A DNA stretch of 64,000 bases from NCBI GenBank assembly GCA_937951345.1, contig CALFCF010000051.1, positions 62,001 to 126,000 on the forward strand, read 5' to 3'. Below the pieces are notes generated by a model that ran no database searches, was not told the origin of the DNA, and saw nothing but the letters and a program-made list of their open reading frames with translations. Both the position numbers and the translations under genes were made by a program. Source of the DNA: an uncultured Granulosicoccaceae bacterium (GTDB lineage: Bacteria > Pseudomonadota > Gammaproteobacteria > Granulosicoccales > Granulosicoccaceae). Position 1 is the stretch's first letter. Each line of letters starts with the position of its first letter. This document shows, piece by piece, positions 1 to 64,000 of this stretch.

Positions 1-249
1 CGATCAGCCGGAGATATACTGTTCAATCCGTATGTATTCGGCGGCTTGATCGTCATGGTAATAAGCATGGCAAGCCACTTGATCGTGTTGTCGCGCGTCG
101 ACATCAGCTTTGCCTATCCCTTTCTGGGATTATCATTTGTACTTATTACGGTGTACGGTGCATTCGTTCTATCAGAGCCTTTGAATATCTGGAAAATCGC
201 GGGTGTGGTTTTTATCGTTCTAGGCGTCAGTATGGTTGCGCAGAGTTAG
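1..249 (+). CDS. DMT/EamA- or SMR-like membrane transporter, C-terminal part (5' end outside window)
   Basis: Frame open from base 1; hydrophobic helices with the ...YGAFVLSEPLNIWKIAGVVFIVLGVSMVAQS ending typical of DMT transporters. Confidence 0.6.
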   Translation, partial: RSAGDILFNPYVFGGLIVMVISMASHLIVLSRVDISFAYPFLGLSFVLITVYGAFVLSEPLNIWKIAGVVFIVLGVSMVAQS

Positions 250-271
250 TAAATACAGACTTTATAAAAAA

Positions 272-1243
272 ATGAAACATATTATTTTTGGTGGTGACGG
301 ATTTCTCGGCACAGAGCTGACGAAGAAGCTTGTCGAGCGGGGCGAAGCTGTGTTGATCGCTGATATAAATAAAAGCGAAAGCAGTGGCATCTACTCTTTA
401 GCCGGAGTAACCCACATGACGATTGACGTAACTGATCGCTCGCAACTCGAAAATGTACCGACAGACGCTGACGATGTTGTTTATCACTTCGCAGCTAAAT
501 TGCTTGTTCCCATCATGCCGAGACACAAGCGTAAAGACTATTTCTGGCAATCGCTTTATGTCGGGACTCAAAATGTGCTTGAATTTATGGCATCACGAGG
601 GCTGGCAAACCTCGTCTACTACACAACAGACATGGTGTACGGCCGAACAGTCACTAACCCACGACCTGAATCACATCCCCGCGTACCTCTCGGCCCCTAC
701 GGTGAAGCAAAGTACCAGACAGAACTTCTGTGTGAATCCTATAGAGAAAAAGGTATGAATATACCGATATTCAGACCACGTTTGATTATCGGACCGGGCC
801 GTTTAGGTATTCTTGAAAAACTGTTCAAACTAATCGATAAAAATCTGCCGGTTCCAATGATTGGTAACGGCCATAATTTCTATCAATTCATTTCAGTAGC
901 CGATTGTGCGGAAGCTTGTCTGGCAGCAGTTGAACACGATTTTCCAAATGCTGAATTCAACCTAGGATCTACGAATCCGCCCACAGTCAGAGAACTTTTG
1001 GGTGGACTTATCGATCACGCGGGCAGTAAATCGATTCTGCTCCCCACACCCGCCTTCGCGGTTAAAGCATCGCTGGCACTTTTGGATAGAATAGGTATGC
1101 CACTGATGGACCCCGAGCAGTATCTTATCGCCGATGAAACATGCGTTCTCGATTGTTCACAAGCCGCCAAAATGATCGGTTGGGAACCGAGCGAAGACGA
1201 TACTTCCATGTTGATCGCAGCATACGATACTTATGAAAAGTAA
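272..1243 (+). CDS. NAD-dependent epimerase/dehydratase (extended SDR)
   Basis: N-terminal GGDGFLGTEL Rossmann motif and YGEAKYQTE active-site YxxxK; likely start ATG 272 (ORF opens at 236). Confidence 0.85.
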   Translation: MKHIIFGGDGFLGTELTKKLVERGEAVLIADINKSESSGIYSLAGVTHMTIDVTDRSQLENVPTDADDVVYHFAAKLLVPIMPRHKRKDYFWQSLYVGTQNVLEFMASRGLANLVYYTTDMVYGRTVTNPRPESHPRVPLGPYGEAKYQTELLCESYREKGMNIPIFRPRLIIGPGRLGILEKLFKLIDKNLPVPMIGNGHNFYQFISVADCAEACLAAVEHDFPNAEFNLGSTNPPTVRELLGGLIDHAGSKSILLPTPAFAVKASLALLDRIGMPLMDPEQYLIADETCVLDCSQAAKMIGWEPSEDDTSMLIAAYDTYEK

Positions 1244-1256
1244 CGCCAAGGCACAG

Positions 1257-1697
1257 TTACAATAACGTTTGCAACGTTCTAACTGACATCCAGATATAAG
1301 TAAGCACAGCGAATGTACAAATCGCTGAAAAGGTCGTCAACACTCCCAACAGAGGGCGGGCAATCCAGCCAAGTAATCCGATAGACACAACAAAAAGGCA
1401 AAAGCCTGTGGTAGCACACCGGGTACCAATCAATCGAATTTTAGCCAGTAGCGCACTTGCCTCGTCACTTAAATTCTCTGCGTTCGCAATTTCAATGGTT
1501 AGTCGCACTTCAGTATAGAGAGCCACCATAAAGAACATAGTTGTTATCACCAGCAGATAGAACACTATCTGTGACATAGGGTCCCGCAATCCTCTGCGAA
1601 GTATATGAATTGCAACGGTGATTGAAAATCCAGCCATCAGACCGCTTAGAAAAGCAACCTGACCTGTACCGAGTTCCGCCAGCGCCGAAGTAAACAT
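1257..1697 (-). CDS. hypothetical membrane protein
   Basis: 146-aa ORF with about four hydrophobic segments. Confidence 0.5.
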   Translation of the reverse strand: MFTSALAELGTGQVAFLSGLMAGFSITVAIHILRRGLRDPMSQIVFYLLVITTMFFMVALYTEVRLTIEIANAENLSDEASALLAKIRLIGTRCATTGFCLFVVSIGLLGWIARPLLGVLTTFSAICTFAVLTYIWMSVRTLQTLL

Positions 1698-1879
1698 GTT
1701 GAATCCTACAAATCGAATGGATTATCGAGACTTTCAGTCATATAAATTGCGCATCTACCCCTACCCTGTACCATCGCTTTAAGCATATACGACAAGAAGG
1801 TATTATCACAGGTATCCAACTTTTTATTGTAACCGCTCAGTGATGAATGCCAATTACCAATATTGTAGTTCGATAAACA

Positions 1880-2374
1880 ATGCGTGAGTCAGTCGATCAA
1901 ATTGACGCGAATTGGATACCTGATGACACAGCGACGCTTGTTTTCGTTATTTGCGATAAGCAGGTATTGCTGATACGCAAAAAGCGAGGGCTCGGCGCGG
2001 GAAAAATAAATGGACCGGGTGGCAAGCAGGAAGCTGGTGAAACACTGCTGGAATGCGCTGTTCGCGAGATCATGGAGGAGGTAAGAATAACCGTGTTTAA
2101 CGCAGAAGCCAGAGGCATCCTGCGGTTTCAATTTATTGACGGCTATAAAATGGAAATGCATATCTTCGTCTCTACTTCCTTCGAAGGAGAACCACAGGAA
2201 ACAGACGAAGCCTTACCGTTTTGGTGCGACCTGTCATCGCTGCCGTTGGATCAGATGTGGGCTGATGATGAATTCTGGTTGCCACACGTGCTTGACGGTT
2301 GCCATGTCAACGGAAAGTTTCTATTCGACGGTGATCAATTGGTCGATAAAAATGTTCACCTGACATTCCCCTGA
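1880..2374 (+). CDS. NUDIX hydrolase (MutT/8-oxo-dGTP diphosphatase-like)
   Basis: Nudix box GKQEAGETLLECAVREIMEEVRI. Confidence 0.85.
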   Translation: MRESVDQIDANWIPDDTATLVFVICDKQVLLIRKKRGLGAGKINGPGGKQEAGETLLECAVREIMEEVRITVFNAEARGILRFQFIDGYKMEMHIFVSTSFEGEPQETDEALPFWCDLSSLPLDQMWADDEFWLPHVLDGCHVNGKFLFDGDQLVDKNVHLTFP

Positions 2375-2588
2375 TTTCAGTCCGTTCTGAAACTGCCCTG
2401 ATCAACTGCTATACAACCATGAAATAAATTGCGAGGCTGGAACCTCGCGGCCTACAAGCTGTTACACAATGTTGCAATGTACCGGTTTTTGCGTTGTGCT
2501 CCCCAATAACCAGACTCGCAAGCGCCGCTGACATAAGTCAAGCACACCGGTTGACCGCTACTACGCTATATCAATCGGAAAATCTGCA

Positions 2589-4235
2589 ATGAAAATCGGT
2601 CTCTTTCACGGCTATAACCTGGGCGGCTCGGGGAGCAACGAATACACGCGTTACCTCGCTCAAGCATTGATAAATGCCGGCGCCGAAGTTCACTTGATCT
2701 GTCGCGAACCGGAAGCAGAATCACTGGGTTTTGTAGACATCGCGATTCGCTACAGTGGAAGCGGCGAAGCAGAACGCCTGTTCGATTATTCTAAAGAGCC
2801 AGCCGGTAACAACGATACTCTGTGTTATTTGCACGAAATGCCACTCGGTTCTGTGACACCGGTATACGTGACCGATAAACAGCGAGAAGGCGTCGTTAAG
2901 TCTTTTTCCAATTTGACTGACGAAGAATTACAAGAGTACGACGATGTATCTTGTTCTGCTTTGCGTAGAATCCTCAACGATTACCCGCTAGACATTCTGC
3001 ATTGCAACCACGTGACCTATCAGCCGCAAATCGCAGAAAAAATTTGCGTAGAAACTGCCACTCCGTATTTGATCTACCCACATGGCAGCGCGATCGAGTA
3101 TACCGTTAGAACAGATGAACGCTATTTCAACAAAGTACGCGAGTCGATTCAACTGACAGACGGTTTGATTATTGGTAACAATGAAGTCAGAAACCGGATA
3201 ATTTCACTCTACCCGGAACTCGAGCAGCTGATTCTGGAAAAATCCGATATCGTCGGTGTTGGTGTTGATACAAATCTCTTTACCGATTGCCCGCACAGTG
3301 AGCGCCAGGCATCACTCGATACGATGTGTCAGTTACCAATCTCCGGTGGCAAGAGCGCCGAGCTAACCCACGAACTTCAAGCACGTCTGGATAAAGGTGA
3401 GCTCGATGCGGTGACCGACTACCGGAATGCCTACGTTCAAAAGCTAGCCGATGATAACGCCACAGAGAAATTGTCCAGCATCGATCTTGACAAGCCGTTA
3501 CTGCTATTCGTCGGCGCGTTAACCGCTGGTAAAGGACTGCAGGGGTTACTTTGCGCTATGAGCATGGCGCTTCGAAACAATCCGGATATACAGCTCGCGA
3601 TCGTAGGTGCAGGCGCTTACAGAGAATCTCTTGAGGGATTTATTCATTTACTATCGACCCGTGATCGCGAATTGCTTGATGTCATGGCATCTCAGGGTTT
3701 CGACCTCGACTTCAGTGACATGACCGGCGGTTGGGAAGATGTGCAATTCGCCCTTGCTAACCATGCAGACGATATCCTGGCATCTTCCGAGCTGTTGAAA
3801 GAGCGTGTACATTTTATCGGTCGACTGAACCACGACGAATTAAAGTATCTGTTCCCGATCGCGGACCTGGCTGTATTCCCATCAGTGGTACCCGAAGCCT
3901 ATCCATTGGTATTGATGGAATCGTTGTCCAACGGAGTACTGCCAATGGTTTCCTACTTCAGCGGATTTACCGACGGTATCGACGAACTGGAAGATGTCAT
4001 ACCTGGCAGTCTGCTGCAGTTCATGCGTATACCGATGGATCCGACGCAGCGTATAACGACGATGGCGAAGAATCTGGAATCGCTTCTTGCGAGTCCCGAG
4101 TTGCAGACAATAAAACCGCAACTAAGAAAAGTCGCCTGCGAGCGTTATGACTGGAAGCTACGCGCAGAACAAATGATTGTCGGCTATCAGCGGGTTATTG
4201 ATCGAAGCAATGCGGCGCAGCGTAAGGCAGCGTAA
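2589..4235 (+). CDS. glycosyltransferase family 4-like
   Basis: N-terminal GYNLGGSGSNEYTRYLAQAL, LLFVGALTAGKGLQGLL and C-terminal PSVVPEAYPLVLMESLSNG motif. Confidence 0.85.
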   Translation: MKIGLFHGYNLGGSGSNEYTRYLAQALINAGAEVHLICREPEAESLGFVDIAIRYSGSGEAERLFDYSKEPAGNNDTLCYLHEMPLGSVTPVYVTDKQREGVVKSFSNLTDEELQEYDDVSCSALRRILNDYPLDILHCNHVTYQPQIAEKICVETATPYLIYPHGSAIEYTVRTDERYFNKVRESIQLTDGLIIGNNEVRNRIISLYPELEQLILEKSDIVGVGVDTNLFTDCPHSERQASLDTMCQLPISGGKSAELTHELQARLDKGELDAVTDYRNAYVQKLADDNATEKLSSIDLDKPLLLFVGALTAGKGLQGLLCAMSMALRNNPDIQLAIVGAGAYRESLEGFIHLLSTRDRELLDVMASQGFDLDFSDMTGGWEDVQFALANHADDILASSELLKERVHFIGRLNHDELKYLFPIADLAVFPSVVPEAYPLVLMESLSNGVLPMVSYFSGFTDGIDELEDVIPGSLLQFMRIPMDPTQRITTMAKNLESLLASPELQTIKPQLRKVACERYDWKLRAEQMIVGYQRVIDRSNAAQRKAA

Positions 4236-4589
4236 GTATGATGGCTCGTTTTCGAGCAGGTTGTTTTTATAAGGCTACACTTGTCCGAGAAATAGCTGCA
4301 AGTATTCCACCGCAAATTCTGGAATCGATCTGATTAAAAACAACAAATCAAACTAGCATTAGTTTTCCATCAATGCTGTTGGTTTGGGTGTATAGTGACA
4401 CAGACACTGCGGTGATATGGATCAACGTATCCGCGCGTTATCCCACAAAATTCCTTGACTATTTAAGATATTTTTGACTCGACGACACTTAACCTTTAGA
4501 GTTTAAGGGTATTTTCGTTGGAGGCATGCAGTTGTATCGTTGTAAATATGTTTACCGACAACTATATTCTCGTAGTTGCGCATCTCTTT

Positions 4590-4649
4590 CGTATCTTCTC
4601 GCGTATCTTCTCGCGTATCTTCTGGCGTATCTTCTGGCGTATCCTTTTG
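4590..4649. repeat. 12-bp tandem repeat, about 5 units (CGTATCTTCTSG)
   Basis: cgtatcttctcg cgtatcttctcg cgtatcttctgg cgtatcttctgg cgtatccttttg. Confidence 0.9.
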
Positions 4650-4882
4650 CGCATCCCTCATGTAACTATAAATTCCGTTTTTTAGATCCCCCCACTTTAA
4701 CTAGATTTCATACATTCATGCGTCCTCGATGATAGTGCTATCGAAACACAGTCCATTAATTACTTCCAACTAGATGTAAGCTAACCATATCTTCTACTTT
4801 AGGACAAATAGCAACTCTATTTGTATTTACGACAGAATACGAGGTTAGCTAGTAGTTACCACAGACAATAGATGTAAATGTC

Positions 4883-5584
4883 ATGAGAGTAGCTTTAGCA
4901 ACGGGATTCTATAACCATCCAGCCTATCATTCGCAGGTGGCAAATTGGCAGGCAACGGGGCGTATCCATCACGAAGCGGTTGACAATTTTGAATCGCTTT
5001 TTCACAATTTAAATCAATCGAAATATGATCTGGTTTTCCTTGGACTAGACCACGCCCCGCTTAGTCCGCTGTTGGAAGTAATCGTACGGGAATACAGCAA
5101 TTTGGAATCATTGCCAATTCTCGTAGCTCTCACTCAGCAATACAGCTGTTGCATACGTTCTGATCTACTGTTATCAGGTGCCGACTGGGTTCTTGAATTA
5201 AACGACGATCAACTAGTGGTTAGTGCAAGAATTGATGCCGTTCTCCGCAGGTGTCGTAAGAGCTATGAAAGCCAGGTATTCGACTTCCCGCCCTATCGTT
5301 TGAACAAAGGATCTATGGAGATCCAATATAATGGGCACACAAAATATTTGTCCAAGCTGGAATTTCGCTTATTAGAGTACCTGTTTATTCATCGCGACGT
5401 ACCACACTCCAGAGATCTGCTTATGCACAAGGTGTGGGGTCGACCATATTACGAAAGTGATCGACGCGTGGATACAAAGATGAGTCATTTACGGACACGG
5501 CTGAATCTTGATGGAAGCTTTGGATGGAAACTGGAGGCAGATCGTAAAGAGCGAGGATACAGATTGAATAGAGTGGTTATATGA
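4883..5584 (+). CDS. OmpR-type winged-helix response regulator with atypical receiver domain
   Basis: C-terminal LSKLEFRLLEYLFIHRD...VDTKMSHLRTRL...RGYRL is Trans_reg_C-like; N-terminal receiver-like half. Confidence 0.8.
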   Translation: MRVALATGFYNHPAYHSQVANWQATGRIHHEAVDNFESLFHNLNQSKYDLVFLGLDHAPLSPLLEVIVREYSNLESLPILVALTQQYSCCIRSDLLLSGADWVLELNDDQLVVSARIDAVLRRCRKSYESQVFDFPPYRLNKGSMEIQYNGHTKYLSKLEFRLLEYLFIHRDVPHSRDLLMHKVWGRPYYESDRRVDTKMSHLRTRLNLDGSFGWKLEADRKERGYRLNRVVI

Positions 5585-5957
5585 CGGAGTTGGTTAGCCG
5601 GAGTGTTTTTTGATTTACTTTGCCATGCTACGGGAAACCCGCAATGAAAAAGATGGCGAGCTGAGAACGTTTCTTCCGAAGAAATACGTTCTTTTAAGCA
5701 GCAACATGAAATAAATATTACTGACTCGCTACCGCCCGCTTTGGCCACGCAGCAGGCACCCCCTATTCTGACTAAGACGGTTAGAGCCGCTGCCCAAAGC
5801 CGCCATTCGTAGTTCGTAGCGTTTCAGAAAAATTTATAGCAGAAAGCACAAGTCGATTGAATATTAGCTCTGTGTGAAACAAGTTGGTATATAGCTTTAA
5901 GAAAAGCTACTCACAGCCGAGTAAGGTTGATATGACGTGTCCATATCCTAGGTTTCC

Positions 5958-6287
5958 GTGAAAAGGCCTGACCCTTCGAAAACGCCTGGCACAGTACAAA
6001 GGTCTGACAAAGGCGGGTGGGTAATGCTCTCGGCAATTATCCCGGTATTTTTATTCTACCTGGGTGCGGTAGCGTTAAGTGACTTTGGTGCGCCTGCTGT
6101 TTTGACCAAAGTCCTCGGTCTCCTGTGTTTGATAGCTGTGGTGATCTTAATGATCAGCGGTATGCTGATGATGCGTTGTCCACTTTGCAACTACCTGAAT
6201 GCCGGCCGGTATCCATTTGGAACGGTTGTGCCTTACTGCAGGGGATGTGGTGTTGAATTCACCGAACGGCGATACAAGCTTTGGTAG
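5958..6287 (+). CDS. small membrane protein with C-terminal zinc ribbon
   Basis: Two hydrophobic segments then CPLCNYLNAGRYPFGTVVPYCRGCG. Confidence 0.6.
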   Translation: MKRPDPSKTPGTVQRSDKGGWVMLSAIIPVFLFYLGAVALSDFGAPAVLTKVLGLLCLIAVVILMISGMLMMRCPLCNYLNAGRYPFGTVVPYCRGCGVEFTERRYKLW

Positions 6288-6453
6288 CCAGGTATGTGGC
6301 AAGCCAGGCGACGCTTCGCCGTGAGTCAGCAGTGCTAGATGACGTTAGATCGGCTTAATTCTAACCGGCTCCGGTAGGAACTTAAGCGGACATATATTCA
6401 GATGAAGTCACACATCGCTTGTTGCAGCAAGCGCCTACTTTTACAGCCTAAAT

Positions 6454-7716
6454 CTAATTCTGATAATCCCTTTCATCGGCAATTACCAATCCGTCGTTCG
6501 GAAAAGATTCGTTTGCAATAACCACCTCGCCTTTCAGCTTGAGTATGCGCTGCATGTCATTCGCTAACGCAGGCGTGTCTACCGCATCCGGATGATCAGC
6601 CTCTATCTGCAATGTCATTTTATCTGCATCGCCCTCTCGGGTGACGACAAGTCGCGCACGCCTGATACCCGATTGCGATTGTGCTAGTTCATCGATCTGT
6701 TTCGGATCAACAAACATCCCTTTGATTTTGGTGCGTTGATCTGCTCTGCCCATCCAGCCTTTGATTCGCAGATTGGTCCGACCACAGGGCGAAGGCTCAT
6801 CAATGACTGCTGAGAGATCACCGGTGCCAAAGCGGATCAGCGGGTAAGATTTATTAAAACAGGTAACAACCAGTTCGCCGACCTCACCGGCTTTGACGGG
6901 TGTATCAGTTCCCGATCGCACAATTTCTACAATAAGATTTTCATTGCAAATCATACCCGGGACGATCTCGCCATTTACCGTTGTCTCATACGCAATAACA
7001 CCCAGATCGGCAGTCGCATAACATTGCATCACTCGGATGCCGCGTGACAGGTACTCATCACGTAACGTCGGGAAAAGCGCGCCGCCCGAGACCATGCCGG
7101 TTTTTATCGACGACAACGGCATATTCATCTCGTCTGCACGATCAAGCAGCACCTTCAAATAATCCGGTGTGCCTGCGTATACATCCGGTTGATAGAAATG
7201 CGCAGCTTCAACCTGCGCATCTGTGCCACCGACGCCCGCCGGGAACACAAGACAACCGAGCGCAATCGCACCCTGATCCATAATAAATCCGCCGGGGGTC
7301 GTATGATAGGAGAACGCGTTATGCACCTTGTCACCTGGACGTATACCTGCCGCATGCATCGCGCGTGCAACCTGCCAGGGGTCAGAACCGGGTGCCTGGG
7401 GCTCCCATACCGGCCCCGGTGACATAAACATGCGTGTACCTGCACCCGCTTCTATCCCTGACAGATCTGCAAAACCGCCAAATGGCGGGTTGTTCTGTTG
7501 AGCCAGTTGCAATTCAGGCTTGCGTAAGACCGGTAAGGACGACAACGCATCACGCGTGTTAATCGTTGATGTAGAGATCTGAGTGAGGCGCTCAGCATGA
7601 CCGGGACAATGGGCTTTAGCGTGATCAAGGAGTTCAGGCAGTCGCTGGAATAAGTCCGTTTCTCTGTCAGCCGGGACTCGCGTTTCAAGTGAATCAAAAT
7701 TGACTGCGTTGTTCAA
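6454..7716 (-). CDS. phenylacetate-CoA ligase (PaaK)-like AMP-forming ligase
   Basis: LIRFGTGDLSAVIDEPSPCGRTNLRIKGWMGRADQRTKIKGMFV pattern of the PaaK family; last gene of an ABC transporter operon. Confidence 0.85.
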   Translation of the reverse strand: MNNAVNFDSLETRVPADRETDLFQRLPELLDHAKAHCPGHAERLTQISTSTINTRDALSSLPVLRKPELQLAQQNNPPFGGFADLSGIEAGAGTRMFMSPGPVWEPQAPGSDPWQVARAMHAAGIRPGDKVHNAFSYHTTPGGFIMDQGAIALGCLVFPAGVGGTDAQVEAAHFYQPDVYAGTPDYLKVLLDRADEMNMPLSSIKTGMVSGGALFPTLRDEYLSRGIRVMQCYATADLGVIAYETTVNGEIVPGMICNENLIVEIVRSGTDTPVKAGEVGELVVTCFNKSYPLIRFGTGDLSAVIDEPSPCGRTNLRIKGWMGRADQRTKIKGMFVDPKQIDELAQSQSGIRRARLVVTREGDADKMTLQIEADHPDAVDTPALANDMQRILKLKGEVVIANESFPNDGLVIADERDYQN

Positions 7717-7935
7717 AAAAGTCTCCTGTCTGCTAATTTACAAACGCCCGTGCTTCACTCGCTGTAAATAGGAAAAGCGAATAACGACAATAATGTACAA
7801 CAGTGATTACTAAATACACTCACTACCAACAACGGTTATCCTTAACAATGGCGACCGTTACACGCAACTGAATATCAGAACAGGTGTGTAGCAAGATTGG
7901 CAGATCTCGCACAACAAGATCCTATTGAATGCTTC

Positions 7936-8793
7936 TTATGACAACCAGCGCTTACGCCGTCGATAGCTTCTGACGTTACGGAAGCCGCGCTTACCCTCTT
8001 CGGCAACCCCGAGGTAGAACTCACGCACATCCGGATTTTCGCGCAAATCGCTCGCAGATCCATCCATCACAACGCGACCCGATTCCAGAATGTAGCCGTA
8101 GTGCGCGTATCGTAGCGCGATGTTTGTGTTTTGCTCTGCTAACAGAAACGACACCCCTTCTTGTTCATTAAGGCGTTTTACAATCTCAAAAATCTCCTCG
8201 ACTAACTGCGGGGCTAAACCCATGGAAGGTTCATCAAGCAGAATTGTTTCAGGACTGGACATCAAGGCCCGGCCGATCGCACACATCTGCTGTTCACCGC
8301 CCGAAGTATAGCCCGCCTGTGATTTACGTCGCTCTTGCAGACGCGGGAAATACTCATAAACCATTTCAAGGTCTTTGTTTACAGCCGCTTTACCATCGCT
8401 GCGCGTGTAGGCGCCGGTAAGGAGATTATCCTCAACGGTCAGATGCTCGAAACAATGCCGCCCTTCCATAACCTGAACCACACCTTGCTTGACCAGATCA
8501 GACGGACTGAGATTAGTGATCGAGTTGCCGCGATACTGGATGCTGCCTTTTGTCACAAGGCCTCGCTCAGAGTGCAGTAGATTCGAAACAGCTTTCAGTG
8601 TTGTTGTTTTGCCCGCGCCATTACCGCCCAGCAAAGCAGTGATACCACCTTTAGGCACAGACAAGCTGACACCCTTTAGTACCAGTATCACGTGGTTGTA
8701 AATCACCTCGATATTGTTTATTTCGAGTAGCGATTCAGCAGCCGTAGCGGCACCTTGTTGCGAGTCGTTTTCGACGGTGGCGGCCTGATCCAT
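7936..8793 (-). CDS. branched-chain amino acid-type ABC transporter ATP-binding protein (LivF-like)
   Basis: Walker A GGNGAGKTT, signature YTSGGEQQM, Walker B TILLDEP. Confidence 0.92.
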   Translation of the reverse strand: MDQAATVENDSQQGAATAAESLLEINNIEVIYNHVILVLKGVSLSVPKGGITALLGGNGAGKTTTLKAVSNLLHSERGLVTKGSIQYRGNSITNLSPSDLVKQGVVQVMEGRHCFEHLTVEDNLLTGAYTRSDGKAAVNKDLEMVYEYFPRLQERRKSQAGYTSGGEQQMCAIGRALMSSPETILLDEPSMGLAPQLVEEIFEIVKRLNEQEGVSFLLAEQNTNIALRYAHYGYILESGRVVMDGSASDLRENPDVREFYLGVAEEGKRGFRNVRSYRRRKRWLS

Positions 8794-8885
8794 GAAGAAA
8801 AAGAAAATTCAGTAAGTGAGTGAGCACAAGGTGTATGTCGAATTGAACCTAAACATACACTGATCAAATTATCAAAAATTCAAGA

Positions 8886-8921
8886 AACTACCCAATGCAA
8901 CCGAAGCTGCATCGGGTAGTT
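8886..8921 (-). terminator. stem-loop downstream of the substrate-binding protein gene (terminator or mRNA-stabilising hairpin)
   Basis: aactacccaatgca-accgaagc-tgcatcgggtagtt, 13/14 paired; T-rich on the minus strand. Confidence 0.6.
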
Positions 8922-8994
8922 ATCATCAGTACTACAATCATCAATACCAGAAGAACATCAAAACAGACTAAAGACTGCTACCTAAAACGTCAGG

Positions 8995-10296
8995 CTAGCC
9001 GCACTTGCGCGCTTCGATGTTATTTTCACCGGCAAAAGCATCACTGTCTTCAGTGATCAGTGCAGATATGACATCCATATCCGATGGTTCGAATTCGCTG
9101 ATGAGCTTCCAGGTACCTGCATTCGCATCCCACTGCTGTACCGCGCCGAGACCCGGGCCGCCGTGATTGTCGCAACTAACATTGAACTCGGGACCAAAGG
9201 CAGACATACCAGCAGATGCCATGATGTCCGATGTGATCTCAAGCGCTTCCATACCATCGCGCATCATTTCTGATGTAATGTCAGCGGTACCGTGAATTTC
9301 CTGCGCTTTCTTCACAGCCTCGACTGTCAGGAAGCCTGCGTAGAGTCCGCGGTTGTACAACACAGTGCCAACTTGATCGCCGTTACCTGCAGCTTTTCCT
9401 GCATCGACGACATATTTTTTCAAATCTTCAAACACCGCGTATTCGGTACCGACCTGATGGAAGGTTAATGCTTTATATCCATTGGCCTTGGCACCGGCTG
9501 GAATAACATCGTTCTCAGAGCCTGACCACCAGACGCCAATGAAGTTTTCCATCGGGAAACGGATATTCGCGGCTTCCTGAATAGCCACCTGATTCATAAC
9601 ACCCCAGCCCCACATAACCACATAGTCGGGACGTTCACGGCGTATTTGCAGCCACTGGGATTTCTGTTCCTGTCCCGGGTGATCAACCGGAATCAGCGTC
9701 AGGTCATAACCGTGTTTGGCCGAGAGCTCCTCAAGGGTACGGATAGGCTCTTTACCGTAAGCAGAGTTGTGATAGACCAGCGCAATCTTCTTACCTTTTA
9801 TATCACCGTCATTCTCGGAAAGGATGTGATTAACGGCGTGAGAAGCACCGTTCCAGTAATTGGCCGGATAATTAAAAATATGGCTGAAGACCGTACCGTT
9901 GGCTGCAGACGTGCGCCCGTAACCCATGGAGTGAATCGGAATACCATCCGCCGTGGCTTTCGGTATCAGCTGGTAGGTGATACCCGTTGATAACGGGTGG
10001 TAGACCAATGCACCTTCACCTTTTGTGGATTCGTAGCACTCCACACCTTTTTGCGTGTTGTAACCAGTTTCACATTCCAGAATGCGGGCTTTAACACCAC
10101 CAACACCGCCATCACGCTCGTTAACCAGCGTCATGTAGTCCGCGTAACCATCAGCATAAGGTATACCGTTAACCGCGTAGGGGCCGGTTCGATAGCTCAG
10201 TGACGGAAAGACCAAATCTGCGGTTGCAGGTGCAGACATCAACACCCCTGCACCACCTACGGCTATCGCCAGCAGCGTCGCTTTTAATTTTTTCAT
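8995..10296 (-). CDS. branched-chain amino acid-type ABC transporter substrate-binding protein
   Basis: Signal peptide MKKLKATLLAIAVGGAGVLMSAPATA; periplasmic-binding-protein type I pattern; next to LivHMGF-like genes. Confidence 0.9.
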   Translation of the reverse strand: MKKLKATLLAIAVGGAGVLMSAPATADLVFPSLSYRTGPYAVNGIPYADGYADYMTLVNERDGGVGGVKARILECETGYNTQKGVECYESTKGEGALVYHPLSTGITYQLIPKATADGIPIHSMGYGRTSAANGTVFSHIFNYPANYWNGASHAVNHILSENDGDIKGKKIALVYHNSAYGKEPIRTLEELSAKHGYDLTLIPVDHPGQEQKSQWLQIRRERPDYVVMWGWGVMNQVAIQEAANIRFPMENFIGVWWSGSENDVIPAGAKANGYKALTFHQVGTEYAVFEDLKKYVVDAGKAAGNGDQVGTVLYNRGLYAGFLTVEAVKKAQEIHGTADITSEMMRDGMEALEITSDIMASAGMSAFGPEFNVSCDNHGGPGLGAVQQWDANAGTWKLISEFEPSDMDVISALITEDSDAFAGENNIEARKCG

Positions 10297-10381
10297 TCGT
10301 GATCCTCTCTATTTTTTCTCTGCTCATTAAATTATCTGACAATCAACCCGTCAGTAGGAACCTGCCGGGAAGATATTGCTG

Positions 10382-11458
10382 TCAGTGTGGGAAAGGCCAA
10401 AGCAGCAGCTTTTCTTTGGCGACTCTCCAGAGTTGGGCCAGTCCATGCGGTTCAACGATCAGAAAAATCACGATCAACCCACCGACAACCATAAATTCTA
10501 TGTGTGCAGCTATATCTGTAGGCCAACCTAATCCACCAACCATAATATTTTTCAACAGTACCGGCATTAACACCATGAAAGCAGCACCGGCGAAGCTACC
10601 GAAAATCGATCCAAGTCCGCCGATTATGATCATAAACAGTATCAGGAACGATTGGTTGATACCGAACACTTCACCGACTTCGACCGCACCAAGATACACT
10701 GAGAAAAAAAGTGCTCCTGCAACACCGATATAAAATGATGATACGGCAAAAGCTGAAAGCTTGGTTTTAAGCGGGTTAACACCGATTATTTCCGCGGCTA
10801 TATCCATGTCACGAATCGCCATCCAACTACGCCCTATTCGACCTCTCGTCAGATTCCGTGCAATTAATGCGAGAACAGTCAAAATTGTCAGGCAGAAAAG
10901 ATACGACACAGCCGGTTCGGCATTAGCCCCCGTGACTTCGAAACCCAACATAGTGCGTTCCGGTGCGTTGATTTGGCCAGATGCTGAGTAGTTATAAAAC
11001 CAGGGTACTTTGTTAAAAAGCCAAACCAGAAAAAACTGCGCAGCAAGCGTTGCCACTGCCAGATAGAAACCTTTTATACGCAGCGATGGAATTCCGAACA
11101 ACAAACCTACTGCAGCAGTGATGAACCCGGCGAGCAACACAACAATCATCATGTTGAGATCCGGAAACGCAGTCATCAATTTGTAACAGGCATAAGCCCC
11201 AACTGCCATAAACCCGCCGGTTCCCAGCGATACCAGACCACAATAGCCTGTCAGGATATTTAAACCGAGTGACGCGATGGCGAGTATCAAAAACGGTATC
11301 AGTACCGCACTGGCCCAGTAATCGTTGATGACAAACGGCACGACAAGAAATGCAAATGCCAGCATCAGGTAATACGCAATACGGTCCTGACGCAATGGGA
11401 AAGTCTGGATATCACCGCGGTAGGTGGTTTTGAAATCACCGGCTTGTCGATAAAACAT
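10382..11458 (-). CDS. branched-chain amino acid-type ABC transporter permease (LivM-like)
   Basis: Multi-helix protein; GLNILTGYCGLVSLGTGGFMAVGAY and IIGGLGSIFGSFAGA motifs. Confidence 0.92.
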   Translation of the reverse strand: MFYRQAGDFKTTYRGDIQTFPLRQDRIAYYLMLAFAFLVVPFVINDYWASAVLIPFLILAIASLGLNILTGYCGLVSLGTGGFMAVGAYACYKLMTAFPDLNMMIVVLLAGFITAAVGLLFGIPSLRIKGFYLAVATLAAQFFLVWLFNKVPWFYNYSASGQINAPERTMLGFEVTGANAEPAVSYLFCLTILTVLALIARNLTRGRIGRSWMAIRDMDIAAEIIGVNPLKTKLSAFAVSSFYIGVAGALFFSVYLGAVEVGEVFGINQSFLILFMIIIGGLGSIFGSFAGAAFMVLMPVLLKNIMVGGLGWPTDIAAHIEFMVVGGLIVIFLIVEPHGLAQLWRVAKEKLLLWPFPH

Positions 11459-11460
11459 GG

Positions 11461-12462
11461 TTATACCCGCTCAATAATTTTCTCGCCAAACAAACCTTGC
11501 GGCCTGAAGACAAGAAACAGAAGTGCCAGAACATAGGCGAACCAGTTTTCAGTCGCACCACCGATCAAAGGTCCAATCGTAAACTCAAACAGTTTCTCTC
11601 CGACACCGATAATCAAACCACCGATGATGGCACCGGGAATCGATGTAAACCCACCGAGTATCAAAACCGGCAGCGCTTTGAGTGCAATCAAGGAAAGCGA
11701 GAATTGCACACCGGACTTAGCTCCCCACATAATGCCTGCTACCAGTGCAACAAAACCGGATATCGCCCATACAATCACCCAGATACGGCGCAGACTGATG
11801 CCAACGGATAACGCGGCCTGATGGTCATCAGCAACCGCTCGCAGTGCGCGTCCGGTTTTGGTGTATTGGCTGAACAACGTCAAGGTGATTACCAGCAGCA
11901 GTGCAACCAGTGTCGCAACAATATCGAGCTTATCGATATACATGCCGTAGTAGTTAGAACCCTCCGCTGCCCAACCAATGGTTTTATCTTCCAGCCACAA
12001 AGAACCACCGCTCGGTATACCGACATCAAGTACCTTGATATCGGAGCCCCACATCAAATCACCAAAACCTTCCATGAAAAACGCAAGGCCAATCGTCGCC
12101 ATAAACAGAATGATCGGTTCCTGATTGACCAGATGCTTCAGGATCAAGCGTTCTACCAGGATGGCAAACAGGATCATTACACCCAGCGTCAGAATGATCG
12201 CAAACAGTGCAGGCAGGTTCCAGCCAAACCCATGAATGTTTGTTCCGAAGACTGCGTTCACCAGGTGTGCAAAAGGTACTTGCCCGTTTTGTATGCCAAC
12301 CAGTGTCATCGCCGCAAAGAGCGCCATGACACCCTGCGCGTAATTAAAAATGCCGGATGCTTTGAAGATCAACACAAAGCCCAAAGCCACGAGTGAATAC
12401 ATGACACCAGCCATCAGGCCGTTCAGCATTACTTCAATCGTATACAGAAACTGCGGTGACAT
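11461..12462 (-). CDS. branched-chain amino acid-type ABC transporter permease (LivH-like)
   Basis: LNGLMAGVMYSLVALGFVLIFKASGIFNYAQGVMALFAA and LGGFTSIPGAIIGGLIIGVGE motifs. Confidence 0.92.
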   Translation of the reverse strand: MSPQFLYTIEVMLNGLMAGVMYSLVALGFVLIFKASGIFNYAQGVMALFAAMTLVGIQNGQVPFAHLVNAVFGTNIHGFGWNLPALFAIILTLGVMILFAILVERLILKHLVNQEPIILFMATIGLAFFMEGFGDLMWGSDIKVLDVGIPSGGSLWLEDKTIGWAAEGSNYYGMYIDKLDIVATLVALLLVITLTLFSQYTKTGRALRAVADDHQAALSVGISLRRIWVIVWAISGFVALVAGIMWGAKSGVQFSLSLIALKALPVLILGGFTSIPGAIIGGLIIGVGEKLFEFTIGPLIGGATENWFAYVLALLFLVFRPQGLFGEKIIERV

Positions 12463-12517
12463 AGCGTATCAGTTCAGTAGGTAATCAATTTTTGGAAAAC
12501 ACGGATGCAACAACTTG

Positions 12518-13324
12518 CTAGTCATGGGCAACACCCAGATAAGCATCAATCACCGCCTGGTCATTGCGCACTTCATCCGGTGTTCCATCACCAATCTTGC
12601 GACCATAGTCAAGCACTACCACACGATCAGAAATATCCATCACAACACCCATATCATGTTCAATCAACGTGATAGTCGTACCAAACTCGTCTTTAACATC
12701 CAGGATGAAGCGCGACATATCCTCTTTCTCTTCCACGTTCATACCGGCCATGGGTTCATCAAGCAACAGCAAAATGGGTTCGGCTGCCAGCGCGCGTCCC
12801 AACTCGACCCGTTTTTGCAATCCGTAAGGCAACCGTCCAACCGGTGTCTTGCGAATCGCCTGAATTTCCAGAAAGTCGATTATTTCTTCTACTTTTTCCC
12901 TGTTCTGAACTTCTTCACGTTCGGCCGGACCCCGCCAGAAAGCCTGCATCAGCATATTCTGTTTCATGTGGGTAAAGCGCCCGGTCATGATGTTGTCGAG
13001 TGTGCTCATGCCATTGAAAAGCGCGATATTCTGAAAGGTTCGCGCAATTCCCTGATGCGCTATGTTGTGCGGCTTCGGGTTGCGGCGTTGACTACCGGCA
13101 AACCACACTTCACCCTGCTGCGGATGATAGAAACCGTTTATGACATTCAGCATTGAGGACTTGCCGGCACCGTTCGGCCCGATGATCGCCCTGACCTCAC
13201 CACGAAGCACATCGAACGAAACATCAGTCAGTGCTTTTACACCACCAAAGGATAACGAAATATCGTCAACCCGCAGAAGCTCTGCGCCTTGATCTATGGA
13301 TTGTGCTGCGGCTCTTGCACCCAT
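12518..13324 (-). CDS. branched-chain amino acid-type ABC transporter ATP-binding protein (LivG-like)
   Basis: Walker A GPNGAGKSS, GIARTFQNIALF, Walker B LLLLDEPMAGMN. Confidence 0.92.
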   Translation of the reverse strand: MGARAAAQSIDQGAELLRVDDISLSFGGVKALTDVSFDVLRGEVRAIIGPNGAGKSSMLNVINGFYHPQQGEVWFAGSQRRNPKPHNIAHQGIARTFQNIALFNGMSTLDNIMTGRFTHMKQNMLMQAFWRGPAEREEVQNREKVEEIIDFLEIQAIRKTPVGRLPYGLQKRVELGRALAAEPILLLLDEPMAGMNVEEKEDMSRFILDVKDEFGTTITLIEHDMGVVMDISDRVVVLDYGRKIGDGTPDEVRNDQAVIDAYLGVAHD

Positions 13325-15288
13325 CAGGCAGACTCTCGCAAAACTTCCTGTCCGTAGATCTTCATGTCACGGATTTGTACAGTGGCTGATAACTCGCCGC
13401 GCCGGCCATCTTCAAAAACCACTTCTGTCGTGATGAATTGCTCTGTCTTATCACTGTAGAGCGCTTCGATCAGCGCGTCATAACGTTCAGCGATAAATGA
13501 CCGCCTTACCTTCAAGGTACGGGTCAGTTCGCCATCATCAGCATCGAGCTCTTTATGCAACACCAGAAAGCGCCTTATCTGCGCACCTGCCATTCGGTCT
13601 TCGTTGGATAAATCGCGGTTAATCTGATCAACATGCTCCTCCATCATCCGGTACACCTCAGGGTGCGCAGCCAGTTCCTGATAGGATGCATAAGCGATGT
13701 TATTGCGTTCAGCCCAATTACTGACCGCCACCAGATCGATGTTTAAAAACACTGCCGTGTAATCACGCTCGTTCCCAAACGCAACCGCCTCTTTTATGTT
13801 CGGAAAAAACTTGAGTTTGTTTTCGATGTATTTCGGCGGAAACATGTTGCCATCGTTGAGCTTTCCAACATCTTTTGCGCGATCGATAATTTTCAGGTGT
13901 CCGTTCGAATCAATAAACCCGGCGTCACCTGTCTTGACCCAGCCCGCTGCATCTTTGGTCTCACGAGTTGCTTCCTCGTTTTTGTAATAACCCATAAAAA
14001 CACCAGGCGAGCGGTATAAGACCTCGCCATTTTCATCAATTTCGAGCTCCACCTCCGGCGATGGCTTACCGACAGTATCTGCGAAGATCTCTCCATCGGG
14101 TTGCGCTGTGATATAAACGCTGGCTTCCGTCTGGCCGTAAAGCTGTTTGAGGTTAATACCGAGAGAGCGGTAAAAGCTGAAAATCTCCGGGCCAATGGCT
14201 TCGCCCGCGGTGTAACCGACTTTAAGTCGCGTCATACCCATGCGGTTACGCAATGGTCCGTACACCATCGCATTGCCTATCGTGTAGAGCAAACTGTCTT
14301 TCAGTCCGACAGACTTGCCGTTAAGACGGTCTTCACCGCAGCGACTGGCAACAGACATGAAATAGGAATAGAGCCAACGCTTGAACCGACCGGCATCCTG
14401 CATTCGGACCGTGATGTTAGTAAGTAAATTCTCAAATACACGCGGCGGGGCAAAAAAATAGGTAGGTGCGATCTCTCGACGATCAACTTCCACGGTGTCC
14501 TGACTTTCCGGACAACACACACAATACCCGGCTGTCAGGAACTGGCCGTAGGAAAAAATATGATCACCGACCCAGGCGAGCGGCAAGTAAGCGAGAACTT
14601 CTTCTTTTTCGGTCAGGTTATCGAATAAATTTGCGTTACGGGATGCGCTCATTACGTTGTTGTGGGAGAGCATGACGCCCTTGGGCTTACCCGTGGTTCC
14701 CGATGTGTAAAGCATGACGCACAGCTCGTCTCCGCGCCCTTGAGCGATCGCGTCGAGCCAGGCTTGCTCGGCATTCGTGTCGTTCGAGAGTTTGTCGCGA
14801 CCGAGTTGCTGCACCTGTTCGAAGTGGTGCAATCGCGAGTGATCATAATCGCGCAGGCCACGCTCTTCATCGTAAATAATATGCTGAATCAATTGAGAGG
14901 CTTCGCTCATCGATAGCAGCTTGTCGACCTGCTCCTGATCCTGACATACAGCGTATTTTGCATCTGCATGAGTCAGCACGTACTCCATTTCTTCAGCCAC
15001 AGACTCCGCGTATACAGGTACCGGGACCGCACCCAGCGCCTGCACGGCAGCGAATGTCCAGTAAAGTCGCGGCTTATTTGAACCGACCATGGCAACCTTG
15101 TCGCCGGGCGAGACACCCAACTCCTTCAGGCCAAGCGAATAGGCACGAATTTCATCGAGAAGCTGCGACCAGGTCCAGGATTGCCAGACGCCGTATTCCT
15201 TGTGTCGCATGGCAGGTCTGTTTGCATGCACACGTGCGGTGTGCAACAGATGTTTGGGAAACGTGTCAAGCGAGCTGTCCTGATTCAC
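13324..15288 (-). CDS. long-chain acyl-CoA synthetase (AMP-forming)
   Basis: YTSGTTGKPKGVMLSH AMP-binding signature; YGQTEAS; GWVKTGDAGFID; stop overlaps the LivG-like start (TGATG). Confidence 0.92.
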   Translation of the reverse strand: MNQDSSLDTFPKHLLHTARVHANRPAMRHKEYGVWQSWTWSQLLDEIRAYSLGLKELGVSPGDKVAMVGSNKPRLYWTFAAVQALGAVPVPVYAESVAEEMEYVLTHADAKYAVCQDQEQVDKLLSMSEASQLIQHIIYDEERGLRDYDHSRLHHFEQVQQLGRDKLSNDTNAEQAWLDAIAQGRGDELCVMLYTSGTTGKPKGVMLSHNNVMSASRNANLFDNLTEKEEVLAYLPLAWVGDHIFSYGQFLTAGYCVCCPESQDTVEVDRREIAPTYFFAPPRVFENLLTNITVRMQDAGRFKRWLYSYFMSVASRCGEDRLNGKSVGLKDSLLYTIGNAMVYGPLRNRMGMTRLKVGYTAGEAIGPEIFSFYRSLGINLKQLYGQTEASVYITAQPDGEIFADTVGKPSPEVELEIDENGEVLYRSPGVFMGYYKNEEATRETKDAAGWVKTGDAGFIDSNGHLKIIDRAKDVGKLNDGNMFPPKYIENKLKFFPNIKEAVAFGNERDYTAVFLNIDLVAVSNWAERNNIAYASYQELAAHPEVYRMMEEHVDQINRDLSNEDRMAGAQIRRFLVLHKELDADDGELTRTLKVRRSFIAERYDALIEALYSDKTEQFITTEVVFEDGRRGELSATVQIRDMKIYGQEVLRESA

Positions 15289-15535
15289 TTTTCTTGGCTG
15301 CCTTTTCTTTTATCTCTTATTTGCTAACAAATTATTAAAATCAATAATCGCTTTTGTCAGGCATTTAAAAGCTCACATGCCCCTCACGCGCACCGTCAGG
15401 TGTCAAGGAATCATCGCCGGTGGAATAACCGTGTGCGCAGCTGCTGATTGCAAAGTCTTGCAGCCCAAAATCACCGGTTTTCAGAACCCAATGTAACTTA
15501 AGTTAAGGTAATGTGAACAATGAATTAATCTTAAG

Positions 15536-15557
15536 TTAACGTTTACGTAAACGTCAA
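15536..15557. promoter_or_regulatory. candidate regulator-binding palindrome upstream of the acyl-CoA synthetase/ABC operon
   Basis: TTA-ACGTTTACGTAAACGT-CAA; inner 16 bp (15539-15554) perfectly palindromic. Confidence 0.6.
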
Positions 15558-15649
15558 GCACGTTACACTGCTCAATAGGCAGACCCGGTGTACAGTCCCG
15601 GTCTACACTTCCGGTTAAAGAGCCGGTCGCAGGTAAAACATTCAGGGGG

Positions 15650-16237
15650 CTAATTCGACTGAATCGAATTGATCGAGTCGATAGTGTTTAAAAGGTAGGG
15701 CTTGTGCGTTGCTATCTCATCACGGCTCATACCGTCCATCTCGTGCGGGAATACCAGCCATTGCTCGTTTTCGTGCACATAATAATCAGGGCGATGGCTG
15801 GTTCGGTTACGCGACGGCTTATAGTATGCTGTCGCGACGCGGATATCGTTCGGCAGGTTTTTACGGCAGCGCCTCGACAGACTGTCGAGAATGGCCTGTA
15901 TCGATAGCCCGGTATCAAACACATCATCTACGATCAACAATCGATCCTCTGCGTTCATCGCGCGTGTCAGATAGCCTAAACCATGCACTCTGACTTTCTG
16001 CGCACGCTTGTCAACGCCAATATAAGATGACGTCCGAATAGCAATATGATCTGTTTCAATGCCAAAGTAATCGAGTAGCTCCTGGACGACAATGCCAACC
16101 GGCGTGCCACCACGCCAGACGCCGACGATGAAATTCGGGCGAAACTCATCCTCTATGATTGCCTGACCAAGCGCGACAGAATCCTCCAACAGCTGCTGAG
16201 CGCTGATGTAATACTTTTCTATGGGTGCTGACGACAT
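15650..16237 (-). CDS. purine (hypoxanthine/xanthine-type) phosphoribosyltransferase
   Basis: PRPP-binding motif LLIVDDVFDTGLSI and upstream FIVGVWRGGTPVG. Confidence 0.85.
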   Translation of the reverse strand: MSSAPIEKYYISAQQLLEDSVALGQAIIEDEFRPNFIVGVWRGGTPVGIVVQELLDYFGIETDHIAIRTSSYIGVDKRAQKVRVHGLGYLTRAMNAEDRLLIVDDVFDTGLSIQAILDSLSRRCRKNLPNDIRVATAYYKPSRNRTSHRPDYYVHENEQWLVFPHEMDGMSRDEIATHKPYLLNTIDSINSIQSN

Positions 16238-16304
16238 GCGAATAAATTTCGGAATTCAGTATGAGTCTTGTTATGTTCGTTGCCTGTGATATTTCTACGA
16301 CTCG

Positions 16305-16340
16305 GACTATTGAGACTATTGAGACAATCGAGACTATTTA
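16305..16340. repeat. 9-bp tandem repeat x4 (GACTATTGA) at the 3' end of pyrF
   Basis: gactattga gactattga gacaatcga gactattta. Confidence 0.8.
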
Positions 16341-17036
16341 GCCTGCGAGCTCTGAACAAATTGCCCGTAGTGCGGCCACCGGATCAGGTGCTTTGGTAAT
16401 CGGCCGGCCAATAACAAGAAAGTCACTACCCGCTTTGACCGCTTCTGCGGGCGTTATGATACGTCGTTGATCATCAACTTCGCTACCGGCGGGCCTTATG
16501 CCCGGTGTCACAAGCAAGTAGTCGCTGCCGAATCGGCGCCTTAGTTTCTCGGCTTCAAGTGCAGAGCAGACAACGCCGTCCAGCTCACACTCATGCACCA
16601 GAGTCGCTAACGAAGCGACTTGCTGCTCCGGCTGACGTTCGACATTAACCTCGTTGAGCTCTGCTTCATCCATTGACGTCAACACAGTGACAGCGATCAA
16701 TTTGGTCGAAGCTGACGCAGGAACTGCAGCACGTGCTGCCTCCAGCATGCGTCTGCCACCTGAAGCGTGCACGTTCATCATCCAGACGCCCATATCCGCT
16801 GCCGCTGCACAACTCCTCGCTACGGTATTGGGAATATCGTGAAATTTAAGGTCCAGAAATACATCAAAATCGCGCTGTTGAATAGTTTTCACGATTGTCG
16901 GTCCCGCGCGGGTGAAAAGTTCCAGACCCACCTTCACGCGACACAAATCCGGATCGAGCACATCGAGTAGTTGCAAACAGTCGTTAGCATTTGCAACATC
17001 AAGCGCCACTACGATGGGTGTTTCAGCTCTACTCAC
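16338..17036 (-). CDS. pyrF: orotidine 5'-phosphate decarboxylase
   Basis: [42 protein letters not shown]. Confidence 0.95.
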
Positions 17037-18207
17037 CTTCTGCCCCTATAACAGTGGCTACAGTATTCCAACTGCCACACCCGGGACATCGCCAGTGCAG
17101 CGTCTGTGCACCGAACCCACAGGATTCGCAGACATAGGCAGGCTTATCTTCAACAACACTATCAAGCATGTCACACATGACGGCCACCTTGCCACGCTCA
17201 CCCGAGCGACTGTGTTTTAACTGGCCTCTTGCCCAGTCTCGTAAGCCCTTCAATGAAGGGCGTTTGACAATTTGCTCTTTGAAAAAAAGATCAGCGTGCT
17301 CCGGTCCATCAAGATTTTCGATCATGTCACGCGTGGTTTTAATTACGGAGTAAGCATTGTAACGTGAACGTATTCGATCAACGTAGCGGCGTAATCGTTC
17401 GCTGTCACCCAATTGCTCGAGTGCACCGAACAGGGGTGAAATTATTTCAGGCATTAGTTCAGGAGAATGCTTTTCAACTTCTTCGTAATACTCAATCGCT
17501 TGTTGAAAATCACTACGCTCAAGTGCAAGCTCGGCAAACAACATGTTCGCACGGGCGCAGTGCGAATCGATTTCAAGAGCAGCACTCAACTTGCTCTCGA
17601 CCAATTGGTAATCATTTTTACGCCGCGCCTGTTCAGCAAGTTCGCAATTATAGTGCGATATCCGCTCCGCTAAATCACACTCACAACGCGCCTGATATTC
17701 ATGTGCGAGCTCAATGGCACGATTCCAGTCACTGGCACGTTCAAATATAAGCAACAGGTTCTCGTAGCTTTCCGCTACGTGAGCATCATTATCGAGCAAC
17801 TCCCGGAATTGCTCCTCGGACCGATCCATCAATCCGGCTGATGCATAGTCCCGGGCAAGTTCAAGTCGGGCTTCGGCACGCAGATCATCACTTAATTCCG
17901 CTTTATCGATGAGACTGCCATGTAACTGAATTGCGCGCTCCACATCGCCACGGCGGCGAAACAGATTACCAAGAGCGAGATGGGTTTCAGCAGCATCGTG
18001 TTCGACACTCCCGAGCTGCCCAAAGTCCAGTGCATCGGCATTATTTTCATCAGTCTGGCGTTCTGTCAGCAGCTGATGGAGATCACGGTGGTAACTGGTG
18101 GCGTGGTTCCACAGATTGTCTGTACTTCGTTTGTTGAAGCTATGACGCCCGGCGATCCAACCGCCTGCGGCCGCAACCGGAAGCAACATCCAGAAAAACT
18201 CATTCAT
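17029..18207 (-). CDS. lapB: LPS assembly protein LapB (YciM), TPR and rubredoxin-like zinc domain
   Basis: N-terminal TM, TPR repeats, C-terminal [25 protein letters not shown]; between ihfB and pyrF. Confidence 0.92.
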
Positions 18208-18413
18208 GGAGGGGCCACATTTTCAAAGGAACTAATACCGGTCTCTGACTACGATGTAGACAAATGGAATATCAGGAAACGATGCAGAACAACGATTCGA
18301 CAAGGCAAACGCTTTTATAACCCATGTCGAATAATGATGCAGCAGAAATCGTCACAGCACTTGAAGCGTACTGATCAGGTACAACTTTCGGGATACGCTT
18401 TTGTATTGAACTA

Positions 18414-18863
18414 TCAGGATTTGTCGGAAAGCAAGGGCGAATTGTTTCTGTCACAGCCAGAATCAACTGCCGGGTTTCGCGTTTCCTGTTCTGATTGTTG
18501 TTCTGAAAGACTGATCAGCCGACGGGCATCACGTTCTTTTCGGCTTAGTCCTACCTTGGAAGGATCTGTGTTAACGAAATTAACACGCTCACGCAATGCT
18601 TTTCCCGGCTTGAAATGCGGTACGTACTTTCCGCGTAAAGCAACGGTATCGCCCGATTTGGGGTTTCTACCCATCCGGGCTGGTCGGAAGTGCAAGCTGA
18701 AACTGCCGAAGCCTCGCACTTCTATGCGTTCTCCGCTTGCCAGTTCCTGGCTCATTTTTTCAAGCAGGCTTTTTACCGCAAGTTCAACATCACGCAGGGG
18801 TAGGTTATTCTGGTTGTTCGCCAGAGATTCAATCAGGTCAGATTTGGTAAGACTATTGTCCAC
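18414..18863 (-). CDS. ihfB: integration host factor subunit beta with a C-terminal extension
   Basis: [39 protein letters not shown]...[27 protein letters not shown]; downstream of rpsA. Confidence 0.93.
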
Positions 18864-18967
18864 TGCTGCACTACCTTGTCACGTTTTTTTACGGCTACTT
18901 GTCTTTCAAATACTCTCTTAAGCGATTGTCGCTTTGATCTTTCTTAATTCTGTAACAGTGCTGTATC

Positions 18968-18993
18968 TGATCCGGGGCAACAACCCCGGATCA
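18968..18993 (-). terminator. perfect 10-bp stem-loop between rpsA and ihfB
   Basis: TGATCCGGGG-CAACAA-CCCCGGATCA; no clear T-tract, so terminator role uncertain. Confidence 0.45.
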
Positions 18994-19051
18994 TTCGAGC
19001 CCTAGCCTCGTAGCCCGCCTATCGCGTATCGAGATAGTCGGGGAGCCGCGT

Positions 19052-20749
19052 TCACGAACCCTCGCCTTCCGGATCGGATCCTGAACCCATTTGCTCTTTC
19101 ATCAGATCTCCCAGCGTTGTTGCCGGTCCAGCCTGGCCACTCTGACTGTAATCACTGATCGCTTCCGCTTCGTCATCGTAGTCCTTGGCTTTTATGGACA
19201 AGCTGAGCATTCTTGATTTACGGTCGATACCGGTAAATTTAGCTTCTACTTCTTCACCGACCTTCAGCTTGGCGCGTACATCCTCGATCCGTTCCCGCCC
19301 CAGTTCGGATGCGCGAAGAACGCCTTCTACACCTTCCATCAATTCAATGACGGCATGTTTGGTGTCGACCTCCTTGACAGTACCAGTAACGATTGTACCT
19401 TTCGGATTGTCCGCCACAAACTGACCGAATGGGTCGCGCTCAAGCTGTTTAACACCAAGGGATATGCGCTCACGCTCTGGATCGACAGCTAGAACCACCG
19501 CCTCGATCTCGTCACCTTTCTTGTAATTTCGAACAGCTTCTTCACCGGTTTCGTTCCACGATAGATCAGATAAGTGAATCAAACCATCAATTCCACCGTC
19601 AAGGCCAATAAAAATACCGAAATCTGTGATGGATTTAATAGTTCCTTTGACTCGATCAGTCTTGTTGAACGCTTCAGAGAAGTCTTCCCACGGATTGGGC
19701 TTACATTGCTTGATCCCCAACGAGATGCGACGGCGCTCCTGATCGACGTCAAGAATCATGACTTCAACCTCATCGCCTAGCGCAACCATTTTGTTCGGGT
19801 TGACATTGCGGTTGGTCCAATCCATTTCCGATACATGGACGAGACCTTCTACACCTTCTTCAATCTCAACGAAACAACCGTAGTCCGCAATATTGGTGAC
19901 CTTACCGAAAAGACGTGAGCCTTCGGGGTAACGTCGTACTAAATCTACCCACGGATCTTCACCTAACTGTTTCAGTCCCAGCGATACTCTGTTGCGCTCG
20001 CGGTCAAACTTGAGCACCTTAACTTTCATTTCACTACCGACTTCAACCACTTCAGACGGGTGCTTGACCCGCTTCCACGCCATGTCTGTAATATGCAACA
20101 AACCATCGATGCCACCGAGGTCGAGAAATGCACCGTAATCGGTGAGGTTTTTAACAATACCGGTAATTTCCTGACCTTCCTGCAGATTCTCAAGCAACGC
20201 TTCGCGCTCTGCGCTGTATTCAGATTCCACAACTGCACGTCGAGATACCACAACGTTATTGCGGCGCTGATCTAACTTGATAACCTTGAATTCAAGCTCT
20301 TTACCTTCAAGGTAGCTGGTATCGCGTACTGGACGTACATCGACCAGCGATCCAGGCAGAAATGCACGGATATCACAGACTTCAACGGTGAATCCGCCTT
20401 TGACTTTTCCAGTGATGTTACCCTTGATAACTTCGTCGTCAGCCAGTGCCTGTTCAAGAATTTTCCACGACCGCGCGCGTCGTGCTTTTTCGCGAGACAG
20501 CTTGGTTTCACCAAAACCGTCCTCAACAGAATCCAGTGCCACCTCCACGGCGTCACCGATATTGACATTGGGTTCTTCGCCTTCTGATGCAAATTCCTCT
20601 ATCGGAACGGCACCTTCAGATTTCAGACCTGCGTTGACGATGACAAAGTCACCAGTGATATCTACAACAGTACCGATAATGATCGAGCCGGGTTTCATCT
20701 CCGACTTCGAGAGACTCTCTTCAAAGAGCTCAGCAAATGATTCAGACAT
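19052..20749 (-). CDS. rpsA: 30S ribosomal protein S1
   Basis: 565 aa with repeated S1 domains ([30 protein letters not shown], etc.). Confidence 0.97.
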
Positions 20750-20807
20750 TCATGGAACCTATTAGAAGTGTCACACCAATGCCATTCCGTGGTAAGGCGT
20801 GGTAGCT

Positions 20808-20839
20808 AAAAAAACCCGGTGCATCAGTGCATTCCGGGT
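20808..20839 (-). terminator. Rho-independent terminator between cmk and rpsA (minus strand)
   Basis: Minus strand ACCCGGAATGCA-CTGA-TGCACCGGGTTTTTTT. Confidence 0.75.
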
Positions 20840-21023
20840 ACATTAAAAGCAATCCGATTATCGGTTAAGCCAGCTAGTCGGGCATAACCGGAAATCAAAT
20901 TGCTCGGGTTGCTTCTTTTAAACAGCTCTGCTGCTCGCAGCTTGTACCGCCAGGTAGTCGCCAGACGGCTTTAGAAGCTACTGGTTTCGAAGCCGATTTT
21001 GAAACCGACTTTGCAACCAATGG

Positions 21024-21746
21024 TTAGCAGGATGTGATTTCACCATCCGGGCATTTTTTGTTGCCGGAAAGGGTTTGCCTGACATGGTCAATAACCAATG
21101 CTACAGATGCTTCAATATCCAGTGACGTGGTGTCGATATGGATAGCATCTTCCGCCTCTTTCATCGGGGCGTGCTTGCGATTGGCATCGCGGTTGTCGCG
21201 CTCAGCAATTTCCTGTACCAAGCTCTCCAGTTTAGCGTCGATACCGTGATCCTTCAACTGTTCCAGGCGCCTTTTCGCCCGTATACCGGCGCTGGCGGTC
21301 ATGAATATTTTGATCCGGGCCGTCGGAAATACGACGGTCCCCATATCCCGACCATCAGCCACCAGGCCCGGGGGCTTGAGAAACTCCCGCTGGATGGGCA
21401 AAAGAACCTCTCGAACCGACGGTAGCACAGCCAGTCGCGATGCCGAATCTGCAGCAACCTCACTACGCAACCGGGCAGTTATATCGTGGGTTCCCAACAA
21501 CACACGCGATGTATCAACCAAACCGGAATCAGCATCTTGCGGTAAAAAGCGAATATCCATTGCTTTGACAGCCGCGGCAGATGCCTTTTCATCAGCCAGA
21601 TCTATGCCGGCTTCAACGCACCCTAAAGCCGCTGCACGGTAGACAGCGCCACTGTCAAGAAAATGGTATCCCAGTTCAGTTGCAACTCGCCTTGCGATGG
21701 TGCCTTTACCTGCGCCGGACGGTCCATCAATTGCCACGACGGTCAT
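21024..21746 (-). CDS. cmk: cytidylate kinase
   Basis: MTVVAIDGPSGAGKGTIARRVA...LDSGAVYRA...VADGRDMGTVVFP; ORF opens at 21776, likely start 21746. Confidence 0.95.
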   Translation of the reverse strand: MTVVAIDGPSGAGKGTIARRVATELGYHFLDSGAVYRAAALGCVEAGIDLADEKASAAAVKAMDIRFLPQDADSGLVDTSRVLLGTHDITARLRSEVAADSASRLAVLPSVREVLLPIQREFLKPPGLVADGRDMGTVVFPTARIKIFMTASAGIRAKRRLEQLKDHGIDAKLESLVQEIAERDNRDANRKHAPMKEAEDAIHIDTTSLDIEASVALVIDHVRQTLSGNKKCPDGEITSC

Positions 21747-21775
21747 GATCGATCCTTTGTTGTCAGTACTTTTCA

Positions 21776-23155
21776 TTAAGAAACCGCGCTTCCATCTGAT
21801 GTCGTGATACCAAGCCCGATGCCACTGGCGAGTTCTGCATAGTGTGGAAAGGATGTTGCCACATTAGCGCAGTCTGTCACGGTGACAGAGTTATCACTTA
21901 CTAATGCTGCCATGGAAAACGCCATCGCAATTCGATGATCCTCGAAACTGTCAACCACTCCACCACGCAGTGATTGAGCCCCCTGAATGACGGCACCGTC
22001 GGGTAATTCCGTGATGTTCACACCCAGTTTGGTCAAACCGTCGGCCATTGCCTTTATCCGGTCCGTTTCTTTAACACGCAGCTCAGCAGCGCCGGTGATT
22101 CGGGTTTCCCCGACAGCACATGCCGCCGCTACAAACAACACGGGAAACTCATCTATCGCCAGTGGTACCAGATCAACAGGAACATCGATGCCGTTCAAAC
22201 GACTGTGCTGAATGCGCAAATCGGCAACCGGCTCACCGGCAACACTGCGCTCGTTGGTTATTTCTATGTTCGCGCCCATCAGGCGCAGAATGTCCAGTAT
22301 GCCTGTGCGCGTCGGATTCATGCCGACGTGTTGCAACAGCAGTGATGAACCGGGCGCAATACTGGCGCCTACAATAAAGAAGGCGGCTGAAGAAATATCA
22401 GCAGGCACATCCACACTGGTAGCACTCAGTTTCTGCCCTCCGTGCACACTCACGGACAGATCATTTACACCCACATCAACACCAAAACCCCGTAGCATCC
22501 GTTCGGTGTGATCACGCGATACACCGGCTTCATGAATCCGTGTTTCGCCGTTGGCATATAAAGCCGCCAGCATCAGACAGGATTTTATTTGTGCACTCGC
22601 CACAGGTGTCGTGTAGTCGATCGCATTAAGCGTACGCCCACCGGCGAAGGCCAACGGTGGCCGTTTATCGGCGCCTGAGGAGATCTCCGCACCCATTTGC
22701 ATCAATGGATCGATAACCCGCCCCATGGGCCTGCCATGTAATGACTCATCACCGATTAAAGTCGACGGAAATTTCTGCGCCGCCAATACACCTGCCATCA
22801 GACGCATAGCGGTGCCGGAATTACCCACATCAAGCGGATTCTCCGGTGATTTCAGCCCGTGAAGTCCAACCCCGTCGATTACAAGGCTGCCACCCTCGCC
22901 TTCGGATCCGGCGATATATTCAATCGGTACACCCATGGATTGAAAAGCCGCTAGCGTGTTCAGGCTATCCTGGCCTTCAAGAAATCCACTGACGCGTGTT
23001 TGACCTTCAGCCAAAGCACCCAGAATCACAGAACGGTGCGATATGGACTTATCACCCGGCACACGCAGTTGTCCGTTAAGGCTGCCTCCTGGATTAACAA
23101 CAAACGTAGTCACTCTTTGCTCACTTTGACTGGCTATTATCGGGTTTAGAAACAA
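21776..23155 (-). CDS. aroA: 3-phosphoshikimate 1-carboxyvinyltransferase (EPSP synthase)
   Basis: LRVPGDKSISHRSVILGALAEG, LDVGNSGTAMRLMAG, RVKETDRI. Confidence 0.96.
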   Translation of the reverse strand: MFLNPIIASQSEQRVTTFVVNPGGSLNGQLRVPGDKSISHRSVILGALAEGQTRVSGFLEGQDSLNTLAAFQSMGVPIEYIAGSEGEGGSLVIDGVGLHGLKSPENPLDVGNSGTAMRLMAGVLAAQKFPSTLIGDESLHGRPMGRVIDPLMQMGAEISSGADKRPPLAFAGGRTLNAIDYTTPVASAQIKSCLMLAALYANGETRIHEAGVSRDHTERMLRGFGVDVGVNDLSVSVHGGQKLSATSVDVPADISSAAFFIVGASIAPGSSLLLQHVGMNPTRTGILDILRLMGANIEITNERSVAGEPVADLRIQHSRLNGIDVPVDLVPLAIDEFPVLFVAAACAVGETRITGAAELRVKETDRIKAMADGLTKLGVNITELPDGAVIQGAQSLRGGVVDSFEDHRIAMAFSMAALVSDNSVTVTDCANVATSFPHYAELASGIGLGITTSDGSAVS

Positions 23156-23164
23156 ATGATCTAA

Positions 23165-23304
23165 GGAACCTCTAATTTATCGCCCGCGTTGCCAGGGCTG
23201 CGTTGAAATTCGGCTCAAAACGCTCATGTATTCGCATATACACTCCGCTTTTTCGCCAAATTTCGCCTTGCGCTGCCTGCCTCGCCTAATAAATCAGAGG
23301 TTCC
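23165..23304. mobile_element. 140-bp MITE-like foldback element with imperfect terminal inverted repeats
   Basis: ggaacctctaatttat ... ataaatcagaggttcc ends; flanked by CTAA direct repeats (23161-23164 and 23305-23308); imperfect internal palindrome. Confidence 0.75.
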
Positions 23305-23383
23305 CTAAGTATATTTACAATTACATTTAAACAAATATTTGTACTTCGTTTGCAGAACCTATTGATCAAGACAAAGGCAGCCG

Positions 23384-24325
23384 TTAACTTTGTTGTGCAC
23401 GCTTGGCTCTGTCGTATTTATCAATAAGTTTATCCCGCGTTGTTTTGGCGTTGGTGAAGAGAGCTTGTAAATTTTCAGCATCACCTTGTCCAATCAGATC
23501 CCTGACATGACTCAACTGTGCCGTCAGACTATCCAGTATTTCTACGATTTCGTCACCGTTACTCAGACAGATGTCACGCCACATGACCGGATCACCTGAC
23601 GCGATTCGGGTGAAATCACGAAAACCACCCGCGGAGTATCGAAACACATCTTCACAAGCCGGACTTCGAGCCAGCATATCAACGACCGCGAACGCCACAA
23701 CATGGGGCATGTGGCTGGTTGCAGACAAAATACGATCGTGGGTTTGCCAGTCCAATGTTTCAACAAACGCACCGCAAGCACGCCACAATTGCGTTATTGT
23801 TAAAACGGCATCCGGGTGGCTTTCTTCAAGCGGCGTCAGAATCACTGTATGCCCGCGGTAAAGACCGGCATCGGCAGCACCCACACCAGAATATTCTTTG
23901 CCTGCGATAGGATGGGCTGGCACGACATGCGTGCAATCATCCAGTACCGCTCGCGCATCCGCGATAAACGGACCTTTGACACTACCACCGTCAGTCACAA
24001 TACAACCAGCGGATAACGCAGGTTTGATAGCTTCAAGGGCAGGACGCATCGCCAGCATGGGTACGGCTAGCATCACAACATCGGCACCAGCGACAACTTC
24101 AGTATAATCGGTCGTCGCCGAATCAATCACACCCAGCTCCAACGCCTTACTCAATGTATTGGCTGTTCGTGCACAGCCAGCGATATGCCCTTTGTAACCA
24201 TTCTTTTTAAGCGCAGCTGCGAACGACGCACCTATCAATCCGGTTCCTATAATTGCCAGACGTTCAACACCTTTCAGGTGCTCCAGTGATATCGAATGTC
24301 CATCACTATCATCCACCGATTTCAC
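23384..24325 (-). CDS. tyrA: prephenate/arogenate dehydrogenase
   Basis: LAIIGTGLIGASFAAALKKNGY, HPIAGKEYSGVGAADAGLYRG, SHMPHVVAFA. Confidence 0.9.
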   Translation of the reverse strand: MKSVDDSDGHSISLEHLKGVERLAIIGTGLIGASFAAALKKNGYKGHIAGCARTANTLSKALELGVIDSATTDYTEVVAGADVVMLAVPMLAMRPALEAIKPALSAGCIVTDGGSVKGPFIADARAVLDDCTHVVPAHPIAGKEYSGVGAADAGLYRGHTVILTPLEESHPDAVLTITQLWRACGAFVETLDWQTHDRILSATSHMPHVVAFAVVDMLARSPACEDVFRYSAGGFRDFTRIASGDPVMWRDICLSNGDEIVEILDSLTAQLSHVRDLIGQGDAENLQALFTNAKTTRDKLIDKYDRAKRAQQS

Positions 24326-24455
24326 GACTTCACTCTCAGGTGTTTTACCGATCGAATTTGTTTCAACGGACGCATATAGTATCGATCGACTGGTATTAGC
24401 AGGTGTAGCACGTTGCGGACGGATTTAACGTTGCCGAATATGCGCTTACAGACCG

Positions 24456-25571
24456 TCAGTCTCGCGCAGTCGGGTACGAACCCAGTACACGCATAAATCG
24501 GGTTTCTTCAGACAATTCTGATAACGCACCGGCCAACACCTTGTCGTCCTTGTGTCCAGCCACGTCGATAAAAAACACGTAGCTCCATAACGCCTCACGT
24601 GCGGGGCGCGACTCAATTCGGGTCATACTTATGCCGGCATTCTCAAAGGGTTCAAGCATGCGTCTTAACCCGCCGGGCCGATGCGGTGCACTGACAACCA
24701 GCGTGGTAGCATCCTGGCTTGAGGGTGATGACTGTTGATTGCCGATGACGATGAAACGTGTTGTGTTAGATGCATCATCCTCTATGTTTGAAGACAATAT
24801 TCCCAACTCATAAATATCCGCTGCCGTCGTGCTGGCAATCGCCGCGGCTGTCTTATCTGAAGCGGCCAGCTTGGCTGCCGCCGCATTGCTGCTGGCGGCC
24901 TTGCGGGTAATTCCCGGCAAGTTTGCAGACAGCCATTGGCGACACTGGGCGAGTGCTTGTGGATGGGCATAGACACACTCCACATCCTTAAGTTGACTGG
25001 CAAGTGACAAAAGGTTGTGTTCAATACGCAATAATTGCTCACCGCAAATACTTAACGGCGAGTCGAGAATGCGATCAAGTGTGCGATTTATCGTGCCTTC
25101 AACAGAATTCTCTATGGGTACAACACCTAGCATGCACTGCCCGCTCTCGACACTATGAAATACATCATCAATATCGCCACAGGCAATAGTCTGGGTTGCC
25201 GAACCGAAAAACTTAAATGCGGCAGCCTGTGTAAAAGTACCTTCAGGCCCAAGGTAAGCAACACTCAACGGGCTTAGACTGTCGCGACATTCAGAAATAA
25301 TTTCGGTAAATACACGGCGTATACGTTGCGGCAGATCGGGTTTATCTTTTTCTAATTGCTGGATCGCCGTTTCCAGCTTTTGTAGCTGTAGCGTCCGGTC
25401 AGCAGCAACGTTGTAATCAGATGTTGAGGTTGGCAGGGTACCGACAAGATCAAAACGCTGGACCAGAAGATCGACAATTGCGTTGTCGAGCCGCGCAAGT
25501 GTTTCGACAGCCGACGTCGATGAATTCGATGAAGACTCATCAGTGCCTGGACTCTGTCGGGAGGCCATCAA
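24456..25571 (-). CDS. pheA: P-protein: degenerate chorismate mutase domain plus prephenate dehydratase and ACT domain
   Basis: VAYLGPEGTFTQAA, GVVPIENSVEGTINRTLD, NTTRFIVIG, C-terminal ESRPAREALWSYVFFID. Confidence 0.93.
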   Translation of the reverse strand: MMASRQSPGTDESSSNSSTSAVETLARLDNAIVDLLVQRFDLVGTLPTSTSDYNVAADRTLQLQKLETAIQQLEKDKPDLPQRIRRVFTEIISECRDSLSPLSVAYLGPEGTFTQAAAFKFFGSATQTIACGDIDDVFHSVESGQCMLGVVPIENSVEGTINRTLDRILDSPLSICGEQLLRIEHNLLSLASQLKDVECVYAHPQALAQCRQWLSANLPGITRKAASSNAAAAKLAASDKTAAAIASTTAADIYELGILSSNIEDDASNTTRFIVIGNQQSSPSSQDATTLVVSAPHRPGGLRRMLEPFENAGISMTRIESRPAREALWSYVFFIDVAGHKDDKVLAGALSELSEETRFMRVLGSYPTARD

Positions 25572-25742
25572 TCAGGCGACCGGGTAATTCGTCCGGATAA
25601 AAGGGGCCGGGACGAATTGCGCTCGGATAAATTACCACCGTCACTGGCGACGCTAGCGAAATAACGCCTGCAATGACACCGACAAAGGCATTTAAAAATA
25701 GCTGTATTCGTCGCGATGCTGTTGCTATCGTCAGATATCAGC

Positions 25743-28433
25743 TCAGTCATCCGCGTCACCGGCGTTGCCTTCTGATTCCGCGCTACCCGCATCGGTACCG
25801 TCAGCGCTGATATCACCCGTGCCTTCACTTCCCGCATCGGGGTTTTCATCGGAAGATTCGTCAGCGACATCTTCACCGGCAACTTCTTCATTGATGGCTG
25901 CAACTTCAACCAGATTTTCTTCGGCCCCGACCTTGATCAGTCGAACACCCTGTGTGTTGCGCCCCAACACACTGACTTCAGAAACAGCTGTTCTGACCAG
26001 CGTCCCGGCATCGGAAATCATCATGATCTGATCTTCTTCGCGCACCTGTACAGCGCCGATAACCGGACCATTACGATCAGTGGTCTTGATATCGATAACG
26101 CCCAGCCCGCCGCGACCTTTTGCCGGATAGTCTTCAGCACGGGTTCGCTTGCCATAGCCATTGCGGGTAGCAGTGAGTATTTCACCGTCACCTATAACGA
26201 TCAGCGCAATAACAACATCAGATTCAGGCATCTTGATACCACGTACCCCGGCCGCCGTTCGCCCCATGGTGCGCACATTTTCCTCTGAGAAACGCATGGC
26301 TCGTCCGCCACTGGAAATCAACATAACATCGCTCTTGCCGTCGGTTAGAGCAACATCAATGAGGAAGTCATCAACCCTTAAATCAATGGCGATAATGCCA
26401 TTGGTGCGAGGGCGTGAGAAATCCATTAACGAGGTCTTTTTAACGACACCCTTATTGGTGGCAAAGAACACGTATTGATCAGCAGAGAACTCACGGATGG
26501 TCAGTACCGCATTGACGCGCTCACCTTCTTCGAGCGGCAGCAGGTTGACGATCGGTCGTCCACGCGAGCCACGGCTTGCGACCGGTAGCTCATACACGCG
26601 CTTCCAATAGACTTTACCCACGCTCGTGAAAAACAGCACCGTATCGTGCGTGCTGGCGATAAACAATTTATCGACAAAATCTTCGTCCTTGACCGCAGTC
26701 GCTGACTTACCCCGACCACCACGTCGCTGTGCGCGATAATCTGACAATGGCTGGGCTTTTGCGTAACCACCGTGCGACAGTGTTACGACTACCGCCTCAT
26801 CCGCGATCAGATCTTCGACGGTCATTTCCGAATGGTCGATCTGAATTTCAGTTAGCCGCTGGTCGCCGTACTGGTCAATCATTTCGACCAGCTCGTCGCG
26901 AATCACCCGTCGCAAACGTTCCGGGTCTGTCAGTATTTCGAGTAAGTCCTCGATTCTCGTCAGAAGCTCTTTGTATTCTTCAACGATCTTGTCCTGCTCA
27001 AGACCGGTCAGGCGATGCAAGCGCAAATCGAGAATGGCTTGCGCCTGCACTTCAGTTAGTTGATATTTGCCATCAACCAACCCGAATTCGTCACTCAGAT
27101 TATCAGGCCGCGAAGCCGATGCACCGGCACGCTCCAACATACTGCTGACAACACCCGGCTCCCAGGTTTTTGCGACCAGGCCCTGTTTGGCAACAGCCGG
27201 TGATTCTGATTCACGAATCAGCTTAATGATCGGATCTATGTTCGCGAGTGCAACGGCCAAGCCCTCGAGAATATGGGCGCGTTCACGTGCTTTACGCAGT
27301 AAATAGAGCGTTCGGCGAGTAACGATTTCGCGTCGGTGTCTGATAAACGCGCCGAGCACTTCTTTCAGGTTAAGCAAGCGAGGCTGGCCATCCTGCAGCG
27401 CAACCATGTTGATACCGAAAACCACCTGCAGCTGCGTCTGCTTGTACAGCTGGTTGAGCAGAACATCACCGTTTTCGCCACGGCGTAGCTCGATAACAAC
27501 ACGCATACCGTCTTTATCTGACTCGTCGCGCAGTTCGCTGATGCCCTCGATCTTTTTCTCTTTGACCAGCTCAGCTATTTTCTCGAGCAGTCGGGCTTTA
27601 TTTACCTGATAGGGAAGCTCAGTAACAATGATGGTGTCTTTTTCGTTTTTTTCGTTGTGCTCCACTGTCGCCAGGGCACGGACATATATCTTGCCGCGAC
27701 CCGTACGATAAGCTTCCCGGATACCACGAGCGCCATTGATGATGCCGGCTGTCGGGAAATCCGGTCCGGGCAGATGTTCCATCAATCCTTCGATAGAAAT
27801 ATTCTCGTCGTCCAGCATCGCAACCGTGGCGTTAACGACTTCGCTCAAATTGTGTGGCGGAATATTTGTCGCCATACCAACGGCGATACCGGAAGAACCG
27901 TTAATCAGTAAATTCGGAATACGCGAGGGCAGAACCGACGGCTCGTGCTCTGAACCATCGTAGTTGGCAACAAAGTCAACGGTCTCTTTGTCGATGTCGG
28001 CCAGAAGTTCATGCGCAATTTTTGCCATGCGTACTTCGGTGTAACGCATGGCCGCAGGATTATCGCCATCGACCGAGCCGAAGTTACCCTGTCCGTCAAT
28101 GAGCATGTAACGCATCGCGAAAGGCTGCGCCATTCGCACCATCGTGTCGTAAATGGCAGAGTCGCCGTGTGGATGGTATTTACCCATCACATCACCGACG
28201 ACGCGCGCTGATTTACGGTAAGACTTGTTCCAGTCATTGCCCTGCTCGTGCATTGCGTAAAGCACGCGACGGTGAACCGGTTTCAAACCATCACGGACGT
28301 CAGGCAGCGCCCGACCGACAATGACACTCATCGCATAGGACAGATAAGAATCCCGCATCTCATCTTCGAGAAATATCGGGACTATCTCGCGAGCGAAATC
28401 TGTCGATGTATTTTCGTTATCGTCGTCAGACAT
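25743..28433 (-). CDS. gyrA: DNA gyrase subunit A
   Basis: [53 protein letters not shown], acidic C-terminal tail. Confidence 0.98.
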
Positions 28434-28843
28434 GACCTATCGGCGCTAAGAAACTTACTCGGGAACGGGGCAACACCCTGAACCTACGCGTCGTTCTTAT
28501 GTGTTGTTTATCGTGGATCGTGAATAGTCGTGATCGAGTTTCCAGCTCTCAGACCGGATTTTTTACCCGGCTCACGACCGGTTTTTTACCTTTATTACGA
28601 GCGGTTTGCAAGCACCTCAAAGGCGCTTTTACCTGGTTGAAAAGTTGGCGAAATTATAGCACAGAAGGTCTTGCGGCTGCGTGCAAAAGTCCTCAGTCCT
28701 GACGTCTTGCAATGTACACTAGCGCGCACTCCGCTGCTGCGCCGGAGATCACTGCAAAACAGCGTTCATCGCAACGGCAACCGCGCACTTAGACCAGCAC
28801 CGGGAAGGTTGCCGCGCTGCCGCCTGCACGTTAAGGTGCGCGC

Positions 28844-30157
28844 ATGACACCTTGCGATTTATTGATCTCCGGCGGCTGGCTTGTTTGCGTTAATCCGCAA
28901 AATGAGGTGCTTCAGAATGCATCTGTCGTAGTCATAGACGGCCGCATCGAGGCGATACTGCCAACAGCCGAAGCAAAGCGCCGCTACGCCCCGTCTACAC
29001 ATGTTGAACGTTCCGACCATATCCTGATGCCGGGGCTGATCAACGCGCACACGCACCTGGCGATGAATCTCTTTCGGGGCATGGCAGATGACCTGCCACT
29101 TGAAACATGGCTCGAAAAGCATATCTGGCCTGCTGAACAACGGGCTATGAGTCCGGAGTTTGTCAAACTCGGCACCCGACTGGCTCTGGCAGAGTCCATT
29201 CGAAGCGGCGTAACCTGCGTAAACGATATGTATTTCTTCCCCGATCAGGTTTCAGACTGCCTTGACGAGACCGGTATGCGCGGAATGGTCGGCATGCTGG
29301 TGATCGATTTCGCCAGCGCCTGGGCCGCAGATGCTACCGCCTATTTCAAAAAAGGCATCGATCTGCATGATCGAATGCGCAGTCATCCGCGCATAACCAC
29401 AGCGTTCGCGCCCCATTCCACCTATGCTGTTTCAGAAGTACATCTACAGAAGATTGCAGTTCTTGCAACAGAAATGGATGTGCCGGTACATATCCATCTG
29501 CATGAAACCGCCACTGAGATACAACGCAGTATGGAACAGCACGGCAAGCGCCCGCTTGCAGTCATCGAAGACTGCGGCTTGCTGACACCGTCGCTGATCG
29601 CGATCCACATGACGCAACTGGAAAAAACTGAAATTACCAAGCTAGCTGAGCACGGTGTCAGTGTTGTTCATTGCCCGGAATCGAATATGAAACTGGCAAG
29701 CGGTACTGCTCCCGTTGCTGAATTGCTCGCACACGGGTGCAATGTCGCACTAGGAACTGATGGCGCTGCCAGCAACAACGATCTTGATATGCTCGGTGAA
29801 ATGCGCACCGCCGGGTTACTTGGCAAACTTGCCAGCAACAACGCCGCCGCCTGTGATGCGACGAGCTTATTGCGTCAGGCAACCATAAACGGCGCGCAGG
29901 CACTGGGCATCGATGCGATCACCGGTTCTCTTGAGCCGGGTAAAGCTGCCGATGTGATCGCGATCTCTACGGATGCCCCCGAGATGCAGCCGATCCACAA
30001 TGTCTGCTCAACACTTGCCTACTCAACATCCCGGCACAGCGTATCGGATGTGTGGGTTGACGGTAAATGTTTGATGCAATCCGGAGCGCTTACAACGCTT
30101 GATAGCCAAAGCATTGTCTCCGACACACGGCAGTGGTTAAAAGATAACGCAAACTAA
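28844..30157 (+). CDS. TRZ/ATZ-type amidohydrolase (5-methylthioadenosine/S-adenosylhomocysteine deaminase-like)
   Basis: HILMPGLINAHTHLAMNLFRGMADDLPLETWL, HLHETATEI, LGTDGAASNNDLDML. Confidence 0.88.
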   Translation: MTPCDLLISGGWLVCVNPQNEVLQNASVVVIDGRIEAILPTAEAKRRYAPSTHVERSDHILMPGLINAHTHLAMNLFRGMADDLPLETWLEKHIWPAEQRAMSPEFVKLGTRLALAESIRSGVTCVNDMYFFPDQVSDCLDETGMRGMVGMLVIDFASAWAADATAYFKKGIDLHDRMRSHPRITTAFAPHSTYAVSEVHLQKIAVLATEMDVPVHIHLHETATEIQRSMEQHGKRPLAVIEDCGLLTPSLIAIHMTQLEKTEITKLAEHGVSVVHCPESNMKLASGTAPVAELLAHGCNVALGTDGAASNNDLDMLGEMRTAGLLGKLASNNAAACDATSLLRQATINGAQALGIDAITGSLEPGKAADVIAISTDAPEMQPIHNVCSTLAYSTSRHSVSDVWVDGKCLMQSGALTTLDSQSIVSDTRQWLKDNAN

Positions 30158-30175
30158 CAGTCTGCAAATAATGCC

Positions 30176-30940
30176 ATGAACACCTCAGAACAAAGAGGAT
30201 CAGACAACCAGCAAACAACGCTGAACGTCGATCCGGCGGAAATTGAAAAATTCGGTCAGATAGCGAATCGCTGGTGGGACAGAAACGGAGAGTTCAAACC
30301 ACTGCACGATATAAATCCGTTACGCCTAAACTACATTGACTCGCGCCATTCGATCGCAGGACAGCATGTGCTGGATGTAGGCTGCGGCGGTGGCATTTTA
30401 AGCGAAGCTTTGCATAAACGTGGTGCACGGGTCACTGGCATCGATTTGTCCGAAGAAGCGTTATCGGTTGCAAAACTGCATTTACTGGAAAGTGGTCATG
30501 AAGTCGATTACCAATGCATTTCAGCTGAAGAGTATGCCGATCAAAATGCCGATAGCTTTGATGTTGTCACCTGTCTTGAGATGCTTGAGCATGTACCGGA
30601 TCCGGCCAGTACGGTAGCCGCCTGCGCATCCACCGTTAAACCCGGCGGATCTGTATTTTTTTCAACCCTTAATCGCAATCCGAAAAGCTGGTTGTTTGCT
30701 ATTGTCGGTGCCGAACACCTCTTGAAACTTCTACCTCGCGGCACGCACGATTACCGCCGTTTTATCAGGCCGTCCGAGCTGGCTGGCTTTGCCCGTGCAA
30801 CCGGACTGGAAACAGTTAATTTAACCGGCATGACGTATAACCCGACAACCAAACGCTATCGTTTAACCAATGATATTGATGTTAACTATCTGATGCACTG
30901 TCGGCGCCCCTCTGCCCTGAACCCCGACAAACAGGTTTAG
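30176..30940 (+). CDS. ubiG: 3-demethylubiquinol/2-octaprenyl-6-hydroxyphenol O-methyltransferase
   Basis: [30 protein letters not shown]...[28 protein letters not shown]. Confidence 0.95.
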
Positions 30941-30970
30941 ATCTTCAGCACAGACACGGTCGCTGCAACG

Positions 30971-31933
30971 ATGGCACAACCAGAAAACGACCAACGACCC
31001 GGTAGCGAGGCGGCCAACGACGAATGGCCACGCCCCGGATCGACTTTTTACTATGCGTTGCGGCACTACCCTACCGACGGTCATGCTCGTGTCCGCTCAA
31101 CCCTGAAACTTATAGAAACCGTATCTGAATGCTTGCTCGACGTTAGTGAACCAACCGTCGCTGAACAGAAAATACACTGGTGGCATGAAGAAATAGACCG
31201 ATTGCACAACGCAGAACCACGCCACCCGGCAACCGTGAATTTCGCCGCCAACTGCCTAAACATGCAAGCAGCAGAGCGAACAGTCGTTAAACAATCCCTG
31301 TTGAAACTATTGTCTCTGGGTACAGGTGAACGGTTTAACAATCTGACAAATGAACAGGAAATGCTCGACAAGCTAAACCGGGATTTCTCAATCAGAACAC
31401 AGCTTATTGCAATAGCGCTGGACACCCGGTTTAACGATACAGCGAACGTGGTATTCACTGAAAATCCAGACTCAACACAGAACCCGCTGATGACCGGACT
31501 GGGGTTAACACATCGCCTGATACGTTTTCACCGCTACCACTTTGCCGGCATGGCTGTCTGGTCAGATGATTTATACCAGCGATTCGGCCTACGGCCCGAG
31601 TCTTTATCGCGCGAACAACCAACTGCCGAACAAACGAAAATGCAGGCGTACATTATTGATCAAGCGTGTAAGTATCTCAAAGACGGGCTAGACAAGACGC
31701 ATACACTCATGTCTGGCGGCGGTTCCACCGAAACACCGGCTCGTGGGTCCTGTGTATTAACAGCATCGAATCGAAGTTTCACCAAAGCTACACACTTGTA
31801 TGCTGCTATCCGTCTCACACAGCTCGAACGCTGGCAAAAACAAAATACAAATTTGCTTGATCAGTACAGTACATTAACGCCACTGCGCAAATACTGGATC
31901 AAGTTTCGGACAGAACGTCATTTTAAGAATTGA
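30971..31933 (+). CDS. squalene/phytoene synthase family-like protein
   Basis: STFYYALRHYP...IHWWHEEIDRLHNAEPRHPAT is PSY-fold-like; between ubiG and yciK. Confidence 0.55.
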   Translation: MAQPENDQRPGSEAANDEWPRPGSTFYYALRHYPTDGHARVRSTLKLIETVSECLLDVSEPTVAEQKIHWWHEEIDRLHNAEPRHPATVNFAANCLNMQAAERTVVKQSLLKLLSLGTGERFNNLTNEQEMLDKLNRDFSIRTQLIAIALDTRFNDTANVVFTENPDSTQNPLMTGLGLTHRLIRFHRYHFAGMAVWSDDLYQRFGLRPESLSREQPTAEQTKMQAYIIDQACKYLKDGLDKTHTLMSGGGSTETPARGSCVLTASNRSFTKATHLYAAIRLTQLERWQKQNTNLLDQYSTLTPLRKYWIKFRTERHFKN

Positions 31934-31983
31934 TTTCACCTCATACATCATTTTGATAAGTCCGCAGCTCCTACAATCTACTT

Positions 31984-32730
31984 ATGCCTGATATCGAAAA
32001 CCAACCTGTATACATAATCACCGGGGCAACTGGCGGATTAGGCTCTGCAGTGGCGCGCGAACTCAACAAACGATCGATCAGCACAGTTTTGTGTGGAAGA
32101 AATATCAAAATGCTGGAAGATCTGTACGACGAGCTGGAAGCCACCGGCAACGCCAGACCATCAATCTACCCTGTCAATCACAGCGGCGCGACCATGCCGG
32201 ACTACGAAAAGTTGATGCAGACCATCGAAACCGAATACGGACGTCTGGATGGTCTACTGTATTGCGCAGCAGAACTTGGGCGTTCGACACCACTGGATGT
32301 GTACCCGCCTAACCTTTGGCAACAGGTGATGCGCACCAATTTTGACGCAGCGTATCTGATGAGCGCAGCTGCTCTGCCGCTAATGAAGAAAACCGGTAAC
32401 GCCAGCATCTTGTTTGTCATTGACGATAAAAAGAGCGCGTTTTGGGGAGCGTATGCCTGTTCCAAATCTGCATTGACAACACTGACTCAGGTGCTTGCTG
32501 ATGAAACCGAAGGTTTTAAAGACGCAGAAGGCAATACATTGGTTGCAGTTAACGCGCTGCACCCGGGTCCGATGCGTACACGCTTAAGAGCCACTGCCTA
32601 CTCCGGCGAAATGCCCAATCAATCGCCGTTGCCCGAGACAAAGGTCGACGGCATCTTGCCGGTTTTATTGCGCGAGAAAATAGACCGATCCGGTGACATT
32701 GTTTATTTGCAGAAAGCTGGCACGGATTAA
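31984..32730 (+). CDS. short-chain dehydrogenase, YciK-like
   Basis: IITGATGGLGSAVARELNKRS, YACSKSALTTLTQVLADE; position downstream of ubiG. Confidence 0.85.
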   Translation: MPDIENQPVYIITGATGGLGSAVARELNKRSISTVLCGRNIKMLEDLYDELEATGNARPSIYPVNHSGATMPDYEKLMQTIETEYGRLDGLLYCAAELGRSTPLDVYPPNLWQQVMRTNFDAAYLMSAAALPLMKKTGNASILFVIDDKKSAFWGAYACSKSALTTLTQVLADETEGFKDAEGNTLVAVNALHPGPMRTRLRATAYSGEMPNQSPLPETKVDGILPVLLREKIDRSGDIVYLQKAGTD

Positions 32731-32767
32731 AACCTGTTGCACAAACGACTCCACCCGTTTTCTAAGA

Positions 32768-33187
32768 TTAATACTGCGCTCGGTTGTTACCAATAAGTGC
32801 TTTAACTATCAAGCCCATCCAAAGTACCGAGACAACAAGTGGAACGCAACCCAACAATATCCACGATAAATCCTCAACATCATTTACATCGTCGGCAAAT
32901 AGCAGCAATACATAAGAGCACGAGCCCCACAGCAACATCATCAAAACCACAATAGATTTATTTGAAAAGACACACAAAATCAATCCGACTACACCCACGC
33001 CTCCACCGATTAATACTAAGTAACCTAAATAGTCGAAATTTTCTCTACCAATATTGCCCTCTAACGTTGCTACAGCAAGGATAACTCCCAATGCACCTAT
33101 CGGCACAAGCCAAAAAATAAGAATAATTAAAGTAACTATCTTCAATTTGTTTTCGATAGAACTCTCCGTAGCAATTAAACCAATCAA
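32768..33187 (-). CDS. hypothetical membrane protein
   Basis: 139-aa ORF with four predicted helices. Confidence 0.5.
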   Translation of the reverse strand: MIGLIATESSIENKLKIVTLIILIFWLVPIGALGVILAVATLEGNIGRENFDYLGYLVLIGGGVGVVGLILCVFSNKSIVVLMMLLWGSCSYVLLLFADDVNDVEDLSWILLGCVPLVVSVLWMGLIVKALIGNNRAQY

Positions 33188-33221
33188 CCTTTACGCGTGA
33201 AACCAATCCAGCAATCCATAC

Positions 33222-35414
33222 TTACTGACCTGGCTTAAGCAAACCATGCCGCGCGCCATTTTCATGTATAGCTTTGCACTGCAGCGGATTCAGCAATCGA
33301 TTGTGTTGCGCAGTGACCGTATTCATCAAGTTATTCGTCTCATCAGTATGGCTACCGTCATTCATCAACACATGCACCAGTTCGTGCGCTGCCGCTAAAC
33401 CCACGTCCTGCACATTCTCACTGATCCAGACAGTATCCCTGAGCCAGTCCCGGCCACGTGTGTTGGCATGTCCAAATGCTTCAGCGTCAAATCGATAGGC
33501 CTGCCCCGCCTGCTCGTACAGTGTTCGCGTTGATGTCGCGAGATACAGTGTCGGTTTAAGCGGATTCAACTGTTGACGTAAAGTTCTTGCGCCACCAACG
33601 CTCATGGTTGCAAGGTGAGGCGCTGTTGTGACTCGACGCTCGCGCCATTCGTTCACATGAATATTGCATTGCGCCAGAACGTCCGCCAACGCTGAATGTA
33701 TCGCTTTCATCCGATGCTCATCCCAACGGGAATCAAGCACCACCAGCTCGTAATTCAAAATTGCCGCTGGCGCTTTGGCATCACCGTCTTCACTTGCGCT
33801 CTCGCCGGTCTGCAGTAAGGGATTTGTATAAGATCGTTGAGAGGTTTCAACGATCAATGGTTCAGGTGCTGCTACCGACAGCGGATCACCGATGTAGCCA
33901 CCACCGATGTACTGCGCACGCGCGCCATCATGAAAGCGGCGGCGCAGCTCGGATTTAATATCGTCTATCTGCCAATCGGGATTCTGCTGTTGTAGCCGAA
34001 CCAACAAAGCCAGCATGCGTGACACCGCATAGCTCGACCCTGAAACGCGTGTCAGGTTGCCATCGAAATCCAGCGTATCGATGTATTCTGCCGGCAACAG
34101 GTAGTCAACATGCTCGCGCCCCCAATTACTGCCTTCAGCCGGTCGCGTCGTATCATCCGCCGAACTGACGACAATCATGTTCTCGAGCAGTAATGCCGCC
34201 GGATAGACCGGCTGTTGATCAATATTGCGTCCGTTATTACCGGCAGATACAACAAACAACATCTCAGGGTGGGCCTTCGCAGCCTGTTCAAAAACTTGCC
34301 ACTCGCCTTCCCGGTTACCACCCAAAGCCATGCCAATTAGCTTGATATCCAATGCTGCAATATGTGCGACCAGCTCTTGCATACGGTGCATGTGAGGACG
34401 TGGAAAACGAAAAGGAGCTATGCGAACACCCGGTGCTTCGGAGACAAGGAGCGAGGCCGTGCGCGTACCGTGGCGCTGAATATTAAAAAGTGAACCGCGT
34501 GGGTTCATGTCAAACGGACGATCATCGTCATCCCAATAGTCATACCCTACTGGCTGACCTGACTCGTCACGCAACAAACTCGCGTTTATTTCAGGCAAAA
34601 GATAGTTGACACCCGAATCAATGAGTGCGACCCGTACGGTCGGAACATCCGGAGAATTGCGCGTTGCAGTAACGGTGTTGTTGAGTAGTGCTTCGGATTG
34701 CTGTGGCGAAGTTTCTGGCCAATCCGGATTGAGTAGTAGGACGTCACCTGTTACTTCACCGTCTGTGTTCAACTCGACCAATTGAAGCGCTGATAATTTC
34801 CTCGCACTACCTGATTGACCGTTTGTTACTTCGATAGTACGGTACTCCACACGCTGCGCAACAAAAGCATCACAACTTCGCGTAGTCATCCGAAGCACCG
34901 GGTATTCAACACCGAGGATTAACTCAACAAATCGACGATCAGAGGTGCCATAAAACGACAAATTCACTCGGTCAATGATAGCGCTTCGCCAACTATAGCG
35001 TTGTCCTACGGTTCTACCGCGACGTTCAATATCTTCAACAAGCGGTTGTTGTTCCGAATTGTCGTTGGCGGTGAATTTTGGCCGCCACGGTTGCGGCAAC
35101 TGTAAAGGTTTATCATCCAATCCGTGCTGTTGAAAAAGCAGACAGGCTTTGCGCGTCAGTTCGCGGGCTTGTTCGAATACGCTATGCGACGAAGCAGCAA
35201 TGATTTTTTCGTCAATACGTTGTTCAATACTTTGAAGGTTTGCGGTTACCCGTTCGGCCTGATCGTCATTGGCGTAGCCGATTGACGTTAAATTAGCAAG
35301 TCCGAGCAATATACCGAAGCTTGTAACCACAGATATCGCTTGCGCAGGCACCCGAACAAGCCAGCAAAGCTGCATGCAGTATTTTAGGCTGTCAGATATT
35401 TGCTGTTTACTCAT
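33222..35414 (-). CDS. subtilisin-like (S8) serine protease with C-terminal HExxH zincin-like region
   Basis: S8 Asp (VALIDSGVNY), His (RHGTRTASLL), Asn (SAGNNG), Ser (SGSSYAVSR); C-terminal HELVHVLMNDGSHTDETNNLMN. Confidence 0.8.
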   Translation of the reverse strand: MSKQQISDSLKYCMQLCWLVRVPAQAISVVTSFGILLGLANLTSIGYANDDQAERVTANLQSIEQRIDEKIIAASSHSVFEQARELTRKACLLFQQHGLDDKPLQLPQPWRPKFTANDNSEQQPLVEDIERRGRTVGQRYSWRSAIIDRVNLSFYGTSDRRFVELILGVEYPVLRMTTRSCDAFVAQRVEYRTIEVTNGQSGSARKLSALQLVELNTDGEVTGDVLLLNPDWPETSPQQSEALLNNTVTATRNSPDVPTVRVALIDSGVNYLLPEINASLLRDESGQPVGYDYWDDDDRPFDMNPRGSLFNIQRHGTRTASLLVSEAPGVRIAPFRFPRPHMHRMQELVAHIAALDIKLIGMALGGNREGEWQVFEQAAKAHPEMLFVVSAGNNGRNIDQQPVYPAALLLENMIVVSSADDTTRPAEGSNWGREHVDYLLPAEYIDTLDFDGNLTRVSGSSYAVSRMLALLVRLQQQNPDWQIDDIKSELRRRFHDGARAQYIGGGYIGDPLSVAAPEPLIVETSQRSYTNPLLQTGESASEDGDAKAPAAILNYELVVLDSRWDEHRMKAIHSALADVLAQCNIHVNEWRERRVTTAPHLATMSVGGARTLRQQLNPLKPTLYLATSTRTLYEQAGQAYRFDAEAFGHANTRGRDWLRDTVWISENVQDVGLAAAHELVHVLMNDGSHTDETNNLMNTVTAQHNRLLNPLQCKAIHENGARHGLLKPGQ

Positions 35415-35645
35415 AGATTGGGTGAGATTTCACGTGCAAAGATTAATGCAAGCTTAAGAACTGTATATGTTTTTCGGCCTGGAAAAATAAGAATAACCTT
35501 TCACCACCCAAAAATAGATTGTGTGAAAACGCACTAATTACGATAAAGGATTTTCCGACGAGTTGCCAATCGCCGAATATTGCCTTAGCCTGCGAGCAAT
35601 GCATAACGCTCGAAAACGAATACACTCGACAATAATCTGATCACT

Positions 35646-35906
35646 GTGCCGGAGGATTCGCTACCAACAATCGAAAAAGGATTGTATCGCCATTACAAAG
35701 GTAACCACTACCTTGTTTTAGGACTGGCGAGGCACTCGGAAACCGAAGAGGTTCTGGTGGTATATACCCCGGCGAACCAGCCAAGTGATTTGTGGGTAAG
35801 GCCATTTAGCATGTTTACCGAAACTGTTGAAACGTCGGATGGCCTTGTTAAACGCTTCGAGTTTATTTGCGAGAAACATAACGAGTCAGGAGAAAATATA
35901 GCTTGA
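35646..35906 (+). CDS. DUF1653-like small protein
   Basis: GLYRHYKGNHYLVLGLARHSETEEVLVVYTP...LWVRPFSMFTETV. Confidence 0.8.
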   Translation: MPEDSLPTIEKGLYRHYKGNHYLVLGLARHSETEEVLVVYTPANQPSDLWVRPFSMFTETVETSDGLVKRFEFICEKHNESGENIA

Positions 35907-36144
35907 ATATAAGCAGAAGCGGATGGAACCGCGCAGTCTGCATACCAAATTACTTCCATAAAGCGCTCACAGGTAAAGCGCGTATAACAATATTTGTAAA
36001 CCGGCTCAAGAATTAACCAGCCGGTTAGTCGTAATGCCTTACACAGTAATCAAAAGTGTCGAATCAGAAAAAAACACGTGACTGTAGGCATAACTTCCGG
36101 GTGAGACCAACACATCAGTATGATCGTGTTGACAAGGGCAAATA

Positions 36145-37503
36145 ATGACAGTTATCGAAGGATGTAACGCGCACACATATTTCTATAATCAATCCATAAC
36201 ACGCATTCACAACCGATACAGCATCCCGCGCGATCTGTGCTTTATCTATGTGCAACATGCATTTTCACCACTGGAGACTCACATTGAGTGTCTGGGCGGC
36301 AGATTTGCCGGGCTAATACCAAAGGGAAGCTCAGCACGCAGCAACCCGTCGGTGGTCAAGCGGCTCGAAACACGCTTTCCGGGCAAAATATTTACCGGCG
36401 CTTCCCGTCAAAAACTCAAAAGCAGCGAGTACGCTATACGCCTGCTCAAAGACATCACTAAAGGTCAACGCTTTGCTATTCTTGAATACGGCGGCTACTT
36501 TGCAGCGAGCGCTCAAGCTATTTGCAACGACTCGCAACTTGGGACAAGGCTCGTCGGTTTTGTTGAAGGCACTGAAAACGGTATTAAAGGTTCCGATGAC
36601 GGAAATACAGTTGGTTACCAAGAAGTTGCCCGTCATATAGACAAACCAATCATCTCAAAGTCCAGATCACGTATAAAACAAATAATGGATCGAGATATCG
36701 GTCCTGCCATTGTCGAATCCTGTAATGGCATACTCCAGCGATCAACAGAAAAAGGTATTAACGACTGGCAAGGTAGAATCGGTGTGATCGGACTTGGTTC
36801 GATCGGCAAAGGTGTGCTTCGACACTTGAACAGGTCTGGCATAAAACCGTTGGTATCAGACCGTGATCTGGCGATCATGGCCGAGCTGGCCCACAGTCAA
36901 CACATGGCGGTTCCTATCGAAGTTTTACTAAAGCACTCTGATATTGTATTTCTGAACACCGGCAGTTGCTTTCTGGCGCAGAACCCTGGACTTCTAGCAC
37001 ATATAAAAGATGATGCTTTACTGGTTCTGTGTACTTCGGGAGACGTTGAAGCAGGTATTCCTCAATTACTCGCCAACAAACAGATAAAATTGGCTAACCT
37101 GCAAGTAAACGAAGATATCGCCACTTACAAAACGTGCTTTAACAAATCAATTCGCATCATGCTTGGTAGTGACGCAGTAGGACAGGCACCTAACATGGTA
37201 GTCGAAGACGGATCCGGTTCGCTTGCAAATCTGATGTCCGATATGGAGTTCTATGCGCTGGGTTGTTATCTGGGGAGCAACGCTTGCCAACTACCAACAC
37301 ATTGTGTGTCGGAGTCACCCGCACATATTCAGAATTTGATCATCGACCAGTGGTTAAAAGTCTTTCACCCCCACAGCACAGGACAACTGCTTGATGCAGA
37401 GAATTTTCCTACGCACCCCGAAGCTGCACCACTACCCGCACCTGTACATCCACACAAAAATAATGAAGTGCTTAGAGAAGAAATCAATATTCAGGTTGAA
37501 TAG
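36145..37503 (+). CDS. S-adenosylhomocysteine hydrolase-like NAD-binding protein (divergent)
   Basis: ILEYGGYFAA...FVEGTENGIKG...VESCNGILQRSTEKGINDWQGRIGVIGLGSIGKGVLRHL. Confidence 0.55.
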   Translation: MTVIEGCNAHTYFYNQSITRIHNRYSIPRDLCFIYVQHAFSPLETHIECLGGRFAGLIPKGSSARSNPSVVKRLETRFPGKIFTGASRQKLKSSEYAIRLLKDITKGQRFAILEYGGYFAASAQAICNDSQLGTRLVGFVEGTENGIKGSDDGNTVGYQEVARHIDKPIISKSRSRIKQIMDRDIGPAIVESCNGILQRSTEKGINDWQGRIGVIGLGSIGKGVLRHLNRSGIKPLVSDRDLAIMAELAHSQHMAVPIEVLLKHSDIVFLNTGSCFLAQNPGLLAHIKDDALLVLCTSGDVEAGIPQLLANKQIKLANLQVNEDIATYKTCFNKSIRIMLGSDAVGQAPNMVVEDGSGSLANLMSDMEFYALGCYLGSNACQLPTHCVSESPAHIQNLIIDQWLKVFHPHSTGQLLDAENFPTHPEAAPLPAPVHPHKNNEVLREEINIQVE

Positions 37504-37533
37504 CAGTCCGTTTGATTTTCATGTAAACAGGCT

Positions 37534-38550
37534 TTATCCGTTTCGATAGGTATAACTGTAGCCGTTTAGCGCAGGCGCACCGCCGAGGTGCGCGTACAAA
37601 ACTTTCGCGCCTTTTTCAAAGAAGCCTTTTCGTGCCAGATCGATCATACCCTGCATCGATTTACCTTCGTAAACCGGGTCAGTAATCATTGCCTCAGTTT
37701 TCGCAGCCAGTCGCATAGCCTCATTGGTTTCGTAACTAGGTACACCGTAGGCCGGGTAGGCATAGTCCGGATTAATAACAATTTCGTCATCACGAACCGA
37801 ACGCCCCAATTCCACCAAAGACGCGGTATTGTCAACAATACCGCGCATTTGCTCGCGCAGTTGATCAGGTGTACCGGATCCGTCAATACCGATAACTCTG
37901 TCGGCACGATCGTCAGCAGCAAAACCAACAATCATTCCTGCCTGAGTTGAACCGGTGACGCAGCATACAATGACGTAGTCAAACTTGAACCCAAGCTCCT
38001 GTTCCTGAGCGCGAACCTCTTCAGCGAAACCTACGTAACCGAGTCCGCCGTATTTGTGAACTGATGCGCCAGCCGGTATAGCGTACGGTGTACCACCCGC
38101 ATCTATGACGGATTGCAATGCATCCTCCCAACTTTTCCGTATTCCTATATCGAAACCCTCGTCAACCAGTCGACTATCAGCACCCATAAGCCTCGTCATA
38201 AGGATATTCCCGACCCGATCATAGACAGCGTCTTCATGTGGTACCCAGCTCTCTTGTATCACGACGCACTTCATGCCAATTTTCGCAGCCGTCGCAGCGA
38301 CCATCCGGGTGTGATTGGATTGCACGCCACCGATCGAAACGAGTGTGTCCGCACCAGACGCAATGGCATCCGGCACGATATATTCAAGCTTGCGCAACTT
38401 GTTTCCACCCATGGCCAGGCCTGAGTTGCAATCATCCCGCTTGGCGTAAATTTCAATATCCGCCCCGACCGCTTCAGTCAATCGTGGCAAAAATTCCGTC
38501 GGCGTTGGACCGAAGGTCAGTGGGTAGCGCTCAAATTGGTCGAGGTTCAT
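37534..38550 (-). CDS. acdS: 1-aminocyclopropane-1-carboxylate deaminase
   Basis: [79 protein letters not shown]. Confidence 0.88.
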
Positions 38551-38666
38551 TCGCCCATTCTCCGGTATGGCTGCAAAGTCGATACTTTAATCAATAAGCC
38601 GCGAAATGTGTTTTCAATATTACGATTAAAATTGAAATATTTTTTATATCATTCTGTTTATATTTT

Positions 38667-39137
38667 ATGTTCAGTAAATATTCACCTAAATATTTGGAAG
38701 AATCGTTCATAAATCTCGAACTGGATAGCATTGACCGGTAAATCCTCAAGGCACTCCAGATCGATGTTCGCCTGTCGAACTCAGATCCGGCCACGTAGCT
38801 CGGGGTAAGTGCGCCCACCTGCCATTGCAGAACACAACGTTTGATCGAAGAAGGCGTGGCGTCTGACTTCCGCGCGCAGGTAATTCTGTCAGCTGTTGGC
38901 TACAGCGGTATGGTGATCTTAGGAGCGGTGGTGGAACAATCAACACCGGAGAGTTTTGCCGACTTCGACGAAGCGGGTTCAGGGTTTCCGTTCATGCTGG
39001 AATGCCAACGCGTTGCGGGTGATTTTGGCTACTTTTTAAAGGTCAGAGTCAACGATATTCCGACTTCAATAGATTACATCGCCTGCAACTGCTTACACTA
39101 CCGAGCGTTCGTCAAATCAAAAGCGTCTTTGTTTTGA
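38667..39137 (+). pseudogene. Lrp/AsnC-family regulator pseudogene (acdR-like), divergent from acdS
   Basis: One frame reads LELDSIDR*ILKALQIDVRLSNSDPAT*LGVSAPTCHCRTQRLIEEGV...FADFDEAGSGFPFMLECQRVAGDFGYFLKVRVND; stops TAA 38739-38741 and TAG 38796-38798. Confidence 0.8.
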
Positions 39138-39182
39138 AAGCGATTATCACCGACGCACCACTGGATTTTTGAAATACAGCCA

Positions 39183-39503
39183 CTAAACCAATTCACGTTC
39201 AAGTAGCCGTTCGCCCTGCTCGTCTATCAGCTGTCGTCCTTTTGCTAGCGCATGGTTTGCAGAATGCTCACGGTCGGTTGAATTATCTGCACGTATAAAG
39301 CGTACCGATTTTTTTATTCCGTCGACTTCCCGGCTTATCGTGCCGGCAGTTCTGAACTGACCAGCCTCCTCCATGGGCGTTGCTTCAATCAGGAAGCCGT
39401 TATATTCCTCTGATGCAGCCACCGTCATCACAGGCTCACCTTGCTCAGCATTACCGCCGCCAAACATATTCTTGAAAATTGATCCTATTCCCATAACAGT
39501 CAC
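39183..39503 (-). CDS. HlyU-family protein
   Basis: EEYNGFLIEATPMEEAGQFRTAGTISREVDGIKKSVRFIRADNSTDREHSANHALAKGRQLIDEQGERLL. Confidence 0.75.
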   Translation of the reverse strand: MTVMGIGSIFKNMFGGGNAEQGEPVMTVAASEEYNGFLIEATPMEEAGQFRTAGTISREVDGIKKSVRFIRADNSTDREHSANHALAKGRQLIDEQGERLLERELV

Positions 39504-39650
39504 CTGTCTTGTTTTCGGTAATGAATTTTACGTTTGCAAGGTTATCTGCGGTGTTTGCTTAACTGTGTTCAGCCTGCATTGACTCTGCAAAGTGGTAAAT
39601 ATTACTTCAGGATAAGCAATGACCTTCCAAAACAAATACGCTTCCAAGCG

Positions 39651-40268
39651 CTAACTACATGAACGGTGCTGACTTTTATACCGATCAGCACGGGCTGCGA
39701 CACGCTGAGCAACATCGATCAACCACCGCTTGTTCTTATAGTTTTCCCTCTGGTAACCGTACCATCCCTCATGGTAATTCAGATAATGGCGATAGGCATC
39801 TGCTGTGTCCACGCCATTTCGCGATGTTGTTTTAGTAATGTACCAATTAATAAAATCCAGCGCGTCGACAAAACTGTCACGACGCCTCCAGCGGTCACCT
39901 GTGTCTTTACGGTATTGATTCCAGGTTGCATCAAGTGCTTGCGAATAACCGTAAGCTGTACTGACCGGCTTGCCGGGAAGGATTCCGAGATGGACTTTTC
40001 GAGGCGGTGTTGCTGTAGCACGAAACGCGGACTCCTGCGCCATGATGGCCAGAGGAATGTACATGGGCACATTCCATTTCGCTTGTTGCTGTAGCGCCGC
40101 TCGCTGCCAACCAAATTTCTGCGAAAACACAGCGCAGATATTTTCCGTTTGCCGCGGTGGGCCACCCGCGCATCCAGCCAGCATCAAAATAAGCAACATC
40201 AATAGCAAACGCGCCAAACCGGCACTTAACAGGTCGTTCTCGCCACGCGGATCGCGTCGGTTGATCAT
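39651..40268 (-). CDS. transglycosylase SLT-like lipoprotein
   Basis: Lipobox LMLAGC; PLAIMAQESAFRATATP, STAYGYSQALDATWNQYRKDTGDRWRRR; ORF opens at 40406, likely start 40268. Confidence 0.8.
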   Translation of the reverse strand: MINRRDPRGENDLLSAGLARLLLMLLILMLAGCAGGPPRQTENICAVFSQKFGWQRAALQQQAKWNVPMYIPLAIMAQESAFRATATPPRKVHLGILPGKPVSTAYGYSQALDATWNQYRKDTGDRWRRRDSFVDALDFINWYITKTTSRNGVDTADAYRHYLNYHEGWYGYQRENYKNKRWLIDVAQRVAARADRYKSQHRSCS

Positions 40269-40582
40269 CGCAGCACCTTTAGGGTTACAGCTCACACTTA
40301 AGCAGATTCTCAGTCCTGATTTTAGTGGTAGACAGCAAAATCGGTTTTTTATCATCAGCGCGGCCTGAAACCCACGGCCAGACGCGGAAGTGTGAATTGC
40401 ACACATATAAAATCAATAACTTAGAAGCGAAAATCAGTAGGCACAGCTTGTCAGCGAATTTTTTTCTACAGACATAAATTACATAACTATCTGATTTAAT
40501 TAAACTTAGTACGAGTATACAACGCTTGATGCATGATAACGCAAGCCTTAGAGTGGCGCGTTTTAAAGGCACAGGAATTATC

Positions 40583-41116
40583 ATGCAGAACAGTAAAGAT
40601 CCAGCGAATTCAGCGCTTCGCACAACTCACCGTGCGCGGTGGGTATTACTGACTTTGCCCCTGATCTGCGCAAGTCTGTTGCTACCCGGACAAGCCACTG
40701 CAGATCGATATCTGGTGCTGAGTGCTGCAGCTCTGCATTTCGAGAATTTCAGCGAACGACGCGCCTTCACCCCGGGAATCGGTCTGGAGTATTCCCCGAC
40801 GCGAAAGCTGGGATTTCATGTTGGTACCGTCAGTGACAGTTTTGGTTTCCAGGCGAGCTATGCCGGACTTAACTGGGCAACCAAAAAACGCAGTTTCGGT
40901 CCGTTGAATACGCGGTTTATCGTCGGTGCGACAGTGCTGCACAAGCAATTCCACAAAAACACAGATCCCGAGACAAAAATTGTCCCGTTTCCAGTAATTG
41001 AGTTGGGTTTGACAAAAACCAGTGTGTTGAACATCAGTGGTTCACCGCAGCTGGACTCGGTTGGTTTACGAAACAATGCTGTACTGTTTTTTCAATTCAA
41101 GCTCGACTTGAGCTAA
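40583..41116 (+). CDS. hypothetical exported protein
   Basis: Signal peptide WVLLTLPLICASLLLPGQATA; beta-rich remainder; likely start ATG 40583. Confidence 0.5.
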   Translation: MQNSKDPANSALRTTHRARWVLLTLPLICASLLLPGQATADRYLVLSAAALHFENFSERRAFTPGIGLEYSPTRKLGFHVGTVSDSFGFQASYAGLNWATKKRSFGPLNTRFIVGATVLHKQFHKNTDPETKIVPFPVIELGLTKTSVLNISGSPQLDSVGLRNNAVLFFQFKLDLS

Positions 41117-41189
41117 GACAAATCAAACGAAAGCAAATAAAAAACTAAATGAGGATGATTCGGCGTTATAGGATTCCGATTTAAAGGTT

Positions 41190-42101
41190 TTAAAGCGGCA
41201 GTTGTTCGCGCGTTAATGCAAAAACACCTGCACCGCCATTGGCAAACTCTAGCCATAAAAAGGGGGTATCAGGGAAGGCAGTTTCCAATGCTGGCTGACT
41301 GTTCCCCACTTCGCATACCAACAAACCAGCGGGTGATAAAAATCGGTGTGCCTGCGCAATAATATCCCGCGCCAGATCAAGCCCATCGTCACCAGCGGCG
41401 AGTCCCAGCGACGGCTCATGGGTGAATTCCGTGGATACACTTTGCATGTCGCCAGCGTCAACGTATGGCGGATTGGACAAAATAAGATCGTACCGGTGTG
41501 GTTGCTTTTCAGATGTCAGTGCGTTAAACAAATCACCTTGAAAAAGCGCAATCCGATCCTCTAGTGCATGCTTTTTTACGTTAATACTTGCAACTTCTAG
41601 AGCATCTGCAGATAAATCAGTTGCATGTACCAGCGCGTCAGGACAGGCATGAGCCAACGCAACTGCAATACAACCACTCCCCGTACACAAATCCAATGCC
41701 GATCTTACATGGCCAAGATCCACCAGGCCAAAGCCATCCTCTGTTAGAAATTCTGCTATCGGGGAGCGCGGGATCAGCACGCGCGGATCAACTGTGAATT
41801 CCAGGCCGGCGAACCATGTGCGCCCAGTGATGTACGCAGCAGGTATACGCTGCTCTGTTCGCAGTCTGAGAAAATGCTCAACCTGCTGCAGCGTCAGCTC
41901 ATCAAGCTCGCGGTCATAGTCTGGCATCTCAACCGGCGACAGGTTGGCAGCTTCAAGTACCAGCCAGGCAGCTTCATCTTGCGCCGTAGATGTGCCGTGC
42001 GCATACTCCAGTTCAAAAGATGTCAAATACACAGTGGCAGCCTTGATTACACTGGCCACATCAGCGGAGTATTGCCTTGGTATTATTTCTCTAGCATGCA
42101 T
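41190..42101 (-). CDS. prmB: 50S ribosomal protein L3 glutamine methyltransferase PrmB
   Basis: SFELEYAHGTSTAQDEAAWLVLEAANL, ALDLCTGSGCIAVALA, LILSNPPYVDA; ORF opens at 42224. Confidence 0.88.
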   Translation of the reverse strand: MHAREIIPRQYSADVASVIKAATVYLTSFELEYAHGTSTAQDEAAWLVLEAANLSPVEMPDYDRELDELTLQQVEHFLRLRTEQRIPAAYITGRTWFAGLEFTVDPRVLIPRSPIAEFLTEDGFGLVDLGHVRSALDLCTGSGCIAVALAHACPDALVHATDLSADALEVASINVKKHALEDRIALFQGDLFNALTSEKQPHRYDLILSNPPYVDAGDMQSVSTEFTHEPSLGLAAGDDGLDLARDIIAQAHRFLSPAGLLVCEVGNSQPALETAFPDTPFLWLEFANGGAGVFALTREQLPL

Positions 42102-42384
42102 AGGGGTTGTCACGCCGCGCCGGTCCTGCACACGTAGCAAATTCAAAAAGACGCAATCCATGCGAGTTGTGAAACGTATAACTCCAGTAACAATACGTAT
42201 AATTCTGCTTTCCGGGCAGATCATTGCCAGCGATCGAAAATGCAGTGTTATTAAATTTGAGCATCCTCAATTTTTAGTATCGCTGTATCGATCTTACGGA
42301 TAAGGTCTGAACCCTGCGAATCAGTCTGCTGAACCCACCTGAAGTGGCCTTACTTGTCATAACATTGTTATTAACCAAACCTCG

Positions 42385-43077
42385 ATGAAAAATCAGGCGC
42401 ATCACAGATTGTACCGCTCTCAGCGTGGCTTTATAAAGTTTGGTTATTTAATGCTGCTGGCGCTTATCGCAACCAGTACCGGCATTGGCTACCGGCAATG
42501 GCAACAGTCTCAAGCGGCGCCGTCGCTGGATCAAATTCAGGCGAATCTGGAAAACGCACTAATCTTTCCCGACGACTACCAAACACTTCCGGCATTCAAT
42601 CTGGTTGATCAGGATGGCCAGTCAATCAGCGAACAATCCTTTGCAGATCGATGGAGCATGTTGTTTTTCGGCTTTACGCAGTGCCCCGACATCTGTCCGA
42701 TTACTCTGGCTGTTCTACGCGATGCCACGACGCTGATAGACCAACAAAGTGACACGCCAACGCCTTTTGATATTGTTTTCCTGTCGGTAGATCCGCAGCG
42801 CGACCCACCCGAAGTGATCAAGCCTTATGTACAATCATTCGGCAGTAATACCCGCGGCATGACCGGTGAACTGAATGCAGTACTGGAATTTGCCCGGAAC
42901 ATGAACATTGTCGTGTCCTACGATGCAGACCCCGATGACCCAACCTATTACACGGTCGATCACACGGCTTCCATCCTGCTTATCGACCCGCAGAAACGTG
43001 TCAGGGCAAAGTTTAATTTACCCCACGAACCCGATACAATAGCGTCAGACTATTTACAAATTACACGAGCACTCTGA
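42385..43077 (+). CDS. SCO1/SenC/PrrC copper chaperone
   Basis: MLFFGFTQCPDICPITL CxxxC and VFLSVDPQRDPPEVIKPY; N-terminal TM. Confidence 0.92.
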   Translation: MKNQAHHRLYRSQRGFIKFGYLMLLALIATSTGIGYRQWQQSQAAPSLDQIQANLENALIFPDDYQTLPAFNLVDQDGQSISEQSFADRWSMLFFGFTQCPDICPITLAVLRDATTLIDQQSDTPTPFDIVFLSVDPQRDPPEVIKPYVQSFGSNTRGMTGELNAVLEFARNMNIVVSYDADPDDPTYYTVDHTASILLIDPQKRVRAKFNLPHEPDTIASDYLQITRAL

Positions 43078-43243
43078 GCTGGCTCGATGCTGCACCTGGT
43101 TTCCGGCAAACAAACCGGATCACTCACTTGAGCATAAAACGCGTTCGCTGCGAAAGACACAATAACCCGAAATTTAGCTGCACGGCGCCTGTGCCACATA
43201 AAGTAAATGTTGCGCAAAGCACGTGTTGCGTAAGCTCAGTGTC

Positions 43244-43307
43244 GCGTGAAATAAGTACTGCGTTAAATAAGTACTGCGTGAAATAAGCACTGCGTGAAAT
43301 AAGTGCC
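43244..43307. repeat. 16-bp tandem repeat x4 (GCGTGAAATAAGTACT)
   Basis: gcgtgaaataagtact gcgttaaataagtact gcgtgaaataagcact gcgtgaaataagtgcc. Confidence 0.9.
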
Positions 43308-43350
43308 GGGTTAAGTGTCACGCTGCAATACTCCTACATGAAATCAAACT

Positions 43351-43980
43351 ATGGCAATTTTCAGCAACAAAGGATCCGCTAAGCGACACACAAATAGCAG
43401 GCGAATAGTTCGAGTAGCTGCCGGCTGGAGGATCGTCTGTTTGCTGTCAGCAGTGATTCTTAGCGCAGCTACTTTCCAAGACTCGCTCGCCTCTGACGAG
43501 ACTCTGCACGTCAACGATGCAACGATCGTGATGCCGGTCAGGTCAGCACGTGTCATGGCGGGATATGCCACTCTGATGAACCACAGCCAATCAACACAGA
43601 CTCTGGTTTCAGTGTCGTCAGACGTATTCAAGCGCGTAGAAATGCACAAGTCTGTCATAGAAAATGATGTCGCTAAAATGCGCAAGCAACCGGAACTGAC
43701 CATCCCTTCGCACGGCGAACTAAAGCTTGAGCAAGGTGGTCTGCATTTCATGCTCATGCAGCCAGCCAGACAACTCAATGCCGGTGACAAGGTGACACTG
43801 GTGTTCAATTTCGATAACGGGAAAAAACAATCCATTGAATTCAATGTCGTGCCACTGACGCACCAGAGCGGTGACCATGCTGCTACACATAAATCAGAGT
43901 CCAATAACCACGATTACCATAACTCGGATTGGAAAGCTGATCATGGAAATCACGGCACTGACAAAACGACGAGAGAGTAA
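43351..43980 (+). CDS. periplasmic copper chaperone PCu(A)C
   Basis: ARVMAGYATLMNHSQS...VEMHKSVIENDVAKMRKQPELTIPSHGELKLEQGGLHFMLMQP. Confidence 0.9.
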   Translation: MAIFSNKGSAKRHTNSRRIVRVAAGWRIVCLLSAVILSAATFQDSLASDETLHVNDATIVMPVRSARVMAGYATLMNHSQSTQTLVSVSSDVFKRVEMHKSVIENDVAKMRKQPELTIPSHGELKLEQGGLHFMLMQPARQLNAGDKVTLVFNFDNGKKQSIEFNVVPLTHQSGDHAATHKSESNNHDYHNSDWKADHGNHGTDKTTRE

Positions 43981-44136
43981 CCGGTAAAATTTTCCACCTG
44001 CAATATCTGGTAATCAAAAAACTTTCTGTTCAAATCTTTTCTGCTTACAACAGAACGTTCTAGACAACATCTAACAACATCTAACGCCACCTGACGCTAA
44101 CCGAGGTTAGCTAAAGATTATTGAACAGACAGTATT

Positions 44137-45042
44137 GTGGAACGTATCAAATCACTCAGCCAGTACCCGCTACCCCATCATCTGATATCCCGACTGGTTT
44201 TCCATCTGACACGACTGCCGCACCCGCTTACTCGTCAACTGATCACGTGGTTTGCAAAGCAGTTCAATGTCAATCTGGCAGAAGCAAAAAACCCTGATGC
44301 GTCTTCGTATCGCACGTTTAATGCGTTTTTTACACGTGAGCTGTCAGCATCTGCACGTCCATTGTCAGACAACACGTCCATGTATTTGTGGCCGGCAGAC
44401 GGGAAGATTTCAGCATTTGGTCGAACAGAATATGGCCAGCTCATACAGGCAAAAGGTCATAATTATTCCGTCGCATCACTGCTTGCCAATGACGAATTGA
44501 GCGATCGCTACCAGTCGGGATCATTCGCGACAGTCTATCTGTCACCCCGTGACTACCACCGCGTACACATCCCCGCGTCAGGCACACTTCAGCACATGAC
44601 GCATGTACCCGGCCGGCTATTTAGTGTGGCTCCTCATACAGTTAATACCGTGCCCTCGGTGTTTGCACGCAACGAGCGCGTGGTTGCTCATTTCCAAACG
44701 ACCGACGGATGGATGGCAATCGTATGGGTGGGCGCTCTTAATGTAGGCGCTATTGAAACTGTGTGGCAGGGTCTGATTACCCCGGAAAAAGGCGCAAGAA
44801 TTCCCGGTTTGATTGGAATAAATCGATGGCGTGGCGGGCTTACGCCAACGCATTGGAGTTATTCAGCGCCAGGCAATCAAGACGACACGACAAAAACCGA
44901 TTACATTCGCGGCGAAGAAATCGGCCGCTTCAATATGGGGTCGACGGTCATCGTGTTGACCGAATCACCCTTATCGTTTGTTACCGATACGGCACTTGAA
45001 GGCGGCGTTTTGATGGGACAGGCGATGGGATCCAGTAAGTAA
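44137..45042 (+). CDS. psd: phosphatidylserine decarboxylase proenzyme
   Basis: YRTFNAFFTRELSASARPL, YLSPRDYHRVHIPASGTL, RGEEIGRFNMGSTVIVL (GST cleavage motif); GTG start. Confidence 0.95.
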   Translation: MERIKSLSQYPLPHHLISRLVFHLTRLPHPLTRQLITWFAKQFNVNLAEAKNPDASSYRTFNAFFTRELSASARPLSDNTSMYLWPADGKISAFGRTEYGQLIQAKGHNYSVASLLANDELSDRYQSGSFATVYLSPRDYHRVHIPASGTLQHMTHVPGRLFSVAPHTVNTVPSVFARNERVVAHFQTTDGWMAIVWVGALNVGAIETVWQGLITPEKGARIPGLIGINRWRGGLTPTHWSYSAPGNQDDTTKTDYIRGEEIGRFNMGSTVIVLTESPLSFVTDTALEGGVLMGQAMGSSK

Positions 45043-45058
45043 CCGGTAACGATACTTC

Positions 45059-45586
45059 TCATCCAAACACAGGCTGCAAGCCAAAATGCGACCAGACACC
45101 ACGCTGTAGAAGAAACTCCTGCGCGTCATCAGCATCCTGTTCAAACCAGGCACGGGTGGAGCCCAGACGAAATGAATAACCCCATCGATCCATGTCGGTA
45201 CATATGCGTGTAGCACCAACACCGGGCAAACGATCAGCCAGACATATCTGCAAATAGCAGACAGCAGACTCTTCGACAGCGCTCCCCCCGGCATCCGTAT
45301 GCAACACAGCGCGACGCTCATCATCCATGACAAAGTAATGACAAGCCTCGTGTAATACGGAATGTACCGGCGTATCCGACCGCGCATACAAGTTCGCGGC
45401 AATTAATCCGGCTTCATCATCACCCCAATGGCTACCGGGAATAGTTTCATTGTCGGCAACGCTCACCAATGTCATATTTTGCTCAGATAACAATTGCTCC
45501 AACGGCGGATGCTCGATGTCTACCAATCGCAAAACATCAAATACTGTGTCCGCTTCGTTGTTTGTCATAACGTAAACAGGACTCAC
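45059..45586 (-). CDS. uncharacterised HExxH-motif protein in the efp-epmA operon
   Basis: VHSVLHEACHYFVMDDERRAVLHTDAGGSAVEESAVCYLQ; GTG start overlaps epmA stop by 4 nt. Confidence 0.75.
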   Translation of the reverse strand: MSPVYVMTNNEADTVFDVLRLVDIEHPPLEQLLSEQNMTLVSVADNETIPGSHWGDDEAGLIAANLYARSDTPVHSVLHEACHYFVMDDERRAVLHTDAGGSAVEESAVCYLQICLADRLPGVGATRICTDMDRWGYSFRLGSTRAWFEQDADDAQEFLLQRGVWSHFGLQPVFG

Positions 45587-46611
45587 GCGCGCCCGACAGG
45601 AAAATTCAACACATCAACTAACGAAGAGCGACCACTGAAAACCTGATGCAATCGATCTACCCCGATCGCAACCCCTGAACATTCCGGCAATCCCGACTTA
45701 AGCGCCTCGATCAGATGACGGTCATACGGTACGCTCGCCTGATTTTGTCGTTTACGGATGTTGATATCAGATATAAATCGTTGTTCCTGCTCGATGCCGT
45801 CTGTAAGCTCAAAAAATCCGTTAGCAAGTTCAGTCTGCCCGAAAAAGAGCTCGAATCTGTCCGCTACCGGTCCATCCGCCGATTCATAAATATTGGCAAG
45901 CGACGCCTGTGTTGCCGGGTAGTCATAGACAAACGTAAAACGCCTGGATGGAAGTTGCGGCATAACCACCAAAGACATCAGGAAATCGAGCCAGGTATCC
46001 AGTGACTCAGAACCATCAAGCGGGCAGTCAATCCCCCGCTCTTGCAGAAACTGTCGTATCGCGTCAGTAGATAAACTATTGCGCGAAAATCCGGTTAACT
46101 CGTGCAATAGGTCGTAATAACGGATTCGGAAAAAACCGGTATGGTCAAACGAATATTCGGGGAACTCTACTTGTAGCGCGGAGATACAGTCTGCCAGCAA
46201 CCCTTCGATATCGCCCATCAACTGCAAGGTAGTCATACCCAGCCGGTACCACTCCAACATCTGAAATTCTGGGTTATGAGAAACGCCAGCCTCACCGCTG
46301 CGAAATACACTGCAAACCTGGTAGATATCACCTGCTCCGGCACAGAGCAGGCGCTTCATCGCGAATTCAGGGGACGTGTGCAGAAAATGAGACGCAGTGT
46401 CTGCCTGACCTGATGGCGACGCAGGCAGCACACGGAAACTTTCGATATTAGGATCGGTGGTGGCACCCCGGGACATCGCCGGTGTCACCACTTCGAGTAC
46501 ACGCTGGCTGAAAAAGTAAGATCTTATCGCCGCCAGTAACGTCGCCCGGACCCGTAATTCACGGGGCGTAGCACAAGGTCGCCAGCTATTTGACTCTTGA
46601 GACGTATTCAC
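45583..46611 (-). CDS. epmA: EF-P lysyl-lysine ligase EpmA (GenX/PoxA/YjeA)
   Basis: [71 protein letters not shown], class II synthetase motifs. Confidence 0.93.
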
Positions 46612-47152
46612 CTGTTCGGGTGTCGATCTTTATTAATTCACCTTCTTCGATAAACAGGGGCACTTTAACTACTGCACCGGTTTCCATATGTGCTGGTTTT
46701 GTACCGCCAGTCGCCGTGTCTCCACGCAAGCCCGGATCCGTTTCAGTGATTTTCAGTTCGACAAAATTGGGCGGCGTGATGCTCAGCGGTTCGCCGTTCC
46801 ACAGCGTCACTTCACACATATCCTGTTCCTTAAGCCAGACATCTGCCTCCCCGACAGCGGCTTTACCGGCAGCCAGCTGCTCATAAGAAGAAGGATCCAT
46901 GAAGTGCCAGAACTCGCCATCGGAGTAGAGATATTGCATATCCGTATCGACAACATCTGCCGCTTCCACGCTGTCACCGGACTTGAACGTCTTCTCGACG
47001 ACCCTGCCGGTTTTGAGATTTCTCACTCTTGTACGGTTGAACGCCTGCCCTTTTCCCGGCTTTACAAATTCGTTTTCAACAATTGTGTGCGGATCACCAT
47101 CAAGCATGATTTTGAGTCCACCTTTAAACTCATTGGTGCTATATGAGGCCAT
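46586..47152 (-). CDS. efp: elongation factor P
   Basis: [57 protein letters not shown]. Confidence 0.97.
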
Positions 47153-47266
47153 TCGTGCTCCAGAGGATCAGTATCAATGAATTATACCCTTATGCACTGG
47201 TAAGCGGGGACACAAGGTGGACTGAAAAATAACTGAAATCCCGCTGCGTGTAGCTACACTTTTTGT

Positions 47267-49057
47267 GTGGAATCTCTAATGCACAACGTGGAAATACTGT
47301 CCCTGGTATCCAATGTAGGACAGGCAGAGACGCTTGCCAGCTATCTCAGTGAAGCCGAAGTACCCAATCACCAGTTCTGGGTGGAAGACCATTATAGCTT
47401 CGCCCGCGAACTGGGCCGTCGCCGCTGGGGTCTGGTCATTCTGGCAATCGATACCAAGCGCGATCATATTCCAGCCTGCATCCTGCGCTACCCTGACACC
47501 CCGTTTCTTGCGATTGTCCCGCGCCGGCGGCAACACCTGATTGACGAGCTCCTTGATTATGGTGTGATCGATGTCAGCTCGTTTTCGAACCATCGTCGAC
47601 TTCAACACACCATTGCACGGGCATTGCGTGAAGCCGCAGCCAATCAACAGCACAATCTGATGGCGCGAACTTATCGTGAGCATGAAACGCTGTTGAGCAG
47701 TCTTTTGCATAACCTCGACGAACCCATTGCTTTCGTACATCAGGGCGCGCATAGCTATGCAAATCCTGCCTATTTACGCGCACTGGGGCTAGCCAATGAC
47801 ACCGAAGCCACGGCTACACCGTTACTCGATTTAATTGCTACGCGCGATCGAAAACGAATGAATAAGCTCCTGCGCGATTTGCAAAACAGAAAATTACTGT
47901 CAGCCGAGTTACAGACAAGAATCAGACAGAGCAACGGTAACGTGACGCAAGTAAAGTTTCAGTTAGAACAAAAACATTACCAGGGTGAGTCTGTTACCCA
48001 GATTCGCGTTAAACCCTGTAGCCCTAAACTTTCAAACAACGCCCCCGGGACAAATCACGGCAGACAGCTAACCCCTTTCGTCAACCAACCGGGTGCGTCG
48101 GAAAACGATCTGGTCACGCCGCTTACCGCATGGGCAGAAGTGGCTTCTGACTCACTTCGAGGGGCAAAATTACAGATTGCTGTGCGATCGATCGATACCG
48201 CTACTGCAGTTTCTGGTGGGGAGGCCCGACGTTCATCATCGACAAGGTTTTCACTTGCACCTGAACTGCAAACGACTGCAGACAGCGTCCAAAGTGTCGA
48301 AAAACTAATTGCCGATTTGAGGCGACTCGATCTGCTGGACGGTTTCGATCAATGGTTACTTTACAACGCAGCTTCGTCACTGGCGAAGCGCTTGCAGAAA
48401 CAGGAAAATTGCTATTTTTACGTCAACCTCTTTAGCAAAGGAAAGCAGCTACAAACACTCGCTGATTGGTTGCCACAATTAATCGGTAAATTTCAACTAC
48501 CTGAAAATCGACTTAACCTGATTGTAGATATCGATGGACTGACTGACCTGAAAGAACAGTCGATGCAGATAGTAAATTCCCTTCGTGCGGTGGGTGTCGG
48601 TGTAGGCTCGGTTGAAACGATATACGGCAACGATTCAAATACCCATTTGGAGCTGATGCGTCATTCGCAAGAAAGACACAACAACATTGCAGGTATTAGC
48701 TCAAAAACAAGCGCAAGCGTAAACACCGTCGGGATGCCAGTCGACTTTAAACTGCTTGAAGCTTACAGGCTCGACACTGAGACACTACCTTCAACAGCCA
48801 GACACAACCCCAAACCCAATGGCCTCAATGGCCTGGTTGAACCTGAAACATCTGGCCGACCTACGGCTACGGCGACGTTCAATTTGCAAAAGCCGAATGC
48901 AGACGGCGTTCCTGATTCCAGGTACCACCCGCTTAGCGACGAAATAGCCTCTAAAAGCAATACCGACTCAGATACGTATCAGGATTCAGCTAAGGAGTCC
49001 CTGGATCTGACTTTGGCGATTGTCAGGCCACTAGCCAAACCGGCGACTATCAGCTGA
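47267..49057 (+). CDS. FimX-like regulator: receiver-like, PAS-like and degenerate EAL region
   Basis: N-terminal LVSNVGQAETLASYLSEAE...WGLVILAID; PAS-like NLDEPIAFVHQGAHSYANPAYLRALG; EAL-like WLLYNAASSLAKRLQKQENCYFYVNLFSKGKQLQTLADWLPQLI. Confidence 0.6.
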   Translation: MESLMHNVEILSLVSNVGQAETLASYLSEAEVPNHQFWVEDHYSFARELGRRRWGLVILAIDTKRDHIPACILRYPDTPFLAIVPRRRQHLIDELLDYGVIDVSSFSNHRRLQHTIARALREAAANQQHNLMARTYREHETLLSSLLHNLDEPIAFVHQGAHSYANPAYLRALGLANDTEATATPLLDLIATRDRKRMNKLLRDLQNRKLLSAELQTRIRQSNGNVTQVKFQLEQKHYQGESVTQIRVKPCSPKLSNNAPGTNHGRQLTPFVNQPGASENDLVTPLTAWAEVASDSLRGAKLQIAVRSIDTATAVSGGEARRSSSTRFSLAPELQTTADSVQSVEKLIADLRRLDLLDGFDQWLLYNAASSLAKRLQKQENCYFYVNLFSKGKQLQTLADWLPQLIGKFQLPENRLNLIVDIDGLTDLKEQSMQIVNSLRAVGVGVGSVETIYGNDSNTHLELMRHSQERHNNIAGISSKTSASVNTVGMPVDFKLLEAYRLDTETLPSTARHNPKPNGLNGLVEPETSGRPTATATFNLQKPNADGVPDSRYHPLSDEIASKSNTDSDTYQDSAKESLDLTLAIVRPLAKPATIS

Positions 49058-49501
49058 ATTCCTTTCGACTGGCTGCATAGCTGTTGCAGTGGTATTAAAC
49101 ACATTCCGCCGCCAACAGGCAGTGTACCGTCGGAAAATAGCATTCTGTTAACACATTTCACTGTACCTTTACGGCATAATAAGATGCAGTTGAGTAGCCC
49201 GACATGCTCCGGTACCCGGCTTCATGATCACAGTTGTGCTTTTCAGATACCCATCCAAACGTTTAACACGTTGTATTTGGACAGTTGCGATTGTTTGCAG
49301 ATTTTGTGTAATGTATCAGCCACCGCTTAAATCAGGGTTGACCGGTTTCTTCCCTAAATTCAGTTTCAACGTAGTCACATGCTGCGTTGTTATATGCCAC
49401 ATAGGTGTAAGGGTACTTTGCACTACTTTTAATACGAGTCCCGTCATCCAGAGACTCATGTCTGGTGAAATATAGACGCATCCACATCGCGGCAGATTCT
49501 T

Positions 49502-50008
49502 ATGTTACGAACAACAATAACTCAAGCAAGCTTGTTGCTAGCTTTAACAGCGCTTTTACTGACACCACTGGTGCATTCCAACACAGACGACTCGGTTGTA
49601 CTTGTTGTCAGCGGTAAGCACGGTGTTGAGACTCAACAAGAACCGCTGGAAATAACATTCTCGCAACTCAAGGGTTTGCCCTCAGAAACCATAACAACAT
49701 CAACGCCATGGACAGAGGGTATCGTGACATGGGAAGGCGTTCGTGTAAGCACACTTATGGCATACCTGAAAACGCCGTCAATGCGATTTAAGGCCAGCGC
49801 ACTCGATGGCTATGAGATTATGTTTGAAGGCGTTGATATCGAGAAGTACCCGATAATTATCGCTTACAAAAAAGATGGAGAATACATGTCGGTACGCAAG
49901 CTTGGCCCTCTCTGGATAATGTTTCCATTCGATGACTATAAGGAACTTAGTCCCGCAAAATTCAGAAATTTGGCTGTGTGGCAACTCACTTCAATAGAAA
50001 TCCTTTGA
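49502..50008 (+). CDS. exported molybdopterin-binding-domain-like protein lacking cysteine
   Basis: Signal peptide; LEITFSQLKGLPSETITTSTPWTEGIVTWEGVRVSTLMAYL resembles the SUOX-type fold. Confidence 0.65.
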   Translation: MLRTTITQASLLLALTALLLTPLVHSNTDDSVVLVVSGKHGVETQQEPLEITFSQLKGLPSETITTSTPWTEGIVTWEGVRVSTLMAYLKTPSMRFKASALDGYEIMFEGVDIEKYPIIIAYKKDGEYMSVRKLGPLWIMFPFDDYKELSPAKFRNLAVWQLTSIEIL

Positions 50009-51924
50009 ATCAACGCAACCTCATAATAACCGGTATTGTCGGAGCACTTCTAAGTGCTTTGCTGCTTATTTACGTTACGCTACAGATTGAAAAATCTCAA
50101 CGAGATGTAGCCTGGACATACAGCGGCTCGGGGTTGTCTTTGCTCCAGTTCAATACGCAAAATTCAATTAATACATTGCGTTTATCAGAAGCACTTTTTA
50201 ACTATCGTATCAATACAGATGAGAGTAAGAATTCAGAACTGCGCGCAGCATATCTACAGGAATTCGACATTGTCTGGAGCGCCACTGTATATCTGAAACA
50301 GTTCGATTCGATAACAGAGTATCCCGAACTGGTAAAATTCAGAAACAGTTCGAGAGAGACTCTTGAATCACTCGATCCACTGATGCAACCTGATATCGTG
50401 CTGACAGAAGACCAGCTCGATGAGGTCAACAGCAGTATCAAAGCACTTTCCACGTTGAACTCCAATGTTTCTGCCGCGCACTTGAGTCGAATTGCAAATA
50501 GAAGCCTGGAGCTTAATGCTGCAATCGCCCGACTACAGACACTGGCTCACCTTTTGGTGCTTGTATTCATTGCGTCACTGGTCATCACCGGCTACGTAAT
50601 CTGGCGAATGCTCCAACAGGAACGCGCACAAGCCGAAAAACTCAAACTGGCTCACCTGCAACAAAAAGTATTGGTAAACGACTTGCGCAGTGGCGAAGCT
50701 GAGAAACGTGCTAAAAGTCAGTTTCTCGCTGCGGTCAGTCATGACTTACGACAGCCATTGCACGCTCTGGGACTCTTCCTGAACTCGCTTGAAAAAAACG
50801 TTACGGGTGACGAAGGTCATAAAATTCTGGGTAAGATTCGCTCGTCAACCTCGGCACTCAACGGATTGTTCAACGGCATGCTGGATATATCCCGGTTGGA
50901 TGCGGGCGTTGTCGAGGTCGAACAAACTCAGATTTCTTTGAACAAACTGTTTCGTCTATTACGCGAGGAATACCGTGAAGCAGCTATGGAGCAGAACGTT
51001 ACACTGACGATCGAATCTACTGATCTGTACGTCTATTCTGACCAGCTACTGCTTACCAGAATTCTGCGTAATTTACTCGAAAATGCACTGCTGCATGCCC
51101 CGTCCTCGCACGTTACTCTGGAAGTCCGAACCCGCGAAACCAAAGATACAGAACGGGTAGCCGGAAACGATGACAGCAACAAATCAGTTCAACCCGACTC
51201 AGCGCCTGATAACGGTTCGAAGAATGTAGAGATAAGAGTCTCTGATACCGGCCCCGGTATTCCTGAAAAACTTCGCGAAGTAGTCTTTTCTGAATACTAT
51301 CAATTAAACAATCCGGAGCGCGACCGAAACAAAGGCCTCGGGCTCGGGTTGTCAATCGTTAAGCGATTGTCCAATCTCATGGGGCATGATCTTACCCTTT
51401 CATCAAATGAGCACGGCGGCAGTGTTTTTACGATTCGTCTGTCGCAAAGTGAGGCACCAGCGATACCGGGAGGCGCCTACACATCCCCTGACGACAGTAC
51501 TGTGTCAGACCTGCTGCAGGGTTTGAACGTAATAGTCATTGATGATGAAAAAGACATTCGTGAAGGCATGGCAGTAACGCTCGACAATGCCGGATGTATG
51601 GTTCGCACCTGTGAATCAGCTGATCAGGCGCGCGATCTGTTGGTTAGTGAAGATCTGGTACCCGATTTAATAATCGCCGACTACCGGCTTCGCGAAGATA
51701 AAACCGGCAGCCAGGCGGTCGAGCAGCTCAGAGAAGAACTAAACGAAGACGTTCCTGCTTTATTGATCACAGGCGACACATCTGCGATACGTGTTCGGGA
51801 AGCAAAAGCGTCTGGAATTCGCTTATTACACAAGCCCGTTCTCCCGGAAGAGCTTTTACGGGTTATGAGCGAAGTAGTGACGCATCCTATCGAGGTTCAG
51901 CCCGATATTCTCCGGCAAGCTTGA
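49978..51924 (+). CDS. hybrid sensor histidine kinase/response regulator
   Basis: H-box FLAAVSHDLRQPLHALGLFLNSLE; N-box LLENALLHAP; GTGPGIP-like SDTGPGIPEK; receiver LIIADYRLRED. Confidence 0.93.
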   Translation: MATHFNRNPLNQRNLIITGIVGALLSALLLIYVTLQIEKSQRDVAWTYSGSGLSLLQFNTQNSINTLRLSEALFNYRINTDESKNSELRAAYLQEFDIVWSATVYLKQFDSITEYPELVKFRNSSRETLESLDPLMQPDIVLTEDQLDEVNSSIKALSTLNSNVSAAHLSRIANRSLELNAAIARLQTLAHLLVLVFIASLVITGYVIWRMLQQERAQAEKLKLAHLQQKVLVNDLRSGEAEKRAKSQFLAAVSHDLRQPLHALGLFLNSLEKNVTGDEGHKILGKIRSSTSALNGLFNGMLDISRLDAGVVEVEQTQISLNKLFRLLREEYREAAMEQNVTLTIESTDLYVYSDQLLLTRILRNLLENALLHAPSSHVTLEVRTRETKDTERVAGNDDSNKSVQPDSAPDNGSKNVEIRVSDTGPGIPEKLREVVFSEYYQLNNPERDRNKGLGLGLSIVKRLSNLMGHDLTLSSNEHGGSVFTIRLSQSEAPAIPGGAYTSPDDSTVSDLLQGLNVIVIDDEKDIREGMAVTLDNAGCMVRTCESADQARDLLVSEDLVPDLIIADYRLREDKTGSQAVEQLREELNEDVPALLITGDTSAIRVREAKASGIRLLHKPVLPEELLRVMSEVVTHPIEVQPDILRQA

Positions 51925-52079
51925 GTACATACCCTAGTTACACCTTAATCTCATAACAACTCCCCGCTACCGCAAAGCGATAACAGGGAGTCGTTATACT
52001 TCTCGTTTCTGACCTTTAGTTTTCAAAGCTTAAGCCAACGCGTTAGCATGGCTTTCTAATCAACATAAGCGTCAACAAA

Positions 52080-52544
52080 TCAGGCTGCAGCCAGCCGGTC
52101 TGTTTCAGTTACACTACTATCGGCTTTCATACTTCCGATAGCAATCTTCTTCGGCTTCATCGCTTCCGGAATCTCCTTGACCAAAGTAATGTGCAGCAGA
52201 CCGTTGCTAAGTTCAGCATCGACAACTTCGACATGATCAGCTAACTGGAACTTGCGCTCAAAAGAACGTTTGGCTATTCCACGATGCAAGTAGTTCTGTT
52301 CGCCATCGTCGTCGCGCTTACCGCGAACACTTAGTACGCCACGCTCTGTTTGAATATCAAGCTCGGCTTCAGAGAATCCAGCTACAGCTAACGTTATTCG
52401 GTATTTTCCTTCTTCTATCGACTCAATGTCGTAAGGTGGATATGAGTTAGTCGCACCCTGTTGCATTGCTGAATCAAGTATATTGAACAGGCTGTCAAAA
52501 CCAACAGTGTTTCGGTACAAAGGTGAAAAATCAATTGCGTTCAT
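52080..52544 (-). CDS. Hsp20/IbpA-type small heat shock protein
   Basis: MNAIDFSPLYRNTVGFDSLFNILD...YPPYDIESIEEGKYRITLAVAGFSEAELDI. Confidence 0.93.
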   Translation of the reverse strand: MNAIDFSPLYRNTVGFDSLFNILDSAMQQGATNSYPPYDIESIEEGKYRITLAVAGFSEAELDIQTERGVLSVRGKRDDDGEQNYLHRGIAKRSFERKFQLADHVEVVDAELSNGLLHITLVKEIPEAMKPKKIAIGSMKADSSVTETDRLAAA

Positions 52545-52630
52545 TGCATATTCTCCTGTGAAGCAATATGAGCATTAAAGGATTAATGCCGGTAACGACC
52601 TGACATGCAGCGTCGTCATCGACAACAACA

Positions 52631-52658
52631 ACATCAGGGCATTACAGGAGATTTCAAG
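52631..52658 (-). promoter_or_regulatory. candidate sigma-32 heat-shock promoter of the hsp20 gene
   Basis: Minus strand CTTGAAA-12 nt-CCCTGATGT. Confidence 0.45.
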
Positions 52659-52968
52659 ACTTGCAAGATATAAATAGGTATCGCTTTGCGTTGCTTGGTA
52701 TACGCTTCACGAATATTAGTGACTGATAAATCGATGTTTGTGCCGGGTATTTTTCACCATTTAATTACCGTCTGATTAACGTTTTTTGAAGTGACCGGCA
52801 AAATAAGTAATTGATGACTTCTTGTGCAAATTTACACTATTGAAATCGCACAACACGCCCTTAAATTACGTTGGTTGGAGCTAAAATTCAGGCATCCACA
52901 GTTAAAGGTTTTAACAGGTAGGTTATAACAGAGAAATTGATTAAACCTTAAAGACGATAATACCCGTT

Positions 52969-53397
52969 TTATTTTTTCGGGGGTGGTGGTGGCATTTCGT
53001 CGAAATTCGGCACCTTATCCGTTGTAATATCCCATTCAGGACGTTGGCTGCAATAGACAACAAAGTCCGGTGCAAACCAATTGTTATCGTCAGCACAACC
53101 CACATGCACACCGACAATACCCGGCCTTGCCGTGATTTCGTTATAGATTCTGGAGCCACACTCAGGGCAAAAATAGCGCCTGTTGACGTTGCCGCTATCC
53201 GCTTCTGTGTCAAACGATTTAAGCTCACCTTTGACATTAAATTGCTCTGACTTGAAAAACGCATTGTTGATGTGACCAGTCCCGGTTGCCCGCTGACAGT
53301 CTTTGCAATGGCATTGACCCATACGCGCCGGCTGCCCGGTTAATGTAAAAGTCACGTTGCCACACAAGCATCTTCCTTCGGTTAATAATTCGCTCAT
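52969..53397 (-). CDS. GFA/CENP-V family protein
   Basis: GRCLCGNVTFTLTGQPARMGQCHCKDCQRATG...FCPECGSRIY. Confidence 0.88.
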   Translation of the reverse strand: MSELLTEGRCLCGNVTFTLTGQPARMGQCHCKDCQRATGTGHINNAFFKSEQFNVKGELKSFDTEADSGNVNRRYFCPECGSRIYNEITARPGIVGVHVGCADDNNWFAPDFVVYCSQRPEWDITTDKVPNFDEMPPPPPKK

Positions 53398-53552
53398 CTA
53401 TGTTTGCCTCTTTAGATCAAATTTTGATCCGGCTTGTTCACGATCCGGACGCTATCTGGATGTAAATACGGGTTTGCAGGTTACCGTTTGTCAAAAGAAT
53501 AACCTCAAAAATACTCGAAAACTGAATTCCGCTAATATTCCAATCCGGATGA

Positions 53553-55784
53553 CTATTCGATCTCTAATTGCTGTACAGATTGAAAGCCACGTGGCAGTTT
53601 ACGACCACGCTGCCCCCGTTCGCCGAGGTAATTATCCAGTTCAGCATACTTGATAGTGGTGTGACGCTTACCGCTATAGATACGTAATTTCGCACCAACA
53701 GGTACAACAGCCACGGCAATCATGGATTCGAGGCCATCGCGAAACTTTTTGCCCGGTATACCAAACAGTCTGTTACCTTTACCGCGCGACATTTCCGGCA
53801 CATCTGCGAGCGGGAACACCAGCATACTGCCATTGCTGGAAACAACCGCAACCCGATCGGTTGCTACATCAGTTATTTTTACCGACGGTAGGACATCCGC
53901 ACCCTGTGGCACACTGACCACCGCTTTGCCTGATTTGTTTCGACTTTGCAGATTGCCAAGCTTGCCTACAAATCCGTAGCCCGCGCTGGTAGAAAACAGG
54001 TAACTCGTGTCATCTGCACCCATCATCACACTGACAAAGCTGGCACCATCAGGCGGCTTCAAACGACCACTGATTGGCTCACCCAGCCCGCGTGCTGACG
54101 GAAATCCGTGTGCCGGCACACAATAGACACGTCCGGTTGAGTCCAGAAACATCGCAGACGCATTAGTACGACCCTGTGCGGCACTCTGAAAATTATCACC
54201 ACTTTTGTAATGCAACGAGGATGGATCAACATCAAATCCTTTGGCTGCACGTACCCAACCACGCTCCGACAGAATAACCGTAACGGGTTCGCTGGGAACC
54301 AGATCGCTCTCTGACATTGCCTGCGCAGCGTCGCGCTTGACGATTGGCGAGCGTCTGTCGTCACCATAAATTTCGATATCTTCCTTGAGTTCGTTTTTAA
54401 CCAACGTACGCAAGCGTCGGTCAGAACCCAGCGTCGCTTGCAAACCATCACGCTCTTCGATAAGCGCTGTTTGCTCGTTCTGAATTTTCATTTCTTCAAG
54501 TTGCGCCAGATGACGCAGCTTGAGCTCGAGTATGGCTTCGGCCTGCTCATCTGAAATACCGAAGCGCTTCATCAAAACCGGCTTGGGTTCGTCGTTGTTG
54601 CGGATAATCTCGATAACCTCGTCGATATTGAGGTAGGCAACCATCAAACCCTCAAGAATATGCAGCCGCTTTTCAACACGATCAAGGCGCCACTGCAATT
54701 TTTTTCTAACAGTCTCGATGCGGTATTCCAACCACTCCTTTAATATAACGCGAAGATTCTTGACCTGCGGGCGTCCGTTCAAGCCAATCATGTTCATGTT
54801 GACCCGGTATGTTCGCTCCAGATCAGTGGTTGCAAATAAATGCTGCATAACCTCATCCTTGTCAATGCGGTTGCTGCGTGGCGATATAACAAGTCGTGTC
54901 GGATTTTCATGATCAGATTCGTCGCGCAAGTCCTCGATCATCGGCAACTTTTTAGCCAGCATTTGCGCTGCAATCTGTTCAAGAATTTTAGAACCGGAAA
55001 CCTGAAACGGCAGTTCGGTTACGACAATGTCAGGGCCTTCAGCACGATACACGGCTCGCATACGTAACGAACCATGACCAGTCTCGTAGATTTCGGTTAT
55101 TTCATCCTGTGATGAAATAACTTCAGCGGCAGTTGGGAAATCCGGCCCCTTGACATGCTGCATTAAATCAGCAACGGTCGCTTTCGGCTTTTCCAACAGA
55201 TGCACACAGGCAGCGCCCACTTCGCGTAAATTATGCGGCGGTATATCCGTTGCCATTCCCACTGCGATACCGGTCGTGCTGTTCAACAGGATATTCGGCA
55301 AACGCGACGGCAGTAACGTGGGCTCTTTGAGTGTGCCGTCGAAATTCGGCGCCCAATCAACCGTCCCCTGATCCAGCTCCTGCAGCAGAGATTTAGCAAA
55401 ACGCGTTAGTCGCGATTCTGTGTAGCGCATGGCGGCAAAGGATTTCGGATCATCCTGCGACCCCCAGTTGCCCTGACCATCGACCAGCGGATAGCGATAG
55501 GTAAACGGTTGGGCCATTAATACCATCGCTTCATAGCAGGCGGAATCACCGTGCGGATGATATTTTCCAAGCACATCCCCCACCGTACGCGCAGACTTTT
55601 TGTGTTTCGATGCAGCCGATAAGCCCAATTCAGACATTGCATAAACAATGCGTCGCTGCACCGGTTTTAGCCCATCGCTTATATGCGGCAGTGCACGATC
55701 GAGAATGACATACATCGAATAATCAAGATATGCTTTCTCGGTGTATTCGCTTAACGGTAGTTCTTCTATTTCAGTATCAGCCAT
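53553..55784 (-). CDS. parC: DNA topoisomerase IV subunit A
   Basis: [54 protein letters not shown]. Confidence 0.97.
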
Positions 55785-55848
55785 TGCACCAGCTTACAGA
55801 ATCGGGTTAAAAATTTCACTACGACAGAGGGAAAATTCGGGAGCGTGG

Positions 55849-57561
55849 TTAAGCCAGCGTATTTCGCCGTTTGACAATGCAGTTAATCAGTCCGTTGGTC
55901 GAGGCATCGTGAGCTGTAGCGCTTTTGCCAGCCTCAATCTCCTGCAACACCTGTTTGGCAAGCTGTTTACCCAACTCCACGCCCCATTGATCAAACGGGT
56001 TGATATCCCAAATGACTGACTCGACAAACACTTTATGCTCGTAAAGTGCGATCAGCGCACCAAGGGAGCGCGGGTCTATAGTCTCTAACAATAGGGTATT
56101 GGTCGGGCGATTGCCGGAGAATGTCTTGTGCCCGGACAAACGTTTTATCTCGCTATCGGAGGCTCCCTGATCCTTCATTTCCATTGCCAGCGTTTCACGA
56201 TCTTTGCCACGCATGAGTGCTTCAGTTTGCGCTATACAATTCGCCAGCAACATCGGATGGTGACGCCCTACGGGGTTAAGACTTTCAACCGGCACAATGA
56301 AGTCGGCTGGTATCAGATGAGTCCCCTGGTGAACAAGCTGGAAATAAGCGTGCTGACCATTAGTGCCCGGTTCACCCCACACAATGGGCCCTGTGTTGTG
56401 GGCAACAGCACCTCCATCGCGCATCGCAGACTTGCCGTTACTTTCCATCGTCAGTTGCTGTAGGTAAGCTGGAAAACGATGTAAGTACTGATCATACGGG
56501 GCTATCAAATGACTGACTGCACCAAAAAAATTCACATACCAGACAGTTAACAACGCCATGATTACCGGCATATTCTCAGTCAGCTTGGCACTCTGAAAAT
56601 GCAGATCCATATCATGCGCACCCTGCAGTAATTCCTCAAAGCGCTCAAAGCCAACCGCACAGGCGACTGACAAACCAATCGCAGACCAGAGCGAATAGCG
56701 GCCACCCACCCAATCCCAGAATGCAAACATATTGGATTCATCGATACCGAACGCGGTGACAGCATCCCGGTTGGTTGACAGTGCAACGAAATGCGAAGCG
56801 ACATGCTGCTTGTCTTTGGCGGACTCCAGAAACCAGTCACGTGCCGTGTGTGCATTGGCTAGCGTTTCCTGGGTCGTAAAGGTTTTTGATGCAATGATGA
56901 ACAACGTTGTTGCCGGATTAAGATTCTGCAGCGCTTTGGTGATATGACTACCATCCACATTGGATACAAAGTGCAACGACAGATTCGGTTTACAATAGCG
57001 GTGCAGCGCCTCTGTGACCATCTGTGGCCCGAGATCTGAACCACCAATACCTATATTGACAATATCGGTTATGGCCTCGCCGCTATACCCTTGCCACTGA
57101 CCGCTTCTGACAGCCTCGCTAAAGGTACTCATCTGCGACAGTACTCGACGGATGTCCGGCATGACATCCTGACCGGCAGTCATCACCGGACGATCAGAAC
57201 GATTGCGCAACGCTGTGTGTAAAGCGGCACGCTGCTCGGTGTTATTCACTGTCTCACCGGACATCAAATCGCTGATGCGATTTTGCAAATCCCGCTCTTT
57301 AGCCAGATTAACCAGTAGCGGTAACGTGTCGTTGCTAATACGGTTTTTGGAATAGTCAAGAAAGAGCCCAGCTGCTTGCATTGACAGATTGTCGAAGCGC
57401 CCGGTATCGCGCGCGAACATATCCAACATATGTTCACCTTTGATTTGCTGATAGTGATCAGCCAGTGGCTGCCAGGCATTCAGGGACATCAGGTCAGACA
57501 TTAATCTATGCTCGCTCAGGTGGTTGGTGCTTGTTCGCGCTGTGTGCTTGCTGGATGACAC
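55849..57561 (-). CDS. pgi: glucose-6-phosphate isomerase
   Basis: [57 protein letters not shown]. Confidence 0.97.
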
Positions 57562-57802
57562 CCATCGACCAACCGCATTGAACGATCGGCATCATCGGTT
57601 ATCGTTATTGTAGTGCAAGGTGTACAGCAAACTAGCCTGGCTCGACAGATGCCGGTAGCTATCACTGTGCATCCGGCAAAATATAGCCGCGGATAGCACC
57701 TCCGGATATTGACGGAATCGCTCTTATAGCGACACACTAGCCGTCAGGGTATCGCCTCATGCATGCCACTTTTCGAAACACGCTCGCCAACACAGGCACT
57801 CA

Positions 57803-58477
57803 ATGAAACCTGCCATCTGCCCTGAATATGCCAATCTCAGCCCGTCTGAGATGCTGTTGAAACATTTGAGAAATGAACATGCAGCGTCGCAGCAATCGGG
57901 CTGCTCGGAATTGATTATTGTTGAAGGTAAATCGGCTGCTGATGCGGTAGATCAGGTCAGGGACAGACAGTTCCAAAGTATTTACCGACTGCAGGGCAAG
58001 ATACCCAACCCGGACAATTACAGCAGGGAACGACTGCAGCAACATGCCCAGCTCGGTCCGCTTTTACAGCTGTTAGGCGAGCAGACAGTTGCCGGGGAAT
58101 CCCTTGACTCGTTAGCACCGCAGGCACCTGAGTCTATCTCTCAGATTGACTTTGTTATTCTGCTGCAGGACCCGGATATCGACGGTGTTCACAACATATC
58201 ACTATTGCTTCGCTGGTTTCAGCGTTATCTGCTACTGTGGATTCATACCCGGCGCTTGCGAGTCTGCCAGCTACCACTGGCAATAGTCTCCGGCGACGAC
58301 AGGCGAACGCAGTATGTATATGATAAGCACAGGCTCCAGGATGCTTTAACAGACCCTACGATGCGCGCAGACTATTACAAAGGTGTTGCTTCCATTAACA
58401 AGGAGCAACGCGCGCGGCTACTTGCGTATCCATTGAACGAGCGATCAAGACCTGTAGTCTCAAGCGTATCCAACTAA
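57803..58477 (+). CDS. stand-alone GyrB/ParE-like Toprim protein, no ATPase half
   Basis: ELIIVEGKSAADAVDQVRDRQFQSIYRLQGKIPN; FVILLQDPDIDGVHNISLLLRWFQRY; ADYYKGVASINKEQRARLLAYPLNERSRPVV. Confidence 0.75.
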   Translation: MKPAICPEYANLSPSEMLLKHLRNEHAASQQSGCSELIIVEGKSAADAVDQVRDRQFQSIYRLQGKIPNPDNYSRERLQQHAQLGPLLQLLGEQTVAGESLDSLAPQAPESISQIDFVILLQDPDIDGVHNISLLLRWFQRYLLLWIHTRRLRVCQLPLAIVSGDDRRTQYVYDKHRLQDALTDPTMRADYYKGVASINKEQRARLLAYPLNERSRPVVSSVSN

Positions 58478-58558
58478 AAGAAATTGATTAAATCAATTTA
58501 ACTGAAATATCCGATTAAGTTTTCTCACCCTGACGCGAGCTGATATAACGATAAGGAC

Positions 58559-60115
58559 ATGAACAGCACAATCGAAATTCCACTGTGGTTGTTATTCGTT
58601 CTTGTAGCACTCGCTGTGGTGACGTCACTCCAGTATTTTCTTTTACCACCGGTAAGACGCTTGATGCGCCGCCGCGCTAATCGGGTGATCGATGAAGTCA
58701 ACTCGCGACTCGCGCTGGAACTACCTTCGTTTAAACTGACAAAACGCGAAGTGCTGATCGACCGTCTTGTTTATCACCCCGATATCATGCAGGAAGTAGA
58801 GGAACGCGCACGTGCAGAAAACACCTCGCGCGATGTAATTCTCCAGCAGGTGCGTGACTATGCCACTGAAATTGTTCCCGCCTTCAACGCCTGGCTGTAT
58901 TTCAAATGGGCATACTGGGTGGCGCGACGCATAGTACATGTTCTGTATCGCGTGCGACTGGGTTTTTCCAATGATCAGGCTCTGAAGAACCTGCCTGCTA
59001 ATGCCAGTGTTGTGTTTGTTATGAACCACCGCAGCAACATGGACTACATTATTGCCACCTATCTTGCGGCGGAACGAACGGCACTTTCATACGCCGTAGG
59101 AGAATGGGCACGTGTGTGGCCGCTGCAACAATTAATTCGATCAATGGGTGGTTATTTTGTCAGACGTGATTCAGGCGACAGTCTGTATCGTCAGGTGCTG
59201 CAATGCTATGTTCAAATGGCTGCCGAAGGTGGTGTACCACAGGCGGTTTTCCCGGAAGGCGGTTTATCACGCGACGGTAAGCTTCGCGCGCCAAAGCTCG
59301 GTTTACTGGGTTATCTGACCAAGCCATTTCTCGATCGCCAACGTTTACAACACAGCGACGAGCCTACATCTACCGGCATACAAGGCGTCACCGAATCAGA
59401 CAATACGCCTTCGACAGACAGCGCACACGAACTTGTGTTCATACCTGTAGGAATAAACTACGATCGTGTTCTGGAAGACAGAACACTATTGGCTTCACAG
59501 GATAAATCCCGACCTCGCGCAGGTACCTTTTTTACCATCAAACGTTTTTTCGGTTTTGTAGGCCATCAAATTCGACTCGTGTTGACCGGGCGCTGGTATC
59601 GTTTCGGTTACGCTTGTGTCAATTTCGGTACACCGTTATTGCTATCAGACTGGCTCGCATCCAGCAAGCTAGCTGGAAAGAATAACGCCGACTGGCATCA
59701 TCAGGTTGAGGCGCTGGCAGAGGAATTGATGTCCCGTATCGGTTCAATCATTCCTATATTGCCTGTTGCCGTTGTTGCAAGCATCGTTCGGGATAGAGCA
59801 TCCGCTCTTCCGGAAAAGGGTCTTAGTGAGATCGATATCAAACAACTGTCAGCAACCATGATGGACCGATTGTCAACCGGTAACTCACCTGTCTATATAC
59901 CGAGAAACGATCTTGATTATGCGGTAACTGTCGGGCTTCGGATGCTGGTACTGCGCCATATGCTGATTGATGACGATGGGTGGTATCGCATCAATCCGGA
60001 CAACGCTGATCTGCTTGACTATTATGCTTCCTCAATTGAGCACTTGTGGCCGGCAACCGATGACACCGGAACTACCGTCGAACAGCAGCAGCAGGCGCCG
60101 GCAGACTTTGCCTGA
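58559..60115 (+). CDS. PlsC/PlsB-type glycerolipid acyltransferase
   Basis: NHRSNMDYI (HxxxxD) and VFPEGGLSRDGKLRAPKLGLLGYL motifs. Confidence 0.82.
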   Translation: MNSTIEIPLWLLFVLVALAVVTSLQYFLLPPVRRLMRRRANRVIDEVNSRLALELPSFKLTKREVLIDRLVYHPDIMQEVEERARAENTSRDVILQQVRDYATEIVPAFNAWLYFKWAYWVARRIVHVLYRVRLGFSNDQALKNLPANASVVFVMNHRSNMDYIIATYLAAERTALSYAVGEWARVWPLQQLIRSMGGYFVRRDSGDSLYRQVLQCYVQMAAEGGVPQAVFPEGGLSRDGKLRAPKLGLLGYLTKPFLDRQRLQHSDEPTSTGIQGVTESDNTPSTDSAHELVFIPVGINYDRVLEDRTLLASQDKSRPRAGTFFTIKRFFGFVGHQIRLVLTGRWYRFGYACVNFGTPLLLSDWLASSKLAGKNNADWHHQVEALAEELMSRIGSIIPILPVAVVASIVRDRASALPEKGLSEIDIKQLSATMMDRLSTGNSPVYIPRNDLDYAVTVGLRMLVLRHMLIDDDGWYRINPDNADLLDYYASSIEHLWPATDDTGTTVEQQQQAPADFA

Positions 60116-60164
60116 CTTTATCTGATATCGACTTGCGCAACGAACGATCTGTAGCGATAACAGA

Positions 60165-61811
60165 ATGACAAACAATTCCTCTCAATCCGGAAGACAGCCC
60201 GATGCTGACTACATTATCGTTGGTGGTGGTTCTGCCGGATGCGTGCTCGCTAACCGCTTATCCGAAAACGGCAAACACAAGGTCATCCTTTTGGAAGCAG
60301 GCGGTAGTGATAGCCGCTTCTGGGTAAAAGTTCCGATCGGCTACGGTAAAACGTTTTTTGATGCCCGCGTAAACTGGAAATACCAGACACAGAACGACAC
60401 GGGCACCGGCAATAGATCCATGTACTGGCCACGCGGAAAGTTACTCGGTGGCTCAAGCTCGATAAATGCGATGGTGTATATGCGCGGACTTGCGCACGAC
60501 TTTGACGACTGGTCGTTAAAAGGAAACGACGGCTGGGACTATAGAAGTGTACTGCCCTACTTCGTTAAGTCTGTCGACAGTGAATTTGAGGATAGCAACT
60601 ATCATCAAAAAGGAGGGCCACTACACGTAACCCGCACTCATAATGAGGTGCACCCGCTGTGCAGCCACTATTTAGAAGCTGCAAAAGAGTTTGGCTTTAA
60701 TGTCACTGACGACTTCAACGGTGCTAACCCGGAAGGAGCCGGCATCTACTCGATAACAACCCGGCGAGGCTTCAGAGAATCCACTGCCACTGCTTTTCTT
60801 GCACCCGCCAGAAAGAGAAAAAACTTAACTACAATTACCCATGCGCTGGTTGAACACATCGGGTTCGAAGGCAAACAGGCAACCTGTGTTACCTACAAAA
60901 AAAACAATCAGCAGCATACGCTCTATGCAGCGCGCGAAATCATTGTTTCGGCCGGTGCTGTCAACTCACCCGGAATACTGGAACGCTCAGGCATTGGGCG
61001 TAAAGATATTCTGGAACAACACGGCATTACACCGATATCTATAAACAATAATGTCGGCGAACATTTGCAGGATCACCTGGCCGTTAACTACGTCTACCAG
61101 ACCAATGTACCGACACTCAATGATCAGCTTAATTCGGTAACCGGGAAAATAAAAATCGGTATCAACTACCTGCTTAACAGGCGTGGCCTCTTATCGCTCA
61201 GTGTTAATCAGGCTGGCGGTTTCGTTAAAAGTCATCAGCAACAACCATCACCGAATCTGCAACTGTATTTTAATCCTTTAAGCTACAGCTCAGTACGAAC
61301 AGACAAACGCGAACTGATGAAACCAGATCCGTTCTCGGCCTACATACTATCGTTTCAACCGTGTCGACCAACCAGTCGTGGCAGTATACACATCGGCGCT
61401 ACCGACGCAGAAGCCCAGCCGTTAATCACACCTAACTACCTGAGTACCAACAAAGATATAAAAGAAGTACTTGAGGGCTGTCAGTTGATGAGACAACTGG
61501 TCAACACACCGGCATTACAGCAAATTACCGAAAAGGAGATAGAGCCAGGTGATGCCTTTTCTAGCGACGAGGATTTAATCAACGACTTTCGAGAGCGTTG
61601 CGGCACGGTATTTCATCCGGTTGGCACCTGCGCGATGGGCCCGGATGCGGCGAGCGCCGTAGTCGACAGTCGATTGCGTGTTCACGGTATTGATGGACTG
61701 CGAGTAGTCGATGCGTCGATTTTCCCGAATATCACATCCGGTAACACCAATGCACCCACCATTATGGTTGCAGAAAAAGCATCTGATTTAATCCTTGAGG
61801 ATGCGCTTTAG
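60165..61811 (+). CDS. GMC-family oxidoreductase (choline/alcohol dehydrogenase-like)
   Basis: YIIVGGGSAGCVLANRLSENGKHKVILLEAGG; GKLLGGSSSINAMVYMRG; C-terminal HPVGTCAMGPD. Confidence 0.93.
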   Translation: MTNNSSQSGRQPDADYIIVGGGSAGCVLANRLSENGKHKVILLEAGGSDSRFWVKVPIGYGKTFFDARVNWKYQTQNDTGTGNRSMYWPRGKLLGGSSSINAMVYMRGLAHDFDDWSLKGNDGWDYRSVLPYFVKSVDSEFEDSNYHQKGGPLHVTRTHNEVHPLCSHYLEAAKEFGFNVTDDFNGANPEGAGIYSITTRRGFRESTATAFLAPARKRKNLTTITHALVEHIGFEGKQATCVTYKKNNQQHTLYAAREIIVSAGAVNSPGILERSGIGRKDILEQHGITPISINNNVGEHLQDHLAVNYVYQTNVPTLNDQLNSVTGKIKIGINYLLNRRGLLSLSVNQAGGFVKSHQQQPSPNLQLYFNPLSYSSVRTDKRELMKPDPFSAYILSFQPCRPTSRGSIHIGATDAEAQPLITPNYLSTNKDIKEVLEGCQLMRQLVNTPALQQITEKEIEPGDAFSSDEDLINDFRERCGTVFHPVGTCAMGPDAASAVVDSRLRVHGIDGLRVVDASIFPNITSGNTNAPTIMVAEKASDLILEDAL

Positions 61812-61983
61812 GCTGGGCATTCCGCGGTCCGTTATTTGTGCCTGTTAGTTAACATGGTCTCGTTAAGCAAGACTTCGCGCAGAAAAGGCTCCAATGCTTT
61901 TGCCAAAGCTTTGCCCACAATTTCTCATAAATACAATACCTACCAAAAATTTAAGTTCAGCACCAAAGAGCTTTGGTAGACTC

Positions 61984-62901
61984 ATGTGTCGGACTATCAC
62001 ACAATTCAAGGAGATTAGACTTAATGAATATCAAAACTTTTTTTCACTAGGCAGTGTCGCGATAGCTATCAGCCTCGTTGGCTGTGGCGGAGGGTCGAGT
62101 AGTTCAGCTGATGAAACAGCCATGACTCCTATGGACCCTACAGCACCTAACACACCTACAGCACCTACAACTCCTACAACGGTGTCAGGTAATGTTTCAC
62201 AACTTGGATTTATTGGTTTCGAGCAGTTCGAGTCTTTCGATGGAGCCTCAGAGGAATCGGAAATTTTCGCAGCCTTCTTTAACGCGACTGACGCTTTCGA
62301 CGCCACACTGGCGCAGGGTGCTATTTTCCCCGCTAACGACACTTGCATTATCGAAGACGACGAAGACTTCAACGACCTCGATACCGCACCTGACATCGAC
62401 GGAGTCGATTTCGATAACATAACCCTGTCTGCAGGCGACGTTATTACTGTTTCCAGCCCAACAGGAACGTTTGCATCGTTACAGCTTATATCGGCTTTTG
62501 GCTTTTCTGGCTACCAAACTGACGCTGAAATTACAGGGCCACTTCCCACAGGATTGACTGTCGATATTCCCGGTGATCAATTTCCAGCCTTTGCTAATGT
62601 TTCTATCCCTAACGCAGCACTTGTGACCGGTGCAACACCTGATTCAGATCAACCGATCGCAGCCAATACAACATTCAGTTGGAACGCAGGAAATAATCCA
62701 GATGCTCGTGTGACTATCTCGGCGGATGACGTTTTCTGCACGGTGGTCGATGACGGAAGTTTCACGTTGCCAGCTAACATACAGGCGCAGCTGGGTAGCG
62801 ATTTTGGTGTTTTTGGTTACGACATAACTCGTTTTGCTGTGAACTTTGTACAATCCGGAAATGCCGTTCTGGTTGTTACCTCTGAGGGTGAGGAGGGTTA
62901 G
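61984..62901 (+). CDS. putative lipoprotein, possibly frameshifted at its 5' end
   Basis: SLGSVAIAISLVGCGGGSSSS lipobox, Pro/Thr-rich linker, acidic repeat-poor body; N-terminus uncertain. Confidence 0.6.
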   Translation: MCRTITQFKEIRLNEYQNFFSLGSVAIAISLVGCGGGSSSSADETAMTPMDPTAPNTPTAPTTPTTVSGNVSQLGFIGFEQFESFDGASEESEIFAAFFNATDAFDATLAQGAIFPANDTCIIEDDEDFNDLDTAPDIDGVDFDNITLSAGDVITVSSPTGTFASLQLISAFGFSGYQTDAEITGPLPTGLTVDIPGDQFPAFANVSIPNAALVTGATPDSDQPIAANTTFSWNAGNNPDARVTISADDVFCTVVDDGSFTLPANIQAQLGSDFGVFGYDITRFAVNFVQSGNAVLVVTSEGEEG

Positions 62902-62920
62902 AAACGGATCTAACGGACTG

Positions 62921-62955
62921 AGGATAGAGCTTTCCGATATCGAAAGCTCTATCCT
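62921..62955 (+). terminator. Perfect 13-bp stem-loop after the lipoprotein gene
   Basis: AGGATAGAGCTTT-CCGATATCG-AAAGCTCTATCCT; weak T tail. Confidence 0.65.
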
Positions 62956-63056
62956 TTATAAGCAAAGAGGTTCACATGGATGTGAACACCCGAAAAGAGG
63001 ATCGCTGCCACCCCCTCTTCCTAACAACTTGCACAGATTGTGTTTCACAAGAGTAG

Positions 63057-63311
63057 TCAAGCAGTAAGTTTCTGCTCTGTCGGGTTATCAAGATCCAATC
63101 TGGTGAACTCTTCATACGGTACTGGCCGACCAAACAGGTACCCTTGGTAGTAGCCACAACCGATCTTGGCAGAGACAATTTTCTCTTCCGTTATTTCTAA
63201 GCCCTTGGAAATTGTTCCGATTTCCAGCTCCTTAAGCCTATTGAAGATGGATCGCACGATCTTCATGTTTTTTAAATTACCATCGATCAGCTTAATACCG
63301 ACATTGTTTCC
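63057..63311 (-). pseudogene. Remnant of the C-terminal end of an EAL domain
   Basis: GNNVGIKLIDGNLKNMKIVRSIFNRLKELEIGTISKGLEITEEKIVSAKIGCGYYQGYLFGRPVPYEEF; stop codon just upstream in frame. Confidence 0.65.
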
Positions 63312-63396
63312 TGGGTTTTAAATCACTTTCGTTGGTTCGACCCACCCATAATGGTAAAATGCAAGGCATTACAGTCAGACTTTTAGGACACACGTT

Positions 63397-64000
63397 TTGA
63401 TCGATTTTTCACATGTAAATAGAAACTACGAGACCGCTTGTACTAGCTACACGGCTGACATCCCGGAGTTTTTTAATTTCGCCTTTGATGTTGTTGATGT
63501 TCGTGCCCACCAGGCGAACAAGGATGCCTTGATCTGGGTAGACACCACGGCAGGGAAAACGACCCGTATCACCTACTCCGATCTCGCTGATCGATCGGCT
63601 CAAATAGCTAAAGCGCTGGGTGCTTTGGGTATGGAGCGTGGCGATGCTGCTTGTGTCGTTATTGGTCGCAGACCCGAATGGCATCAGGTACTGCTTGGGT
63701 GTATGAAGGCAGGCGTCATTTCGATGCCCGGTACTAATCTCCTTACAGCAAAAGATATTGAATACAGAGTCAATCAAGCGGGTGCGAAAGCTGTCATTGT
63801 ATCCCCCGAGCATTGCGAAAAACTTAGTAACATTACTGCGTCGTGTCCGACGCTTGAACATTTGATTGTAGTGGGCGCACCGGCTCGAGACAATTGGCTA
63901 TCAATGGATGAGCTTAGTGATGTGCAAAGCACTGAGTTAAACGCATCTGACTTGGCGCCCTTTTCCTCCAGCGACACCATGCTGATTTACTTCACATCAG
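63397..64000 (+). CDS. AMP-forming acyl-CoA synthetase, N-terminal part (runs off window end)
   Basis: Frame open from TTG 63397 to the window end; ITYSDLADRSAQIAKALGALGMERGDAACVVIGRRPEW ... TMLIYFTS(G); absent from ORF track because it has no stop. Confidence 0.85.
   Translation, partial: MIDFSHVNRNYETACTSYTADIPEFFNFAFDVVDVRAHQANKDALIWVDTTAGKTTRITYSDLADRSAQIAKALGALGMERGDAACVVIGRRPEWHQVLLGCMKAGVISMPGTNLLTAKDIEYRVNQAGAKAVIVSPEHCEKLSNITASCPTLEHLIVVGAPARDNWLSMDELSDVQSTELNASDLAPFSSSDTMLIYFTS

Follow-up and report, generated by a model that had tools for sequence, protein, structure and literature searches.

A conserved and previously unnamed protein family, in which the type IIA Toprim domain is encoded as a gene of its own, was recognized from a 224-residue ORF in a 64,000-nucleotide stretch of DNA (the window) from an uncultured Granulosicoccaceae bacterium. 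Drugs target type IIA topoisomerases, which are believed to depend on the ATPase half of the B subunit; a free Toprim gene would, if true, mean that ATP-independent gyrase-like complexes exist in cells, or that the type IIA Toprim has become an enzyme in its own right. The finding is also relevant to annotation. No dedicated model in Pfam, NCBIfam, PHROGs or PADLOC matched the family, which the libraries searched recognized only by generic gyrB/parE or Toprim models, and the copy on the Thiodictyon plasmid pTs417 (L195; NZ_CP020371.1, 7995-8675) is annotated only as 'toprim domain-containing protein' (WP_100922781.1). No prior description of a stand-alone type IIA Toprim family was found in the open-access literature.

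Table 1. The Toprim gene, its diagnostic codons and the neighbouring genes (window positions)
Feature	Position	Strand	Remark
Stand-alone type IIA Toprim protein	57803..58477	+	224 aa, ATG start
Codon of Glu41 (VEGKSA; catalytic Glu of Toprim)	57923..57925	+	invariant in 94 stand-alones and 52 GyrB/ParE
Codon of Gln64 (QGK-x-x-N family signature)	57992..57994	+	all GyrB/ParE examined have R/K
Codons of Asp123-Pro-Asp125-Ile-Asp127 (DPDIDG; metal-binding acids)	58169..58183	+	
YKGVA motif (GyrB YKGLG equivalent)	58376..58390	+	start of tail region
gyrA catalytic region	26889..28313	-	candidate partner, same contig (contig 88889-90313; window starts 62001)
parC	53553..55784	-	neighbour
pgi	55849..57561	-	divergent neighbour
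Acyltransferase-like gene	58559..60115	+	downstream, same strand; function read by eye

The sequence-only reading had described the ORF as a type IIA Toprim protein without the ATPase half, and the library searches bore this out. NCBIfam gyrB/parE models covered residues 28-202 (E 4.5e-19 to 1.4e-10), the matches being confined to the Toprim half of the models, and Pfam Toprim matched at 2.6e-9, above the Pfam cut-off. ATPase, transducer and GyrB tail families gave no Pfam match in the ORF; the GHKL ATPase and transducer expected of a B subunit (PF02518/PF00204) were thus absent by Pfam. The GyrB C-terminal tail (PF00986), unmatched in the window protein, matched below the cut-off in several relatives, and the region aligns; the ORF comprises a complete type IIA Toprim domain and probably most of the tail. 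The long-frame members of the family showed only Toprim and weak tail matches in Pfam, with no fusion to other domains. ParE and GyrB Toprims were the nearest sequences among solved structures. When the AlphaFold model (71 related sequences; pLDDT 85.7, pTM 0.82) was searched with Foldseek, ParE/GyrB structures came first (best E 1.7e-14), with TM values of approximately 0.53-0.67 by query length among the best 50 matches, so that the fold is that of a type IIA Toprim. Chance resemblance is excluded by these E-values, the fold match and the 20 relatives in the same order. The ORF also stands as a gene of its own, as had been claimed, with a gap of approximately 240 bp to pgi and the parC end about 2 kb off. 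A scan for promoters and terminators gave nothing beyond chance.

The window protein has the Glu and the DxDxDG of a Toprim. Glu41 and Asp123/125/127, previously picked out by eye as the full acidic set, lined up with the Toprim acids of all 52 GyrB/ParE sequences. Near-universal residues in the approximately 94 members were E36, E41, G42, K66, N69, D123, D125, D127, G128, H130, P158 and G194, and P124, A126, A196 and C207, which are changes relative to GyrB/ParE, were found in most of them. The DNA-contact motifs expected of a B subunit, EGDSAGGSAKQ and PL(R/K)GK, were not retained: the family is without the GGSAKQ stretch, Glu83 and Glu197, Asp43 is not fixed, and PL(R/K)GK is replaced by (M/L)QGK. 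Q64 was present in all 94 aligned stand-alones, whereas all 52 GyrB/ParE had R or K; 68 of the loci had been fetched with a Gln-containing pattern and are not independent evidence of this invariance, which comes from the window copy and 25 others (21 from profile/BLAST searches and four via another pattern), all with Gln. P124, untouched by this bias, was found in 67 of the 68 pattern-fetched loci but in only 13 of the 21 profile/BLAST loci. In Staphylococcus aureus GyrB, the drug site at the cleaved DNA is lined by Arg458 of PLRGK and Asp437 of EGDSA, two residues whose conservation extends from bacteria to humans (PMC4686662), and the EGDS and PLRGK motifs contact the G-segment (PMC7614492).

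Stand-alone homologues with the conserved acids were found in several phyla, namely in Granulosicoccaceae, Planctomycetota (many of them Pirellulales), Beta- and Gammaproteobacteria and a few other taxa; all distribution counts are lower bounds. Besides the window's own genome, 20 of 48 genomes of its order carried a relative, one cut by a contig end included, and a class-wide sample of 369 genomes yielded two more at a strict cut-off. In the order of Adhaeretor the gene was present in 10 of 118 genomes, Adhaeretor included, and a Planctomycetota sample of 148 added at most about one genome at the cut-off used. When GTDB genomes were scanned with a pattern, 80 loci were obtained, the majority being stand-alone ORFs roughly 200-290 aa long, with Planctomycetota, Burkholderiales, Lysobacter and Methylotenera among their sources; two of the loci (L162, L164) were full-length GyrB, and the taxon labels of some MAG loci are clearly doubtful. 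The pattern was drawn from a closer subset, all order members together being too divergent for one. A single-protein scan of GTDB genome contigs returned no relatives. The gene is patchily distributed. Two copies looked frameshifted or shortened, one being split in two frames (L161, 5845-6563) and the other truncated (L142, 2090-2632), and the gene can therefore be lost.

The neighbourhood of the gene differed between lineages. In the window and in three genomes related to it, the gene lies between pgi-parC and the acyltransferase gene; in other genomes it adjoined proQ, dnaX, MATE/PNPase genes, a nitrilase gene, a DUF1559 gene and others. A ProQ/FinO gene, identified by a Pfam run on one of the genomes, immediately preceded the Toprim gene and shared its strand in 14 other Granulosicoccaceae (L034-L052), with a gap of 6-105 bp in all but one, where it was 287 bp; the two genes possibly form an operon limited to the Granulosicoccaceae lineage. 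The Thiodictyon pTs417 copy follows an ATP-dependent helicase gene and, just upstream of it, an RNB-domain ribonuclease gene. No operon partner was conserved across lineages, the gene was found neither linked to nor co-occurring with any one A subunit, and PADLOC gave no defence-system match. From gene order, we take it to be an orphan gene that lacks a fixed partner.

Intact gyrB and parE, which the sequence-only reading had advised locating elsewhere in the genome, were found on other contigs; since both are intact, the gene is an additional Toprim rather than a fragment of the genome's sole parE. The genome's gyrA and parC are also intact and are its only two GyrA-family genes; both lie inside the window, gyrA approximately 29 kb and parC approximately 2 kb from the Toprim gene. 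An extra ATPase/transducer half was not found in this genome. The complete genome of Adhaeretor mobilis (G413; its Toprim gene is L128) encodes one GyrA, one GyrB and the stand-alone Toprim, and neither a second GyrA/ParC nor topo IV was found there. ParC thus cannot be the general partner, and the special link to parC that had been suspected found no support, its linkage being limited to the window and the three related genomes. Family hosts carry GyrA and full GyrB; among the 15 drafts checked, the GyrB ATPase half was undetected in two (G424, G429), in which GyrA was also broken by contig ends. In the hosts checked, there was no extra GyrA/ParC, and no A subunit or ATPase half dedicated to the stand-alone Toprim was found; the protein may share the GyrA of the host.

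Purifying selection acts in most of the close pairs. The dN/dS of close planctomycete pairs was mostly about 0.1-0.2, well below 1, rising to 0.3-0.4 in two pairs by at least one of the two methods, and that of the best Granulosicoccaceae pair was about 0.1. The earlier argument that the retained acids speak against simple decay is supported by both the acids and these ratios. In the window lineage, synonymous sites were saturated, and the Toprim protein was 32-40% identical across the syntenic genomes while its neighbours were 55-85% identical. Of 39 columns conserved in the family, 13 are changed in the window copy, a number that puts it joint second among the 94 members. Because all acids are kept, we read the window copy as fast-evolving; constraint on it may be weakened.

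The stand-alone Toprim could work as an ATPase-free B subunit pairing with GyrA, a reading by analogy that we favour tentatively and place somewhat short of an even chance. The protein would dock at the DNA gate, more probably that of GyrA than that of ParC, and supply the Mg2+ site for the A-subunit tyrosine. The outcome would be either ATP-independent cleavage and resealing (relaxation or nicking), or a gyrase tuned by the Toprim replacing GyrB on part of the GyrA pool. An isolated 207-aa GyrB Toprim of Mycobacterium tuberculosis (TopBK, residues 448-654), likewise an ATPase-free type IIA Toprim of similar size, cleaves DNA, and nicks some of it, when combined with GyrA, either full-length or the core (PMC2923608). 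ATPase-deleted gyrase, which also retains a type IIA Toprim module but no ATPase, can relax DNA in the absence of ATP and does so better than the intact enzyme, whereas topo IV does not (PMC3763546); GyrA is therefore preferred over ParC as the partner, and the presence of GyrA alone in A. mobilis also points to GyrA rather than the neighbouring parC. Consistent with a B subunit, the protein is a near-complete GyrB Toprim, sharing with the GyrB/ParE C-terminal region the fold, the motif order, GK..N, DGxH and the KG of YKGLG; the acids, GK, N69, H130, P158 and G194 are kept in nearly all members, dN/dS is purifying and hosts have GyrA with full GyrB. The family differs from GyrB/ParE in lacking the GHKL ATPase/transducer and in forming its own clade. 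Against the B-subunit reading, the G-segment motifs are changed in the alignment (Asp43, Q64, Glu83, Glu197, GGSAKQ), no A-subunit linkage was found and the window copy is off at one third of the conserved columns.

Another ATPase-free GyrB fragment, which we take to be comparable, is the nu fragment of Escherichia coli (topoisomerase II'). All three comparators are laboratory or proteolytic GyrB fragments, whereas the family is encoded as a conserved gene in its own right, its motifs being altered and its activity predicted. Phage T4 gp39/gp60 also splits the GyrB-type region between genes; there, the profile resembling the small subunit (phrog_7229) is limited to the DxD half, whereas the whole Toprim lies in one gene in the family and is accompanied by no separate ATPase gene. 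It is conceivable, albeit rather unlikely, that scattered bacteria encode a dedicated ATPase-free B subunit which swaps onto GyrA to give a third, ATP-independent type IIA topoisomerase, a counterpart of nu/topoisomerase II' with a re-tuned DNA gate. The family Gln would then sit where the Lys/Arg of GyrB lines the drug site at the cleaved DNA.

The main alternative to an ATPase-free B subunit is a phosphodiesterase whose free-standing Toprim would act on RNA or DNA independently of GyrA, much like RNase M5 or the Toprim nucleases of OLD/PARIS systems; we consider it unlikely. The altered DNA-contact motifs leave room for an independent nuclease, since the residues of the DNA gate are replaced while the full acidic set is kept in a stand-alone architecture, with DPD instead of DAD in most members; the proQ/FinO genes upstream in 14 Granulosicoccaceae and the RNB gene on the Thiodictyon plasmid fit as well. 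The Glu and Asp-x-Asp are shared with RNase M5 and the OLD family, whose Toprim can act with no type IIA A subunit, but neither Pfam nor PADLOC matched the stand-alone Toprim to these families. Moreover, type IIA Toprims are its closest match in both sequence and fold, the tail region appears to be kept, and the RNA-gene neighbours are not common to the whole family.

Less likely still is a non-catalytic competitor or regulator which occupies the Toprim dock of GyrA/ParC and damps gyrase or topo IV, or serves as a gyrase-poison decoy. Such a protein needs the docking surface only, and the patchy, accessory distribution would suit it, as would the finding that in the window lineage no neighbouring protein changes as fast. 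A pure decoy, however, need not keep E41 and D123/125/127, which nearly all members do, nor does it account for the new residues fixed around the active site (Q64, P124, C207).

A decaying fragment of a duplicated parE or gyrB is very improbable and largely refuted for the family, for although few members have diverged as far as the window copy and some relatives look broken, the family is a single clade apart from all GyrB/ParE, spans several phyla, mostly has dN/dS well below 1 and has intact acids in the window copy. Debris of a broken parE was ruled out by the intact gyrB, parE, gyrA and parC and by the separate clade. In the tree of 146 Toprim sequences, one branch with a support of 100/100 parted the 94 stand-alones (90, plus four with a long open frame and no Pfam ATPase domain) from the 52 full-length GyrB/ParE. 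The family is best explained by an ancient split from GyrB/ParE. Inside the clade, a Granulosicoccaceae group (with one genome of another family) stood apart from a Planctomycetota/Proteobacteria group, the branching order being weak on the short alignment of approximately 190 columns; the phyla are intermixed in the latter group, which suggests lateral transfer. As for a phage origin, the second scan of viral sequences gave no family member; viral relatives lacked the family Gln, none had a short stand-alone frame, and they were ordinary topoisomerase subunits.
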